A stretch of DNA of 53,855 nt from a virus, in IMG/VR virus record IMGVR_UViG_3300027771_000019, positions 1 to 53,855 of that record. One strand, written 5' to 3'. The position numbers and the translations under genes were made by a program. Under the pieces are notes generated by a model. That model was not told the origin of the DNA. It did no database searches and worked only from the letters and a program-made list of their open reading frames with translations. Below, piece after piece: positions 1-53,855 of this stretch (its first letter is position 1; each line of letters opens with the position of its first letter).

Positions 1-134
1 CAAGTAAAATAACCACTAGCAGCACCCAAGCCTGTCACTGACGCACTTCTCTGGGCCACGTTCATAGCCCCATTTATTATCATATTGCGACCAACAGCGG
101 CTGTTACGTTGGCGTTTGTTCTTGCTCTAGTCAT
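1..134 (-). CDS. Tail fibre N-terminus (partial, cut by contig end)
   Basis: This is the first 44 or so codons of the same fibre gene that is complete at 52631-53740. It begins MTRARTNANV where the full copy has MTRARQNANV, and has NGAMN where the full copy has NGSMN. It starts just below the end of the 92-codon gene, exactly as at the right end. I read it as another allele of that fibre, cut by the end of the contig; a second paralogue in a larger genome is the alternative. Confidence 0.8.
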   Translation of the reverse strand, partial: MTRARTNANVTAAVGRNMIINGAMNVAQRSASVTGLGAASGYFT

Positions 135-249
135 CTGTAATTATCCAATGCTGTCTGCTGCATCACGCTCAGTGCGTGTCTTGTAGTCTGACCTTGCAGT
201 AACCAATGCTACAAATGCTGCCTGATTGCTTGGGATGCTATCTGTAAAG
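1..249. repeat. Left copy of imperfect terminal direct repeat
   Basis: Bases 1-249 match 53607-53855 with no gaps and 7 mismatches, at window positions 66, 68, 69, 75, 118, 119 and 123; 131-249 are identical. Both copies hold the same gene junction (end of a 92-codon gene, then the start of a fibre gene), so the contig very likely closes into a circle of about 53.6 kb. The mismatches sit in fibre-gene codons and mix silent and replacement changes, which looks like real divergence rather than base-calling error. Confidence 0.9.
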
Positions 250-419
250 CTGTCATCGTTCATCAGCTTTGTAGTCCACTCTTGTTGCATACGCTTCCAA
301 CAGTTAGCCTTCTTGCCAGCCACTGCGCCTTGCAGCCAATCGTCAATGCTCAACAGATCGTTTAGCAAAATAGCTTGCTCTGTGTCCGTTACGTCTACTG
401 TTAGTGTTATTGTTGCCAT
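141..419 (-). CDS. Small conserved phage protein in fibre cluster
   Basis: A 92-residue soluble protein with no signal peptide or membrane segment. A GGAG ribosome-binding site lies 8 bases before its ATG. The middle (GKKANCWKRMQQEW) recalls small proteins found beside tail-fibre genes in marine phages, but no function is known to me. It sits between two fibre genes (367 and 369 residues) in the late minus-strand unit, so a role in fibre assembly or as a minor virion protein is an inference from position only. Its C-terminal part is repeated at the right end of the contig. Confidence 0.85.
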   Translation of the reverse strand: MATITLTVDVTDTEQAILLNDLLSIDDWLQGAVAGKKANCWKRMQQEWTTKLMNDDSFTDSIPSNQAAFVALVTARSDYKTRTERDAADSIG

Positions 420-459
420 GTGTTTATCTCCTTTAAGACAGGGTTATTTCGCCCGATTG

Positions 460-1563
460 TTATGCTACTAGGTAGCCGCTGAACCATGATGACCCGTTAT
501 TTCCTACATCGGTTTGGGCGCTACCGCTAACCTGACGTATCTGGACTTTAGCTGTGTCACTCGCATCCATGTCACAAAGTTGTGAAAGATTTAGTGTCCA
601 GAAAACGGCGTCAGAAGCTAAAACACCGGGATCAAAAATATTAGTAAGCTCACGATTACTGGTAAGAATTTTTATTTGATAATAGTCAGCAGCAGTATCA
701 ACATTGTCTAATCTAATCTGTGCATTAAGTTGGTAACGGCCTGTAACGGGGGCTGTAAATGCATTAGATGCAAAGTCTGCATTTTGATCAAAAATCTCAG
801 TTTGAAAAGTGATGTCAACAGTATCAACAGCAAGGTTATTTTGGTCTGCATTTTTACGAACCAAAAACGCTGGCTGTTTTGGCATATTAACTATACCAGA
901 GGCATCAATCGTCAATGCCTCCACACCTGCAGTTTCAACTTTTAAAGTGTCAGTGTTATGATTATAATCTATCTGCCCAATATACGTTCCAGTTCCACTT
1001 GTTGCGTCTGCAAAAAATAAACTGCTACGACTTCCAGCGCCACTAAAAATTGTTACTCCATTATGGCCGCTTCCTGTGCCAACAACTAATCCCGGCCTTC
1101 CACTTGCTGTTGTTATAGCACCTGCCGAAGCTGTTCCTATACCTACATCATTAGTACCGCCATCAACAAACAACATGTTAGCATTGCCATTTGATTCAAC
1201 ACGAAAATCTACATCAGCGGAACCCTCATTAAATACTGCACCACCATTAGCTGTGACTACGCCTGTGGCTGTAACAACGTCCATTGTAGTAGTGCCAGTA
1301 AAAGTCTGAGCATTAAGCTCAAAAGCACTATGGCTAATAATATCACAAACATCATCCGCACTAGCACCACTAGCAAGCACCACATCTGAGCCATTGGTTG
1401 CTACAAAATCCGCAGGACTTAGGTGTGAGCCGTTAAGATAGACATCCACAAACCCTGCAGTATAGCCAGCAGTAGCAAACGTAGTCTGTCCAGAGGTAGC
1501 AGTGAAGCTCTCTCTGTGTTGTGTAGCCTGTGGTACAGGGGTTGCGCCTAAATATCCAGCCAT
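460..1563 (-). CDS. Tail fibre / receptor-binding-like protein with C1q-like end
   Basis: A 367-residue Ser/Thr/Ala/Gly-rich protein. Its start MAGYLGA resembles the MAGYIGN start of the upstream fibre, suggesting a shared virion-attachment segment. Residues about 20-75 (FVDVYLNGSHL) look like a repeated fibre module. The last 130 residues (from QPAFLVRKN through VTGRYQLNAQ to WFSGYLVA) have the look of a C1q/TNF-like trimeric jelly roll, a fold common at fibre tips. Probably binds the host surface. It starts 8 bases after the 578-residue fibre stops. The function call is from composition, motif pattern and neighbours. Confidence 0.8.
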   Translation of the reverse strand: MAGYLGATPVPQATQHRESFTATSGQTTFATAGYTAGFVDVYLNGSHLSPADFVATNGSDVVLASGASADDVCDIISHSAFELNAQTFTGTTTMDVVTATGVVTANGGAVFNEGSADVDFRVESNGNANMLFVDGGTNDVGIGTASAGAITTASGRPGLVVGTGSGHNGVTIFSGAGSRSSLFFADATSGTGTYIGQIDYNHNTDTLKVETAGVEALTIDASGIVNMPKQPAFLVRKNADQNNLAVDTVDITFQTEIFDQNADFASNAFTAPVTGRYQLNAQIRLDNVDTAADYYQIKILTSNRELTNIFDPGVLASDAVFWTLNLSQLCDMDASDTAKVQIRQVSGSAQTDVGNNGSSWFSGYLVA

Positions 1564-1571
1564 TGTTTATT

Positions 1572-3308
1572 TTATCCTTCTAGTGTCGTTATACGTGCTG
1601 CTAAGGCATCGTTCTTTGCGGAGAGTTCTTGGATTGCTTTGACTAAGACGGGTATAAACTTACTATATTGTAGACCCATCTGTTTACCATCAGGTGAAAC
1701 ACTAGAAATTAAATTACTGTTAGTATCTTTATTATAACCTGCCGCAAGTTCTAAAGTTTCTACTTCCTGTGCTTTAAAACCAACCTCTAATTTATCTTTT
1801 TTGTGAGTACCATCAGGGGTTTGTGCGTCTAAATCATAATCATCAGCATTCTTATCACCATAGTTAGAACGCTCATCCCATTTATAAGTAATAGGATTAA
1901 GTGACTTAACAAAATCTAACCCAATGTCTAAAGCTGTAAAATCTGTTTTATCACGTTGGTCAGAAGTAACTGTCCAATCTACTTTAATGTGGGCAGAGGT
2001 TATGTTATTATCGCCGAGTCCTATAGCATTACTACCTGTAGTTTGTGGCCCACCCGGACTTCCTGTTCTACCAGCATCGTGACCTAAATACAAATTATTA
2101 CCGCCACCAGTAACTTGGTTTCCAGAATCCTTGCCCAAAGCTGTATTTGAAGAACCCGTAGTAACAAGTAGAGAGTTACGACCAACGGCGGTGTTACCAG
2201 TGTTAGCTGCTGCAGATAAAGCCCGATAGCCAACGGCTGTATTAGAAATAGCCGTTTGCGTGGCGTCACCCGCCTCAAAGCCTATATATGTATTTTCAGA
2301 CCCAGTTGTGACACTAGTTCCAGCACTCGTACCCAAAAAACTGTTGCTGTGTCCACCACCTTGCAAATTAAGACCTGACTCAGCACCTACTGCCGTGTTA
2401 CCAGCACCTGTAAGTTTAGCTCCAGTAATACCTTGACCTGATTGATGGCCTACAAAAGTTGATGCGTCTGCGGTAGTTGCAAATACTCCTGCTAGTCCAC
2501 CGACAAAGGTGTTCTGTACGCCAGTTGTGAGTTCTTTACCTGCTTGTTGACCAACTGCTGTGTTAAGTCCCAATGCACCAGCATTTAAAGTTTTTAATGC
2601 CTCAAAGCCAACGGCTACGTTTCTACCGTGACCGTCTTCCGTACTTAATGCATCATTACCTATAGCTACGTTTTCTTGAGTAGTGTTACTTGCTGCTCCT
2701 AACGCACCAAATCCTACAGCAACATTAAGACCATCCCCAGAAGTTATTCCATCGCCTGCAAGGCCACCGATAAGGGTGTTTTTAACAGAGGTTGTGACTG
2801 CAATTCCAGCTTGCGAACCAACAGCAGTATTATAAGATGAACCATCAGCAGGTTCTAAGTTTCTTAAAGCATTAGAACCTATAGCTGTGTTATCATCTCC
2901 GTCTATGTTTGTAGATAGAGCTAAGTTACCCATTCCTACATTGTTGATGCCAGAAGTATTTGCTAGACCTGCTGCAAATCCAAAGAAATTGTTTCCCGGA
3001 CCTGTAGTTGCTAATCCTGCTTGATAACCAAAGAAGCTACTTTGACTGGATGTAGTTATAGCAGCACCTGCTTGATATCCTACAGCAGTTATTTGATCAC
3101 CAGTAGTAATTGCAGTACCTGCCTCATCGCCCACGACCACGTTAAAATTACCGCCAGAGGCAATGCTATCTCCTGCATTTACACCAAGCCGTAGATTAGA
3201 TGTGCCTGATGTTTTAGAAGAGTAGTCTCCACCAACACCAACATCACCTAGAATGTCACCTGTAGTAACATTTAGTCCAACGGCTTTATTGCCAATATAT
3301 CCTGCCAT
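1572..3308 (-). CDS. Tail fibre with YadA-head-like repeats and S74 intramolecular chaperone
   Basis: 578 residues. Residues about 20-430 are tandem repeats of the NTAVGxxAG...TTG type, as in YadA-like heads and many phage fibres. From about residue 445 comes a Peptidase_S74 / endosialidase-type chaperone domain: SDQRDK supplies the Ser-x4-Lys dyad used for self-cleavage, followed by LNPITYKW and VGFKAQEVE, and a final coiled coil (IQELSAKNDALAARI). The family trimerises the fibre and then cuts itself off. The start codon overlaps the previous stop (TAATG), so the two genes are translationally coupled. Confidence 0.9.
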   Translation of the reverse strand: MAGYIGNKAVGLNVTTGDILGDVGVGGDYSSKTSGTSNLRLGVNAGDSIASGGNFNVVVGDEAGTAITTGDQITAVGYQAGAAITTSSQSSFFGYQAGLATTGPGNNFFGFAAGLANTSGINNVGMGNLALSTNIDGDDNTAIGSNALRNLEPADGSSYNTAVGSQAGIAVTTSVKNTLIGGLAGDGITSGDGLNVAVGFGALGAASNTTQENVAIGNDALSTEDGHGRNVAVGFEALKTLNAGALGLNTAVGQQAGKELTTGVQNTFVGGLAGVFATTADASTFVGHQSGQGITGAKLTGAGNTAVGAESGLNLQGGGHSNSFLGTSAGTSVTTGSENTYIGFEAGDATQTAISNTAVGYRALSAAANTGNTAVGRNSLLVTTGSSNTALGKDSGNQVTGGGNNLYLGHDAGRTGSPGGPQTTGSNAIGLGDNNITSAHIKVDWTVTSDQRDKTDFTALDIGLDFVKSLNPITYKWDERSNYGDKNADDYDLDAQTPDGTHKKDKLEVGFKAQEVETLELAAGYNKDTNSNLISSVSPDGKQMGLQYSKFIPVLVKAIQELSAKNDALAARITTLEG

Positions 3309-3664
3309 TAGCTGTCAATCTCCATGTAGCTCATAATCACTGAAACCTTGTCAGCTACAGAACAATCAATCTTAATAACATCACCAGCGTTAGCTACGAT
3401 CTTACCATCAAGTACACTCAAGGAAGCACCTACTGGTATAGCTGCAGATTTAATTAAGTGTGCTGTTGTATTCTGTGTTTGAGATGTCTGAGTAGTTGTA
3501 CTAACTAAAGTAACAGAAGCAGTAACTTGTGCTGTGTGTACGTTAGCTAGAGTTAGTCCTAAGATAATAACCCTAGTGCTACTCTGCACAGTGTATAATG
3601 CTTCAGGTGTACCAGCACTAGCTGGCATCACATCGTGTGTAATTGTCTTAAATGTATTAGCCAT
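3308..3664 (-). CDS. Small virion-type beta protein
   Basis: 118 residues, rich in Thr/Val/Ser, with alternating hydrophobic strands typical of small capsid- or tail-decorating proteins (SVTLVSTTTQTSQ, VIMSYMEIDS). No signal peptide. It lies between two large fibre genes and overlaps the next start by one base. Similar short proteins occur in fibre modules of marine phages, but I cannot name the family. Likely a structural or fibre-attachment protein. Confidence 0.75.
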   Translation of the reverse strand: MANTFKTITHDVMPASAGTPEALYTVQSSTRVIILGLTLANVHTAQVTASVTLVSTTTQTSQTQNTTAHLIKSAAIPVGASLSVLDGKIVANAGDVIKIDCSVADKVSVIMSYMEIDS

Positions 3665-3678
3665 TTGTTTTTCCTATA

Positions 3679-6066
3679 TCATCCTAATGCAATCGCCAGT
3701 GCCGTGGCATCGTCTATCGTTGAAATAATACCAGCAGCAGAAGGTAATGTCAAGGTTACATCTGCTGTAGAAGCTGGGCCAATCAAAGTTACTTTGTTAG
3801 TGCCATTATCTGAATCCTCAAAGAACTCAACAAAACCAGCAGACGTTGCACCATTCTTTACAGACACACCTGCATTAGATATTGATTTAGCTGTAAATGT
3901 AGCTACACCAGTTTGTGTTAATGTACCAGCAACATCTGCATTGCCTGAAAGATCAAGAGTAGCTGCATCTAACTCACCAGTTACAGTAAAGTTACGTAGT
4001 CCTGTGTAGTCTTTATTTGAGTCTAGTATGACAGCCTTAGATGCTACTGCTGTACCTACTGCTGTTGAACCTATGTCAAGAGCATTAAGTTCTCCTACAA
4101 CTGCAGTAATACCGTCTAATGCGTTTAGTTCTTCTGGTGTACTTGTGACTGCAGTGTTACTTGCTGCAGCTAATACAGGAACAGTACCAGATTGGTTAGG
4201 TAAAGTAATTGTCCTATCTGCTGTAGCATCTACAACTGTAAGTGTAGTTTCGTGAGCATCTGCAGTAGCACCTTCAAATACAACAGCATTGTTAGCACTC
4301 ATTGTAACTGAGTCTACAGTACTAAGTGTACCAGTTACAGAAATATTAGTAGCAGAAAGTGTGCCTGTACTTGGGTTATACTTTAGATCACCGTCTGATT
4401 CTAAACCTAAGTTACCACCGTCTAAGTCTCCACCTGCAGTAAATACAAGGGCGTTGTTTTCATTAGTACTTTCATTGTCAGTTATTGTAACTGTAGTAGC
4501 AACTGCAGACGTACCTGAGTAACCACTAGAAGTAATAGTACCTAGTGAACTACCTGCATCTGCAAATGTAATTGTACCACCATCTGCATCTATAGTTACA
4601 TTACCTGCAACATCAACATCTAAGTTGCCAGAACTAAGAGCTATTGTAGTACCATCAATATTAAAGTTATCAATGTCTATACCTGCATCAGCAGTAATTT
4701 TACCAGTGACAGCAAGAGTAGAGGCCATGTCTACTGCACCGTCTATGTCAACTACGTCTAGATTAGCAGTACCGTCTACGTCTAAGTCTGTACCAACAAA
4801 TAACTTTTTAGCTATACCAACACCACCGTCAACAATTAAAGCACCTGAAGTTGAGCTAGTTGAGTCAGTAGCAAGGTTTAAATTAACAGCAGCACTTGTA
4901 TCAAGAGATGTTACAGTTGCGGCAGCAGCAGTTCCAGAACCAAGAATACCGTCTAATGTACCAGTAAATCCAGTAGCTGTTATTTGATCAGTTGCAGTAA
5001 TACCATCAACAAATAAGTTAGCCCAACGAACACTGGTTGTACCAAGATCATCAGTGCTGTCTGTGTCAGAAACAATATTTGAACCGCTTGTGATCCCACC
5101 AGTTGCTACCTGTGTAGCTGTAGTAGTTAGGACGCCAGTAACTAAGGCGGTAGTAGCCATATTTACTGCACCATCAATGTCTACTACATCAAGATTAGTT
5201 GTGCCATCAATATCTATATCACCAGAGATGTCTAAGGCTGTACCAATTAATGTTTGTGTCAGTGTTAATTGACCATTAGCAGCAATAGTAATAGCGTCTA
5301 CATCAGATGCAGAGCCAATGGTCTTACCATCACCAATAATAATATCATCAGTAAAGGTAGCAATACCAGTTACACCTAGGGTGCCAGTAATAGTAGCATT
5401 TTCATCTATGTCTAGTGTGTCAATATGTGCAGTGCCATTAATAAATAAATCACGCCACTCTTGACCTGACGAACCTAAGTCAAATGAACCATTAGCACCG
5501 TTGGGAATAATGCTAGAGTTTACATCAGCACCAAACACAACGTTATCAGAGGCTGCATCACCAAGAGTAAGAGTACCACCGTTAAACGTTGTAGTACCTG
5601 TTACTGTAAGATTACCACCAACACCTAAATTACCTGAGATGTCTACAGCACCATTCATGTCAATAGTAGTAGCTGCAATCTGTATCTCTGTGTCTGCTAC
5701 AATATCAAGCTGACCGTCAGCACTAGAATTAATATAAATAGCAGTATCACGGAACTGTACTTTTTCTGTCGTAGTAAGAAGTAAATCATCAGAGAACTGA
5801 AAATAGTCTTCATCCTCCATCCAAGTAAGCAAACCGTCATTACTTCCACCATCAAAGGTAACAGCTACATCAACACCATTAGTGCCAATAGTAATAGCAG
5901 TACCTAATAGCTTAGTAATAGCCCCACCTTCTGCAGCAGTACCATCATGGGAGTGGCCATCAGTAGCAAATGCAGCTAAAAGCTGATTGTACTCATCATT
6001 AAAGAGGTTAGCGGTAATGGTATCTCCATCAGTGAATGATGATTGTCTTGTGTATTCAGTACCCAT
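3679..6066 (-). CDS. Long repetitive tail fibre
   Basis: 795 residues. The N-terminus (MGTEYTRQSSF, NLFNDEYNQLL, DGHSHDGT) is the sort that joins podovirus fibres to the tail hub. The rest is low-complexity beta repeat: LDVVDIDGAVNM and LDVVDIDGAVDM recur, as do many GNLxVTGT-like units, giving a Val/Asp/Thr/Ala-rich stalk. No S74 or obvious tip domain is visible at the C-terminus (ALAIALG), so the tip may be supplied by the following fibre proteins. It starts immediately after the stop of the gp12-like protein, with no spacer. Confidence 0.9.
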   Translation of the reverse strand: MGTEYTRQSSFTDGDTITANLFNDEYNQLLAAFATDGHSHDGTAAEGGAITKLLGTAITIGTNGVDVAVTFDGGSNDGLLTWMEDEDYFQFSDDLLLTTTEKVQFRDTAIYINSSADGQLDIVADTEIQIAATTIDMNGAVDISGNLGVGGNLTVTGTTTFNGGTLTLGDAASDNVVFGADVNSSIIPNGANGSFDLGSSGQEWRDLFINGTAHIDTLDIDENATITGTLGVTGIATFTDDIIIGDGKTIGSASDVDAITIAANGQLTLTQTLIGTALDISGDIDIDGTTNLDVVDIDGAVNMATTALVTGVLTTTATQVATGGITSGSNIVSDTDSTDDLGTTSVRWANLFVDGITATDQITATGFTGTLDGILGSGTAAAATVTSLDTSAAVNLNLATDSTSSTSGALIVDGGVGIAKKLFVGTDLDVDGTANLDVVDIDGAVDMASTLAVTGKITADAGIDIDNFNIDGTTIALSSGNLDVDVAGNVTIDADGGTITFADAGSSLGTITSSGYSGTSAVATTVTITDNESTNENNALVFTAGGDLDGGNLGLESDGDLKYNPSTGTLSATNISVTGTLSTVDSVTMSANNAVVFEGATADAHETTLTVVDATADRTITLPNQSGTVPVLAAASNTAVTSTPEELNALDGITAVVGELNALDIGSTAVGTAVASKAVILDSNKDYTGLRNFTVTGELDAATLDLSGNADVAGTLTQTGVATFTAKSISNAGVSVKNGATSAGFVEFFEDSDNGTNKVTLIGPASTADVTLTLPSAAGIISTIDDATALAIALG

Positions 6067-8070
6067 TTAACGTCTCGCTCCTAATTGATATTCTAACTGA
6101 AACCCTTTAAGTGAATAAGGGGCTGTTGTTAAATTGTCATTTACTTTTAATGCAACAGAAAACCCTGAACCCTCTACTGATTGTCTTACTAAAGGTTGTG
6201 AGGGTCCACCAAACACAAACCTAGCAGTACTACCTAAAGTACTAAACAAAGCAGAACCAAACTGAGAGAATGTCTGAGTAGAATCAAAAGGGTATGCATT
6301 AGGTCTAGTAGAGTCAGCAGCTTCATTATCGTATCTTATAAATAAATCAGCACTAATAGTAGACTCAGGTTTAAAATTAACAATAACTCTTTGCATATGT
6401 TTTCGGATACCTGTATCACCAAAACTCATATCAGCACTTCTATACCTACCTAATATATCTGTACCATCAAAAGTATTACCTTTTTCTTGCCTATGTACAA
6501 AGCCGCTAAAGTCGCCATGTAATACTATTACGTTACCTTCTTCAACAAAGCTATCAGTAGCTGAAGGTTTAATACCACGTATCTCAGAAAACTCATACTT
6601 ATCTGCTTTCATCACACAGATAATACCCCTTGTAATACTTTCTGCTTGATTAGCTTTAGTAAAGAACAATCTATACTGTGTCTTATCTTGTATAACAACA
6701 CTCTCAAAAAGAGCGGAGTCTCTTATGTTTAAATCAAATACTGACTGTACGTTCTTACTAATAGTACCAAGTTCGGTGTCACCAATTCTTGCAGTAGCAG
6801 CGACAGTACGAAGACCATCAGGCCCAAGGAATAGTAAATCACCACCAAATTCTTGAATGGTGTCACCATTAACACAACCAATGTTTCTAGTAACAGCAGT
6901 CATAGAAAAATCAGCCTGACTATTGCCTGTTAATTTAAAAATTCTATTAGAACAAAAAATAAATAAACTATCACGAAAAACTTTTAAACCTGTAATGTCA
7001 TCGTCAACTCGGATGCTACCTGCTCCAAGTGCTACAGAAAAGTTATCTTCGTCAAAAGGTAAACTAAAAATAACTTCTTGTGGTGTACCTGACATTCCTG
7101 CATAAAACATATGTTCTTTAAAAGAAGCAACAAACTTAGCACCCGTAACTGTAGGAGGAAATAAATCAGCAACGGTAGCACCAATTTTATGTTCAGCCGC
7201 AGTAGTTCCACTAGCAGCCCTAGTCACTCCTGTAAAAGTAGTAGCAGTAACTCCTGTATATGTAAATATTTCGCTATTGATTAATACTGATTGAGTACCA
7301 GAACTAGGATCAATAAATCCTGCAGTGCTATCTACTGTAATTGTACCTGAACCTGATAGCGTTGCATCAGCAGCAATATCAGCACCTAGTGATGTAGTTT
7401 CACCTGAACCAACATTAGAAGAAGAGATGTCTGTAGCAGCAATAGCACTATTAAAAACTGTAGGTGCATTTGTTTCGTCTACAACAATAATCTTATCATT
7501 GCCATCAAAGTTAAATCTTTCAAACCTATACTTTACTGCGTTTGTTCTACCCGTATCTCTTACTGTCCAATTCTCTGAAATAATAGTATTAAGTGCGTAG
7601 GCTGCTGCAGTAGTGCTAGAAGTTGCACGTGTGACTCCTGTAAAAGTAGTGCTTGTAACTCCTGTGTAGGTAAATATTTCAGAAGATATTTGTAGCGTAC
7701 CACTAGAAGAAAACCCTGTAGTGCTATCTACTGTAATAGTACCAGAGCCTGTCATACCTGTAGCTGCTAGTATCTTTACAGACAACTCCGTAGAGGCAGC
7801 ACTAAATATCTTTTCACCTCTGGCTGCTACTACTTTGTTTGCAAAGTTAGCTACCATTAATACTTTTTCAGAGCTGGTTGATGTAAAAGGAACTACGTGA
7901 TTTACAAACTTACTATAGCCATCTATTCTTCTGTAGCCACCCTCAATGTCTGGTTCAAAGTTTTCTAGTTCCAGTGCCTCTCCCGGTTGCATAAGAAAAG
8001 TAGAACGATTTAAAACTAAACCACCCTCACAGTTAAATGCTATTGGTTGTACTTGAGAACTATCAGGCAT
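6067..8070 (-). CDS. Tail tubular protein B-like (T7 gp12-type)
   Basis: 667 residues. The start region FNCEGGLVLNRS, PGEALELENFEP and GGYRRIDGYSKF is the typical N-terminal pattern of podovirus tail-tube/stabilisation proteins (beta-propeller nozzle subunits). Two copies of an inserted module (GTITVDSTTGF, IFTYTGV, TFTGVTRA) lie at about 100-165 and 230-300; a third copy is in the preceding gene. Begins at TAATG overlapping the upstream stop. Expected to form the lower tail tube and bind fibres. Confidence 0.85.
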   Translation of the reverse strand: MPDSSQVQPIAFNCEGGLVLNRSTFLMQPGEALELENFEPDIEGGYRRIDGYSKFVNHVVPFTSTSSEKVLMVANFANKVVAARGEKIFSAASTELSVKILAATGMTGSGTITVDSTTGFSSSGTLQISSEIFTYTGVTSTTFTGVTRATSSTTAAAYALNTIISENWTVRDTGRTNAVKYRFERFNFDGNDKIIVVDETNAPTVFNSAIAATDISSSNVGSGETTSLGADIAADATLSGSGTITVDSTAGFIDPSSGTQSVLINSEIFTYTGVTATTFTGVTRAASGTTAAEHKIGATVADLFPPTVTGAKFVASFKEHMFYAGMSGTPQEVIFSLPFDEDNFSVALGAGSIRVDDDITGLKVFRDSLFIFCSNRIFKLTGNSQADFSMTAVTRNIGCVNGDTIQEFGGDLLFLGPDGLRTVAATARIGDTELGTISKNVQSVFDLNIRDSALFESVVIQDKTQYRLFFTKANQAESITRGIICVMKADKYEFSEIRGIKPSATDSFVEEGNVIVLHGDFSGFVHRQEKGNTFDGTDILGRYRSADMSFGDTGIRKHMQRVIVNFKPESTISADLFIRYDNEAADSTRPNAYPFDSTQTFSQFGSALFSTLGSTARFVFGGPSQPLVRQSVEGSGFSVALKVNDNLTTAPYSLKGFQLEYQLGARR

Positions 8071-9005
8071 TAAATAACACCAGACATAAAACTAATAGAA
8101 CCACGGGGTCTTAATACAACAGTTGATCTAACATACTCAAACTTATTAATAAGTAAGCTTTGCATATTTTTAATGCCTTGTTCAAAACGTTCAAAATTTA
8201 ACTGGTACTGTTGGGTTTCACCTCGGTATTGATAAACAAAAGCAGAAGCACCATCTGTAATAACAGGTTTAAATCTGTCTGGGATAGTAGTAATATCACC
8301 ATGTGCAGATAGGTCATCAGGGAATGTAAAAAAATCAAAAGCTAGTGTATATGCTTTGTCTGGATATGGGTGTAAAAGATAGTTATTGTCAGGAGTTCTA
8401 ACAATACTTCTAGGTACACCACCATCTATAAACTGCGTTACTGCAACACCACTTGCATGTACAGCAGCGGTAGTACTATTAGCACCACGTGTGCATCCTG
8501 TAATATCATTACCTGATATAGCAGTATAAGTAACTTGCTCACTTCCTATGTGAACAGTACCAGAAGTATCTAGCCCTGTAGTAGAAACTAAAGTTAATGT
8601 AGTAACAGAATTAGAATGAGAACCATCTAAAGTTGTTGCAACAACATCATCTTCTTGATCCGCAAATCCATTTTGAATATACTCATTATAGTTCAACGTT
8701 GTAAGACTATTACCCGAAGCATTAAGATCCTCATCTTTTTTTATTCTGGCTGTACTATAATCAATAGATTTTGTATTTGCAGGTATTGTATATCTGCTTT
8801 GTCCTGCTACTAAAGCAGAAGAGTTGGTAGCATGATTAAAAGAATAACCAAACTCTCTTTGATTAATATATCTAATTGACTCATTAACAGCAGCTTTACA
8901 CTGTGTTTGAACACCCCTTGATCCCGTAAAGTTAGCAGAGGTAAGCTCTACTTCATTCATACGAGTTATAACACTGTTAGTTAATATAAGAAATGTAAGA
9001 GCCAT
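8070..9005 (-). CDS. Tail tubular protein A-like / head-tail adaptor (T7 gp11-type)
   Basis: 311 residues. The N-terminal helical part (VITRMNEVELTS, CKAAVNESIRYIN) and C-terminal part (FERFEQGIKNMQSLLI, YVRSTVVLRP) fit the gp11-like adaptor under the portal. Between them, at about 135-190, is a beta insert (TTLTLVSTTGL, EQVTYTAI, GCTRGANSTTAA) that is also present twice in the next gene. Size and position just upstream of the gp12-like gene support the assignment. Confidence 0.75.
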   Translation of the reverse strand: MALTFLILTNSVITRMNEVELTSANFTGSRGVQTQCKAAVNESIRYINQREFGYSFNHATNSSALVAGQSRYTIPANTKSIDYSTARIKKDEDLNASGNSLTTLNYNEYIQNGFADQEDDVVATTLDGSHSNSVTTLTLVSTTGLDTSGTVHIGSEQVTYTAISGNDITGCTRGANSTTAAVHASGVAVTQFIDGGVPRSIVRTPDNNYLLHPYPDKAYTLAFDFFTFPDDLSAHGDITTIPDRFKPVITDGASAFVYQYRGETQQYQLNFERFEQGIKNMQSLLINKFEYVRSTVVLRPRGSISFMSGVI

Positions 9006-9027
9006 TATGTTTCCTTAAGATGCACCA

Positions 9028-9054
9028 AAGGGGCCAGCGTGTAGCCAGCCCCTT
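9028..9054 (-). terminator. GC-rich hairpin between capsid block and tail block
   Basis: AAGGGGC at 9028-9034 pairs with GCCCCTT at 9048-9054, with further partial pairing in the 13-base loop. It lies between the decoration-like gene (stop at 9071) and the tail-tube genes. There is no strong U run on the minus strand, so it may be a partial terminator or mRNA-stabilising hairpin rather than a full stop; this would leave capsid transcripts more abundant than tail transcripts. Confidence 0.5.
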
Positions 9055-9070
9055 AAGTATTTATTTTAAG

Positions 9071-9607
9071 TTACGCCAACAGATCACGGTCTACTTCAGA
9101 AGCAGATTTGTCTGCTGTGATGTCATCCATGATAATGCAGATTGCATATACACGAATAATACCACCAGTGATAGTTCCGCTAGATGCGTGAACTTCTACA
9201 TCAAGGGTATCGGCTGCTGCAGTAAAGAAAGGCAGAAGTGTTGCTACACCCGAAGACATAGTAGCAGTAGTGTGATCACCTACAGACGCACCATCATAAT
9301 CAAATGCTGCTGAAAACTGATCAATATCACCTCCCGTTTGACCCAGAAGTAGTGCTGAGTCAGTCGTTGTACCTTCCATTGCAGTAACAACCTTGATACC
9401 TGCATGTAGAACCATTGTGTTGGTTGGCAAAGCAATAGCTTGAATGATGTCATTCGCTGCAATAGCCGTACCACCGTTTTGCAAGATAGCGTCAGCAAAA
9501 TCAATGTCATTTTGCAAAACCGAAATTGCACCACGGAGTTTCTTGTTTCCCGTTCCAGCATTGTTTGATGTTGAATCGGAGTTTGTACTCATTGTAATTG
9601 TAGCCAT
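9071..9607 (-). CDS. Putative capsid decoration / head protein
   Basis: 178 residues, rich in Ala, Thr, Asp and small residues, with no signal or membrane segment. It follows the major capsid gene directly (14-base gap, GGAG 8 bases before ATG) and is followed by a strong hairpin, so it probably shares the high expression of the capsid gene. Beta-rich sequence (TMVLHAGIKVV, TLDVEVHASSG, GIIRVYAICI) fits a head-surface protein. Assignment by position and composition; the family is not recognised with certainty. Confidence 0.7.
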   Translation of the reverse strand: MATITMSTNSDSTSNNAGTGNKKLRGAISVLQNDIDFADAILQNGGTAIAANDIIQAIALPTNTMVLHAGIKVVTAMEGTTTDSALLLGQTGGDIDQFSAAFDYDGASVGDHTTATMSSGVATLLPFFTAAADTLDVEVHASSGTITGGIIRVYAICIIMDDITADKSASEVDRDLLA

Positions 9608-9621
9608 AACGTATTACTCCC

Positions 9622-10695
9622 CTATGCTGCGTTATAACGGGCAGTAACGATTGCTTCAGGACGAAGAATCTTACGACCGTATAGATGCATACCACGGACA
9701 ATGTCAGCGAAGCTGTCAGGGTCACGATATGATTCTGTCTTATTGATTTGCTCTGCGGTTGCTACAGAGGAATCATGTCCCGCCATAATAACACCAAAGT
9801 TAGTCAACTGGTTTGCTGTACCAGAAGTACCCGGTCCAGTGCCTACCGCTGGCAGGTTAGACGAAGAGTACACACGGAAACCGTGGAAGTTAGCTACAGC
9901 CAGACCGTTACGCAGTCCACCTGACTCACCGAAATCTGCATTCATGAAGCGTGAATCTTCATCAGCAAGAATTTCCATGAATACTGGATCTACAACCAGC
10001 CAGCGACCTTGTGAGTCAACTTGCTGTTGATCAAGCAAACGTTTCATACGAGCAATAACCATTGCTGGGGAAGCAGTAGCAGTCGGCAACGAGGTTGCTC
10101 CGGGCATACGTGCAGTCAGCGGGATGGAATGTGTACCAGCAGAAGTAGTAGTAATATTTCCAAAGTCACCTTTATGCAGTTGCATAGAAGCAAGCAATTC
10201 GTTAGCACCTGCACTAGTAACAGCTTTAGTACCATTAACACTGGTGTTCAAAGCATTAGCTTGTGCGTGTTGACTTGCCTGTGCGTAACCAGCCATGTAG
10301 CCAAGAACTTCTTGGTCATGGTTGTCAGCAAGACGGTATGCAGCACGGTTGGTTGCAAGGTCCATGAAGTTGACGTGGCTATGAGCTTCTTCAATGTCAT
10401 CCATTTTGAAAGCAAAGTAATTAGCTTTGTCAATTACGAGTGAGAAATCCTCATCGTCCAAATCCTGTGCGGTAACACTTGTACCACGGGAGTACGAACT
10501 TACTGAAATCTCAGGTTCTTTAATGATTTGTACGGTATCACCTTGCGATGAAATTTCACCCATATAATCAGAGTTTGTGATATCGCCACAAACAGTACTC
10601 TTGCGGAAAGCAAGCTGTACTTTTTTTGAGTAGATTACGGGGCTAAAATTACCGTTTGGTAGATTCCCATAACCTGATGTGGTTGCGAAAGCCAT
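9622..10695 (-). CDS. Major capsid protein
   Basis: 357 residues, following the scaffold-like gene and a 244-base leader with its own promoter. Features seen in podovirus coat proteins: YSKKVQLAFRKSTV near the start, GDTVQIIKEPEI, DLDDEDFSLVIDK, FKMDDIEEAHSHVN and LADNHDQEVLGYM in the first 130 residues, then GRWLVVDPVFMEIL and GFRVYSSSNLP. This is the usual HK97-type coat pattern in which a helical/beta core follows an N-terminal arm. A near-perfect ribosome-binding site (AGGAGG) precedes the ATG. Confidence 0.9.
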   Translation of the reverse strand: MAFATTSGYGNLPNGNFSPVIYSKKVQLAFRKSTVCGDITNSDYMGEISSQGDTVQIIKEPEISVSSYSRGTSVTAQDLDDEDFSLVIDKANYFAFKMDDIEEAHSHVNFMDLATNRAAYRLADNHDQEVLGYMAGYAQASQHAQANALNTSVNGTKAVTSAGANELLASMQLHKGDFGNITTTSAGTHSIPLTARMPGATSLPTATASPAMVIARMKRLLDQQQVDSQGRWLVVDPVFMEILADEDSRFMNADFGESGGLRNGLAVANFHGFRVYSSSNLPAVGTGPGTSGTANQLTNFGVIMAGHDSSVATAEQINKTESYRDPDSFADIVRGMHLYGRKILRPEAIVTARYNAA

Positions 10696-10939
10696 AATAG
10701 ATCCTCCTATAAAGTTTAGGCTTTGTTGAGCTAAACAGTATAATAAAGAGGCTGAGTGTTTAGGGTGCGTAATTTAACTAATCGGCCAACTAGTTTGATA
10801 CGGGCCTAGACTTAATACAGGTAGTCTTTGTATTTTTGTTTGAGCTTTAGTGGGGGGTCAGTATAGAAGGTAGACCTTACGGTGGCTTCTTTTTACTAAC
10901 CCTAGTTATACTAACAAATTTTACTTTGTCAATAGTATA
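10696..10939 (-). promoter_or_regulatory. 244-base untranslated leader of the capsid gene
   Basis: The longest gap inside the late unit. After the promoter at 10905-10932 the minus strand carries several small hairpins: AACTA/TAGTT around a GGCC-containing loop, and GTTTAG/CTAAAC placed just before the AGGAGG site of the capsid gene. Such a leader could stabilise capsid mRNA. I see no open reading frame in it with a ribosome-binding site. Confidence 0.6.
10905..10932 (-). promoter_or_regulatory. Sigma70-like promoter for capsid gene
   Basis: On the minus strand: TTGACA (10927-10932), 16 bases, TATAAC (10905-10910), followed by TAGGG. The same pattern, including the bases after the -10 hexamer, is found ahead of the late unit (24752-24779) and at 39328-39355. 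This supports recognition by host RNA polymerase and separate boosting of capsid expression. Confidence 0.7.
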
Positions 10940-11815
10940 TTAACGTGCAGAGCCAGATAAATCATAAATAAATTTACCAGACCTAATTGCAGCAGTGATT
11001 GCTTCTTCTTGCTTCTCATAGTCTTTAGCAGACATCTTAGCAATATCAGATTCTTTGTATGATCCAGCAGACTGATCTGCTTCAATCTTAGCCTTAGAAC
11101 CTTTCTTAACAGTCTTAGCAGCATTCTTACGATTAGCTGCATAGTCACTCTTAGTCATACCATTATCAACCTTGTACAAATCAATAACACGGATTACTGA
11201 GTCAGCATCATCTGAGTTTTCATAGAGGGCATTCTGTACCCACTTAGGTTGTTCATCAACCCAGTCATGAAAGTCATCAGCCTCACGTAGTTTGTCAAAG
11301 TCGGAGTGAGCTTTACGAATATTATCTTCAGCAGATGTACGAGAAATCTCAGCTTCTTTAGCATCTAGTTTCTGCAAACGATCTTCTGCTTTGTTGAACA
11401 TCTCTTGAGCTTTTTTAGCAGCGATTGTTTCTACAATACTAGCTACATCAGGGTACTCAGCAGCCCATGACTCAATGTCTTCATCAGACTTAGGTGGGCG
11501 AATGTTTTCTTCACCGAGACGGTTCTCTAGTGCAGCAAATTTTTCTTCCCATTCTTTTTCTTTCTGTTGCATGTGACGCCGTACATCACCATAACGTTTC
11601 TTAAAAGATTTTTCTTCACGACTAAGATCTTTGTCATCTACCTCTTGCTCTTCTTCAGAAGCTACCACTTCTTCTTCTTCTTTAACTTCTTCTGTACTAG
11701 CTTCAAGAGCTTCTAGTTCTTTCTCATCTTCTTCTATACGTTTACGATTACGATTAAAGTTAGGATTAACAAATCCCGCAATCTTTGGGGATTCCATTGT
11801 TTGTAGTTCAGGCAT
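10940..11815 (-). CDS. Putative scaffolding protein
   Basis: 291 residues, highly charged and Glu/Lys-rich with predicted long helices and coiled coil (residues 20-115 and 130-175), followed by an acidic/helical region and a basic tail (KNAAKTVKKGSKAK). Its place between portal-side genes and the major capsid gene, its size and its composition are those of phage scaffolds. No catalytic motif seen. A protease is not obvious in the genome, so scaffold release without cleavage is plausible (inference). Confidence 0.8.
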   Translation of the reverse strand: MPELQTMESPKIAGFVNPNFNRNRKRIEEDEKELEALEASTEEVKEEEEVVASEEEQEVDDKDLSREEKSFKKRYGDVRRHMQQKEKEWEEKFAALENRLGEENIRPPKSDEDIESWAAEYPDVASIVETIAAKKAQEMFNKAEDRLQKLDAKEAEISRTSAEDNIRKAHSDFDKLREADDFHDWVDEQPKWVQNALYENSDDADSVIRVIDLYKVDNGMTKSDYAANRKNAAKTVKKGSKAKIEADQSAGSYKESDIAKMSAKDYEKQEEAITAAIRSGKFIYDLSGSAR

Positions 11816-11863
11816 ATTTTTTCCTTTTATATTGGGGCCAGCCGTAGCTGGGTAGCCTTATTG

Positions 11864-13939
11864 TTACTTCTTCTTACGTTTAGTTATTAGACCACCTTTG
11901 TTTTTATTTTTACCTCTACTGCTAAATCTCGTACCAACGTTATTAGAGGTATTTGAGCTGTTACTAGTATTGCCACTTAATCTAGCACGTTCAGAAGAGC
12001 TGATAGGAGTAACTTCTCTAGTTATTGCTGAGGCTGGCAGCGGCCCATACTTGCGTGAAGCAAGAGGGTTGTTAAAATCAAATCCAGTTGAGCTTGATGT
12101 AGTACCATCTTTTTCTTCTGTTGAAATAATATTAGCTGTTGCACCTGCACCAGTAGGACCACCTCTATCTTCATCAGTGTAAATAATAGTATCTCTAAGT
12201 TCAGCCAGTTCTGCAGGATCAAAGTTAAATGCTTGACCTTTTCTTGGCCCCTCTTCAATTTTAAAACTTAAGTATTTATCTAAAGATTTCCACGCTGCTT
12301 TTTTAGTAATTCCTGTAAACATTGGGGCAGTTGTGGTTTTGCCTCTAGAGGTGGTCTGGACACTCTTACCTTCCACAGTTCCTTCTGACTGAGAGTCTTC
12401 CCAATTTTTAAAACCAAGATCTCTAGCATAACTATTTAATTTCCAATCTCCATTAGACAAAGAGGCAACAAGCCCTTTACCTAAAGAATCGCCTTTTCCA
12501 AAAAGTTGGTCTCCTATTTTTGCTAAGTCGCTGCCTTCTATTATTTGATCTCTAGCTTCTGCAAGCCTATAAGCAGCAGCCGCTTTAGAAATGCTTGATT
12601 TTTTATTTACAAGATCAAAAATTCCAAATGCTAATTGTATACCTGCGCCCTTGGGAACAAGGGGATTAATATCAGAAGTTCCTGAACCTTTATTAAACTG
12701 TTCTTTTATGTATTCTTCTGGATTAACTAGTGCTTTACCACCATCCTCTTCATACCATTTTTCTACTGGTGTTGTTTCAGGATCATCAGGAAGATCTCCT
12801 GCATTTGGATTATAACTTAAATTAACAGCACAGAGATAACCATTCCATAAAGTTCCTTCAGGACAACCCCCTACAGGTTCTTGACGAGCAACAGGTTCAG
12901 CCCCACCTGTAATCACAGGAGCAACAGGAGCAGGGGGTGCCATTGTTTGAGGTGCTGACATTGGTTGTGAACCATAGCCATAACCAAACCCACCACCCGG
13001 TGTATATGAAGGAGCAGTAACCGCTGCACCCTCAGCATACCCAGACATTAAACCACCAGCATTCATGTTACCCATCTCAGCATCAATCATTGCGTCAATG
13101 TCTTGCTCTGGTGCTTGAGCCATCTGCATCTGTGGGGGAATAGGTTCACCGCCTATTCTACCATCAACATCCATCTGTTGCAAGCCCTTTTTTGCTTCCA
13201 TGCGAATGTCTTCAAAGAATTTTACACCAAAGAAACGTACAACATCAGCAGGTACAACATACTCACCCTCAGATAGTCGTGCAGGGATGTCATCACGTAC
13301 CTCAACAGGGAGAGAACCGGGGGGTACATCATTGCCTGACACTGGGTCTCTTGTCTCAGCCTCGCCACCTAGAGCAAAAGCCATCTGTGTTTGGTTGTTC
13401 ATTGTTAAGCCTCCTTGGGCAAAGTCTTTTGGTTTTTTAGTTATGTATTCTTTAATTTCGTTTAAGACTGTTTTTTGTTTGGGGCTATAAAGATTGTTTT
13501 TTGTTTCTTCATCAAACTGATTAAAGACATAGCCTCTAAATAATTCGGGGTATCCTGTTCTTTCCGACCAAGAGTTAAAATCTCTTTGTTCATTAAAATT
13601 TTCTTTATGGTACTTGTACCTTTCTTTCATTATGTCTAAGGAAGTAGAGGTTTTAAAATCTTTATATTTTTCTGAAAGGTATTTATCTTTATTAACAATA
13701 TGATGAGAAATAATATCTCCTGCAATATCTTCAGGTCTTACATCTTTAAATATTTGCAACCCATACTCTTCTAAAGGTATGCCTTTAGGTCGGGGCATCT
13801 CTAAAGAACCAACTTCTCCCGGAGGAAAATGCTCTAGGTAATAAGGGCTATCTTCATTTGGTGTGTCTACTATTTTATAATCATATTTATTTAAAATAGG
13901 GTACATTTCTTTTGCAGCTTTATAACTACCCATCAGCAT
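11864..13939 (-). CDS. Large virion-associated protein, unknown function
   Basis: 691 residues. Residues 1-180 are Lys/Glu/Tyr-rich. At about 215-270 is the motif IPARLSEGEYVVPADVVRF followed by FFEDIRMEAKKGLQQM, a segment I recognise from virion proteins of other marine phages. Then follow a Gly/Pro/Ala-rich linker (about 310-350), a mostly helical part, and a very basic end (NKNKGGLITKRKKK). It lies between portal and scaffold. Another late protein (666 residues) shares a GGYVGYAEGG-like segment (here GGLMSGYAEGAA). Starts at ATG overlapping the small upstream gene by 14 bases; ATG at 13933 is an alternative. Confidence 0.75.
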   Translation of the reverse strand: MLMGSYKAAKEMYPILNKYDYKIVDTPNEDSPYYLEHFPPGEVGSLEMPRPKGIPLEEYGLQIFKDVRPEDIAGDIISHHIVNKDKYLSEKYKDFKTSTSLDIMKERYKYHKENFNEQRDFNSWSERTGYPELFRGYVFNQFDEETKNNLYSPKQKTVLNEIKEYITKKPKDFAQGGLTMNNQTQMAFALGGEAETRDPVSGNDVPPGSLPVEVRDDIPARLSEGEYVVPADVVRFFGVKFFEDIRMEAKKGLQQMDVDGRIGGEPIPPQMQMAQAPEQDIDAMIDAEMGNMNAGGLMSGYAEGAAVTAPSYTPGGGFGYGYGSQPMSAPQTMAPPAPVAPVITGGAEPVARQEPVGGCPEGTLWNGYLCAVNLSYNPNAGDLPDDPETTPVEKWYEEDGGKALVNPEEYIKEQFNKGSGTSDINPLVPKGAGIQLAFGIFDLVNKKSSISKAAAAYRLAEARDQIIEGSDLAKIGDQLFGKGDSLGKGLVASLSNGDWKLNSYARDLGFKNWEDSQSEGTVEGKSVQTTSRGKTTTAPMFTGITKKAAWKSLDKYLSFKIEEGPRKGQAFNFDPAELAELRDTIIYTDEDRGGPTGAGATANIISTEEKDGTTSSSTGFDFNNPLASRKYGPLPASAITREVTPISSSERARLSGNTSNSSNTSNNVGTRFSSRGKNKNKGGLITKRKKK

Positions 13940-14120
13940 TAACCTTAAGTCTAAGTTGTTTCAAAGCTTGTAAGGCGTAGATCTGTCCCTGTACCCTAAA
14001 CATAACATGTTCTTCATTTGCTTGAGAGAATTGTTTGTAGCTGAGTTGGATACGTTCTTCAAGCTCTTCTTCAAAAGCTTTCCATGCTTCGGGGTTATTT
14101 ACTAACAGTTTTAAACTCAC
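13926..14120 (-). CDS. Small helical protein after portal
   Basis: 64 residues, mostly helix (WKAFEEELEERIQLSYKQF, VQGQIYALQALKQL). Overlaps the portal stop by ATGA (14117-14120) and the next start by 14 bases, so it is embedded in a tightly coupled block. Similar short helical proteins follow portal genes in other podoviruses; function unknown. A small head-assembly factor is one possibility. Confidence 0.8.
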   Translation of the reverse strand: MSLKLLVNNPEAWKAFEEELEERIQLSYKQFSQANEEHVMFRVQGQIYALQALKQLRLKVNADG

Positions 14121-16246
14121 TGCATTGGTCCTCCACCAGTGTTACCTGAGAAGCCCTGTTCTCCCGGCTGAGGGGCTGTGCCTGTACCTATGGTACCCCC
14201 ACCGCTGCCTTGAGTGTCTTGCACCTGTGCACCTGCTGGTGGCCCCTGTGGGGCTGCACCCGGTGGTTGGGGTGGTCCTGCCTGCGGAGGTGGTGGTGGT
14301 GTTGGATTCTCAGCTTTAAACTTCTTAAGAATCTCAGCTTGTATTGCAGCATCTGACATAGAGTTAGTCAGCTTGTCTGGGTCAAGGTCCATAGACTTAG
14401 CAATCTCACGGATAATATAATCCATTTTTGCAAAAGGTGCAAGTACAGGATTCTGTACAACTCCAAGGAATTGCATAAGACGTTGACTACGTACCTCGTT
14501 AGCCATAAGACTTTCAGTACCACGGGCTTTAACTTCAAGATCGCCTTTGATTTCTTTGTCATAGTCAAACTGCATATTGAAGTTAAAGAATGCTTTAGCT
14601 AGCGGTGCTAGTAAATAATCATCTACATTCTTAACTACATTTCGTATAGAACCATTAGCAGCAGACATAAGCATACTAATGCCAGAAGCCGTTCGTCCAA
14701 CACCTTGCACTCCTGTCTGCCCGTGAGCAAAGCTAGGGAACCCAGTAGATTCATCAGCTAGTACTCTGGCTTTATCAAACATCTGCATATTCTCATTGGA
14801 TACGTTAGGGAACTTAGTGCCAAAGATTGCCTGTCCGGGTGCACCACCTTGGCGACGAAAGACTTTGCCGGGATAGACAGAAAGATCTTGACCCGGAACT
14901 AAGTTAGTCTCATCTACTTCAATGAGCATGTTGCCTGATAGTGCAGCATTGTCCACAGCCATGCGCATAAAGCCATTCATCAAGGTTTGAGTGTCATCCA
15001 TGTTTTCAGCAATACCTACACCAAAAAGACTGTAAGGGCTTACTTCATAAGGTACTGCATAATATGGAATAATAGCAGGGGTAAACGGATTCATAACTAG
15101 ACGTAGTACTTTATTGTTACATACCCAGATGTTTACATTTACCTGATCCATATCAGACAACTCAGAAGGGATATCTACATCATGTCCCTCAAGAACATCT
15201 GTATCTACACTACCCCAGAACTCAAGGACTTCAAAGCGTTCTGCTTTAGATTCCTGAGCATCATCTTCCATTGCTTGTTCCCACCATTCTTTAACGTAGG
15301 ACTCTCCTGCTTCTATGGCAGTATCAATGGCATTGGCCCTAAAGAAAGGACGTTTCTTAAGAGACCTCATTTGGCTACGAGACATTTTATGGCGCTCAAC
15401 GATGTACTCAGCCTCATCCATGTTAGCAGCATCAGGGTCAGGGTAGAAGTTCCAAATAGAAACACTAGATGTTTGTGGGATAGTTTTAATTACTGGGTCA
15501 TACTCACCGCCATCGTTCCAATTAGGGTACTCTTTATCTATAGCAAACGGACCTTTCATAACACCTGTACCAAAGAGTGCGCATTCAAATGCAGCTACAC
15601 GTAACTGTTTGTTTGCATTAGACTCTTCTAGTTGGTCATGAATTTTCTTCTCCATCTTCTTAGCTGCAATCATTGCAGGATGGAAAGTAACCTGTGTAGG
15701 AGTAGTACCCACACCTTCTTTTAGTTCCTCCATTACTGGAAGCAATTTTTCAGTCAGTCCTGCAAGCCGCTCTTTAAGTTTTGGCCCAGTTTCTCCCGGA
15801 AGAAGTTTACTCTCTTCTAATGAAGGAGGTCTAGCTTTTTTAATCTCATCATTAGTTTCAAAATAAACTGACTCTTCTACACCTTCAGGTAAAACAGTAG
15901 GATCAACTGTAACTGGGAACTTATTATTTCCAAACAAAACTTCAATGATTTGTCCGTATGCAGCTAATACTTTTGTTTTAGTTACTTTAACAAATACCTG
16001 AGATTTTTCTGTAGAAGTAAACTGCACATCAGGTCCATATAAACCACGGTAATTCCTATATGCTTGAATCCAACGGGTTTCTTCTACCTCACGTGCATCA
16101 GATGCTTTTTTATAGTGTTTATGAACTAAAGAAACAATGCTACCAGCAAGGGGATCACTGTAGTTATCTTTCTTCATATCTTCTAAAGAACTTGCATCTT
16201 CGGTATCCATTACCATGCTTGTTTCAAAAATATCTTCTTCTTCCAT
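14117..16246 (-). CDS. Portal protein
   Basis: 709 residues, the size of large podovirus portals. Recognisable pattern: helical N-terminus with YRNYRGLYGP, KVTKTKVLAAYGQI and VLFGNNKFPV, a central region with FECALFGTGVMKGP, IWNFYPDPDA, YSLFGVGIAENM and LMNGFMRMAVDN, and a late segment with GRTASGISMLMSAA. The last 75 residues are a Pro/Gln/Gly-rich disordered tail. It follows terminase directly, with AAGGA ahead of the ATG. Forms the dodecameric DNA channel at the capsid vertex. Confidence 0.9.
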   Translation of the reverse strand: MEEEDIFETSMVMDTEDASSLEDMKKDNYSDPLAGSIVSLVHKHYKKASDAREVEETRWIQAYRNYRGLYGPDVQFTSTEKSQVFVKVTKTKVLAAYGQIIEVLFGNNKFPVTVDPTVLPEGVEESVYFETNDEIKKARPPSLEESKLLPGETGPKLKERLAGLTEKLLPVMEELKEGVGTTPTQVTFHPAMIAAKKMEKKIHDQLEESNANKQLRVAAFECALFGTGVMKGPFAIDKEYPNWNDGGEYDPVIKTIPQTSSVSIWNFYPDPDAANMDEAEYIVERHKMSRSQMRSLKKRPFFRANAIDTAIEAGESYVKEWWEQAMEDDAQESKAERFEVLEFWGSVDTDVLEGHDVDIPSELSDMDQVNVNIWVCNNKVLRLVMNPFTPAIIPYYAVPYEVSPYSLFGVGIAENMDDTQTLMNGFMRMAVDNAALSGNMLIEVDETNLVPGQDLSVYPGKVFRRQGGAPGQAIFGTKFPNVSNENMQMFDKARVLADESTGFPSFAHGQTGVQGVGRTASGISMLMSAANGSIRNVVKNVDDYLLAPLAKAFFNFNMQFDYDKEIKGDLEVKARGTESLMANEVRSQRLMQFLGVVQNPVLAPFAKMDYIIREIAKSMDLDPDKLTNSMSDAAIQAEILKKFKAENPTPPPPPQAGPPQPPGAAPQGPPAGAQVQDTQGSGGGTIGTGTAPQPGEQGFSGNTGGGPMQ

Positions 16247-16255
16247 ACTATTTCC

Positions 16256-17812
16256 TTAATAACCAAATGTTGGATCGCTAGCTTGAAAGCCACTGTTTTG
16301 TGAGGCTGGATCAAAATCAAATAGACTGCTTCTTGGTCTTGTCATTACTCCGTACCGCAAAGCATCGTATAGGTGGTCTTCTGAGTGTGTGTCTACGTCT
16401 TCTGGGTTGTTCTTGTCTAGTGGTATTGCTGGTATCTGAGAGATACTATTAGAACAAGTATTAAAAAATACTATCCTTGGCTCATCTGTGAAATCGTCTA
16501 CCTGCAATCGCCTGTGTATCTCGTTCTTTCCTGACACCCTAGAGCCTTTAGATCTGTCAGCAGGTCTCCAACGGCAACCCTTCATGATCATCTGTTCAGC
16601 AAGAGATGGGCCAGTATCACCACGATTATGCCACAAAGAAGAGTCAAGAACTCCATAACGTATTTTCTCCTCACCCTCAGCTTCCAGTATCATATCAGCT
16701 AGGTCAGTAGCTATGACCTTTGAGCAGTACATTTCTCTGTAAACAATCAGTTGCTCATCAGGTGCTACTGCCATCCAGAGTACTCCTGTATGAGAACCGT
16801 ACCCGTAGTCACATGCTCTAAACCTTGCCCAGCTTCTTGGTATATCAAAGGGTTCAATTACGTGTATGCTTCTATTCCACTCAGGGAAAGCTGCACCTTC
16901 ATTAATATCCCAGTTACCTTCAAGTAGTTGCTTGCGTTGGTGTTCTGGTAGTGACAGAAGGTTAGCCTCATAGAGACCATCATCTGCTAGGTAGGGGTTG
17001 TCAAACAAAGTAGCAGGTATAAACCTACGCTTAAACAATGGTTGACCTTCTTTAGTGTGTCCTTTAGGCCAAGAGATACGTTCGCCTGTCTCAGGATCAG
17101 TAGCATCAAAGCTTGTATTGTTTGGTGCTGGATCTACAAAGGTCTTCTTTACCCATTGATGTCCAGCTCCTCCGGGGTTAGTTGTGGCTCTTTGGTATAA
17201 ATCTAGGCCACTGTTCTTAGTTGTCCGAAGACGTGATCTCATATAATTCCAAGGGTAAGGGCTAGGCCATTGTGTAAGTTCATCAAAACCAATCCAGTTA
17301 AAAGCTTGTCCTTGGTATCTTTGTACATCATCGTCCCTATCTAAATATGATAACCATAGAGTAGCACCACTAGGAGCTACCCACGTCTTGTCCCGTTCCA
17401 TGAATTTGATTCCGGGGATTGCTCTGGGGTAGAGTTGTTTGGACACCGAGATAAGTTCTCTGAGTTCTTCTGTGCTTCTGCGAACAAGAAGCTTAGAAGA
17501 TAGTGGGTTATTAAAATACCTAACAGGATCGGCCAACATAGCAAAAGACTTACCACCGCCAGCCGCTCCTCCATATAGTACCTCCTGTTCTGATGCAGAC
17601 AAAAAGTCTGTCTGTGGTCCCGGATTTGATTGAAAGATTATGTCTTGAGCTTTACCAACATCAATCGGCTCTGGTTTCACTGTCGCTGGAACCGTCTTGA
17701 TTTCTGGCTCCGATACGGTTTCTTTCAAGGGTTTCCGCTTTTGCCGCCGCTTCTTTGTAGCGTTCAGCGTAATAGCGTTGCGTTGAAGCTTCTGCTTTAC
17801 GGTGTCGTTCAA
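16256..17812 (-). CDS. terL: Terminase large subunit
   Basis: 518 codons from the TTG at 17812. ATPase: Walker A at 81-89 (GGAAGGGKS), Walker B FNWIGFDELTQW, coupling region ATTNPGGAGHQW. Nuclease: Asp in CDYGYGSHTGVLW, then YGVLDSSLW and EDHLYDALRYG near the end. Packages DNA into the prohead. The first 50 residues (Lys/Arg-rich) overlap the upstream gene by 152 bases in another frame. No ATG precedes the ATPase; GTG (V45) or TTG (L29) are alternative starts that would shorten the overlap. Confidence 0.93.
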   Translation of the reverse strand: MNDTVKQKLQRNAITLNATKKRRQKRKPLKETVSEPEIKTVPATVKPEPIDVGKAQDIIFQSNPGPQTDFLSASEQEVLYGGAAGGGKSFAMLADPVRYFNNPLSSKLLVRRSTEELRELISVSKQLYPRAIPGIKFMERDKTWVAPSGATLWLSYLDRDDDVQRYQGQAFNWIGFDELTQWPSPYPWNYMRSRLRTTKNSGLDLYQRATTNPGGAGHQWVKKTFVDPAPNNTSFDATDPETGERISWPKGHTKEGQPLFKRRFIPATLFDNPYLADDGLYEANLLSLPEHQRKQLLEGNWDINEGAAFPEWNRSIHVIEPFDIPRSWARFRACDYGYGSHTGVLWMAVAPDEQLIVYREMYCSKVIATDLADMILEAEGEEKIRYGVLDSSLWHNRGDTGPSLAEQMIMKGCRWRPADRSKGSRVSGKNEIHRRLQVDDFTDEPRIVFFNTCSNSISQIPAIPLDKNNPEDVDTHSEDHLYDALRYGVMTRPRSSLFDFDPASQNSGFQASDPTFGY

Positions 17813-18089
17813 GTTTAACTCTCTTCATTAGACCTACGTGAGAGATATATCTACCAGACTTCTCACTTAACCAGTTGGCTACATCTCTGTAGCTGTATTG
17901 CTTTAGAAACTTTTTAGCTTCTTCTAGTGTTTCTAGCTCTTCTGGGATTGGTAGTAGTATATCATTATCTTCAGGGTCTTGTCTATAGCCAAATGGAATT
18001 ACTCTGCCTACTCTAACAACTGACAGCCATTCATATCCGTTCTCATCCATTTCTGGCTTAGGTAGCTTCCAAGTTTTATTAATTTTCAT
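17661..18089 (-). CDS. HTH-containing protein beside terminase
   Basis: 142 residues. N-terminus LPKPEMDENGYEWLSVV; a helix-turn-helix-like stretch at about 65-92 (YSYRDVANWLSEKSGRY, HVGLMKRV) resembling the recombinase/resolvase-type HTH; then a basic helical tail. It overlaps the small terminase gene by 11 bases and terminase large by 152. Position suggests help in packaging-site recognition; this is inference. Proteins of this type sit next to terminase in some marine podoviruses. Confidence 0.8.
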   Translation of the reverse strand: MKINKTWKLPKPEMDENGYEWLSVVRVGRVIPFGYRQDPEDNDILLPIPEELETLEEAKKFLKQYSYRDVANWLSEKSGRYISHVGLMKRVKLERHRKAEASTQRYYAERYKEAAAKAETLERNRIGARNQDGSSDSETRAD

Positions 18090-18441
18090 TGTTTTTAGGA
18101 GGTAAAATAAACACGGGGCTATCAGTCTTTACTTCTACTTTGTCAGTCTTAACAAAGCCAGCACGATCAAGGAAGTCTTTTGCTGCTGCCATCTTCTCTT
18201 TATTGCCAAGGTCAGTAGGGTTAGTCATTACCTGCATCATTGAGTATGCAGCTTTACTACCAGTAGCTGAGATAAACTTCTTAGTAAGATCGGCAATCTC
18301 ATCCTGCAGTACTGAAGTAATGCTAGTGGACGAAACATTGTCTGAGTATCCCGCAAGACGTTTAGCCCTCACAGGATCACCCTGTGCTGACTCAAATAGT
18401 ACGTCAAGAAATAGTTGTTGTTTTTCTGTAAGATTTCTCAT
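18079..18441 (-). CDS. Putative terminase small subunit
   Basis: 120 residues. N-terminal helix-turn-helix region (LTEKQQLFLDVLF, GDPVRAKRLAGYSD), then a helical oligomerisation part (KKFISATGSKAAYSMMQ, EKMAAAKDFLDRAGF) and a flexible tail. This matches the usual layout of small terminases, which bind DNA as rings and recruit the large subunit. The gene lies two genes ahead of terL and starts at ATGA overlapping the 25-codon gene. Confidence 0.8.
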   Translation of the reverse strand: MRNLTEKQQLFLDVLFESAQGDPVRAKRLAGYSDNVSSTSITSVLQDEIADLTKKFISATGSKAAYSMMQVMTNPTDLGNKEKMAAAKDFLDRAGFVKTDKVEVKTDSPVFILPPKNNEN

Positions 18442-18515
18442 TCACACTCACATTTCTGGCAAGGACACTCACGATTTAATATTGCACATAGAATACGATT
18501 TAAATATTTTATCAT
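18438..18515 (-). CDS. 25-residue Cys-rich micropeptide
   Basis: The start overlaps the preceding stop as ATGA (18512-18515) and the stop overlaps the next start as ATGA (18438-18441), with AGGA 7 bases before the ATG. This double coupling is strong evidence for translation. A hydrophobic, basic N-half (KYLNRILCAIL) precedes a CPCQKCECE end: four Cys within 8 residues, a possible metal site. No family recognised. It could simply couple translation, or act as a small metal-binding peptide. Confidence 0.7.
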   Translation of the reverse strand: MIKYLNRILCAILNRECPCQKCECE

Positions 18516-18772
18516 GTTTTCTTCCTATAAGGTTTTACTTTGGCTGCAACTTTTTTCGGTTGAGCCACAAACTGCTTACCCTTAGCAGTGCCTTTTCGTT
18601 TGGCTCTAGTGGTAGAAGCATACTCAGAATCACTAAGAGACTTAATAGCTTTCTTAGGTAGGTATCTCTCACCTGTGGCCTTTGGCCCTTGTGTTGAGGG
18701 CTTGCCACTCTTAGTAGTCCACTTCTGCTTAGTCCAAGACTTAAGACTTTTTTGACTTTTTGCCAGCGCCAT
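18512..18772 (-). CDS. Small basic protein, DUF5872-like
   Basis: 86 residues, about one third Lys/Arg. SWTKQKWTTKSGKPS and GERYLPKKAIKSLSDSEYA followed by TTRAKRKGTAKGKQFV match a family I recall as DUF5872, found in cyanophages and large viruses; function unknown. Its start overlaps the upstream gene by 32 bases. One of a run of cationic late proteins that may bind DNA or RNA. Confidence 0.8.
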   Translation of the reverse strand: MALAKSQKSLKSWTKQKWTTKSGKPSTQGPKATGERYLPKKAIKSLSDSEYASTTRAKRKGTAKGKQFVAQPKKVAAKVKPYRKKT

Positions 18773-18932
18773 CTGCTTTAGCCTTTGCTGTTTTACTTAG
18801 GTCTTTATAGTGAAATAACTTTACGCTTGTCTTACTGTGAGCCTTACCTGTATGGGAAGAACCGTCAGGCATTTTATGAGTACCACCCTTATGTTCAGTC
18901 CCGTCTTTCTTATAATGTTTTACGCCCTTCAT
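18741..18932 (-). CDS. Small basic protein of marine-phage type
   Basis: 63 residues, Lys/His/Gly-rich (MKGVKHYKKDGTEHKGG, KLFHYKDLSKTAKAKA). Very similar short proteins are known to me from T4-like cyanophages; no function is assigned. Coupled to the upstream gene by ATGA (18929-18932). Strong positive charge suggests nucleic-acid binding, by inference. Confidence 0.8.
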   Translation of the reverse strand: MKGVKHYKKDGTEHKGGTHKMPDGSSHTGKAHSKTSVKLFHYKDLSKTAKAKADGAGKKSKKS

Positions 18933-19135
18933 GATGTGTATCCTCCACCTTTGGCTTTATATTGTTTGGCAACCATTTGAGCTTTACGTGCCGACCATTG
19001 GCCGGGACTTCCGCCTTTACCACTGGCCTTGACAGAGGCAACAAGAGACTTGCGCATAGTAGGCTTAGTATAATTACCAGCCGCATTAACGCCCGACTTC
19101 TTCTTCTTTGTAGAACCTGTAGTTGATTTCACCAC
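18929..19135 (-). CDS. Small basic protein, cyanophage-like
   Basis: 68 residues. KSGVNAAGNYTKPTMRKSL and GGSPGQWSARKAQMVAKQY are hallmarks of a family common in marine phages and some bacteria (recalled, function unknown). Starts at GTG 19135 (GTG 19132 also possible) with AGGA upstream, inside the last 50 bases of the DUF1127 gene. Ends by ATGA overlap with the next gene. Confidence 0.78.
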   Translation of the reverse strand: MVKSTTGSTKKKKSGVNAAGNYTKPTMRKSLVASVKASGKGGSPGQWSARKAQMVAKQYKAKGGGYTS

Positions 19136-19244
19136 GTGTCATTCCTATGTCTTTGAGCATCTCATCTGTCAGATTATTTAGCTGCCAGTACTCTGCTCGT
19201 CGCTGTTGGTGTACCTGTAGTTTCTTAATAAAGTTCTTAAACAT
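19086..19244 (-). CDS. DUF1127-family small protein
   Basis: 52 residues, start ATG 19244 with AGGAG 8 bases upstream. The central part RRAEYWQLNNLTDEMLKDI and GMTRGEI fits the DUF1127 pattern (basic helix, then L-D-LLxDIGxTRxEI), a family of short proteins abundant in alphaproteobacteria and linked there to RNA and metabolic regulation. It overlaps the next gene by 50 bases. The phage copy may mimic or titrate host regulators (inference), and it is one hint to an alphaproteobacterial host. Confidence 0.75.
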   Translation of the reverse strand: MFKNFIKKLQVHQQRRAEYWQLNNLTDEMLKDIGMTRGEINYRFYKEEEVGR

Positions 19245-19318
19245 GGCTTATCTCCTTTTACCAGAGACAGTTATACCACATGTTAGCTTATCATTCTACA
19301 GACAAGATTGCAACCCCG

Positions 19319-19654
19319 TTATGCGTTTTTATTCTTGAGGTTATTTACTTGAGACTTCACCATGCCGCCCATGTTGTAAGTCATGACACCAGATTTAGTC
19401 ATGCCTTGGCGATTCATTGCTGTAGGCTTCTCATTCATCATAGGGCTATCTTTATTCATCATGCCACCCATATTGTAGCCACCTTTGTTATAGCCTGACA
19501 TTTTTTTCTTCTTAGCCATACCGCCCATGTTCATCTTGCCAACACCGTCAGCAGCATAGGCTGGTACCTTCTTGCCTTCTTTCATAACCATAGGCATTGA
19601 GCCACCTTTGTTATAGCCTGAAGTTTTCTTTTTCTTTGGTTTCATTCCGTACAT
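19319..19654 (-). CDS. Met/Gly/Lys-rich repeat protein
   Basis: 111 residues. Two copies of KKKKxSGYNKGG (about residues 8-18 and 53-63) and repeated MGGM units (NMGGMAKKKK, YNMGGMMNK, YNMGGMVKS). Unusually rich in Met, Lys, Gly and Asn; no signal or membrane segment. Probably disordered and cationic. Late expression beside other basic proteins suggests DNA-binding or virion-internal packing; no family recognised beyond similar low-complexity proteins in marine phages. Confidence 0.75.
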   Translation of the reverse strand: MYGMKPKKKKTSGYNKGGSMPMVMKEGKKVPAYAADGVGKMNMGGMAKKKKMSGYNKGGYNMGGMMNKDSPMMNEKPTAMNRQGMTKSGVMTYNMGGMVKSQVNNLKNKNA

Positions 19655-19655
19655 T

Positions 19656-20738
19656 TTATTTCCTTTTAAACTTTAACTTCCCAAAAGCATTTTCGTAATC
19701 ATCTTGTGATATTCCAAGGTCTTTTCTTTTTTTTGTGCTAATTTCTTTCACTTTAGATTTTACATCCTCATAACTAATAGCAGCTCTTAATCCTTTATCT
19801 TTATGTAAGTAATAAAGACTGCCAGCTTTTTTAGCTTCAACAAGAGTTTTATAATTACCTGCCCTAGCTTTAGCTTTTTCTTTACTTACAGTAGATTTTT
19901 TATCTTTAATTTTTTTATTTAAAACAAAAGTAAGAGCTTCTTTTTCTGCTTCATCTCCAACTCTTCTTAATTCTGGTATATTAGCCTCAAACAAAGCCCT
20001 TTTAATACCTTTTTTATAACTACTTTCATCCAATGGTTTTACATTTTTTTCTATTTTTGGTTCAAGTTTTGATTTAGGTGGGGGACGATTTTCTTTTTTT
20101 GTTATTTGCACTTCTAATTTTTTTTCTGCTAAGGCAAGTTTTTTCTTTGCTTCATCAACTTTTGTAGCTGCTCGTACTTTACGTGCAAGACTTCTTTTAT
20201 CTTTTGCAGTACTAAGATCACTACGTGCACGTTCTGCTTCTTTAAGTTTTTTTTCTGCGGCTTCCTTTTCTTTGTAAGCATCATATGCTACTTTACCTAT
20301 GCCCGCAACTGCAGCTATGTTTAAACCTTGGGCAAGACGTTTAGGTATAGTTGACTTAGATGTTGTGACTGGCTTGGGTGGTGCTTTTGGACCATCTAAA
20401 GGTTTCTTAGGTACTCTTTTAGGTAAAGATCCCACTGGACCATAATTTTTTAATTTTTCTAGGCCTTTGCTGCGAATCTTAGATTGAGGAACAGACTTTT
20501 GATTAGCTCCTCTTGGGGCTGGACCAGAAGGAGTTTTAGGTTTATCACCTTTAATCTTAGCCAATGCACGGGTAATAAGAGAAATAAGATTATTTTCTGT
20601 ACCATCTACAACTTTAATTTTACTGCTTATCTGTCCTTTTGTAGCTTTACGAAAACCTTTTGCTACAAGACGTTGTGCTATTTTTTTAGTTGCTGCTCGT
20701 ACTAGAACTCCTCCAAGGAAGTAAACTACTGGTACCAT
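19656..20738 (-). CDS. Very basic helical protein, unknown
   Basis: 360 residues, dominated by Lys, Ala and Arg. A hydrophobic N-terminal stretch (VPVVYFLGGVLVRAA) and a second at about 139-150 (LNIAAVAGIGKVAY) are separated by a Pro/Lys linker. Residues 155-215 look like coiled coil (EAAEKKLKEAERA, DEAKKKLALAEKKL). The end (KRKDLGISQDDYENAF) is helical. May be a nucleic-acid-binding or ejected internal protein; no family recognised. AT-rich with many A-runs. Confidence 0.75.
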   Translation of the reverse strand: MVPVVYFLGGVLVRAATKKIAQRLVAKGFRKATKGQISSKIKVVDGTENNLISLITRALAKIKGDKPKTPSGPAPRGANQKSVPQSKIRSKGLEKLKNYGPVGSLPKRVPKKPLDGPKAPPKPVTTSKSTIPKRLAQGLNIAAVAGIGKVAYDAYKEKEAAEKKLKEAERARSDLSTAKDKRSLARKVRAATKVDEAKKKLALAEKKLEVQITKKENRPPPKSKLEPKIEKNVKPLDESSYKKGIKRALFEANIPELRRVGDEAEKEALTFVLNKKIKDKKSTVSKEKAKARAGNYKTLVEAKKAGSLYYLHKDKGLRAAISYEDVKSKVKEISTKKRKDLGISQDDYENAFGKLKFKRK

Positions 20739-20762
20739 TTTCTTTAAACCTCTATGTCTAAT

Positions 20763-21056
20763 CTACCACTTGACTTTGTGGCTCCAATATTTTGCTGACA
20801 GTTTGCTCGTTGTCTTCCCTTGTGCATCATGTCTTGCGTAGTAACTTTTTTTACGGGCTTTATCTTTTGCAGTCTTGGGGGCTTTACCTGCGCCCTTAAC
20901 TCCCTGCTGACCAAACCTGATGAATTTATATGTATCATTTTCTTTCGCCATCACACAGTGAGATTTAGTTTTATGACTAGGAGTTCTCTTAGGTTTATTA
21001 ACACCCTTGAGTCCTTCCTCCTTCATCTTAGTCTTTACTCGTTCAGGGATAGCCAT
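20763..21056 (-). CDS. Small basic conserved protein
   Basis: 97 residues. YKFIRFGQQGVKGAGK, ARKKSYYARH and KLSAKYWSHKVKW form a pattern seen in short proteins of cyanophages and large viruses (recalled; function unknown). It has its own ATG after a strong hairpin and is followed by the 360-residue basic protein. Belongs to the cationic cluster. Confidence 0.8.
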   Translation of the reverse strand: MAIPERVKTKMKEEGLKGVNKPKRTPSHKTKSHCVMAKENDTYKFIRFGQQGVKGAGKAPKTAKDKARKKSYYARHDAQGKTTSKLSAKYWSHKVKW

Positions 21057-21074
21057 ATTAATATCCTAAAAAGT

Positions 21075-21111
21075 ATTGGGGGAAACACTGACGCCCAGCT
21101 TAACCCCCAAT
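21075..21111 (-). terminator. Strong hairpin, possible terminator
   Basis: ATTGGGGG (21075-21082) pairs with CCCCCAAT (21104-21111), 8 bp. On the minus strand the stem is followed by ACTTTTT, giving the look of a rho-independent terminator between the 128-residue structural gene and the basic-protein cluster. It may reduce transcription into the cluster. Confidence 0.6.
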
Positions 21112-21141
21112 TTAAATTATTTGAATAATCAAATATGACGC

Positions 21142-21528
21142 CTAAGCAAGAATTACTCTTACTGTAGCATTAGTACTAATAGCCCTCAACAAGTTCATTT
21201 TAACAGTTTGTGCTGTGGGACTTAGTGCTCTTTCCTCTGAAGGGTTTACTGCATTAGGTACAGCTAGAGTGTATGTTGTAGGTACATACACCACTGAGTC
21301 ATCAGAAGGTGTAAGCAGTCTTGGGACTTCAAGAATGAGGTCGTTAGCTGTTACAATATCTGCCTCTGCCGCAGTAAAACTAATATAAATTGGCAGAGTT
21401 GTATGCAGATAAATCATACTGGTAGCACTAACATCTACGTGCAACGTAGTAGTACTAACAGTTAATACAGTTTGTACACCCCAACCTAAAGCAGTACGTG
21501 CTCCTTGTAAGTTAGATTGATAAATCAT
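21142..21528 (-). CDS. Putative structural protein
   Basis: 128 residues, Thr/Val/Ala-rich with beta-strand pattern (TLHVDVSATSMIYLH, YIPTT-like strands), no signal or membrane segment. Directly follows another late structural gene (13-base gap) and precedes a terminator-like hairpin. Likely a minor virion protein by position and composition; the family is not recognised. Confidence 0.7.
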   Translation of the reverse strand: MIYQSNLQGARTALGWGVQTVLTVSTTTLHVDVSATSMIYLHTTLPIYISFTAAEADIVTANDLILEVPRLLTPSDDSVVYVPTTYTLAVPNAVNPSEERALSPTAQTVKMNLLRAISTNATVRVILA

Positions 21529-21541
21529 TGGTTATTTCCCC

Positions 21542-22423
21542 TTAGACAATACCATAAAGATTAATCAACGAGTAGTCAGTGGTTACGTTGACAATCATAA
21601 CTGTACCAACTACCTGAATAACATCACCAGCCGCTGGACCTACAGCACCTGCAGCACCCAGAGGTACGGCGTGGTTGCCTACTACAAGTGTACCCGAAGT
21701 AAGTACAGTTTGTGGACCTGATACAGCCATCCAACCAAAGTGGGAAGCAGCCATATCAACAACAGTGACACCCATAGTTGCACCTGTAGTTGTAGCAGCT
21801 TGAACAATCAAAGCACTGAGAGGATCAGCAATAAGAGTAATCCGTGTGCTAGAAGAAGCTGTAAGAGCTGTTGCTAAATCATCATAAGTAGTAATGATAA
21901 TAGACGGGTCTGATGAGTGATCATGTGCTGGGTTAGAACGAATACGGAGCATCTGACCTTCACCTGCACCATCATTAATATACAAGTAACCACCTGCATA
22001 TTGATTAAGTGTAATGTCAGTGTCACCAGCAGTCTCAACAGAGATTGCAGTTTCACCAGCAGCTACGTCAGCAGTAGGAGCTAGATCAAAGTGGTGAGCA
22101 ATAGAGGCAGCGTGAGTTACACACTTACCTGCTGTTACTGCAGCAGAACCCATCTTACAGTAACGGTATGTAGTGTTACCGTACAGAAGCTTACTGCCGA
22201 TTGGAAACAGTTGGCTAGCACCTGAAGTAAACGGGTCTACTGTGCCATAAGTACTTGCACCTTTACCTACAATGTAATCAGTAGCAGCATAACCTGCAGC
22301 TTCAGTATACTGTACGTGTCCACCACCAGTAGTTTGTAGTCCACCTGTAATGTCAATGCCATTGCCAAATGTAATATTACTTTGGTACTCTTCAATACCT
22401 TCTGTGAGAATAGTTGTTGCCAT
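21542..22423 (-). CDS. Putative virion structural protein
   Basis: 293 residues. N-terminus TTILTEGIEEYQSNIT, then a long Gly/Ala/Thr-rich beta protein with TYRYCKMGSAAVTAGK, YAGGYLYINDG and VVGNHAVPLGAAG. No signal peptide or catalytic motif visible. The AGKxxxxAxxxHH-like stretch and beta composition recall phage head or decoration proteins. Its placement among late genes supports a virion role; the exact role is not known. Confidence 0.7.
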   Translation of the reverse strand: MATTILTEGIEEYQSNITFGNGIDITGGLQTTGGGHVQYTEAAGYAATDYIVGKGASTYGTVDPFTSGASQLFPIGSKLLYGNTTYRYCKMGSAAVTAGKCVTHAASIAHHFDLAPTADVAAGETAISVETAGDTDITLNQYAGGYLYINDGAGEGQMLRIRSNPAHDHSSDPSIIITTYDDLATALTASSSTRITLIADPLSALIVQAATTTGATMGVTVVDMAASHFGWMAVSGPQTVLTSGTLVVGNHAVPLGAAGAVGPAAGDVIQVVGTVMIVNVTTDYSLINLYGIV

Positions 22424-22484
22424 GATTTTATTTCCTTCTTTGTGGTATTACCACTTTGTTTGTTGCTGTGGGTATGCCACTATT

Positions 22485-22979
22485 TTATATTTTATTCTTA
22501 TTAAACGTTTTCATTGCTTTAGCCTGCGCTGGGGCAAAGTTACCATAAGGATTTACTTTACGTTTAGGCGTTGAGCGTTGTCCAAACATAGTGCTTTTTT
22601 TGTTTGTATTGACTGCTTGTTGATTAAACTTTTTCATATTATCTTGCATTAGTTTCAGGTAGTTACGTTTTAGTTGAGCTGTGTCGCCATAAAAAGATTT
22701 AGGGGAACGTTTTTGTTGACGAACTGGTCTGTTAGCTTCAAGGGCATCACGTTGTTGTTTAGCGAAAGCACGTCTTTGTACAAGTTCTTTTTGAGTTATA
22801 CCTTGCGGTTTTTTACCAGTAATAATATTCTTTAATTTCTTTTCAGTAGCAGGGCCAAACCTAGAGTTCTTCATTTGTTTTTGTTGAGCAGGTGTATGAG
22901 TTACCCCGCCACCAAAATGATAACCCTTCCCTTTAAGATTGTCAACAGACTTAATAGCAATGTGTTTTAAATTAGCCAT
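22485..22979 (-). CDS. Basic late protein, unknown
   Basis: 164 residues, rich in Lys, Gln, Arg and Asn (FGPATEKKLKNIITGKK, LVQRRAFAKQQRDALE, AQLKRNYLKLMQDNMKKF). No Cys, no membrane segment. Starts 8 bases after the endolysin stop. Probably helical and nucleic-acid binding; no family recognised. Confidence 0.7.
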   Translation of the reverse strand: MANLKHIAIKSVDNLKGKGYHFGGGVTHTPAQQKQMKNSRFGPATEKKLKNIITGKKPQGITQKELVQRRAFAKQQRDALEANRPVRQQKRSPKSFYGDTAQLKRNYLKLMQDNMKKFNQQAVNTNKKSTMFGQRSTPKRKVNPYGNFAPAQAKAMKTFNKNKI

Positions 22980-22987
22980 AATACCTC

Positions 22988-23437
22988 TTACATCATTTCA
23001 AAGTGCGGAGCATCTATGAACGGTCTACGACCTTGTGAACGACGAAGGTCTACATACTCATTCATAGCTTCTTCCATTGTTCCTGTAAAGTCACCAATGT
23101 CTCCTATGGTCCAAGCAGCACCCCACTTGATAGGTACCTCAAGTTTACAAGCAGCATCACCCATAGCATCAGCAAGGTCATCATACATGTTCAACTGCCA
23201 TGTAATGTTAGAACCTACGTAGGCTACTAGGTCCACTGCACGGCCCTCTAGGTGCTTACTCTTCATAGTTTGGCTAGCACCACTAGCTACAAGCTTCTCC
23301 TGCTCTTCTACGGTACGCATACCGCATGTGACACCGAAGTCTACTTTAGTGTTCTTAATAGCTTCTGTTACTACCCGGATCAGGTCAGGGTTAATTCCCT
23401 CAAGTCGGCCCATGCTACGTGTTGATAGTTTAAACAT
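22988..23437 (-). CDS. M15-type peptidoglycan endopeptidase (endolysin)
   Basis: 149 residues, the size of single-domain phage L-alanyl-D-glutamate peptidases. The fold signature is clear: CGMRTVEEQ (39-46), SKHLEGRAVDL with zinc ligands H62 and D69, and DAPHFE with H145 plus D142/E147. Cleaves the peptide stem of peptidoglycan at lysis. It lies just downstream of holin-like genes, so holin and endolysin are co-transcribed from the promoter at 24752. Its start overlaps the 41-codon gene by 8 bases. Confidence 0.92.
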   Translation of the reverse strand: MFKLSTRSMGRLEGINPDLIRVVTEAIKNTKVDFGVTCGMRTVEEQEKLVASGASQTMKSKHLEGRAVDLVAYVGSNITWQLNMYDDLADAMGDAACKLEVPIKWGAAWTIGDIGDFTGTMEEAMNEYVDLRRSQGRRPFIDAPHFEMM

Positions 23438-23555
23438 CTTTATTCTCCGCTATGAGCTTTGCTTGCTCTCGTATTAACTGTTGCTGTTTCTCTAAAGCAA
23501 TGTACTGCTTGTCTAACTCTGATAGTTGAGGTAAAGGGATTACGTTACTAGTCAT
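23430..23555 (-). CDS. 41-residue helical peptide in lysis block
   Basis: Coupled at both ends: ATGA overlap with the preceding gene (23552-23555) and 8-base overlap with the endolysin start. Sequence is a short leader (MTSNVIPLPQL) followed by one amphipathic helix (ELDKQYIALEKQQQLIREQ), coiled-coil-like. Function unknown. Confidence 0.7.
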   Translation of the reverse strand: MTSNVIPLPQLSELDKQYIALEKQQQLIREQAKLIAENKDV

Positions 23556-23935
23556 TTATTTAAATTATTTACAATTGTTTTCCAACCAAACCCAACAAAA
23601 TCTTTGATTGGTTTATTACCTTTATAAGCAGAAGTATTATAGGTTGGGTTTTCTTTGTCTTTTTGTTTTTTCAAGGCTTCTTGAATTAATCTTTCATTAC
23701 GTGTTTTAATTTTTTCAGCTTTAACTACAGTAGATACATCATCTTTAAGTTTTCTTTTTGTCTTGGTTACTTTTAAATCTTGTTTGGCTTTAGCATTAAC
23801 TTTACGTTCAGCCCGCTTTAGTTCTTTTCCTCTAGGAGACTTGTTAAATATATTAAGCATACGGTTACGTTGGTTAGGCTTTAATCCTTCCCACGCTTTC
23901 TTACTAATGCCTAAATTTTTATTCCAATCATCCAT
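23552..23935 (-). CDS. Basic helical protein in lysis block
   Basis: 127 residues from the ATG at 23935 (GGAAG 8 bases upstream; the TTG at 23950 is less likely). MDDWNKNLGISKKAWEG and LKPNQRNRMLNIFNKSP lead into a long Lys/Arg-rich helix (residues 40-95). C-terminus IKDFVGFGWKTIVNNLNK. Overlaps the 3TM holin stop by 8 bases. No known family; another cationic late protein. Confidence 0.75.
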   Translation of the reverse strand: MDDWNKNLGISKKAWEGLKPNQRNRMLNIFNKSPRGKELKRAERKVNAKAKQDLKVTKTKRKLKDDVSTVVKAEKIKTRNERLIQEALKKQKDKENPTYNTSAYKGNKPIKDFVGFGWKTIVNNLNK

Positions 23936-24290
23936 TGTTTTTACTTCCAAAGAACTTACTCACTGACCTCATACCTATAGATGCACTAACAATACCACCA
24001 AGGGCTATCTGGTACCACTGAGGCATAACCTCCAGTGCCTCAAAGCCTCTAGCTACGATATCATTACCCCAATCACCACAAAAGGCTAGGATTAGTGGGA
24101 TAGAGAATAGTAAAGTAATCCACTCATCTTTCCAGCTATTCTCTGTAGCCTTAATAGCAGCGATGTCCCAGTCAATCTCACCAGTAAGCTGCTTCTTCTT
24201 GATCTCAGCTTCGGTTAGTTTGAGTTGAGTCTTACCATCTATGATACTTGTGGCTAGACCCGTGAGACTTCCTATGAGTTGTCCTATCAT
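23928..24290 (-). CDS. Holin of the GTA 3TM family
   Basis: 120 residues. The N-terminus is amphipathic (IGQLIGSLTGLATSIID), then a charged helix (TEAEIKKKQ), SWKDEWITLLFSIPLILAF forms the first clear membrane span, and YQIALGGIVSASIGMRSV the last. This arrangement, with the SWKDE-W turn, matches the GTA_holin_3TM family of alphaproteobacterial gene transfer agents and phages. Forms membrane lesions that release the endolysin. ATGA overlap with the upstream gene. Confidence 0.85.
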   Translation of the reverse strand: MIGQLIGSLTGLATSIIDGKTQLKLTEAEIKKKQLTGEIDWDIAAIKATENSWKDEWITLLFSIPLILAFCGDWGNDIVARGFEALEVMPQWYQIALGGIVSASIGMRSVSKFFGSKNNG

Positions 24291-24493
24291 TTCTTTTCAT
24301 TCCCCAACCACACAGCAAAGCAACCAGTGAGTGCACCCATACAGACTGACACTAGGCCAGACTGTTGGATAGATGGATCAGGTAGGCTCATGAACCAATG
24401 AACTGCTTGATAACTAAGAATAGTAACAGCAAGCATCATGATGCGGGGCATCAGTTGCCACTTAAGTACACGCTCCATGATGATCTCTGGCAT
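24287..24493 (-). CDS. Two-TM holin-like protein
   Basis: 68 residues. Start chosen at ATG 24493 (MPEIIMERVL), one base after the upstream stop. Two membrane spans, MLAVTILSYQAVHWFM and GLVSVCMGALTGCFAVWLG, with a short loop and a charged end (GNEKK). Small size, two spans and position before a holin and an endolysin suggest a second holin or antiholin. Confidence 0.75.
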   Translation of the reverse strand: MPEIIMERVLKWQLMPRIMMLAVTILSYQAVHWFMSLPDPSIQQSGLVSVCMGALTGCFAVWLGNEKK

Positions 24494-24494
24494 A

Positions 24495-24746
24495 TTACTC
24501 CCAATCTCTTTTAAGTTTTGGTTTAAACACGTCTCTAGCAGCAAGATGACCCTCTAGGTACATGGCTCTCTCAATACGGTCTAGAGTATACTTGACGCCT
24601 GTGTCATTATGTATTGCTTCTCGTACATAGAATACATCAGACCTTGGAATGTGTACTCTACGTAGTCTGCTTTCGTCTTCGTCAGCTAGTGCTAGATAAA
24701 ATTCTTCTAGTACATTCTCACTGGTGTACATCTTTGGTTTGGACAT
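24495..24746 (-). CDS. First late gene, small soluble protein
   Basis: 83 residues, charged (ENVLEEFYLALADEDESRL, YTLDRIERAMYLEGHLAA), no membrane segment. It opens the late unit. The -10 hexamer of the promoter ends 5 bases before its ATG, so the mRNA may be leaderless if this start is used; the Met at codon 6 is an alternative. Family not recognised. Confidence 0.75.
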   Translation of the reverse strand: MSKPKMYTSENVLEEFYLALADEDESRLRRVHIPRSDVFYVREAIHNDTGVKYTLDRIERAMYLEGHLAARDVFKPKLKRDWE

Positions 24747-24751
24747 GACTA

Positions 24752-24779
24752 GTTATACCTATTTTGGCCCTGATGTCAA
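24752..24779 (-). promoter_or_regulatory. Late promoter, sigma70-like
   Basis: Minus strand TTGACA (24774-24779), 16 bases, TATAAC (24752-24757), then TAGTCATG. Same form as the capsid promoter and the one at 39328. It faces the lysis-packaging-structural unit. Nearby AT-rich dyads could be operator sites. Confidence 0.75.
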
Positions 24780-24816
24780 GAGGGAACGACAAAATACTTA
24801 AAAAATCTGGGTACAG

Positions 24817-24900
24817 TACTTAAAGTATACTCTAAGTATTATTATTACTTTATATATAAGTATTAATAAAACCTTAAGTAACTCTAAGTTACTTTAAGTA
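24817..24900. repeat. AT-rich dyad TACTTAAAGTA ... TACTTTAAGTA
   Basis: TACTTAAAGTA at 24817-24827 and its reverse complement at 24890-24900 flank an AT-rich spacer with a TTTATATATAAG core. Several related words (CTCTAAGTATT, CCTTAAGTAAC, CTCTAAGTTAC) lie between. The same dyad core and TATATATAA spacer precede the integrase gene (31318-31373). Probably an operator for a phage or host regulator, just upstream of the late promoter. Confidence 0.6.
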
Positions 24901-25036
24901 TTCTTAATTATACCACATAATGTTTAAAAGTCAAGAGTTATCTTTAATAATCTACGATTACTTATTGAATACCTGTTCAATTAATACCTTAAGTGTTCTT
25001 AACGGCGAGGATGGGGTTACACATAGGGTAAAATAC

Positions 25037-25069
25037 CCCCTGAGAGGCTCTGTGTCGCCCTCTAAGGGG
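25037..25069. other. Strong hairpin in control region
   Basis: CCCCT (25037-25041) with AGGGG (25065-25069), then AGAGG (25043-25047) with CCTCT (25059-25063), separated by one mismatch; 11-base loop. No T-run follows on either side, so it is not a standard terminator. Could be part of an origin or a transcript. Confidence 0.6.
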
Positions 25070-25190
25070 TGGTCTAGGAGATTCATGGGGGTCTACCGCC
25101 TGTGGAGCTTAAGGCTTTGTACGGGATGATTTACATTGTGTGTGTGGATTATGTATTATACGTAGAAAAGGGGGGATTATGTATAGACAT

Positions 25191-25232
25191 GGGGTAAAAG
25201 ATGATGTAGTTACCAATTGTATTTTACTCCCC
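25191..25232. other. Hairpin with two-base bulge
   Basis: GGGGTAAAA (25191-25199) pairs with TTTTA (25222-25226) and CCCC (25229-25232) with a CT bulge. Preceded by two copies of GGATTATGTAT. Role unknown. Confidence 0.5.
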
Positions 25233-25502
25233 GCTGGCATTGTGTGTGTACGTATACCCCGGCACCCCCCGTGGCCCATGCCCTACCCCTAGTTGATAGG
25301 TCAATGCTACTTACTTAATGTTATCCCTACACTAATCATGCTAACCTACTGATATCATTACGTTTTATACACAATAGAGGATTATCATGTAGAGAAAAGA
25401 CTAAAGTTTTCCACATGTTTTCAAGGTGTTAGCTTGTTTTGTTAAAGCCATGCATTAATACAACCCAAACCCTTAATGTATCACATGAACACCCTATCCC
25501 CC

Positions 25503-25617
25503 TAAACATTATGTATAAACATTATGAGTAAACATTGTGTGTAAACATTATGCCAATACTTTATCTTTATATATTACGACCTATACTTATCTGATTATAT
25601 TATAGGTAAACATTGTT
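25503..25617. repeat. 13-bp iteron array TAAACATTATG
   Basis: TAAACATTATG at 25503, 25516 and 25542, TAAACATTGTG at 25529, all spaced exactly 13 bp, and a related TAAACATTGTT at 25607, 65 bp (5 x 13) after the last. The surroundings are very AT-rich. Regular repeats in an AT-rich, gene-free region resemble iterons of replication origins or clustered regulator sites. Confidence 0.7.
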
Positions 25618-25716
25618 GATATATCTTATTAGTAATAAATACCTGTAAGTTATTCTTATGATATTTATATGTAATTATTACTGGTAATCTACCCTATTCA
25701 CCACAACCTTAACTTG

Positions 25717-25787
25717 CGAATCACCCTATTGCTACACAACCTAGAATGATTGTAATGACTATCTAAGGTTGCCGAATCACCCTATTG
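25717..25787. repeat. 15-bp direct repeat CGAATCACCCTATTG
   Basis: Perfect copies at 25717-25731 and 25773-25787, 56 bp apart, each preceded by an AACCTT/AAGGTT-type word. A third partial copy (ACCCTATTCACC) starts near 25690. They lie upstream of the structured RNA and may bind an early regulator. Confidence 0.55.
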
Positions 25788-25959
25788 ATTTCTCTTTATA
25801 GTTGTGCTGTACAAGTAATAATTACAAGTAAATGTTTCCATAATAACCTGTTTTTTCGTTAAAACCATACTAATTATAATGATAAATATATCCTTTATAA
25901 TGTAAAACCAACCTTTTAAGACCTATCTGTAGCTCGTTTTATTGTTATTGAGAGTTAAG

Positions 25960-26615
25960 TTTTTTGGATGTCGCTACCCACCTAGGGAAAGCCCCACAAG
26001 ATGAACTACCCCGCCAGTCTGGACCTCTAACCGGATTGAACGGCTCTTAAGCTTTAGAGGATACCTAGTGACGACCTACTAAACGACCTAACGGTTATAA
26101 CTATTTTGGAGATGTTTCGGAGACATCAAACCCCAACAAGTTCTTTAAGCTCGGTTGGAGAGACATAGGTTATAAAGCGGATTTGGAATTGTATTAGTAG
26201 AGGTGATAGGGTTGAGCGTATCGGTTGTACAGCTTGAATTGACAAGCTGGAGAGGTCTTTTGATTGACCGTACAATAATAGCAAGGTCGGCCAATGGTCA
26301 CAGCAATGTGAAACATTCGGAGACATCACTTGCGCCGATAAACAGTAGGCTATAAGCCTGCTAGTCTTGTCTGTTTTGACAATAAAAACACCTTAATCGG
26401 TGGGCTTCAAATGCTCTTGGCAATGTTCTTGCCATAGGAAAAGCGGGAAGATTGACCAGACTGATCATTAAAATGGTGGGTATCGTGGGTCATATAAAAT
26501 TTCCAGTAGGGGTGTTACTCTGCCTAAGCCTAGCCAACTAGGTCTTACCGTATGGTATGGGGCGGAGTGCATCTAAGGGCGTCCTATGGTGGGGCGTCCT
26601 TTATTGCACTCTTAT
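25960..26615 (+). ncRNA. Candidate large structured RNA upstream of early genes
   Basis: Stems visible by eye: CCTCTAA/TTAGAGG (26024-26060); GATGT/ACATC near 26110-26126; a three-way junction closed by TTGTAC 26225-26230 / GTACAA 26270-26275 with inner stems AGCTTG/CAAGCT and GGTC/GACC; TCACA-GCAA-TGTGA with a GNRA loop (26298-26311); an 8-bp stem at 26344-26362; TTGTC/GACAA (26367-26382); TGGCAA/TTGCCA (26418-26434); GAGTGCA/TGCACTC (26565-26611). A possible long-range helix joins 25966-25982 and 26588-26599. No coding potential. Size and style resemble ornate phage RNAs such as GOLLD or ROOL, but I cannot assign a class. Confidence 0.6.
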
Positions 26616-26629
26616 GGAAAGATAAAATC

Positions 26630-27148
26630 ATGGTAAACGTAGTCACAAAAATGTTTAAAGATGCCGAGATTGACGCCCAAATTGTCAAGGTCAATGGTTC
26701 GGCTATGTCGCTGCAACAGAAAATTCACAATGTCGCTGTGTCCATACTCAAGGTATGGCATGACGAAAAGGGTGTTGAGGGTGCGGCTCTAAAAGCTGTC
26801 GCTCGTATCAATGCTTTGCAGGATGCGTCCCCGTATCATACCCGTGCTTTCTCGGTGTGGGTTGGTATGATGTTGCCCCTTGAGTGGGCAGCCGAAAACA
26901 AGGTTTGGTTTGGTGATGTCAATGGTGTGTTGACTGGCAAAATGTTTATTGCCGCCCGTGATCTACCCTTCTGGAAAGCGTCACCTCCACCCCAAGCTCA
27001 ACCTTTTATCATGGCTGATGAATTGCAGCGTATATTGGACAAGGCCGTTAAGCGCGCCGATAACCCCAAGGATGGTGATGTTGTTGATGTCGCTGCGTTC
27101 AAGCACCTGCGTGATGCGATCAAGGTATTCAATGCGGTGGTTGAATAA
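26630..27148 (+). CDS. First early gene, unknown
   Basis: 172 residues from ATG 26630 (GGAAAG 9 bases upstream); a start at 26552 is rejected because it lies within the structured RNA. Helical, soluble: KMFKDAEIDAQIVKVNG, LQQKIHNVAVSILKVWHD, HTRAFSVWVGMMLPLEW. C-terminus VVDVAAFKHLRDAIKVF. No Cys, no known motif. As first early cistron it may act against host functions; no family recognised. Confidence 0.85.
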   Translation: MVNVVTKMFKDAEIDAQIVKVNGSAMSLQQKIHNVAVSILKVWHDEKGVEGAALKAVARINALQDASPYHTRAFSVWVGMMLPLEWAAENKVWFGDVNGVLTGKMFIAARDLPFWKASPPPQAQPFIMADELQRILDKAVKRADNPKDGDVVDVAAFKHLRDAIKVFNAVVE

Positions 27149-27169
27149 TCAAGGTGGTTACTGGATAAG

Positions 27170-27200
27170 CGCCCCATGTGTAAGCGTGGGGTGTTTTCTT
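27170..27200 (+). terminator. Terminator or attenuator 1 after first early gene
   Basis: Ten-pair stem (27170-27179 with 27184-27193, three G-U pairs) capped by a GTAA tetraloop and followed by TTTTCTT. Looks like a rho-independent terminator. Downstream genes lack another clear promoter, so it may attenuate rather than stop. Confidence 0.7.
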
Positions 27201-27221
27201 GTGTCCAACTGAGCACTAGCA

Positions 27222-27253
27222 CCCTGCGTATAGCGTGGGGCGTTTCTATTTTT
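27222..27253 (+). terminator. Second hairpin with T-rich tail
   Basis: CCCTGCG (27222-27228) with CGTGGGG (27234-27240), two G-U pairs, followed by CGTTTCTATTTTT. It repeats the AGCGTGGGG-(T/C)-GTTT ending of the first hairpin, as if duplicated. It directly precedes the ribosome-binding site of the next gene. Confidence 0.5.
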
Positions 27254-27268
27254 GGAAAGGGTAAACCA

Positions 27269-27493
27269 ATGAACTATAAGAAAAATATCCAGTGGACTGT
27301 TCGTTACTATGGTGTGAGCGACAAGCTACCTATAGGCGTACAGACGTTTGATGACAGGGAACGCGCTTCAGCCCACTATCTTGAGAAACTATTCTTGGCA
27401 AACGATGATGACATTACACCATTGCCACGCATGTTTGAGGAGACAATAGAAACAATCAGCCAAGAAGTCAGACTTGCGTGGGAGGATGTGTAA
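27269..27493 (+). CDS. Small early protein
   Basis: 74 residues from ATG 27269 (GGAAAGG upstream). MNYKKNIQWTVRYYGVSD, then FDDRERASAHYLEKLFL and FEETIETISQEVRLAWEDV. Soluble, acidic-helical. Unknown early protein, possibly a host-takeover factor. Confidence 0.8.
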   Translation: MNYKKNIQWTVRYYGVSDKLPIGVQTFDDRERASAHYLEKLFLANDDDITPLPRMFEETIETISQEVRLAWEDV

Positions 27494-27514
27494 CTATGGG
27501 AAGGAAAAATAGCC

Positions 27515-27715
27515 ATGTTAAGTGAAGGTAGTAAGCGGGATAACACCGAGGGGCACCGCTTTAAATACAAGGTGTATAAGGTGGTCAACACTGCAACTGG
27601 TGTGGAGTACCGCATATCAGGCGCAGGTCTAGAGTTACCCTACGAAGCGTTACGAAACTTATCTTTAGGTGAGGTGTGGAGGGGTGAAAGTAATAGATAT
27701 GAAAGGATATTGTGA
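27515..27715 (+). CDS. Small early protein
   Basis: 66 residues, ATG 27515 with GGAAGG upstream. HRFKYKVYKVVNTATGVEY and GLELPYEALRNLSLGE suggest a small beta-alpha fold. Its end (RYERIL) and that of the next gene (LDERIL) come from a 19-bp direct repeat. Confidence 0.8.
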   Translation: MLSEGSKRDNTEGHRFKYKVYKVVNTATGVEYRISGAGLELPYEALRNLSLGEVWRGESNRYERIL

Positions 27716-27717
27716 TG
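27699..27717. repeat. 19-bp direct repeat, copy 1
   Basis: ATGAAAGGATATTGTGATG, identical at 27863-27881. Each copy contains the end of one gene, a Shine-Dalgarno (AAAGGA) and the ATG of the next, so the unit between the copies (54 codons) is a self-contained translationally coupled cassette. Confidence 0.85.
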
Positions 27718-27879
27718 AAAATAGGGTGGATAGGTTGGAGAAAAGCGTTGTATTTATTAATAATACACACAGCATTTCTTGTTGATACCGTTGTGTTGAT
27801 TGCAACCTTGTCATTAGTGCGTACCAAATTCTATAGTCAGGTACTATTTTCTGATTGGTTAGATGAAAGGATATTGTGA
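27715..27879 (+). CDS. 54-residue membrane peptide
   Basis: Starts at ATG 27715 overlapping the previous stop by one base (TGATG) with AAAGGA upstream. One or two membrane spans: KALYLLIIHTAFLVDTVVLI and ATLSLV. Ends with LDERIL encoded by the direct repeat. Small early inner-membrane protein of unknown role, perhaps superinfection exclusion. Confidence 0.7.
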   Translation: MKIGWIGWRKALYLLIIHTAFLVDTVVLIATLSLVRTKFYSQVLFSDWLDERIL

Positions 27880-27881
27880 TG
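27863..27881. repeat. 19-bp direct repeat, copy 2
   Basis: Second copy of ATGAAAGGATATTGTGATG. Recombination between the copies would remove the 54-codon gene cleanly and keep the reading frame of its neighbours. Confidence 0.85.
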
Positions 27882-28010
27882 TGGTATGAGAATGAGGACG
27901 GGTCATGGACATGGTGTGAACCAGCGTGTTGGTATGACCACCTGTGGACTGATGTCCTCGCCGTGATACTAATTGTAATTATGACAACTGTCATACTGTG
28001 TATGGGGTGA
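27879..28010 (+). CDS. 43-residue membrane peptide
   Basis: ATG 27879 overlaps the previous stop (TGATG) and uses the Shine-Dalgarno in the repeat. Trp-rich polar N-half (MWYENEDGSWTWCEPACWY) and one C-terminal span (VLAVILIVIMTTVILC). Single-span small protein, likely N-out. Function unknown. Confidence 0.7.
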   Translation: MWYENEDGSWTWCEPACWYDHLWTDVLAVILIVIMTTVILCMG

Positions 28011-28021
28011 TCACTACCAGC

Positions 28022-28045
28022 AAGCGTATGTTTTGTCATACGTTT
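28022..28045 (+). promoter_or_regulatory. Hairpin in leader of HTH gene
   Basis: AAGCGTATG pairs with CATACGTTT (9 pairs, one G-U) around a TTTTGT loop, with outer CAGC (28018-28021)/GCTG (28052-28055). Lies 40 bases before the next ribosome-binding site. Might be an RNA-processing site. Confidence 0.55.
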
Positions 28046-28084
28046 CGTGGTGCTGATACGGTACCGTCTTTGAAAGGACATACT

Positions 28085-28564
28085 ATGACTAAACCTCTTA
28101 CACAACAACAGCAACAAGCAGTAGTGGCGATGTATTATAACGGTAATACTTATGATGATATTAAACTTGAAATGGGGGTGGGCAACAATACTATTGTTAA
28201 GTTTGTCAATATAGCAAAAGCAGCAGGTGCACCGTCTAGGGTGCGTAAGATCGGCACCAAAATTTCGGAAAGGTTTCATACACTTGAGTTCAAGCACACG
28301 GTGTGTTGCTATTACACCAACCATACTGGTGATCAAACATCAGAAAAATTTGATGTGACTACACGATCAATACATGGGTGGCGCAAAAATCTTGGCTATC
28401 CTAACAAGCATTACGGCAGAAATATTAAACACGATCGCACCGATAACGATGTCAAGTCTTTCAAGGTAACTAAGACAGCATCAGGCAAGTACCGAGCCAA
28501 GATCTTAGAGGGTGCTGTCGCTGCTTTGACAGCAGCAGTAGTAGCACTCAAAGGGCTTGAATAA
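28085..28564 (+). CDS. Early HTH DNA-binding protein
   Basis: 159 residues from ATG 28085 (AAAGGA 7 bases upstream). N-terminus LTQQQQQAVVAMYYNG then TYDDIKLEMGVGNNTIVKF is a helix-turn-helix of the homeodomain-like/transposase type; a second (TRSIHGWRKNLGYP) may follow at about 92-108. Ala-rich helix at the end. Likely a transcription regulator acting in the control region; target unknown. Confidence 0.75.
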   Translation: MTKPLTQQQQQAVVAMYYNGNTYDDIKLEMGVGNNTIVKFVNIAKAAGAPSRVRKIGTKISERFHTLEFKHTVCCYYTNHTGDQTSEKFDVTTRSIHGWRKNLGYPNKHYGRNIKHDRTDNDVKSFKVTKTASGKYRAKILEGAVAALTAAVVALKGLE

Positions 28565-28578
28565 GTTTGACTACCATC

Positions 28579-28608
28579 ATACCCTCATGCCATAAAGTGT
28601 GAGGGTAT
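28579..28608 (+). promoter_or_regulatory. 9-bp intergenic hairpin
   Basis: ATACCCTCA (28579-28587) pairs perfectly with TGAGGGTAT (28600-28608) around a 12-base loop, just before the ribosome-binding site of the next gene. No T-run follows, so an RNA-processing or stability element is more likely than a terminator. Confidence 0.6.
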
Positions 28609-28625
28609 CTTACAAGGAGAACGAT

Positions 28626-30272
28626 ATGACCTATGAAGTAATCATGATTGACCCGGTGGCGGCACAGCATGTGTCCGCTGCAATGGACATTGAGTCCTAT
28701 GACCTGTGTGTCAACCATCTTGTTCGGTGGCACACGTATCATCTGGAAGACAAGGACTTGATGTTCACCAATGGTGGACGTGTCTTCCCCAGCGAGGAGC
28801 CTGTTGGTGCACTCATACCTATTCGCAATGGTACTGTGGAGGTGGCATCTTGCATGTTCGGTGTGGAGCCACGTGAGAATGGTTTTGTTGTACGCCGCAT
28901 CAAGGAGCTACACCCCACTGATACTGTGATGCGAGCCTTTGGTTCGTATGATGATACTCATTGCTGTGGCTTCACTGATGACAGTCTTGTCGGTTGGATT
29001 AGAAATACTATCATGGACTCCAACATAGGTGAGAAGCAAGAGGTTACATCTAATTGGAACTTGAGACTACGTGCTATCCAACCAGTCAGATCCACCAAGT
29101 ATCATGGCAAGATCAGTGTCTTTCAGAGCAGCAAGGATGCTGACAATGACAGACAGGTGGCTATGAAGGCTGGTCGTGCCTTCAGGTTTATCTTTCCTGA
29201 GCTTGATGACTCGGAGCTTGAGACTATTGTTGATGCCTTTCGTGAGAACTTTTCCTTGCGTAAGTATACACTCAAGACAGGCAAAGATCCCAAGCATTTC
29301 ACCCATGCCTACTCACACGATCAGGCTGACATGGACAATCCCAACACCACCTATGACCGCAAGGCTATGATCCACTCATGTATGCGGTATGACTTTGATC
29401 ACTTACCCAGACACCCATGCTCTGCGTATGGTAGTGGTGACTTTGAGATCATCTGGTTGGAGGATGACAAGGGTTGCATTGCTGGTCGCTGTGTTGTATA
29501 CATAGGTGGTTCCACACCTGCTGCTGGGCCTATCTATGGTGTGTGTGAGAAGTCTCTTGACATGATCCAATCACATGTTGATGACATGGGTGCCACTGTC
29601 GGCAGGGATGACTCATGGGATGGTGCCAAGCTACTCAGCTTCCCGCACCAAGATGGATACATCGGTCCTTACCTAGACGTTGACCCCAAGCGTCTCACTG
29701 TTGGTCATGGCTCTGATGATGGCTTTCTTATCGTAGATGAGGACGGTGAGGTTGATGCTAGTAAGTATCAAGGCATACTAGGTAACTCACACTATACCAC
29801 ATGCTGTGAGTGTAGTACTGATTTGGGTGAGGATGACTACTACTACTCAGAGCATACTGATGGTCAATACTGTGAGTGTTGCTACGGCGATGAGCACACC
29901 TTCTGTGAGTATGAGCAAGAGATGGTGCACAACAGCACGTTGGTTGAGGTGTGGACTGATACCCGTTGGGGTGAACGCAGCGAGATGGTGTCAGAGGGTG
30001 CACGGGACAACTCCTTTGTTGAGTGTACCGATGGTAAGTGTTGGCATGAGGATGATGTCAGATACTGTGAGTGTAATGGTGAATGGCTCTCCCCTAAAAC
30101 TCTTAATGATGATTACTTTGAGTCTGATTGGGACGGTGAGATATACCCCAATGAGTTGAAGTGTATGACTGAGGATGATGAGAGTGTCAGTGTTGATGAG
30201 GTAGTAGATGAGGGCGGCAAGGTCGTAAAGATTGATGGTGTATGGAAAATAGTAAAAGAGGATGACGAATAA
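28626..30272 (+). CDS. Large acidic Cys-rich early protein
   Basis: 548 residues from ATG 28626 (AAGGAG upstream). The first 380 residues have no recognised motif (VMRAFGSYDDTHCCGF, AFRFIFPELDDSELE). From about 390 on, Cys pairs recur: CCECSTDL, QYCECCYGDEHTFCEYE, FVECTDGKCW and YCECNGEWL, spaced like treble-clef or zinc-ribbon knuckles. The end is strongly acidic (about 520-548). It overlaps the peptidase gene by one base (TAATG). Function unknown; zinc binding and protein or nucleic-acid contact are likely. Confidence 0.8.
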   Translation: MTYEVIMIDPVAAQHVSAAMDIESYDLCVNHLVRWHTYHLEDKDLMFTNGGRVFPSEEPVGALIPIRNGTVEVASCMFGVEPRENGFVVRRIKELHPTDTVMRAFGSYDDTHCCGFTDDSLVGWIRNTIMDSNIGEKQEVTSNWNLRLRAIQPVRSTKYHGKISVFQSSKDADNDRQVAMKAGRAFRFIFPELDDSELETIVDAFRENFSLRKYTLKTGKDPKHFTHAYSHDQADMDNPNTTYDRKAMIHSCMRYDFDHLPRHPCSAYGSGDFEIIWLEDDKGCIAGRCVVYIGGSTPAAGPIYGVCEKSLDMIQSHVDDMGATVGRDDSWDGAKLLSFPHQDGYIGPYLDVDPKRLTVGHGSDDGFLIVDEDGEVDASKYQGILGNSHYTTCCECSTDLGEDDYYYSEHTDGQYCECCYGDEHTFCEYEQEMVHNSTLVEVWTDTRWGERSEMVSEGARDNSFVECTDGKCWHEDDVRYCECNGEWLSPKTLNDDYFESDWDGEIYPNELKCMTEDDESVSVDEVVDEGGKVVKIDGVWKIVKEDDE

Positions 30273-31249
30273 TGTATAGCCTAATAGAGATGCTTCGGTA
30301 CAAGAGACCGCAAGGTACACAAACACAAGATGAGTTCTGTGAACGGTTCCTTGAACCACACTTCGGATTGCCTGACAGACACGGCAACTACATACTAAGC
30401 ATAGGTGAGACACCGACTCTCTGCTTTGCATCACACCATGATACAGTACACAGGACTGAGGGTCTGCAACAGTTGGTTGTCACCAGTAATGTTGTATCGG
30501 TTGCTGATACAGCTATCTCCTCATGCCTTGGTGCTGACTGTACCACTGGTGTATGGCTCATGCTTGGCATGATTGAGGCTGGTATTGAGGGTGTGTATGT
30601 CGTTCATGCAGCAGAAGAGGTCGGTTGTGTAGGTAGCTCTGCCCTTGTCAAGGATAATCCGTATTGGTTGACAGGCATTGACGCAGTGATATCCTTTGAC
30701 AGATACGGTGACACCTCAGTGATCACACACCAGATGGGTAAGCGTACAGCTTCATCAGAGTTTGCTACGTCCTTTGCTGACGCAGTAGACTTACCCCAGC
30801 TTATCGCTGACCCCAATGGTTCTTACACTGACTCCAATGAGTATGCTGATGTGGTGCCTGAGTGTACTAATATCAGTGTGGGTTACTACGGTCAGCATGG
30901 TGTCAACGAGACGCAAGACCTTGAGTTCGCTGACCTGCTGATGTACAAGCTGTGCGCTGCCAACTGGTCTAAGCTAGTGATTGCCCGTGATCCCTCACTG
31001 TATGAGTCACAGTACGAGGATGACAACTACTGGTCTAAGAACTGGTCTAGGTTGTATGATGAGGTGTCCTCACCAGATATGTCAGATGACTATGATAGAG
31101 AAAGTATTATCAGTTTGATTGAGAATAATACCTGCGCTGTGGCTGACATGCTGATCAAGATGGGCATGACTGCTGACCTACTGGCTGAGGAAGTTGGTGT
31201 TGATGACAGTCGGTATATCAATGACTACATCAATAGAAGATACGTGTGA
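30272..31249 (+). CDS. M28/M42/M20-like zinc metallopeptidase
   Basis: 325 residues. A complete co-catalytic zinc site can be read in order: H55-x-D57 (FASHHDTVH), D89 (GADCTTG, bridging ligand), E115-E116 (HAAEEVGCVGS, general base and ligand), D143 (SFDRYG) and H209 (YGQHGVNETQDL). These are the five ligand positions of the aminopeptidase/carboxypeptidase clan MH. The C-terminal 100 residues are acidic and helical. No signal peptide, so it acts in the cytoplasm. Substrate unknown. Coupled to the Cys-rich protein by TAATG. Confidence 0.8.
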   Translation: MYSLIEMLRYKRPQGTQTQDEFCERFLEPHFGLPDRHGNYILSIGETPTLCFASHHDTVHRTEGLQQLVVTSNVVSVADTAISSCLGADCTTGVWLMLGMIEAGIEGVYVVHAAEEVGCVGSSALVKDNPYWLTGIDAVISFDRYGDTSVITHQMGKRTASSEFATSFADAVDLPQLIADPNGSYTDSNEYADVVPECTNISVGYYGQHGVNETQDLEFADLLMYKLCAANWSKLVIARDPSLYESQYEDDNYWSKNWSRLYDEVSSPDMSDDYDRESIISLIENNTCAVADMLIKMGMTADLLAEEVGVDDSRYINDYINRRYV

Positions 31250-31272
31250 CAACTTGTCGCAACGATTAGCCC

Positions 31273-31299
31273 TTGCATCGTTTTCTAGTTCGGTATAAC
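31273..31299 (+). promoter_or_regulatory. Possible promoter of integrase gene
   Basis: TTGCAT (31273-31278), 15 bases, TATAAC (31294-31299) followed by TAAGG. The -10 and its context match the three stronger phage promoters, but the -35 and spacing are poorer, as expected for a regulated promoter. Confidence 0.5.
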
Positions 31300-31317
31300 T
31301 AAGGTACTTAGGGTACT

Positions 31318-31373
31318 TACTTAAAGTATTCTTTATTAACTCTATATATAAAAGTTAATAAATACTTTAAGTA
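31318..31373. repeat. Long inverted repeat before integrase
   Basis: ACTTAAAGTATT...TTATTAACT (31319-31341) and AGTTAATAAATACTTTAAGT (31353-31372) are near-perfect inverted copies around a CTATATATAAA centre. The ends reproduce the TACTTAAAGTA dyad at 24817-24900. Located between promoter and ribosome-binding site, it could be an operator, an integrase arm-site array or part of attP. Confidence 0.7.
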
Positions 31374-31390
31374 CACTTCAAGAGGTGAAC

Positions 31391-32476
31391 ATGAAGTATA
31401 CACACAAAGTCAAACGAAAAGATGGCGGTACGAGTTACCGTTTTGTACCACCTACTGACGCTGCACTTGCTGGTGTTGCGTCAAGTCAAACCTTTAGGGA
31501 TGGCAGGATAGCAAGGTACGAGGTGCCTAAGCTAGTAGACTTGATTGATAGCTATAGACGTGGTGACATACTGGTTGGAACGTATGGCCCTAGCTCAACG
31601 CTCAGTCAACTGCTGACACAGTACCTCAACACTAAGCACTTTAATTCTTTGTCGTTCAATACACAAAAGAATTATGAGTACAACTTGAAGGCTATGTGTT
31701 TAGGTCATGTGTTTAGTAAGTCTATTGGCGACATATCAATAAACAAATTGAACACCGTGATCTGTACTGAGATGTATGATCAGTGGGAGGAGGACATCAG
31801 CACTGACCATGCCAATCAATACGCTAGGCTATTGTCTGTACTGATCAATCACTTCGTATCACTAGAGTTTATTACTCACAACCCTATGAAGAATGTGACT
31901 AAGCGTAGCCACCAACCACGTTCAGTTATCTGGACTAATGATCAGGTAGAAACATTTCTTAACAAAGCATTCGCCAACTACAAGTGGCGTAACGTAGGGT
32001 TGATTGTTATGCTGGCCTATGAGTGGGGCCAACGACCTGTTGATATTAGAAATCTTAAGTGGCAAGACATAGACTTCATTAGGGAGACAGTGACTATTAC
32101 TCAGACGAAACGTGGTGCTACTGTTGAGCTACCCATAGATGAGGATGTCATGGCTATGATCACAGAACAGGAGAATGACTGGGGTTGGCAAGACTATGTA
32201 GTACCATTTCAGAGAGCCTCAGACAATGCTTATAGGCCCATGACTGGTGGTCAAGTCAGTGGGATAGTCAATGAGATCAAGGAAGCCTGTAGCCTACCTC
32301 CTGAGCTACGTGCTGGTGATCTCAGGAAGACTGCTATAGTACAGATGATCCAAGGTGGGGCCGAAGCTGCACAGGTTATGTCAGTTACCGGACACAAGAA
32401 CATCACGTCCCTCAACCCATACCTCAAACACAATATAGAAACTGCAACTGTTGCAATGAACAGGAGAAAGAAATGA
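31391..32476 (+). CDS. int: Tyrosine recombinase / integrase
   Basis: 361 residues from ATG 31391 (AAGAGG upstream; the GTG at 31385 is less likely). SAM-like core-binding region at about 70-175, catalytic domain from 180. Catalytic residues: R215 (YEWGQRPVDIRNL), K240 (TQTKRG), R312 (AGDLRKTAIV), H335 (VTGHKN), Y344 (NPYLKHN). The usual box II His is Gly309. Suggests site-specific integration or genome resolution. A coiled-coil gene overlaps its end by ATGA. Confidence 0.9.
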   Translation: MKYTHKVKRKDGGTSYRFVPPTDAALAGVASSQTFRDGRIARYEVPKLVDLIDSYRRGDILVGTYGPSSTLSQLLTQYLNTKHFNSLSFNTQKNYEYNLKAMCLGHVFSKSIGDISINKLNTVICTEMYDQWEEDISTDHANQYARLLSVLINHFVSLEFITHNPMKNVTKRSHQPRSVIWTNDQVETFLNKAFANYKWRNVGLIVMLAYEWGQRPVDIRNLKWQDIDFIRETVTITQTKRGATVELPIDEDVMAMITEQENDWGWQDYVVPFQRASDNAYRPMTGGQVSGIVNEIKEACSLPPELRAGDLRKTAIVQMIQGGAEAAQVMSVTGHKNITSLNPYLKHNIETATVAMNRRKK

Positions 32477-32688
32477 TACAACGTGATCTATATGATTCAC
32501 TACGAAAGGAATATGAGTGGGCGATGACTAAACTTAAACGAGTGCAGAAAGAGAATGAAGAGTTGCGCCATCAAGTAGAGATGGTTGAACGTGAATCTGA
32601 ATACTGGGAGTTTCAAGCTAAAGAGATTGAAAAACGTAAGTTAAAAGTTGAGGCTGAACTAAAGCTATGGAAAGGGACAGCACCATGA
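32473..32688 (+). CDS. Small coiled-coil protein
   Basis: 71 residues, almost entirely one coiled coil (KLKRVQKENEELRHQVEMV, EKRKLKVEAELKL). Coupled by ATGA overlaps to integrase before and to the next gene after. Could be an accessory factor or just a small early protein. Confidence 0.8.
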   Translation: MIQRDLYDSLRKEYEWAMTKLKRVQKENEELRHQVEMVERESEYWEFQAKEIEKRKLKVEAELKLWKGTAP

Positions 32689-32840
32689 TACAAAGATTGT
32701 TAGATTGGATAGAGAAAAAACTTGACAGGGGTGACACACCTGAGTACTTGAACGGCAACCTAAGGTTGGAGGAATTGTTTAAGCATGAACGTGAAGAAGC
32801 TATGAAGGATTTCAAAGATGAAGGAACATGGAATGGCTAG
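32685..32840 (+). CDS. 51-residue acidic protein
   Basis: ATG 32685 overlaps the previous stop (ATGA). Helical and charged: MIQRLLDWIEKKLDRGD, LRLEELFKHEREEAMKDF. Its end overlaps the next gene by 8 bases. Unknown function. Confidence 0.7.
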   Translation: MIQRLLDWIEKKLDRGDTPEYLNGNLRLEELFKHEREEAMKDFKDEGTWNG

Positions 32841-32982
32841 CAAAGTCTATGTTGTTATGAATGACATAGGACTTACTGCTGTCTACGGTAACAAAAAGAA
32901 AGCTGAGGCACGTGCTGCTTACATTCAAAGTAAGTATGCAATGGAGCATTGGGTAGAGACATGGGAGATTACAGTTGATTGA
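32833..32982 (+). CDS. 49-residue small protein
   Basis: ATG 32833 with GAAGGAAC upstream. KVYVVMNDIGLTAVYGN and KKKAEARAAYIQSKY suggest a tiny beta-alpha protein like short phage proteins that follow DNA metabolism genes. Overlaps thyX by 8 bases. Confidence 0.7.
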   Translation: MASKVYVVMNDIGLTAVYGNKKKAEARAAYIQSKYAMEHWVETWEITVD

Positions 32983-33631
32983 GGTAACACACATAGATCA
33001 TATGGGTTCAGACCTGAGTGTTGTTAATGCAGCACGGGTTAGCTTTGGTAAGAAGAGTGAGGCACTAGGTACGTCAGGCGTAGAGGGCCAACCTATGACA
33101 CCTATCCTCAATGATCCTGACAAGAAGTTGATTAAGTATCTAGCCAAGCACAAGCACATGTCACCCTTCGGTCATTGCTTCGCTTCGTTTCACATCAAGG
33201 CGCCTGTCTTTGTGGCACGTCAGCTAGTCAAGCATAAGTTCCTACGATGGAATGAGATTAGTAGGAGGTACGTGAGCGATAATCCAGAGTTTTATCGCCC
33301 AGAGGTATGGCGTGGTACGTCAGAAGATAAGAAACAGGGTAGTGCTGGTATAGTAGAAGATGTTAGAGTAGGCGATATCAGCTTAACTGTTAAGGTTCTT
33401 TATAATAGCTTGATAGAAAGAGGCGTCTGCCCAGAGCAAGCACGTATGGTACTACCTCAGTCTACCATGACTGAATGGTACTGGTCAGGTAGTCTTGATG
33501 CCTTCTCTGATATGTGTAAGCTAAGATGTAAGTCTGACACTCAGTATGAGACACGCATAGTGGCTGATCACATATCTAATCTAATGCTAAATCTATTTCC
33601 CAAAAGTTGGAGTGCGCTAGGAGATGACTGA
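32975..33631 (+). CDS. thyX: Flavin-dependent thymidylate synthase ThyX
   Basis: 218 residues starting at TTG 32975 (GGGAGA 7 bases upstream), which keeps the conserved N-terminus up to VVNAARVSF. The family signature RHRx7S appears as K86-H87-K88 x7 S96 (KHKFLRWNEIS) with RRY following, so both Arg are Lys. KHKHMSPFGH (58-67) and VLPQSTMTEWYWSGSL follow the ThyX pattern. Makes dTMP from dUMP with FAD, NADPH and methylene-THF, complementing the ribonucleotide reductase. Confidence 0.93.
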   Translation: MIEVTHIDHMGSDLSVVNAARVSFGKKSEALGTSGVEGQPMTPILNDPDKKLIKYLAKHKHMSPFGHCFASFHIKAPVFVARQLVKHKFLRWNEISRRYVSDNPEFYRPEVWRGTSEDKKQGSAGIVEDVRVGDISLTVKVLYNSLIERGVCPEQARMVLPQSTMTEWYWSGSLDAFSDMCKLRCKSDTQYETRIVADHISNLMLNLFPKSWSALGDD

Positions 33632-33848
33632 GTTTCAATTAGGTCTTGCATATGGTAGCGGTACACTGTATGCATTGGGTTTCATCTACCAGCTACTGCT
33701 GTTCAAAGACTTAGAAGAAATCTTTGAGAGTGTTGATGGGCCTGTATTATTTAACTGTTTGATCTGGCCTATCTGTGCTGTGATATCAGTAGTAAAAGAA
33801 ATTGTATGGACGATAGAAGATTTAATCTATGGAAAGGATGATGACTAA
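33624..33848 (+). CDS. Small membrane protein
   Basis: 74 residues, overlaps thyX by 8 bases. Two spans: LAYGSGTLYALGFIYQLLLF and LFNCLIWPICAVISVVKEIV, then an acidic end (GKDDD). Unknown function; similar small membrane proteins occur in replication modules of marine phages. Confidence 0.75.
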   Translation: MTEFQLGLAYGSGTLYALGFIYQLLLFKDLEEIFESVDGPVLFNCLIWPICAVISVVKEIVWTIEDLIYGKDDD

Positions 33849-33866
33849 GCTAATAACATCACTGTA

Positions 33867-33897
33867 TTAGTTAAGGGGCAATACTTGCCATTACTAA
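33867..33897 (+). promoter_or_regulatory. Hairpin before replisome genes
   Basis: TTAGT (33867-33871)/ACTAA (33893-33897) and GGCAA (33877-33881)/TTGCC (33885-33889) form a two-part stem in the only gap of this stretch, ahead of an AGGAG site. Possible processing site or weak terminator. Confidence 0.5.
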
Positions 33898-33924
33898 CAC
33901 CACAGTAGTAGTAGGAGATAAAAG

Positions 33925-34101
33925 ATGAATGATACTATAAAGATAACTGACATAGACGAACATGAGGATGGCAGCGCAACCGTTCAATTAGACCTTGACC
34001 CCGACACATATGCTGCTATATTCAACGTGGGTTTTGTACACCTAATAATGAAAGGTATAGAATCAGATGTCAGACAACCCACACCAAGCGTGTCCGTTTG
34101 A
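33925..34101 (+). CDS. 58-residue small protein before primase
   Basis: ATG 33925 with AGGAG upstream. Acidic beta-like sequence (IKITDIDEHEDGSATVQLD, IFNVGFVHLIMKGI). Overlaps the primase-helicase start by 35 bases, so the two are coupled. Small proteins of this type are common before phage primases; function unknown. Confidence 0.7.
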   Translation: MNDTIKITDIDEHEDGSATVQLDLDPDTYAAIFNVGFVHLIMKGIESDVRQPTPSVSV

Positions 34102-35668
34102 GGACTGTGGTTCTTCCGATGCATTCAATTGGAACGATGATGGCTATGGCTTCTGTCATAGCTGCGGTGAGTCCTACCCCGCAAAGAAAAACGTAGTGAC
34201 ATTTGACTGGGCAAGGCAATCGTACCCAGTAAAAGAAAGGGTAAACATTATGAATACACCCGTGACTGGCAGCACCTTCAATGACATACGTGGCCTCAAG
34301 CCTGATGTGTGTCAGGTGTATGGCATTCAAGTACAGACAGGTGATGGCAATGTACCTGTACGTTATGCGTACAAGTATCCACACACAGTCAAGTACCGTG
34401 ACTACAATGACAAGTCTAAGTCTTGGATGAAAGACCGTGGCCTTGGCATGAACCACCTCTTTGGCCCTGACTTCAACTCAGGATCATCACAACGTATCTA
34501 CCTTACTGAGGGTGAGTTTGATGCTGCTAGTCTGTATCAGATTCTTGGGGAGAAGTGGCCTGTCAAGTCATTGCCCAGCGCATCCATAGGTGAGAAGTTT
34601 ATCAAGGCTAACTATGCTTACCTCAACTCCTTCAAAGAAGTTGTGTATGCTGGTGAGCTGGACGATGCAGGTAGACGTGCTGCTGACAAACTATACGAGG
34701 CACTGGCAGATAAGTTCTGGTATGTCCCAATGTCAAAGCACAAGGATGCCAATGACTTCCTTACCAACGGTGACGGTGATGACCTCAAGTGGGCAGCACT
34801 CAAGCCACAGCGTTACTCACCTGATAACTTCTTCTGCTCCGATGAGGAAGTAGAGGCAGCTATACGTAACGAGAACCCCTATGAGTATACCCCGACAGGA
34901 CACACAGGTCTTGATGATAAGCTCCGGGGCTTAGTCAAGGGTGGTATCACATTCATCAAGGCACCCCGTGGTATGGGTAAGACCGAGGTGATCCGATACT
35001 TTGAGACAGGGCTACTCAAGACAGAGGATGTACGCATTGCCCTGCTACACATGGAGGAGATGAAGAGTACTACTTATCGTGCGATGGCTTCATATGAATT
35101 GGGTTGCAATGTCCGTACCAAGGATGATGCCAGAGACAATAACATATCTGAGGACAAGGTAGTTGAGGCAGCTAAGGAAGCCACTAAGGGTGAGCGTACC
35201 ATTGTCTTTGAGATGAGGTCACACGATGACCCCCTCAAGTTACTTGAGTATATACGTCTGGCTGCTAGTGTGTATGGTGCAGGTTACATCTTCATTGACC
35301 ATGTACAACGGCTGGCCTACCTGTCTAGCTCAGGGGTTGATGGTGCTACCAGCACACTGACCACACTAGGTTCACGTGCAGCACAGCTTGCCAAAGAGTT
35401 AAACATCGGTGTGATCTTTATCTCTCAGGTCAACGATGACGGACGTACTAAGTATGCTGCATCACTAGAAGAAGAGGCAATCATATGTGTCAAGATTGAA
35501 CGTGATGTAGAGACTGATGATGAGATTCTTCAGAACACAACCAACTTTATCATTGACAAGAACAGACCCTTCGCTAAGTTAGGACATGCAGGGTCAGTGT
35601 ACTACGATCCAGAAACTACACTACTAACCGAAGAAGTGTACAGCGAGAGGAGCGAAATGGCGGCATGA
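34067..35668 (+). CDS. Primase-helicase (T7 gp4-like)
   Basis: 533 residues. Zinc finger C9-x4-C14 ... C30-x2-C33; TOPRIM primase with E149 (YLTEGEFDAAS), the AGELDDAG segment (195-202) and KDAND (226-230); DnaB-type helicase from about 280 with Walker A at 299-306 (APRGMGKT) and Walker B at 408-411 (FIFID-type). Unwinds DNA and primes lagging strands. An internal ATG at 34250 (codon 62), with AAAGGG 8-9 bases upstream, could make a short form without the zinc finger, as in T7 gp4B. ATGA overlap with the polymerase gene. Confidence 0.95.
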   Translation: MSDNPHQACPFEDCGSSDAFNWNDDGYGFCHSCGESYPAKKNVVTFDWARQSYPVKERVNIMNTPVTGSTFNDIRGLKPDVCQVYGIQVQTGDGNVPVRYAYKYPHTVKYRDYNDKSKSWMKDRGLGMNHLFGPDFNSGSSQRIYLTEGEFDAASLYQILGEKWPVKSLPSASIGEKFIKANYAYLNSFKEVVYAGELDDAGRRAADKLYEALADKFWYVPMSKHKDANDFLTNGDGDDLKWAALKPQRYSPDNFFCSDEEVEAAIRNENPYEYTPTGHTGLDDKLRGLVKGGITFIKAPRGMGKTEVIRYFETGLLKTEDVRIALLHMEEMKSTTYRAMASYELGCNVRTKDDARDNNISEDKVVEAAKEATKGERTIVFEMRSHDDPLKLLEYIRLAASVYGAGYIFIDHVQRLAYLSSSGVDGATSTLTTLGSRAAQLAKELNIGVIFISQVNDDGRTKYAASLEEEAIICVKIERDVETDDEILQNTTNFIIDKNRPFAKLGHAGSVYYDPETTLLTEEVYSERSEMAA

Positions 35669-37506
35669 TGGTATTTGATATTGAGACCGATGGTCTTAAC
35701 CCAAGTAAAATACATTGCCTATCCTACACCAGTGACGGTAAGGAATACACCACCGTTACCCATGATGATGACATGAGACAGTTACTATGGGATGCTAAGG
35801 GTCTGATAGGCCACAACATCTTACGGTATGACATACCAGTACTTGAGAGACTTCTTCACATGAAGATCAAGGCAAGGCTGTATGATACATTACCTATGTC
35901 ATGGGTGATCAACTACGAAAGGGGTAAGCATGGACTTGCTACCTTCGGTGAAGAGTTTGGTATACCTAAGCCTGTTGTAACTGATTGGACTGATCAAGAC
36001 ATACAAGTCTATATCCATCGGTGTGAGGAAGACGTTAAGATCAACTGGAAGCTATGGCAGAACCTGCTCAAGCGGTACATGTTTATCTACAAGGACAAGA
36101 AAACCTTGGACAAGTTCTTTGGTTATCTTTCGTTCAAGATGAACTGCGCAGCAGAAGCTGAGAGATCAGGATGGAAGGTTGACCTCAAGCTAGCTCAGGA
36201 CAGCGTAGACAAACTCAAGGAGCAGCAAGACCACAAGGTGTTTGAGCTTAGAGAAGTCATGCCTATGCGTAAGCTTATGTCCATCAAGACAAAGCCAAAG
36301 GTCATGACTAAGAAGGATGGCTCAGTGTCAGCGCATGGTCAGCGTTGGTTTGATCTACTAGGTGTGCATGGGTATCCTCAGAGCTACGAGGGTGATGTCT
36401 CTGTTGTCAGAGGTGTTGATCAGTCTAACCCTAACTCACCTGATCAAGTCAAGGATTGGCTGTATGGTTTAGGTTGGGAGCCTTGCACTCACAAGTTCAA
36501 CAAGAACAAGGAGACTGGTGAAGAAAAGAAGGTACCTCAGATCCGTAAGAACGGTGAGCTTACACCCTCCGTTCAGCTACTCATTGATGACAACCCAGCA
36601 GTAGGGGTACTAGATGGGCTGACTGTTATTCAGCACAGGTTAGGCATCTTCTACGGATTCCTTGAGACACACGTGAATGGTTACGTTAAGGCTGAGATTG
36701 ATGGCCTGACCAACACGCTACGCTTCAAGCACAGGAAACCTCTGGTCAATCTCCCCGGTGTTGACAAGCCTTGGGGTAAGGAGATACGTGGTTGTCTGAC
36801 GGTACCTGATGAGGACTACACCTTATGTGGTGCTGACATGACATCCCTTGAAGACACTACCAAGCGGCACTATATGAAACCATATGACCCCGACTACGTA
36901 GAAGAGATGTCTAGGGATGGCTTTGATCCACACCTTGACCTAGCCTTACATGCTGGTGCTATTACCCAAGATCAGATTGACAAGCACAACTCAGGTGAGG
37001 TCAGCCTTAAGTCCTTGCGTAAGAACTACAAGGTGGTCAACTACTCAGCTACCTACGGTGTAGGTGCAGCCAAGCTATCACGTGAGACAGGCATGTCAGT
37101 AGGTGAGGCAGCAGCTTTGCTAGATGCATACTGGGAACGCAACTGGGCAGTCAAACAGTTTGCTGAGGATCAGAAGATCAGGAAGCTTGACGGTGAGATG
37201 TGGGTACAGAATCCAGTGAGTAAGTTCTGGCACAACCTTCGGTATGAAAAAGATGCATTCTCTACGATCAATCAATCTACTGGAGCCTATTGCTTTGACA
37301 AGTGGGTTGCACTATATCGTACTAAGAGGGGCAACGTCATTGGTCAGTTCCATGATGAGAGCATCAACCTTGTCAAGAAGGGCGAGGAACAGGAGCATAC
37401 TAAGGTCTTGGTCTGGGCCATAGAAAAACTTAATAAAGAACTTAAATTAAATGTTGACTTAGGCATTGACGTGCAGTACGGTCAACGGTATAGTGAAATA
37501 CACTAA
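35665..37506 (+). CDS. Family A DNA polymerase (T7-like)
   Basis: 613 residues. Exonuclease: D5/E7 (VFDIETDG), N51...D56 (GHNILRYD), D123 (CEEDVKINW). Polymerase: motif A D391...E396 (GADMTSLEDT), motif B with K456 and Y464 (YKVVNYSATYG), motif C H563-D564-E565 (QFHDES). Proofreading and polymerase sites are therefore intact. Somewhat shorter than T7 gp5 (704); a DnaJ-like insertion as reported for HMO-2011 is not present. Start at 35665 or 35668. Confidence 0.95.
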   Translation: MMVFDIETDGLNPSKIHCLSYTSDGKEYTTVTHDDDMRQLLWDAKGLIGHNILRYDIPVLERLLHMKIKARLYDTLPMSWVINYERGKHGLATFGEEFGIPKPVVTDWTDQDIQVYIHRCEEDVKINWKLWQNLLKRYMFIYKDKKTLDKFFGYLSFKMNCAAEAERSGWKVDLKLAQDSVDKLKEQQDHKVFELREVMPMRKLMSIKTKPKVMTKKDGSVSAHGQRWFDLLGVHGYPQSYEGDVSVVRGVDQSNPNSPDQVKDWLYGLGWEPCTHKFNKNKETGEEKKVPQIRKNGELTPSVQLLIDDNPAVGVLDGLTVIQHRLGIFYGFLETHVNGYVKAEIDGLTNTLRFKHRKPLVNLPGVDKPWGKEIRGCLTVPDEDYTLCGADMTSLEDTTKRHYMKPYDPDYVEEMSRDGFDPHLDLALHAGAITQDQIDKHNSGEVSLKSLRKNYKVVNYSATYGVGAAKLSRETGMSVGEAAALLDAYWERNWAVKQFAEDQKIRKLDGEMWVQNPVSKFWHNLRYEKDAFSTINQSTGAYCFDKWVALYRTKRGNVIGQFHDESINLVKKGEEQEHTKVLVWAIEKLNKELKLNVDLGIDVQYGQRYSEIH

Positions 37507-37524
37507 CACATGGAGGGCCAAACG

Positions 37525-38037
37525 ATGGCTACACGTAGAGTAAAACTAACTGGAACTGCTGAGTGGGCTAAGGTGTTCACACAGAATCGTGACATGCTAG
37601 GCTTTGAAGAAGCTTACGTAAGTTGTGACGGTGCTTGCACCATTGATATTATCCTTGACGAAGCAAACATGTCCTTGCTCAAGGCTTCTAAGTCTATGAA
37701 GCGAGGCAAGCCTGACCCACAAGGACGGGGCACAATGGTACGTCTTGTCCGTAAGTTTGACACAGGCTTTGACTGGGCATCAGGTCCACCCGTAGTACTC
37801 AAACCTAACGGTGAGACATGGGACTATGACATGGATGGTACTATTGGTAATGGATCAACGGTAGAAGTTATCCTGTCTGTCTATGATACTAAGATGAAGA
37901 GTATTGTAGGTACACGTCTTGACACAGTAAAGGTACTCACCCTTGTTGAGTATGTCCCTGATGATGGTGACATTGAGATCGCATCAGTGCCTACTGCTAA
38001 GTCACCTGCACTAGACAATTCAGAAGTGATGTTCTGA
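37525..38037 (+). CDS. Single-stranded DNA-binding protein (gp2.5-like)
   Basis: 170 residues from ATG 37525 (GGAGGG upstream). Beta-rich OB-fold-like protein with the acidic, Phe-terminated tail (DNSEVMF) typical of T7 gp2.5, which contacts polymerase and helicase. Placed between polymerase and exonuclease as in T7-like modules. Assignment rests on order, size and the tail. Confidence 0.8.
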   Translation: MATRRVKLTGTAEWAKVFTQNRDMLGFEEAYVSCDGACTIDIILDEANMSLLKASKSMKRGKPDPQGRGTMVRLVRKFDTGFDWASGPPVVLKPNGETWDYDMDGTIGNGSTVEVILSVYDTKMKSIVGTRLDTVKVLTLVEYVPDDGDIEIASVPTAKSPALDNSEVMF

Positions 38038-38039
38038 TC

Positions 38040-38747
38040 ATGATGGGGAAAATTCTGATTGACGGTGACATCATTGCCTATCGTGCGGGGTTTTCCTCAA
38101 ACGACCTTACAGCTACACACGCTGAGTCAAAGGTAGATGAACTGATAAGTAAAATCCTTGAGGATACTGAGGGTTTTGCTGACAACAACTATGAAGTTTA
38201 TCTTACAGGTAAAGGTAACTTTAGGTTTGACATAGCCACAACCCTTGAGTATAAGGGTAATCGTAAAGACACAGCAAAGCCTATACATCTAAAACACATA
38301 CGGGAATACATGGTTAGTAAGTATGAAGCTACTGTAAGCGAAGGCGAGGAAGCCGATGATCTCATTGCCATAGAGGCAACAAAAGTTGGGATGAATGCAG
38401 TAGTTGCTTCTATAGACAAAGACATGTTGCAGATACCATGCTTCCACTACAACATCACAAAGAAAGAGCTAAGTGCTGTTGGTAAGTTTACTGGTCTGAA
38501 GTTCTTCTATACTCAGATACTCACAGGCGACAAGGCGGATAACATCAAGGGTCTACATAGGTGTGGGCCTGTTAAGGCAAAGAATATATTGCTTGAGTGT
38601 GACACGGAAATGAAACTCTGGGATGCTTGCGTTGAAGCCTACGAGGGTGACAAGGATCGTGTCATTGAGAATGCCAGATTGCTTTGGTTACGCAGAGAAA
38701 TAGACCAACTATGGGAGCCACCCGTTGACCACAACACGATCAGCTAA
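38040..38747 (+). CDS. 5'-3' exonuclease / flap nuclease (gp6-like)
   Basis: 235 residues. Acidic metal-binding pattern of the FEN/5'-3' exonuclease family: ILIDGDIIAYRAGF (start), SEGEEADDLIAIEA, ASIDKDMLQ and LTGDKADNIKGLHRCG followed by a helix-hairpin-helix-like GPVKAKN. Degrades host DNA and removes primers, as T7 gp6. The ATG lies 3 bases after the SSB stop. Confidence 0.9.
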   Translation: MMGKILIDGDIIAYRAGFSSNDLTATHAESKVDELISKILEDTEGFADNNYEVYLTGKGNFRFDIATTLEYKGNRKDTAKPIHLKHIREYMVSKYEATVSEGEEADDLIAIEATKVGMNAVVASIDKDMLQIPCFHYNITKKELSAVGKFTGLKFFYTQILTGDKADNIKGLHRCGPVKAKNILLECDTEMKLWDACVEAYEGDKDRVIENARLLWLRREIDQLWEPPVDHNTIS

Positions 38748-39078
38748 GGCTAAGGGCCGCACAGGTCAGCAAGAAGTTAGGGACAAACTCTTGGAAACGT
38801 TCCCGGAGTTTGAACCTGATGACATCAAGAGTACAACAATGGGGGATGGTGGAGAAGACATCCAGCTATCCCCTGCTGCTCGTAAGAAGATGCCAATTAG
38901 TATAGAAGTTAAGCGTAGAAAGGGTGAGCTTAAGACTGTGTATGGTTACATAGAGCAAGCTTCTAAGCATGGCAAAGGAGAGCCTGTAGTTTTCTTTCGT
39001 TCAGATAGAAAGCCTTGGGTTGTCATGGTCGGCATGAATCACTATGCTGAACTCCTTAGAAACTGGAAGAAAGACTAA
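38725..39078 (+). CDS. Putative PD-(D/E)XK endonuclease
   Basis: 117 residues starting at TTG 38725, overlapping the exonuclease by 23 bases. SAKAKGRTGQQEVRDKLL, then MGDGGEDIQLSP and PISIEVKRRKGE supply the D...E-x-K nuclease signature, with QASKHGKGEPVVFFRS after it. Similar to small phage nucleases of the VRR/Holliday-junction type; it may fill the role of T7 gp3 in resolving branched DNA. Confidence 0.8.
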   Translation: MTTTRSAKAKGRTGQQEVRDKLLETFPEFEPDDIKSTTMGDGGEDIQLSPAARKKMPISIEVKRRKGELKTVYGYIEQASKHGKGEPVVFFRSDRKPWVVMVGMNHYAELLRNWKKD

Positions 39079-39080
39079 TC

Positions 39081-39326
39081 ATGACAGAAGTAGTAAAGGT
39101 TTGGGACATACTAGCAGGTCCAATCTCAGTAGAAGATAACGAGAATCTTAAAGAGTTTCCAGAAGAGTGCCAACAACTTCTAATCTGTAAGGCAGAAGTG
39201 GAAGGTGAAGTAGAAACAGTACACTACTGGTTTGAAACAATAGAGGATGCAAACGAATGGGTAAAACATTTTCGTGCTAGCATAGAACCTCTTGAAATAA
39301 ATTATGGAGGAGAGTACGATGCATAG
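39081..39326 (+). CDS. Small acidic protein
   Basis: 81 residues, acidic (KEFPEECQQLLICKAEVEG, WFETIEDANEWVKHFRA). Starts 2 bases after the nuclease stop. No motif recognised. A promoter follows directly after its end. Confidence 0.8.
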   Translation: MTEVVKVWDILAGPISVEDNENLKEFPEECQQLLICKAEVEGEVETVHYWFETIEDANEWVKHFRASIEPLEINYGGEYDA

Positions 39327-39327
39327 C

Positions 39328-39355
39328 TTGACATTACTCTCTTCCTGCGTATAAC
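39328..39355 (+). promoter_or_regulatory. Sigma70-like promoter inside early region
   Basis: TTGACA (39328-39333), 16 bases, TATAAC (39350-39355) followed by TAGGAG. The -10 extension TATAACTAGG is identical to the capsid promoter. The AGGAG just after may serve as ribosome-binding site of the next gene at 39371. Drives MazG, ribonucleotide reductase and downstream genes. Confidence 0.75.
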
Positions 39356-39370
39356 TAGGAGTTTCTGAAA

Positions 39371-39535
39371 ATGGAATATGAAGTTGTACTCAACATTACA
39401 GTAGACCCATTAGCCAATTTCTTAGAGGTTGATGACATTGAAAGTTCAAGGGTAGTCTTACAGGTTATCCAAGACATGTTGTATGACATGGATGATATAG
39501 CAGTAGAAAGATGTGAGGTAACACGGAATGACTAA
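39371..39535 (+). CDS. 54-residue acidic protein
   Basis: ATG 39371 after AGGAG; first gene behind the promoter at 39328. Beta-alpha pattern (MEYEVVLNITVDPLANF, SSRVVLQVIQDMLYDMDD). Overlaps the next gene by 8 bases. Unknown. Confidence 0.7.
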   Translation: MEYEVVLNITVDPLANFLEVDDIESSRVVLQVIQDMLYDMDDIAVERCEVTRND

Positions 39536-39734
39536 AGTAACATTGGATGATATTGAATACGATACAGAAGACTTCAATGAAGATCAGAACAACTACTACC
39601 GAGAGCTGATCAACAATGGTAACGTTGCTGGTGGTATCCAGTACCAACTCAACAGCCTTAATGTTGTACGAGATATCCTTCTCAAGAAACTTAAAGATTC
39701 TTTAGTGGTGGAGACAGTGGATGATAACAAGTGA
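39528..39734 (+). CDS. Small protein, DUF6447-like
   Basis: 68 residues. MTKVTLDDIEYDTEDFNED followed by a helical part (INNGNVAGGIQYQLNSLNV) fits a short family seen in cyanophages that I recall as DUF6447. Function unknown. Overlaps mazG by 14 bases. Confidence 0.75.
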   Translation: MTKVTLDDIEYDTEDFNEDQNNYYRELINNGNVAGGIQYQLNSLNVVRDILLKKLKDSLVVETVDDNK

Positions 39735-40038
39735 TGAGTATAGTGAGTGGGTTGAACGTAAGATCATAACTTCACCCGAAGATAGACTAACAGAAAACAC
39801 CCTCGGTCTTTGTGAAGAGGCCGGGGAAGTTGCAGGTAAGATTAAGAAACGTATTAGAGATCAATTAAAAGTATCACCTGAAGATATCCTAGCTGAACTA
39901 GGTGATGTACTATTCTATGCCACAGCAATAGCTAACTACTATGAGTTTAATTTAACTGATATCATTAAACTTAATATGCTAAAGCTAGACGGACGTGAGG
40001 CACGAGGAACACTAAAGGGAAGCGGAGATAACCGATGA
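39721..40038 (+). CDS. mazG: MazG-like nucleotide pyrophosphohydrolase
   Basis: 105 residues, one MazG domain. GLCEEAGEVAGKIKK gives E32, E33 and E36, and ILAELGDVLFYATAIA gives E59 and D62, the four-acid magnesium site. Hydrolyses NTPs or dNTPs to monophosphates, in phages thought to recycle nucleotides or alter alarmone levels. Ends by ATGA overlap with the ribonucleotide reductase gene. Confidence 0.9.
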   Translation: MITSDEYSEWVERKIITSPEDRLTENTLGLCEEAGEVAGKIKKRIRDQLKVSPEDILAELGDVLFYATAIANYYEFNLTDIIKLNMLKLDGREARGTLKGSGDNR

Positions 40039-41957
40039 GTAATAATTATTTACCTACTGACTATCAAACTTTTATTGCAACCAGTAGGTATGCACGTTGG
40101 CTAGAAGAGGAAGGCCGACGAGAGACATGGGCTGAGACTGTTGAACGTTACCTAGATAATATTATCAAGCCTGTATTAGAAGATGATAATAGCAACGGTC
40201 ATAATGCTGAGGTTGACTTGATCCGTCACCACATGCTGTCACTGCAGGTCATGCCTAGTATGAGGTCAATGATGACTGCGGGTAAAGCTGCTGCACGTGA
40301 CAACACATGTATGTACAACTGTAGCTACCTACCCGTAGATGACCCTAAGTCCTTTGATGAGGCTATGTTCATCCTGCTCTGTGGTACGGGGGTTGGTTTC
40401 AGTGTTGAGCGTCAGTTCATCAGTAAGCTCCCTGATGTCCCTCCCCTCTTTGATAGCGACACTACGGTTGTCATTAAGGACAGCAAGGAAGGTTGGGCGA
40501 AAGGGTTCAGACAAGTTTTAGCACTCCTATGGGCTGGTGAAATCCCTAAGTGGGATGTTAGTAAGGTACGTCCTGCTGGCGCAAGGCTCAAGACATTTGG
40601 TGGTAGAGCCTCTGGTCCTGCACCATTGATTGATCTGTTCATGTTTGCAGCTAACACATTCAAGGCTGCTGAAGGCCGTAGGTTGTCTAGCATTGAGTGT
40701 CACGACTTGATGTGTAAGATTGGTGAGGTAGTAGTTGTAGGTGGTGTACGCCGCAGTGCTATGATCTCCCTATCTAATCTGTCTGATGATCGTATGCGTC
40801 ATGCTAAGTCAGGTAACTGGTGGGAGAATGCAGGGCATCGTGCCTTGGCTAACAACTCAGTGTCCTACTCAGAGAAGCCCGACAGCATTGCATTCATGCG
40901 TGAGTGGACAGCACTGATGGAAAGTGGGAGCGGTGAGCGTGGTATATTTAATAGAGAAGCTTCGGTTAAGCAAGCAGCAAAGAATGGAAGACGAGAAACT
41001 TGCTATGAGTTCGGAACCAACCCGTGTTCGGAGATCATTCTACGCCCGAATCAGTTCTGTAATCTCTCGGAGGTTGTCATCCGTGCGACAGATGGTATGG
41101 AAGACATTGCAAGAAAAGTCCGTGTTGCAACTATACTTGGAACAATTCAATCCACCTACACCCACTTCCCATACTTGCGAAAGGTGTGGCAGTCCAATAC
41201 AGCAGCAGAGCGTTTGCTTGGTGTGTCACTCACGGGGATAATGGATAACCCACTGATGACTATGGACAACAAAGGGTTGGCTGATACACTGGAGTACTTA
41301 AAAGATGTTGCTGTTTCTACTAATGCTGAGTGGGCTAATCGCCTTGGTATACCTGTCGCAACTGCTATTAGTTGCGTTAAGCCCAGTGGAACTGTCTCAC
41401 AGTTGGTGGATAGTGCGTCTGGGATTCATGCTCGTCACTCTCCTTATTACATACGAACTGTTAGGGGCGATAACAAAGACCCTCTGACACAGTTCATGAT
41501 TGATCAGGGCATCCCTAGCGAGGCTGACGTTATGAAGCCTGACCAGACCACAGTGTTCAGCTTCCCCATGAAGTCACCCGATGGTGCTGTTCATACTGCT
41601 GACATGACTGCACTAGAACAGCTAGAGATGTGGCTGATGTATCAGCGTCATTGGTGTGAGCATAAGCCTAGCGTGACGATCAACGTCAAGGCAGACGAGT
41701 GGTTTGAAGTAGGTGCGTTTGTGTATAAACACTTTGATGAGATGTCAGGTGTGTCGTTCCTACCTTTCAATGAACACACGTATCAACAAGCACCATATCA
41801 AGACGTAGATATTACAACATACAGAAATCTTAAATCTCTGATGCCTTTGTCTATTGACTGGACTAAGTTATCATCCTACGAGATGGAGGATAATACATCA
41901 GGTATGCAGACTATGGCATGTACTGGTGATGTGTGTGAGATGGTGGACATTACGTAA
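40035..41957 (+). CDS. nrdJ: Class II ribonucleoside-triphosphate reductase (B12-dependent)
   Basis: 640 residues, monomeric RTPR type. NPCSE (329-333) gives the radical Cys C331 and E333; C342 lies 11 residues on, as C419 does after C408 in the Lactobacillus enzyme; C92/C96 (NTCMYNCSYL) is the partner; the C-terminus has C629-x4-C634, the external reducing pair. Reduces NTPs to dNTPs using adenosylcobalamin, so the phage relies on host B12. Shorter than the 739-residue prototype. Coupled to mazG by ATGA. Confidence 0.93.
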   Translation: MSNNYLPTDYQTFIATSRYARWLEEEGRRETWAETVERYLDNIIKPVLEDDNSNGHNAEVDLIRHHMLSLQVMPSMRSMMTAGKAAARDNTCMYNCSYLPVDDPKSFDEAMFILLCGTGVGFSVERQFISKLPDVPPLFDSDTTVVIKDSKEGWAKGFRQVLALLWAGEIPKWDVSKVRPAGARLKTFGGRASGPAPLIDLFMFAANTFKAAEGRRLSSIECHDLMCKIGEVVVVGGVRRSAMISLSNLSDDRMRHAKSGNWWENAGHRALANNSVSYSEKPDSIAFMREWTALMESGSGERGIFNREASVKQAAKNGRRETCYEFGTNPCSEIILRPNQFCNLSEVVIRATDGMEDIARKVRVATILGTIQSTYTHFPYLRKVWQSNTAAERLLGVSLTGIMDNPLMTMDNKGLADTLEYLKDVAVSTNAEWANRLGIPVATAISCVKPSGTVSQLVDSASGIHARHSPYYIRTVRGDNKDPLTQFMIDQGIPSEADVMKPDQTTVFSFPMKSPDGAVHTADMTALEQLEMWLMYQRHWCEHKPSVTINVKADEWFEVGAFVYKHFDEMSGVSFLPFNEHTYQQAPYQDVDITTYRNLKSLMPLSIDWTKLSSYEMEDNTSGMQTMACTGDVCEMVDIT

Positions 41958-41971
41958 CCGGGGGATCTTCC

Positions 41972-41993
41972 TGAGCAAGAAGCAAACTGCTCA
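41972..41993 (+). promoter_or_regulatory. Small hairpin after ribonucleotide reductase
   Basis: TGAGCA (41972-41977) with TGCTCA (41988-41993), 10-base loop, no T-run. In the 54-base gap before the next ribosome-binding site. Confidence 0.4.
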
Positions 41994-42011
41994 CAACAGA
42001 GGAGTAATATT

Positions 42012-42206
42012 ATGTATGTATACTTAGTAGTACTAATGCTTAATGGTTTGTATTCAGTTCAGGCACCTAACATGGTGTTCCCTGATAAGGATACTTGTGA
42101 ACGAGTCAGAGCAATCAACACCAAGAAACTTAGGGACAAAAGCCCTACACCAAATGCAAAGTACTATGCTATTTGTGTGCAGATACCAAAGGATATAGAC
42201 GCTTAA
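42012..42206 (+). CDS. Small exported-type protein
   Basis: 64 residues. Hydrophobic start (MYVYLVVLMLNGLYSVQAP) looks like a signal peptide or anchor; the rest has two Cys (DTCERVRAINTKKL, YYAICVQIPKD) that could form a disulphide outside the membrane. AGGAG upstream. Similar small proteins occur in cyanophages; function unknown. Stop overlaps the next start (TAATG). Confidence 0.75.
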   Translation: MYVYLVVLMLNGLYSVQAPNMVFPDKDTCERVRAINTKKLRDKSPTPNAKYYAICVQIPKDIDA

Positions 42207-42646
42207 TGCAACTAGAACTATTTGAAGCTGTCAAAACTGTCTGTGAGAATGGCCTTGAATGTAATAACTGTGGTGTTGTACAACCTGTAGAAAACTTTCA
42301 ACACATGGTATCAGGTGAGATAAAAAGAAAGTGTAGGAGTTGCGCACGTAATCAATCTAGGTTAATCAAACATCTAAAGACACTGCATCCGTACCCTGAT
42401 GAGGGCTATACCTGTCCCATCTGTAATCGTACTATAGAAGACATAGCTAGAAAAGGCCAGAAGATGTTAAGGTCTTGGGTCTTAGATCATTGTCATGAGA
42501 CAGAAACCTATAGGGGTTGGGTGTGCTTTAACTGTAACACAGGACTAGGTGCCTTCAAGGATGACTTGCAGAAGGTTAGTAATGCCTGTAAGTATCTTGA
42601 ACAACATGAAGCTAATCTAAATAAAGGAATTAATACTAATGACTAA
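42206..42646 (+). CDS. Recombination endonuclease VII-like (HNH)
   Basis: 146 residues from ATG 42206 (TAATG overlap). Cys pairs CNNCGVV and CRSCARN, then CPICNRT; the catalytic segment VLDHCHETETYRGWVCFNC with GLGAFKDD is the endonuclease VII / HNH signature (His in LDHCH, CxxC zinc). Cuts branched DNA, probably before packaging, or may be a homing-type nuclease. Confidence 0.88.
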   Translation: MQLELFEAVKTVCENGLECNNCGVVQPVENFQHMVSGEIKRKCRSCARNQSRLIKHLKTLHPYPDEGYTCPICNRTIEDIARKGQKMLRSWVLDHCHETETYRGWVCFNCNTGLGAFKDDLQKVSNACKYLEQHEANLNKGINTND

Positions 42647-42980
42647 GTGGACAGTACCAAGCACCGGAGATATATTTGGTATGGCGGAAGACTTTGAGAA
42701 GGAGATGAACGTAGACAATCTTATGGAACGGGACAAAACGTGGATTGATGAATGTTTTGACCCAGTAACTAAGCCTTTACATTACAACACAGGTGGTGTA
42801 GAATGTATTGACTACATCAAGCAAGTCTTAGGCACTGAGGGTTTTATTGCGTACTGTCATGGTAATATGATTAAGTATCAACACCGTCACAGATACAAGA
42901 ACAACCCTGTTGAGGACATGGATAAAGCCAACTGGTACATGCAGAAGATGCGTGAAGCAATGAAGGAGATCCACAAGTGA
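42639..42980 (+). CDS. DUF3310 protein
   Basis: 113 residues. KPLHYNTGGVECIDYIKQV, FIAYCHGNMIKYQHRHRYK and DMDKANWYMQKM are the DUF3310 signature (often annotated as nucleotide kinase-like in T7-type phages; activity not proven). Overlaps the previous gene by 8 bases and ends at GTGA. Confidence 0.88.
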   Translation: MTKWTVPSTGDIFGMAEDFEKEMNVDNLMERDKTWIDECFDPVTKPLHYNTGGVECIDYIKQVLGTEGFIAYCHGNMIKYQHRHRYKNNPVEDMDKANWYMQKMREAMKEIHK

Positions 42981-43141
42981 AACCATACGATCAGGGTAAG
43001 GAAGCCTTCAAGTCAGGCAAGGTAGGCAATCCTTACGGTGCTAACACACGACCTAACAAAGATTGGGAGTTCGGTTTTAATACTGAGTATTTCAAGAACT
43101 TAGAAAAGATAGTAGAGCATGACCAAGCCAATCAATCTTGA
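42977..43141 (+). CDS. Ribosome modulation factor-like (RMF/CrpP fold) protein
   Basis: 54 residues starting at GTG 42977, which overlaps the previous stop (GTGA). DQGKEAFKSGKVGNPY followed by W30-EFGF follows the RMF/CrpP pattern: G-x-x-A...G...NPY, spacer, W-x-x-G(F). RMF binds ribosomes and makes inactive dimers; CrpP-like proteins share the fold. A phage copy might act on host ribosomes. Overlaps the next gene by 23 bases. Confidence 0.65.
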   Translation: MKPYDQGKEAFKSGKVGNPYGANTRPNKDWEFGFNTEYFKNLEKIVEHDQANQS

Positions 43142-43334
43142 ACAGGAAGCCAAGAAGTACGCTCGTAATAAACGTAACCCCAACATGATAAAACCCCTGA
43201 CCGCCCGGAGGTACCTAGCAGGACAAGCACTTGCTGGAATACTTTCGGGTGGAAGAGGGGCTTTAAATATGTCTGAAGTAAGGCGTTCATCATACGAGTG
43301 GGCAGACTATATGTTAGATGGTGAAGAGGATTAA
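43119..43334 (+). CDS. Last early gene, small basic protein
   Basis: 71 residues. NLEQEAKKYARNKRNPN, LTARRYLAGQALAGIL and SEVRRSSYEWADYML: helical, basic, with a short acidic end. Similar small proteins occur in cyanophages. Its stop overlaps that of the opposing late gene, so there is no space for a terminator. Confidence 0.8.
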   Translation: MTKPINLEQEAKKYARNKRNPNMIKPLTARRYLAGQALAGILSGGRGALNMSEVRRSSYEWADYMLDGEED

Positions 43335-46300
43335 TTTTCAGATGCTTCTTTTGCTTGGTCTTCTGCAACACCTGCATAATGCATAAGCATTTGCCTACGA
43401 TTTAACTCGTCAAGAAGACTTGTTGATTTTGATAAGTACTCTTCTGCACTATTAAAGTTACCGAGAGATTTAGGCAAAGCTTCAGCAGCCATGTCGTAAC
43501 GTGGTTTGCCCAAGATGGGTTTCTTGCCATCAATCATATACATATTTCTAATATAACCTGCCGCTGAGGTAGGTGCTATATCTTTATATTTATTCCAACG
43601 ATCTTGAGTCTCTGTTTTTACATCTTCTATTTGTTTTTTTACGAACTCACTAAACATTGATCTTCTAACAACAGCATCAACACCTGTTAAACTATCATAA
43701 GCTTCACCATTAAGAAACTCTTGTGGTTGTTTTCTCCAGCGAGCAAACTCTTTACCTAAAGTTTCTGATAGCCTTTGCTCAACTACATATCTGATTACAG
43801 GATTTTTTACTGTTGAGTTTTTGTATAGGTCATACTCTTTTAAACCAAGTATAGATAGTTCTTCTTGTATTTCAGATTGAGCACGTACATCAATACCTAC
43901 AATTTGTTTCATTGCTGGATTGATCGTACCAATAGGACGTGAATTAAATGGTGAATACCTTGGTAAACTTGTAGCACTATTTATAGACTTAGCATGGTTA
44001 AGCCAGTCAAATTGCGGTAGAAACTTACTGGCACGGCTAGTAAACTCTCCCCATTTACCTAGCTCAACAATCATATTTGCATCGGTCTGCATATCAGGGT
44101 TATACCTAGTGTATGATTTTTCAGGATCACCCTGAGCAATGAAATCTTTAGCGGTTGCGCCGGGATAACTAAAGGTAGCAATAATGTCAGCCATTTTTCT
44201 TTTGCTCCCTTCAGTAAACGAACCTTGCTCAAGAGAATCCACAAAAGATTTTACTACACCAGTATTAAAACCAAGACTACCCATACCTGCTGTAACTTCT
44301 AGTGCATTTTTAAACCACGATTCTGTAGTAGGAAAAGGTATGTCATTTACATACCTATACAGTAAGTCAGCAGCTAAAGCATGACCACCCATTGCACCTA
44401 AGATCGGTCCCATCTTAGAAACATCACCATCCTCAGAAAATTTAAAATCCGAGAAGTCTGTCTCACCTTCTTGAGTTGACCTTGCATAGTAGGCACCTGT
44501 AAACATCATAGTACCAGTCATTTGTTTTGACCAACGTTCCAGTTGTCCTTTGTCTTTACTAAATACAAAGTCAGGACTATAGTATTTTTGAGCAAGCTTC
44601 TCAGAGATACCTTTAGCACCACCTAGTAGGGGTATATAATCAAACATAAACTCCATATGATTTGCTACATAACGTGGGAAAGGCATACCCGCTGCACCAG
44701 AAACAACAAAAGGTAACTTTCTGTTTAAAGTTATTATAGCATTAGCACCCATACCAAAAACTGTATCGGAATCTTCATATCCTTTTTGGAAAGTAAAATC
44801 TAAAGAGTCACGTCCAGCACGTTCTAAGATGTTTGGATCAATCTCTAAGAGAGTCTTACCTGACTTTGAGAACTCCAGAAAGCTACTACCTGCTTCTGCT
44901 AGTTGTCTATCAAGAGACGCATAGAAAGCTGCTTGTTTAAACACATGGTCAGTAGCACTATTGAGGGTGTTCACAAATGTTGAACTGCGAGATAAGAATG
45001 TTTGTGAGTTTGTAGCTACCTCAACCCTACTGGTATCTCTAAACAACTTTTTGTACACAGCAGGCATGTCATTTTCTAACATAGTTCTAGCAACAAGAGC
45101 CATGTCTTTATCATAAGTCATTCCCCGCAGCATAGTAAAAGTATTTCTTGCTGGTGTGTAAGGAATGTCTGACCCAACAGCCCTAGCTGTACCTGTAAGG
45201 ATGCTCCTAAAGACTTGATCACTCGCATCCACACCAAGCCTAGCAACAGAAAATCCTACGTTACGTGCTGTTGTAGCAAGCTGTGATGTCATGAAACCAA
45301 TACGAACAGCGTCTAGTTCTTGTACACCTTTATATAAACGCACACCTAATGGGGATTTACTAGCAAGATCAACCTCTTGTCTAGCAAGTATGTCATCTAT
45401 TGTTGAGATACCAACCTTACCAAGTTCAGTTATCTCAGACAACAAAGCCTGTACATCTTTAGATTCATTGCTACGAGACTTAGGAAGTTTGACTTGATCA
45501 AGCGCCCTGCTAACTATGCTTGCTTGTCCAAGAGTTGTACCTGCCTTAGATAACTCTGCTAAGTATACGTTACTAAATTCTTCTCTGGTTATGGCATAAG
45601 AATCTAGTATGTCAGTAATCTCTCTTGGATTAATACTTCCAGCCGAACCCTCTGGTTTAGCTATGGCTTTTGCAATAGCACTACTGATCCTTTCATTAGG
45701 ACCAATCTCTAACTTGTCTACTATCTCAAGAGTAGCAGCAGTAATGCTTTGTAAAGTTTGAGAAGATAAGCCACCAATAACATTAGTGTTTGGTTTCTCA
45801 GCAAAGATTTCATTAAGAATATCTTTACCTTCAGCAACTCCTTCAACAGAAAGTGGGGCTTTCCTCCCTTCTTTCTTAGCAATCCTTACCTCTAATGCTT
45901 TAGTCATCTCACCAACGCGAGCTAAAACATTACCTACTTTTTTCTTTTGTCGTGGGTCAGTAAGACTGTTACTTAAAGTAGCTAAAGCATTCTTAGCACC
46001 TGCAGTCACCTGCGCATCTATTTTTTGTTGCTGCTCAAACAAAGTATCAATAGCACTATTGGCAGACTTTACATTTAACCATGAACCAAAGCCTGCAGTT
46101 ACACCACCAAATGCTGCTTGAAGACCAGTAGCAAGAGCCTTCTGTCCGGGGGTCATACCTACAAAATCATCTATTACTTCTTCTCGGGTAGCCTCTTGAG
46201 TTTCAATCTGTCCATAGCCCAGCGCACCCTCTACTACCACCCCAGCACCAGCACCTTTAAGTGTGGTACTAAGAACACTTTTCTTAAGAACTTCTGAGCC

Positions 46301-46924
46301 TGTTTTCTTTGCTATAATTTCTGAAAGAACTTGCCGTAGTTTTAATTGTATACCTTTTTTAGCAGTCTGTTTAGCTAGCTGTCCAGCTACAGCACCAGCA
46401 CCAAGTGTTGCGGGGATAGCAATAAGACTAGCCCAAGTTGAAGGGGCAGAAAGAATACCTGCAGCATAGTCACCAGCAGCCGTAAGTGTTCCTGTACCAC
46501 CACGTTCAGAACCGTCCCATGCTGACATCAACCTACCAAATGCAGCAAGCTCACCCGGAGTATTGTTTCTGCTGTCTCTGGCGTAGAATAGATCTTTGAC
46601 AGCAGTAGCTTCATTAGTATCTTGGAAGCGCATATGTTCAACAAACTCTTCAGCTAAACCTTTAGCACCACGTTCCATGATTTCTTTTCTAGTATAATTA
46701 TACCTACCACCGTTAAAGAAACGCATCAAGTCTTTTTGAAACTCAGTGTTATCCTTTAGGTCCATAAAGCTTTTACCCTCTACATCCTGCACGTAGTCTA
46801 ATGCAGGGTCAAGCTTAGGTAAGACAGGTTTCTCTGCGCCAACACTGAGTTTTGTTTCCTGATCAATAAGATTAATTGGAGAACGAAAACCAGAAGAGTC
46901 TTGAAGGATTATATTATCAGCCAT
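43331..46924 (-). CDS. Large internal virion protein (ejection)
   Basis: 1197 residues, by far the largest protein. Mostly helical, with Ala/Gly-rich membrane-prone stretches at about 145-185 (YAAGILSAPSTWASLIAIP, TLGAGAVAGQLA) and 220-240. No transglycosylase motif is visible; the lysozyme is a separate gene here. Last gene of the late unit, a usual place for T7 gp15/gp16-like proteins that leave the capsid and form a channel across the cell envelope. Confidence 0.8.
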   Translation of the reverse strand: MADNIILQDSSGFRSPINLIDQETKLSVGAEKPVLPKLDPALDYVQDVEGKSFMDLKDNTEFQKDLMRFFNGGRYNYTRKEIMERGAKGLAEEFVEHMRFQDTNEATAVKDLFYARDSRNNTPGELAAFGRLMSAWDGSERGGTGTLTAAGDYAAGILSAPSTWASLIAIPATLGAGAVAGQLAKQTAKKGIQLKLRQVLSEIIAKKTGSEVLKKSVLSTTLKGAGAGVVVEGALGYGQIETQEATREEVIDDFVGMTPGQKALATGLQAAFGGVTAGFGSWLNVKSANSAIDTLFEQQQKIDAQVTAGAKNALATLSNSLTDPRQKKKVGNVLARVGEMTKALEVRIAKKEGRKAPLSVEGVAEGKDILNEIFAEKPNTNVIGGLSSQTLQSITAATLEIVDKLEIGPNERISSAIAKAIAKPEGSAGSINPREITDILDSYAITREEFSNVYLAELSKAGTTLGQASIVSRALDQVKLPKSRSNESKDVQALLSEITELGKVGISTIDDILARQEVDLASKSPLGVRLYKGVQELDAVRIGFMTSQLATTARNVGFSVARLGVDASDQVFRSILTGTARAVGSDIPYTPARNTFTMLRGMTYDKDMALVARTMLENDMPAVYKKLFRDTSRVEVATNSQTFLSRSSTFVNTLNSATDHVFKQAAFYASLDRQLAEAGSSFLEFSKSGKTLLEIDPNILERAGRDSLDFTFQKGYEDSDTVFGMGANAIITLNRKLPFVVSGAAGMPFPRYVANHMEFMFDYIPLLGGAKGISEKLAQKYYSPDFVFSKDKGQLERWSKQMTGTMMFTGAYYARSTQEGETDFSDFKFSEDGDVSKMGPILGAMGGHALAADLLYRYVNDIPFPTTESWFKNALEVTAGMGSLGFNTGVVKSFVDSLEQGSFTEGSKRKMADIIATFSYPGATAKDFIAQGDPEKSYTRYNPDMQTDANMIVELGKWGEFTSRASKFLPQFDWLNHAKSINSATSLPRYSPFNSRPIGTINPAMKQIVGIDVRAQSEIQEELSILGLKEYDLYKNSTVKNPVIRYVVEQRLSETLGKEFARWRKQPQEFLNGEAYDSLTGVDAVVRRSMFSEFVKKQIEDVKTETQDRWNKYKDIAPTSAAGYIRNMYMIDGKKPILGKPRYDMAAEALPKSLGNFNSAEEYLSKSTSLLDELNRRQMLMHYAGVAEDQAKEASEN

Positions 46925-46932
46925 GTTTACTA

Positions 46933-48042
46933 TTAATCCCTGTTTTGTTCAGCAAATACTGAGTCCATGTCATCTTTAATAAGCCCCGGAAAACCTATAA
47001 TAGGTCGGGGTGTACCACGGGGACCACCATCAGGCGCTGGTGAGGATACTCCCGGAGCTGCAATCTGTCCTGTTAAGGTTGCAAAATATATCTCACCTGT
47101 TGCATCATTATACCGTATGCCATTATCTAAATATGATAAGATATCAACCCCTGCATAACCGCCTTTTACTAATGTATTTACTTTATCAAAGATTTTGTTT
47201 TGATTGTCTAGGATCTTAGGAGATACTTGTTGAATTTTAGCAACAACTTCAGCAACTTTACCAACAATAGCTTGACTTTGATCTTCACCAAATGCTGAAG
47301 TTGTGTATTGTAAAGAACCCGGATCACCCGCAGTACTACCACCCATAAACTTAACACCAGCACCAAGGATACTAGCCATACGTTCATTAGTATTTCTTTG
47401 AATTGCATTTATTGTGCCTTGAGCAAGAGGATTACCTTCTGCAAAATTAATGTTAATTGAATCAGCACTACCAATAAAATTAGGTACGGTAAGATCAAGC
47501 CCACCCATATAAGTACTTAGTTCTTCCATTGTTTTAGGCCCGTGTAAAATACCTAAAATAGAAGCGTATTGATTACCATCACTCATGTCATTACCAGCAG
47601 CATTATAACCATCCATGATTAACTTGGCCCTAGTTTCAGCATCCTCTGCTTCATACTCTCTTTCAATTGCTGATGAAAGTTGATTAATAAATCCTCTACG
47701 AAGAAACCCACCATCTTTTTTAGCAGTATCAATAATTGTAGAAGCTTGACCTGACTTAACTAAAGCTCTTGCTACATCAGGGCGTAAATTATAACCTTCT
47801 AATGTTTTAATCTGTGCAATAGTAGAGTCACGGTTTGTTTTTCTTTTACCATGAGTTTCCATTATCATTGGCAGCAATGCATTTCTTGCTGTATTAAACT
47901 CTTTAGCTGCTATCTCTGCGGCCCTATCATCACGACCTTGTTGATAACGTGCTTCTTCTAACTCGTCTGCTTTGTTTTGCCTACGATTCTTTGCACCTTC
48001 AACTTGAGCTTCTCTGAAGCCAGACCACATACCTAAAGCCAT
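46933..48042 (-). CDS. Putative internal virion / core protein
   Basis: 369 residues. Charged helical N-terminus (QVEGAKNRRQNKADELEEA), helical middle, and a flexible Pro/Gly end (APDGGPRGTPRPI). Lies between a small structural gene and the 1197-residue protein, 8 bases from it. Likely part of the internal core, by position. Family not recognised. Confidence 0.75.
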   Translation of the reverse strand: MALGMWSGFREAQVEGAKNRRQNKADELEEARYQQGRDDRAAEIAAKEFNTARNALLPMIMETHGKRKTNRDSTIAQIKTLEGYNLRPDVARALVKSGQASTIIDTAKKDGGFLRRGFINQLSSAIEREYEAEDAETRAKLIMDGYNAAGNDMSDGNQYASILGILHGPKTMEELSTYMGGLDLTVPNFIGSADSININFAEGNPLAQGTINAIQRNTNERMASILGAGVKFMGGSTAGDPGSLQYTTSAFGEDQSQAIVGKVAEVVAKIQQVSPKILDNQNKIFDKVNTLVKGGYAGVDILSYLDNGIRYNDATGEIYFATLTGQIAAPGVSSPAPDGGPRGTPRPIIGFPGLIKDDMDSVFAEQNRD

Positions 48043-48043
48043 G

Positions 48044-48508
48044 TTATACCCTCGCCATTAAGCCAGAAGGTTTATCTTCCTTCATCGGCATTTCTTTTTC
48101 TATCTCTTCTTCAATAGGTTCTTCAGTAGGCTTTGCCATTCTGTACATAGCTTCTTCTACTTCTTGATGATCTTCAAAGCCATCCTCAAACTCTATACCA
48201 GCAGCTAGGGGTAAGCCTCTAATAAACTCATGTAATATTGGAGCAATAATAAGGCTCACGTCTATTGAGTGGATACCATTAAGCACAGCACTACGAAGAA
48301 TACCTTCAACTAATGTACGAACATCTATACCTTGGTCAATAAAATCTAACATGTCTTCCATTGCTTTAGGTTTAGACAGTCTTTGCAAGTGTGATTTAAG
48401 AATAAGCTCAGGATCAATCATAGCAGGTGGCTGTTCATACTGAGCATTACCGGGAACAGTAGTTAAAGACTGACCGGGGATTGGTCTATTGGATATCTGT
48501 GGGATCAT
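48044..48508 (-). CDS. Minor virion protein of marine-phage type
   Basis: 154 residues. The start MIPQISNRPIPGQSL and a helical middle (DMLDFIDQGIDVRTLVEGI, LIIAPILHEFIRGLPLA) resemble a family I know from cyanophages near virion genes; the end is strongly acidic (KPTEEPIEEEIEKEMP). Coupled by ATGA to the lysozyme gene. Function unknown. Confidence 0.78.
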   Translation of the reverse strand: MIPQISNRPIPGQSLTTVPGNAQYEQPPAMIDPELILKSHLQRLSKPKAMEDMLDFIDQGIDVRTLVEGILRSAVLNGIHSIDVSLIIAPILHEFIRGLPLAAGIEFEDGFEDHQEVEEAMYRMAKPTEEPIEEEIEKEMPMKEDKPSGLMARV

Positions 48509-49410
48509 TTGTTTCTTTTCCTTGTAGATGCAAGAATTTCTTGGCCTGACATATCAGATTCAATTAAGTCTGCTTCCTCATTTCTTCTACCACTATTTAT
48601 ATTATTGTTATCTACAGCTCTTGCACGTACAGCATCAGCTAATTTACGAGTGCTACCAGAATTAGCAGCTTTAATAATTGACTCGCCAATATTTCCATAG
48701 TTATAAACATAAGAAATTAAAGCTGTTTGTGTAGATTCACCTAAAGTGTTCCAAGTATTTGAACCAACACTTCTTTTAGCTCTAGGCATAAACTCTGTTT
48801 TTATTCTACGATTTAAGTCTCTAATTGCATCTTCTTTAGATACAAAAGAATCTTGCTTTACAGTAACCACTGTGCCATCTTCTTTTGTGTAGGTATCGCT
48901 ACCAAACCCAGCTCTCCAAACAGGTTTTTTAGAGCCTTTCTTACTATCATCATATGGTGTAGATTCAAAACCTTCTCTATCAACAACAAAGTTAAAAGTA
49001 AATTCGTCTAAAGGTTCAGTTTTTGTTGCACGAACATCAAGTCCTTTATCATTACGTTTTGTATCTCCGGAAGAAAGAATTGTTAACATTTCTTTTTGTA
49101 AAGTCTTATCAGAAAAAGCTGAAGAAAAAACTTTAGCATCAGGATCACGTGTAACAACACGACCAGCATTAGCAACTATGTACTCATCATTAGCATTACC
49201 AAAAGCATTATAGTATTGTTGACCAACAGAGATTTCATTTTCAAAAGTAATATCAGCAGCAGCTTGTTTATCCACAAGAGATCTAATACGTTTTTTAGCA
49301 CCACGTGATACATCTGATATTGCAGTTACGGTAGGTTTTTTAATAACAGAAGCTAAATTAGTTCTATCTTTATATGCTTTATTCCAATTATTATAGTATT
49401 CTAATGCCAT
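48505..49410 (-). CDS. Virion-associated lysozyme (GH24/T4-type)
   Basis: 301 residues. The N-terminal 130 residues have no recognised motif (probable virion anchor). Lysozyme domain: E146 in VDREGFESTPYDD with D154/D155, then RAGFGSDTYT with T173, and QTALISYVYNYGNIG, the usual order E...D...T of T4-type muramidases. Cuts peptidoglycan during DNA entry; lysis itself is served by the M15 enzyme. Next to internal virion genes. Confidence 0.85.
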   Translation of the reverse strand: MALEYYNNWNKAYKDRTNLASVIKKPTVTAISDVSRGAKKRIRSLVDKQAAADITFENEISVGQQYYNAFGNANDEYIVANAGRVVTRDPDAKVFSSAFSDKTLQKEMLTILSSGDTKRNDKGLDVRATKTEPLDEFTFNFVVDREGFESTPYDDSKKGSKKPVWRAGFGSDTYTKEDGTVVTVKQDSFVSKEDAIRDLNRRIKTEFMPRAKRSVGSNTWNTLGESTQTALISYVYNYGNIGESIIKAANSGSTRKLADAVRARAVDNNNINSGRRNEEADLIESDMSGQEILASTRKRNK

Positions 49411-49411
49411 G

Positions 49412-51412
49412 TTACTTACCCTTTATTATTTCTGCAATATCATATCCGTCTGATCCAAATATCATGGTACTTACCCACGAAGATTTAGCAGAAGCCTCCT
49501 CAAAAGTAAGTTGTTCTCTGGCTTTATCTGCAGATTTATCTGCAAGTAAGATTTGAACAGCCCTTTCACTAGCACTCTCTGATGTAGCAACAGCCCATGC
49601 CATTACGTCCCGTTCTCGTTGCCATATGTCGTCTATAGCTTTTTCAGTTAACCCGTTCTTAGTAGCAGCATCAAGTTTGTTGGCGTCATTCTGTGCTGAA
49701 GTATCTAGTGTTGCTATATTCTGTCTCCACACTGCGTTAGCTTGCGCTATGACTAAAGAATTAGTAGCATTAAATTGATCTCTTTGATTTTTAACTTCGG
49801 TGTTAAACTTTTCAATAGCATTCTTTTCACCTGCATTAAATTGTTCAGTAGCATTTTGTTGTGATGTATTAAACTGAGACACTTGAGTTTTAATTGTAGC
49901 CATAAATTGATCTGTTTGATTCTTGCTAGAAGCATTGAACTGTTCAGCAGCATTCTTAGCAGCAGTGTCACTAAGTATTGCTTGTTGTACCGCTTGAGCT
50001 TTAAAGACTTCTACCTGTTGATCGTTAGCTAAGTTAGCCAAGTCTACCTGTAAGAAAGCTTTAGCATTTTCTACAACAGCTTGTTGTTCATTAGATAAGT
50101 TTGCTAAGTCCATTGTCTGCATAGCAGCAGCATCAGCCATTACCTTACCATTTACTGCCGACATATTAGCAAGATTTGCTGTCTGTGTCAACCGTGAATT
50201 TTCTAATGCTATCTGTTGGTCAGCAGTAAAGTTTAAGTTAGCGATGTCACTAACCTTAGCTGCCATAGCTACCCTTGATTGAAACTCTTGTGTAAAATCT
50301 ATCTCAAGAAATTTAGCTCTTTGTTCTGCTGCAAACATTGCAGTCTGTTGTTTGTTGCTAAGATTCTGTGACTCAAACTTTGCAAAGGTAGCTGAGTCTT
50401 GTTGTGCGATAGGCAGTGCAGACTCCATAGCAGCCTGTACAATAGCCTGTCCTGCCATGCTACTAGCACCAAGGCCACGTGCAGCCATAGCTGCTGTAGC
50501 GGCTCTCATAGCTCCTGCTGCCCAAGGAGGTGTAGCACCACCCTCAAAGTCTTCCATTAAATCAGTAAGCTGACCTTGTACCGTAGCTTTCTTACTAGGA
50601 TCAGCAGTAACAGCTTTGATATCTGTAGCTTCTTTTACTGCAGCCATATCAACTGCAGATCCACCAATCTCTTCTCCGGGTTTTATTACCCGTGCATTAG
50701 GTGCAACAACTTGTGTTGGACTTTCAATCTGTTTAATGTCTTCTACACCTAAAGCACTCATCTTTTCTGGATCACCAGCAGCGGCTGTTATAGTAGAGTC
50801 TTTAGTCATTTGAGTATTTTTAGCGGCAACATCTTCTAATGCTGTTTCAACAGCAGCTTGAGAATCAGTAGTAGTTGCAAGATTAGTGGTTACAGTATCA
50901 GGACTATCTGCTGTCTTTGCAGTTACAGTACTTGCTGTAGCTTTTGGCATAAGTCCAGAACCATCTGTGCTGACATCGGCAGTAGAAACTTGACCAACAG
51001 TACTATCAATTTTTTGTGCTGTATCTGTATCATCTATTTTTTCTACTGTAGTATCAGTAACCATACTTGCTGGATCACTGGCAGCTTTATAAGATTTATC
51101 ACCGATAGTTTTATTTCTAAGTGCAGCCTGTTCTTCTCTTACCTTCTTTTGCTCTGGTGTTTCAGCAGTGTCACCACCCTCAGCATAGCCCACATACCCA
51201 CCCCTAGCAGCAGTAATAGGGGTAGCAGACATAGCAGCGGAGTTAGCTGTAGGTATGTTCTCATTAACCATAGCTGAATTAGCTTTAGCTAATACCCTAT
51301 TGAGCACTTCCCGTGCTGCCATATTAGTTTCAAAAAATTTATCAATAGGCATATCAGCAGGACGCCCAAACTTTTCTCCTACTTTTACAGCTATATTTTT
51401 AGGGTCTGTCAT
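49412..51412 (-). CDS. Hendecad-repeat internal virion protein
   Basis: 666 residues. Residues 60-300 are low-complexity Ala/Thr/Asp/Ser. Then come two or three 22-residue repeats (DLANLSNEQQAVVENAK, DLANLANDQQVEVFKAQ), then six exact 11-residue units of form (E/D/S)QFNxxxKNxx (EQFNASSKNQT, DQFMATIKTQV, SQFNTSQQNAT, EQFNAGEKNAI...). These predict long right-handed coiled coils. Likely an internal core or fibre-like rod. One base separates it from the lysozyme gene. Confidence 0.78.
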   Translation of the reverse strand: MTDPKNIAVKVGEKFGRPADMPIDKFFETNMAAREVLNRVLAKANSAMVNENIPTANSAAMSATPITAARGGYVGYAEGGDTAETPEQKKVREEQAALRNKTIGDKSYKAASDPASMVTDTTVEKIDDTDTAQKIDSTVGQVSTADVSTDGSGLMPKATASTVTAKTADSPDTVTTNLATTTDSQAAVETALEDVAAKNTQMTKDSTITAAAGDPEKMSALGVEDIKQIESPTQVVAPNARVIKPGEEIGGSAVDMAAVKEATDIKAVTADPSKKATVQGQLTDLMEDFEGGATPPWAAGAMRAATAAMAARGLGASSMAGQAIVQAAMESALPIAQQDSATFAKFESQNLSNKQQTAMFAAEQRAKFLEIDFTQEFQSRVAMAAKVSDIANLNFTADQQIALENSRLTQTANLANMSAVNGKVMADAAAMQTMDLANLSNEQQAVVENAKAFLQVDLANLANDQQVEVFKAQAVQQAILSDTAAKNAAEQFNASSKNQTDQFMATIKTQVSQFNTSQQNATEQFNAGEKNAIEKFNTEVKNQRDQFNATNSLVIAQANAVWRQNIATLDTSAQNDANKLDAATKNGLTEKAIDDIWQRERDVMAWAVATSESASERAVQILLADKSADKAREQLTFEEASAKSSWVSTMIFGSDGYDIAEIIKGK

Positions 51413-51456
51413 TTAAAATCCACCTTCTAGTCTTTTTATTATAGTTTACTACGACT

Positions 51457-51720
51457 TTAAAAGCCATCACTTAGTCCCTTGAGTATATCTTTAATGCTTA
51501 CCTTAGCCTTAGAGTTAGGTGAGTACTTACACTGAAACTGTTTAGGACATTCACGAAAACTATTCTCTGCGTAGTGGTAGGCAATGGTCTTGTTCTTACC
51601 TAAGTAAATGCACACCTTACCTTCACGTTCACTCTCAGTATACTTCCATAAGTTACACGTTACATACTCAGGGTATAGCAAAGAGCTTGCCAGTATGAGG
51701 GGGAGTACAAATGTATCCAT
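51457..51720 (-). CDS. Small secreted Cys protein
   Basis: 87 residues. N-terminal signal-like segment (MDTFVLPLILASSLLYP) and four Cys (VTCNLW, GKVCIYL, FRECPKQFQC), suggesting disulphides in the periplasm. Coupled to the upstream membrane gene (TAATG). Known to me as a recurring cyanophage small protein with no function; an outer spanin or lysis helper is possible. Confidence 0.75.
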   Translation of the reverse strand: MDTFVLPLILASSLLYPEYVTCNLWKYTESEREGKVCIYLGKNKTIAYHYAENSFRECPKQFQCKYSPNSKAKVSIKDILKGLSDGF

Positions 51721-52196
51721 TATAATGCCAACGAAACCATGTAAACGCCGCCTCCTAATATGCCAATAATCAAAATAGATAAACCAAGTATAGCCATGTT
51801 GTTTGCAATCTGTCTCTTAGATTCCATAGCTGCGTATACTTCTTTCTCTCTATCCTTGCGTATCTGCCTACGCATGTCTACCATCTCATCGTAAGTTCCA
51901 AAGCCAAACCGCATGTCAAGCATAAACTTTATTTCTTTTTCTTTCTCAAACAAAGTTTTCTTACGAACAACAATGTCCATTGCTTCTTGCTCTATAGACT
52001 CAGAGCCGTGTGACATCTTGTCTAAGAACGTAGGGTTTTTTCTCTGTGACTCAGCCCTAGTTATGTCAGCTACTGCACCGTACCAAGCCCCTAGCTGACC
52101 TGAGATGTCTTGTATCTCCTTGCCAGCCCCGACAAGCATCTTGACCCCCTTGAAGGCTGCATTAGCTGCAGCAAAAGCTGTGAGGGGATCTATCAT
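51720..52196 (-). CDS. C-terminally anchored membrane protein
   Basis: 158 residues. MIDPLTAFAAANAAFKGVK start, charged coiled-coil middle (SQRKNPTFLDKM, YDEMVDMRRQIRKDREKEV) and one C-terminal span (MAILGLSILIIGILGGGVYM). This layout is shared with a cyanophage family of unknown function. Might act in lysis together with the neighbouring secreted protein. Confidence 0.8.
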   Translation of the reverse strand: MIDPLTAFAAANAAFKGVKMLVGAGKEIQDISGQLGAWYGAVADITRAESQRKNPTFLDKMSHGSESIEQEAMDIVVRKKTLFEKEKEIKFMLDMRFGFGTYDEMVDMRRQIRKDREKEVYAAMESKRQIANNMAILGLSILIIGILGGGVYMVSLAL

Positions 52197-52200
52197 TTAG

Positions 52201-52455
52201 CTATCTCTGTGCGTGATTGTTAGCAACCACATTCAATGCTTCCTTAATCGCAGTAACGTTAGCATCAATACGAGCAATCATTACGTCATTCTCATGTACT
52301 TCATCGGATAGCCTTGCACTGCTAGACTGCACCTCAGATATGTTAGCCCTGTTGTACTTGATGTCAGACACCATACCTGAGACAGCCCAGACAATAGCAG
52401 CACCTTGAGCTAACAAAGCACCCACTATTGTTACTACTGTCCAGTTAAACTCCAT
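52201..52455 (-). CDS. Membrane-anchored coiled-coil protein
   Basis: 84 residues. One N-terminal span (WTVVTIVGALLAQGAAIVW) then a coiled coil (NRANISEVQSSSARLSDEV, IARIDANVTAIKEALNVV). Resembles short phage holin- or spanin-like membrane proteins. Starts at TAATG over the previous stop. Confidence 0.75.
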   Translation of the reverse strand: MEFNWTVVTIVGALLAQGAAIVWAVSGMVSDIKYNRANISEVQSSSARLSDEVHENDVMIARIDANVTAIKEALNVVANNHAQR

Positions 52456-52628
52456 TAATCAGCAGCCGCAATGGTTAGTGTGCCAGCGGCTACTTGCTTG
52501 AGTATCTCTGCGTAGTGGCGGTTGTCTGGGTCCATAGGTATATCTGTTAAACTACCATTAAGAGTTATTCTTACTGTAACATTTTCATCAGTATTATCTT
52601 TTAAATACTTTGCATTAGTAATTATCAT
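52455..52628 (-). CDS. 57-residue small protein
   Basis: Start chosen at ATG 52628 (GGAG upstream), just after the fibre stop. IITNAKYLKDNTDENVTV, then RHYAEILKQVAAG: small beta-alpha protein. Similar short proteins occur in marine phages near fibres; function unknown. Confidence 0.75.
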   Translation of the reverse strand: MIITNAKYLKDNTDENVTVRITLNGSLTDIPMDPDNRHYAEILKQVAAGTLTIAAAD

Positions 52629-52630
52629 AT

Positions 52631-53740
52631 CTATAACTCCGCATCTTGGGTCCACCCAAATTGTGAACTAGCAGTTCCAACATCTATCCAATGAGGGTCT
52701 TTTGCTGCATCTGCGTGTGAAGTAAAATTCCATCTTGTGCTTTGAGGTCCAATAGTAGCTGATGAAGGGGATGTTTGGGCAGTACCCTGTGTCCTACTTG
52801 GAGCATATACAGTAAAACTTCCACCATCAGAATTACCTCCAAAATAATTTAAAGTAGGTGCTGCTCTCATGGTATAAGGGTACTTAATTCCAGTAAGCGG
52901 AGCTGTACCGTTGTTACCAGACAGAACAAGTCTGTGAACTCCTGAAGATTCTAAGTAACCTGATACTTGAAAATAACGATAACACTTAGCTAACGTAGTA
53001 CTTATTTCCTCTTGCTCAAATTCCGTTGCAACTGGGCCAATTTCCATCTGAACTCCCGTTATAAAGAAGTTGTTGTCAGTGTTGCTGTAAAAACTGTCTA
53101 TGCCAGCGGCACGATTGGCGTTTGTGTTGTTAGCAAAGGCTGCAGTGTTTAATGTGCCTCCTGTAAAAGTTGTACCTGCGTGGAGCCAAAAAAATAAAGC
53201 TAAACTTCCTGCATTGTCATCATCAAAAGGGCTTGAACCATCATCTACATCAGCAGGAAATGTAAGCTCATGTCTTACCCAATCTGTTGTAGTAGAAAAT
53301 AACTTAGCACATTGTCTACTATTATCTAAATCAACCAATTCACAACCAAATGTAAATGATGCACTAGCTTTAACATAAAAAGAAACAGTAATTTGTTTTG
53401 CCCCAGCTACGCCTTTACCTATACGTTGTACGTTTTGGCCTTCTAGTCTCTGTTCCAATATTAAATGTTCACTCGCTGCAATAGATGTGTCTGCTGTAGT
53501 ACAGTCTAGTTTAATACAGTTAGCACTGATACCATTGGGGCCATCTGCTGTTTGGGTCATTGTAAACCGACCAGCAGAACTGCCTGTCTCAATCTGCCAC
53601 CTATCACAAGTAAAATAACCACTAGCAGCACCCAAGCCTGTCACTGACGCACTTCTCTGGGCCACGTTCATGGAGCCATTGATTATCATATTGCGACCAA
53701 CAGCGGCTGTTACGTTGGCGTTTTGTCTAGCTCTAGTCAT
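52631..53740 (-). CDS. Tail fibre with carbohydrate-binding-like domain
   Basis: 369 residues. The start GRNMIINGSMNVAQRS, followed by FTCDRWQI, is the NxIINGxMxxxQR...DRW pattern of phage fibre domains with a jelly-roll carbohydrate-binding-like fold (about 15-235, ending in FFITGVQMEIGPVATEFE). Then CYRYFQVSGYLESSG leads into a C-terminal beta tip. Probably contacts surface glycans. Its first codons exist in a second, diverged version at the left end of the contig. Confidence 0.85.
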   Translation of the reverse strand: MTRARQNANVTAAVGRNMIINGSMNVAQRSASVTGLGAASGYFTCDRWQIETGSSAGRFTMTQTADGPNGISANCIKLDCTTADTSIAASEHLILEQRLEGQNVQRIGKGVAGAKQITVSFYVKASASFTFGCELVDLDNSRQCAKLFSTTTDWVRHELTFPADVDDGSSPFDDDNAGSLALFFWLHAGTTFTGGTLNTAAFANNTNANRAAGIDSFYSNTDNNFFITGVQMEIGPVATEFEQEEISTTLAKCYRYFQVSGYLESSGVHRLVLSGNNGTAPLTGIKYPYTMRAAPTLNYFGGNSDGGSFTVYAPSRTQGTAQTSPSSATIGPQSTRWNFTSHADAAKDPHWIDVGTASSQFGWTQDAEL

Positions 53741-53855
53741 CTGTAATTATCCAATGCTGTCTGCTGCATCACGCTCAGTGCGTGTCTTGTAGTCTGACCT
53801 TGCAGTAACCAATGCTACAAATGCTGCCTGATTGCTTGGGATGCTATCTGTAAAG
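53607..53855. repeat. Right copy of imperfect terminal direct repeat
   Basis: Matches 1-249 with 7 mismatches, all in the first 124 bases of the copy. See the left copy for interpretation. Confidence 0.9.
53747..53855 (-). CDS. C-terminal part of the 92-residue protein (partial)
   Basis: Last codons of the gene that is complete at 141-419; identical in sequence. Cut by the contig end. Confirms that the two contig ends lie in the same genomic place. Confidence 0.9.
   Translation of the reverse strand, partial: FTDSIPSNQAAFVALVTARSDYKTRTERDAADSIG

Follow-up and report, generated by a model that had tools for sequence, protein, structure and literature searches.

What occupies the long stretch of DNA between two oppositely directed sets of genes in a phage genome, and does it work as an RNA? 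The question is raised by the virus record IMGVR_UViG_3300027771_000019, analysed here as one stretch of 53,855 nucleotides (the window), in which leftward genes reach position 24,746 and rightward genes start at 26,630, leaving about 1.9 kb of non-coding DNA between them. Several proteins of the source phage are close to those of Roseobacter phage CRP-9 (portal 77%, terminase 74% and primase 66% identical), and by this identity it is judged to be an HMO-2011/CRP-9-like phage. Phages of the HMO-2011 type are reported to dominate in the ocean and to be widespread there (PMC9038755), and the only mentions of RNA in the CRP-9 genome paper are a tRNA gene and a remark on RNA modification (PMC8528129). 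Undescribed so far according to Rfam and the open literature, a long and strongly conserved RNA placed where the early transcript begins gives a testable handle on how these phages begin the take-over of their host. With CRP-9 and its Roseobacter host in culture, both the expression and the structure of such an RNA are directly measurable.

The locus and its first gene

The structured RNA (25960..26620, + strand as for all its parts below; about 650 nt, with an approximate 5' end) forms the right end of the gap and stops at the ribosome-binding site of gene 1, the first rightward gene (26630..27148, +). This gene encodes a protein of 172 aa (phrog_1448, function not known) that is 72-74% identical in the related loci L003 and L007. 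Its likely Shine-Dalgarno sequence, GGAAAG (26616..26621, +), lies 8 nt before the ATG at 26630 and is the same in both relatives. An initial reading of the sequence alone had placed the RNA right before the first early gene, which is correct; the right arm is called early from its gene order, replication genes following there. The same reading had denied the stretch any coding potential, and no conserved open reading frame was found: the longest frames measure 67 aa on the - strand and 50 aa on the + strand, and the 26 codons by which gene 1 could be extended upstream in the window are interrupted by in-frame stops in L003 and L007. A promoter scan returned sites no more numerous than in shuffled sequence and no convincing promoter for the leader. 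Further along the early arm, an integrase gene (31385-32476; Pfam Phage_integrase, E 2.5e-21) suggests a possible lysogenic life.

A search with gene 1 retrieved L003/L004 and L007, together with L002/L008, which represent the window sequence itself. The 3' ~140 nt of the RNA are 79-80% identical in L003 and L007, and the middle part is ~70% identical to L003 over 146 nt. DNA similarity searches reached no further: the whole region gave short, chance-like matches alone against 50,697 phage records, and the L125 leader and the L133 junction gave no matches. As search patterns, the central junction described below recovered known members alone, and the conserved hairpin TTGTCTGTTTTGACAAT was discarded, having returned unrelated stretches besides the known relatives.

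A class of phage RNA defined by a three-way junction

The hallmark of the RNA is a three-way junction near its 3' end (26513..26572), in which CUAA is followed by a hairpin with GCCAAC, a small hairpin and AUGG. Its helices are P1 (26517-26524/26561-26568), P2 (26528-26533/26538-26543, loop CCAA) and P3 (26546-26549/26554-26557); the class is recognised by the order CUAA-P2(GCCAAC)-P3-AUGG with covarying P1, P2 and P3, and the window falls within it. A covariance model of 60 positions, R1, was built from six sequences drawn from the CRP-9 motif (seen by eye), a structured text search of 86 loci, most of them from a primase-based scan, and the relatives retrieved through gene 1. These six sequences hold 31 double-change cells against 9.9 obtained by shuffling, with a pair score of 0.904 against 0.277; P2 is partly circular in this set, the text search having required its pairing in added members, and P1 and P3 are not. 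The window, itself one of the six training sequences, matches R1 at 67.1 bits (E 9.4e-17) and contains one copy of the junction.

A second pattern was composed of unpaired letters and fixed closing pairs and named no variable pair, so that it did not select for pairing at those positions. Over 2.9 million viral contigs it matched 87 stretches, the reversed pattern 5. Because it occurs only 7 times, in scattered and unrelated taxa, among 84,980 bacterial and archaeal genomes (counted as pattern matches), the element looks phage-specific. R1 matches 73 of the 79 new loci; the six others lack the junction and represent one or two types of sequence, a single stretch recurring in five of them, and among the pattern loci L120, L137 and L157 repeat training sequences. 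The covariation test proposed in the sequence-only reading gave a very strong result: 56 distinct rows contain 298 double-change cells where shuffling gives 87.2 plus or minus 7.1, with a covariation score of 0.816 against 0.188 for shuffles and at most 0.127 for slid controls. Fitting the alignment to the model favours the model, and kinship inflates the counts, but the excess lies far beyond the controls. G-U pairs are frequent in this alignment, which fixes the + strand. A candidate pseudoknot between CCAA and AUGG is uninformative, both segments being invariant and named in the search pattern. The stretch is almost certainly a structured RNA that has been conserved.

Architecture of the RNA

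The hairpins and the three-way junction announced by the first reading are present in the window, and at least six helices are kept by two-sided changes in L003 and L007: the 5' hairpin, the central junction, the hairpin at 26,344, P1, P3 and PX. The 5' hairpin (26024..26060) pairs CCUCUAA with UUAGAGG, replaced by CCCCUUG/CAAGGGG at the equivalent place in both relatives. A 13-base word, TTCGGAGACATCA, was rightly said to recur: its two copies (26116..26128 and 26316-26328) compare with ~0.003 such repeats expected by chance, and it is absent from L003, L007 and L173. In the central three-way junction (26225..26275), UUGUAC/GUACAA closes two hairpins, AGCUUG-AAUUGA-CAAGCU and GGUC-UUUUGAUU-GACC, with the linker GGAGA. 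Its helices covary in L003, L007 and partly L173, a longer stretch standing in for the first hairpin in L007. L173, a later pattern match with a homologous gene 1, also carries the central hairpin word CTTGAATTGACAAG, the hairpin there containing one non-standard pair. Two hairpins follow: AGUAGGC/GCCUGCU (26344..26362), which reads CAGAUAC/GUAUCUG in L003 and L007, and UUGUC-UGUUUU-GACAA (26367..26382), which is identical in all three loci and hence offers no covariation to test.

Towards gene 1, the closing helix P0 (26500..26620) pairs UUUCCA at 26500-26505 with UGGAAA at 26615-26620 and covers the Shine-Dalgarno-like GGAAAG. It can be extended through 26507-26514/26607-26614, and being invariant in L003 and L007 it is uninformative on its own there. 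The stem PX (26565..26611) joins GAGUGCA at 26565-26571 to UGCACUC at 26605-26611 and shows compensatory changes, with the counterparts GGGUUGUA/UAUGCAACCC in L003 and L007 and UAAUACA/UGUAUUA in L173. It shares four bases, 26565-26568, with P1. The conflict that had been noticed around this stem is thus real and the stem itself supported by covariation, but the competing partners are P1 and the longer closing helix at the ribosome-binding site. Inside PX lies a hairpin, AGGGCGUCCU/GGGGCGUCCU (26576..26600), made partly of G-U pairs, present in L003 and L007 and followed by no T run. The long-range helix initially proposed between 25,966-25,982 and 26,588-26,599 can pair in the window, but no counterpart was seen in L003 or L007, and its 3' bases form the local hairpin at 26,576-26,600 in all three loci; it was rejected as the closing helix.

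Upstream of the junction, members of the class carry differing modules, several unrelated types being joined to the common junction, and RNAalifold applied to all leaders together failed because these domains differ. The largest uniform group shows covariation in seven additional helices (24 pairs, score 0.429 against 0.145), and there the outer helix P0 carries the junction and ends right at the Shine-Dalgarno sequence (0.342 against 0.167). L003 and L007 differ by the replacement of one internal block between flanks that are 93-95% identical. Upstream domains are exchanged between phages. A near-identical word, CATCGAAAGCGACAAG, found at about 255-270 in L125 and in many other members ~370 nt ahead of the junction, is perhaps a transcript start.

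Folding energy

Over its full 681 nt the stretch has a folding energy of -220.4 kcal/mol (z -3.24; none of 20 shuffles does as well), compared with z -2.06 for the antisense strand. It thus folds better than shuffled sequence, the comparison suggested at the outset, with a signal that is uneven along its length. Windows of 200 nt give z -4.4 at 26,450-26,649, -2.6 at 26,250-26,449 and values near 0 over 25,950-26,249: the last ~170 nt are much more stable than their shuffles and the first ~200 nt are not, yet the 5' hairpin located there is kept through compensatory changes. For the 220 nt ahead of gene 1, z is -4.45 in sense and -2.64 in antisense, and -7.0 in L003. The CRP-9 leader reaches just -0.73 despite bearing the junction, from which it follows that folding energy alone is a poor guide; likewise, the upstream modules of other members have an uninformative mean MFE z of -0.6, although their covariation is informative. 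Several relatives that lack the junction (L052, L056, L062, L071, L075, L090, L096 and L102) also have 220-nt leaders with strong folding (z -3.0 to -7.5), unlike CRP-13, CRP-603 and L095. The phage group as a whole may thus tend to carry structured early leaders.

Comparison with known RNAs

The sequence-only reading had likened the RNA to GOLLD or ROOL and had also considered a new class or a giant leader. At gathering score, Rfam 15 (GOLLD, ROOL and OLE included) gave no match in the window, L003, L007, L030, L053, L089 or 13 further loci, and relaxed searches gave weak matches alone, far below cut-offs and none credible. The resemblance is therefore unsupported as kinship, whereas the suggestion of a large folded phage RNA, perhaps of a new class or else a giant leader, proved right. 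GOLLD, ROOL and OLE share with the present RNA their size range, their many junctions, an occasional phage location and a function mostly not known. The phage RNA differs from them in matching no covariance model, in being, probably, a leader joined to a coding gene, and in combining exchangeable upstream domains with a shared 60-nt junction; unlike the free-standing GOLLD and ROOL, it would run on into the ribosome-binding site of gene 1, no terminator lying in between.

A search of the open papers found no account of such an RNA, an unindexed report being possible, and the class is judged new on the basis of Rfam 15 and this literature. The novelty is that of the RNA class, which lies outside the known families, structured phage leaders as such being already known.

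Proposed function

Members of the class keep a similar position before unrelated genes. In 74 of 76 members, a start codon with a Shine-Dalgarno-like site lies 35-161 nt downstream (35-48 nt in 49 of these), and 46 of the 56 testable members sit at a divergent gene junction. The 74 downstream first genes fall into 29 unrelated clusters, so dedicated control of a single gene is improbable, and the better candidates are an element at the service of the early transcript in general and a free RNA. Riboswitches and other cis-regulatory leaders also are structured 5' leaders near a ribosome-binding site with overlapping alternative stems, as in the window group. The present RNA is larger, phage-borne and followed by sequence-unrelated genes, mostly of no known function, so that the ligand logic of riboswitches is missing, and an aptamer set over a family of related genes was rejected.

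We lean towards a long structured 5' leader of the first rightward, early transcript, probably acting in cis, a reading based on sequence comparison. Swappable upstream domains are followed by the near-invariant three-way junction, placed at the base of a long helix; this helix reaches the ribosome-binding site of the first gene, whatever that gene is, or ends beside it. Presumably transcribed as one unit with that gene, the leader would govern ribosome access and the stability of the early messenger in the host. The ribosome-binding site is covered in the window, L003 and L007, though not in every member, the helix stopping just before it in most. In the window group, where part of the site is held within the closing helix, competition between P1 with P0 and PX could render it switchable. 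Compensatory change in both P1 and PX hints at such a switch, though shortened forms of the helices could also coexist. Besides the site being left uncovered in most members, several observations count against a cis leader: its length exceeds the usual need of translation control alone, the 29 unrelated downstream clusters imply no gene-specific regulation, and promoter-like sequences seen by eye between the junction and the next gene in L121 and L146 would fit a separate RNA.

The main rival is an RNA cut from the early transcript and acting in trans, for instance as a decoy for, or an inhibitor of, some host factor or a defence system. It is possible though unlikely: the position at the start of the early arm, the irrelevance of the downstream gene, the block exchange of upstream domains between close relatives (L003/L007) and the unrelated module types on one junction would suit it, but no terminator or processing site was seen, and the narrow distance from junction to start codon would be needless for a free RNA. 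A rather doubtful extension makes the whole a new modular phage RNA class whose constant 3' junction carries interchangeable domains, acting in trans on changing host targets (e.g. defence systems) or in general take-over, made at the start of infection with gene 1 riding along.

The put element of HK022 acts in cis within an early phage operon, whichever gene comes next; put elements measure about 70 nt and consist of two simple stems. The phage RNA shares the leader position and the independence of the following gene; its single copy in the genome and the terminator-like hairpins just after gene 1 (27,167-27,196 and 27,222-27,240) would also suit an element of this kind. Processive antitermination, allowing host RNA polymerase to read through a long early operon, is nevertheless improbable, as the RNA is far larger, shows no structural counterpart of the two stems and has its most conserved part next to the ribosome-binding site. 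More improbable still is a role of the RNA in replication from the divergent junction, as origin or primer. The cumulative GC skew has its minimum at ~26 kb (about 24000-26000), where gene direction changes, and AT-rich repeats and a conserved DNA element adjoin the RNA; the skew, however, follows gene direction too, and the DNA element is also found in CRP-13 and CRP-603, without a match to the RNA model. Chance folding of AT/GC-patterned non-coding DNA, with no functional RNA at all, could appeal to the indifferent energies of the first ~200 nt and of other members' upstream modules, but is hardly credible, contradicted as it is by compensatory changes far beyond all controls and by the pattern excess of 87 to 5.

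Other elements of the intergenic gap

The conserved non-coding element just mentioned occupies 25210-25300 of the window (about TGTCATTNGGTGTATACGTATAC...CACCCCCCGTGGCCCATGCCC) and is found again in the divergent region of most relatives, L080 and L095 among them, which like CRP-13 and CRP-603 have no junction model match; it is possibly a protein-binding, origin or attachment site. Closer to the RNA, positions 25650-25849 fold strongly as inverted repeats on either strand (z -4.95 and -4.42) and hold repeated words near CAACCTTAACTTGCGAATCACCC and GTAATAATTAC, related words being found in L003 and L007 too.
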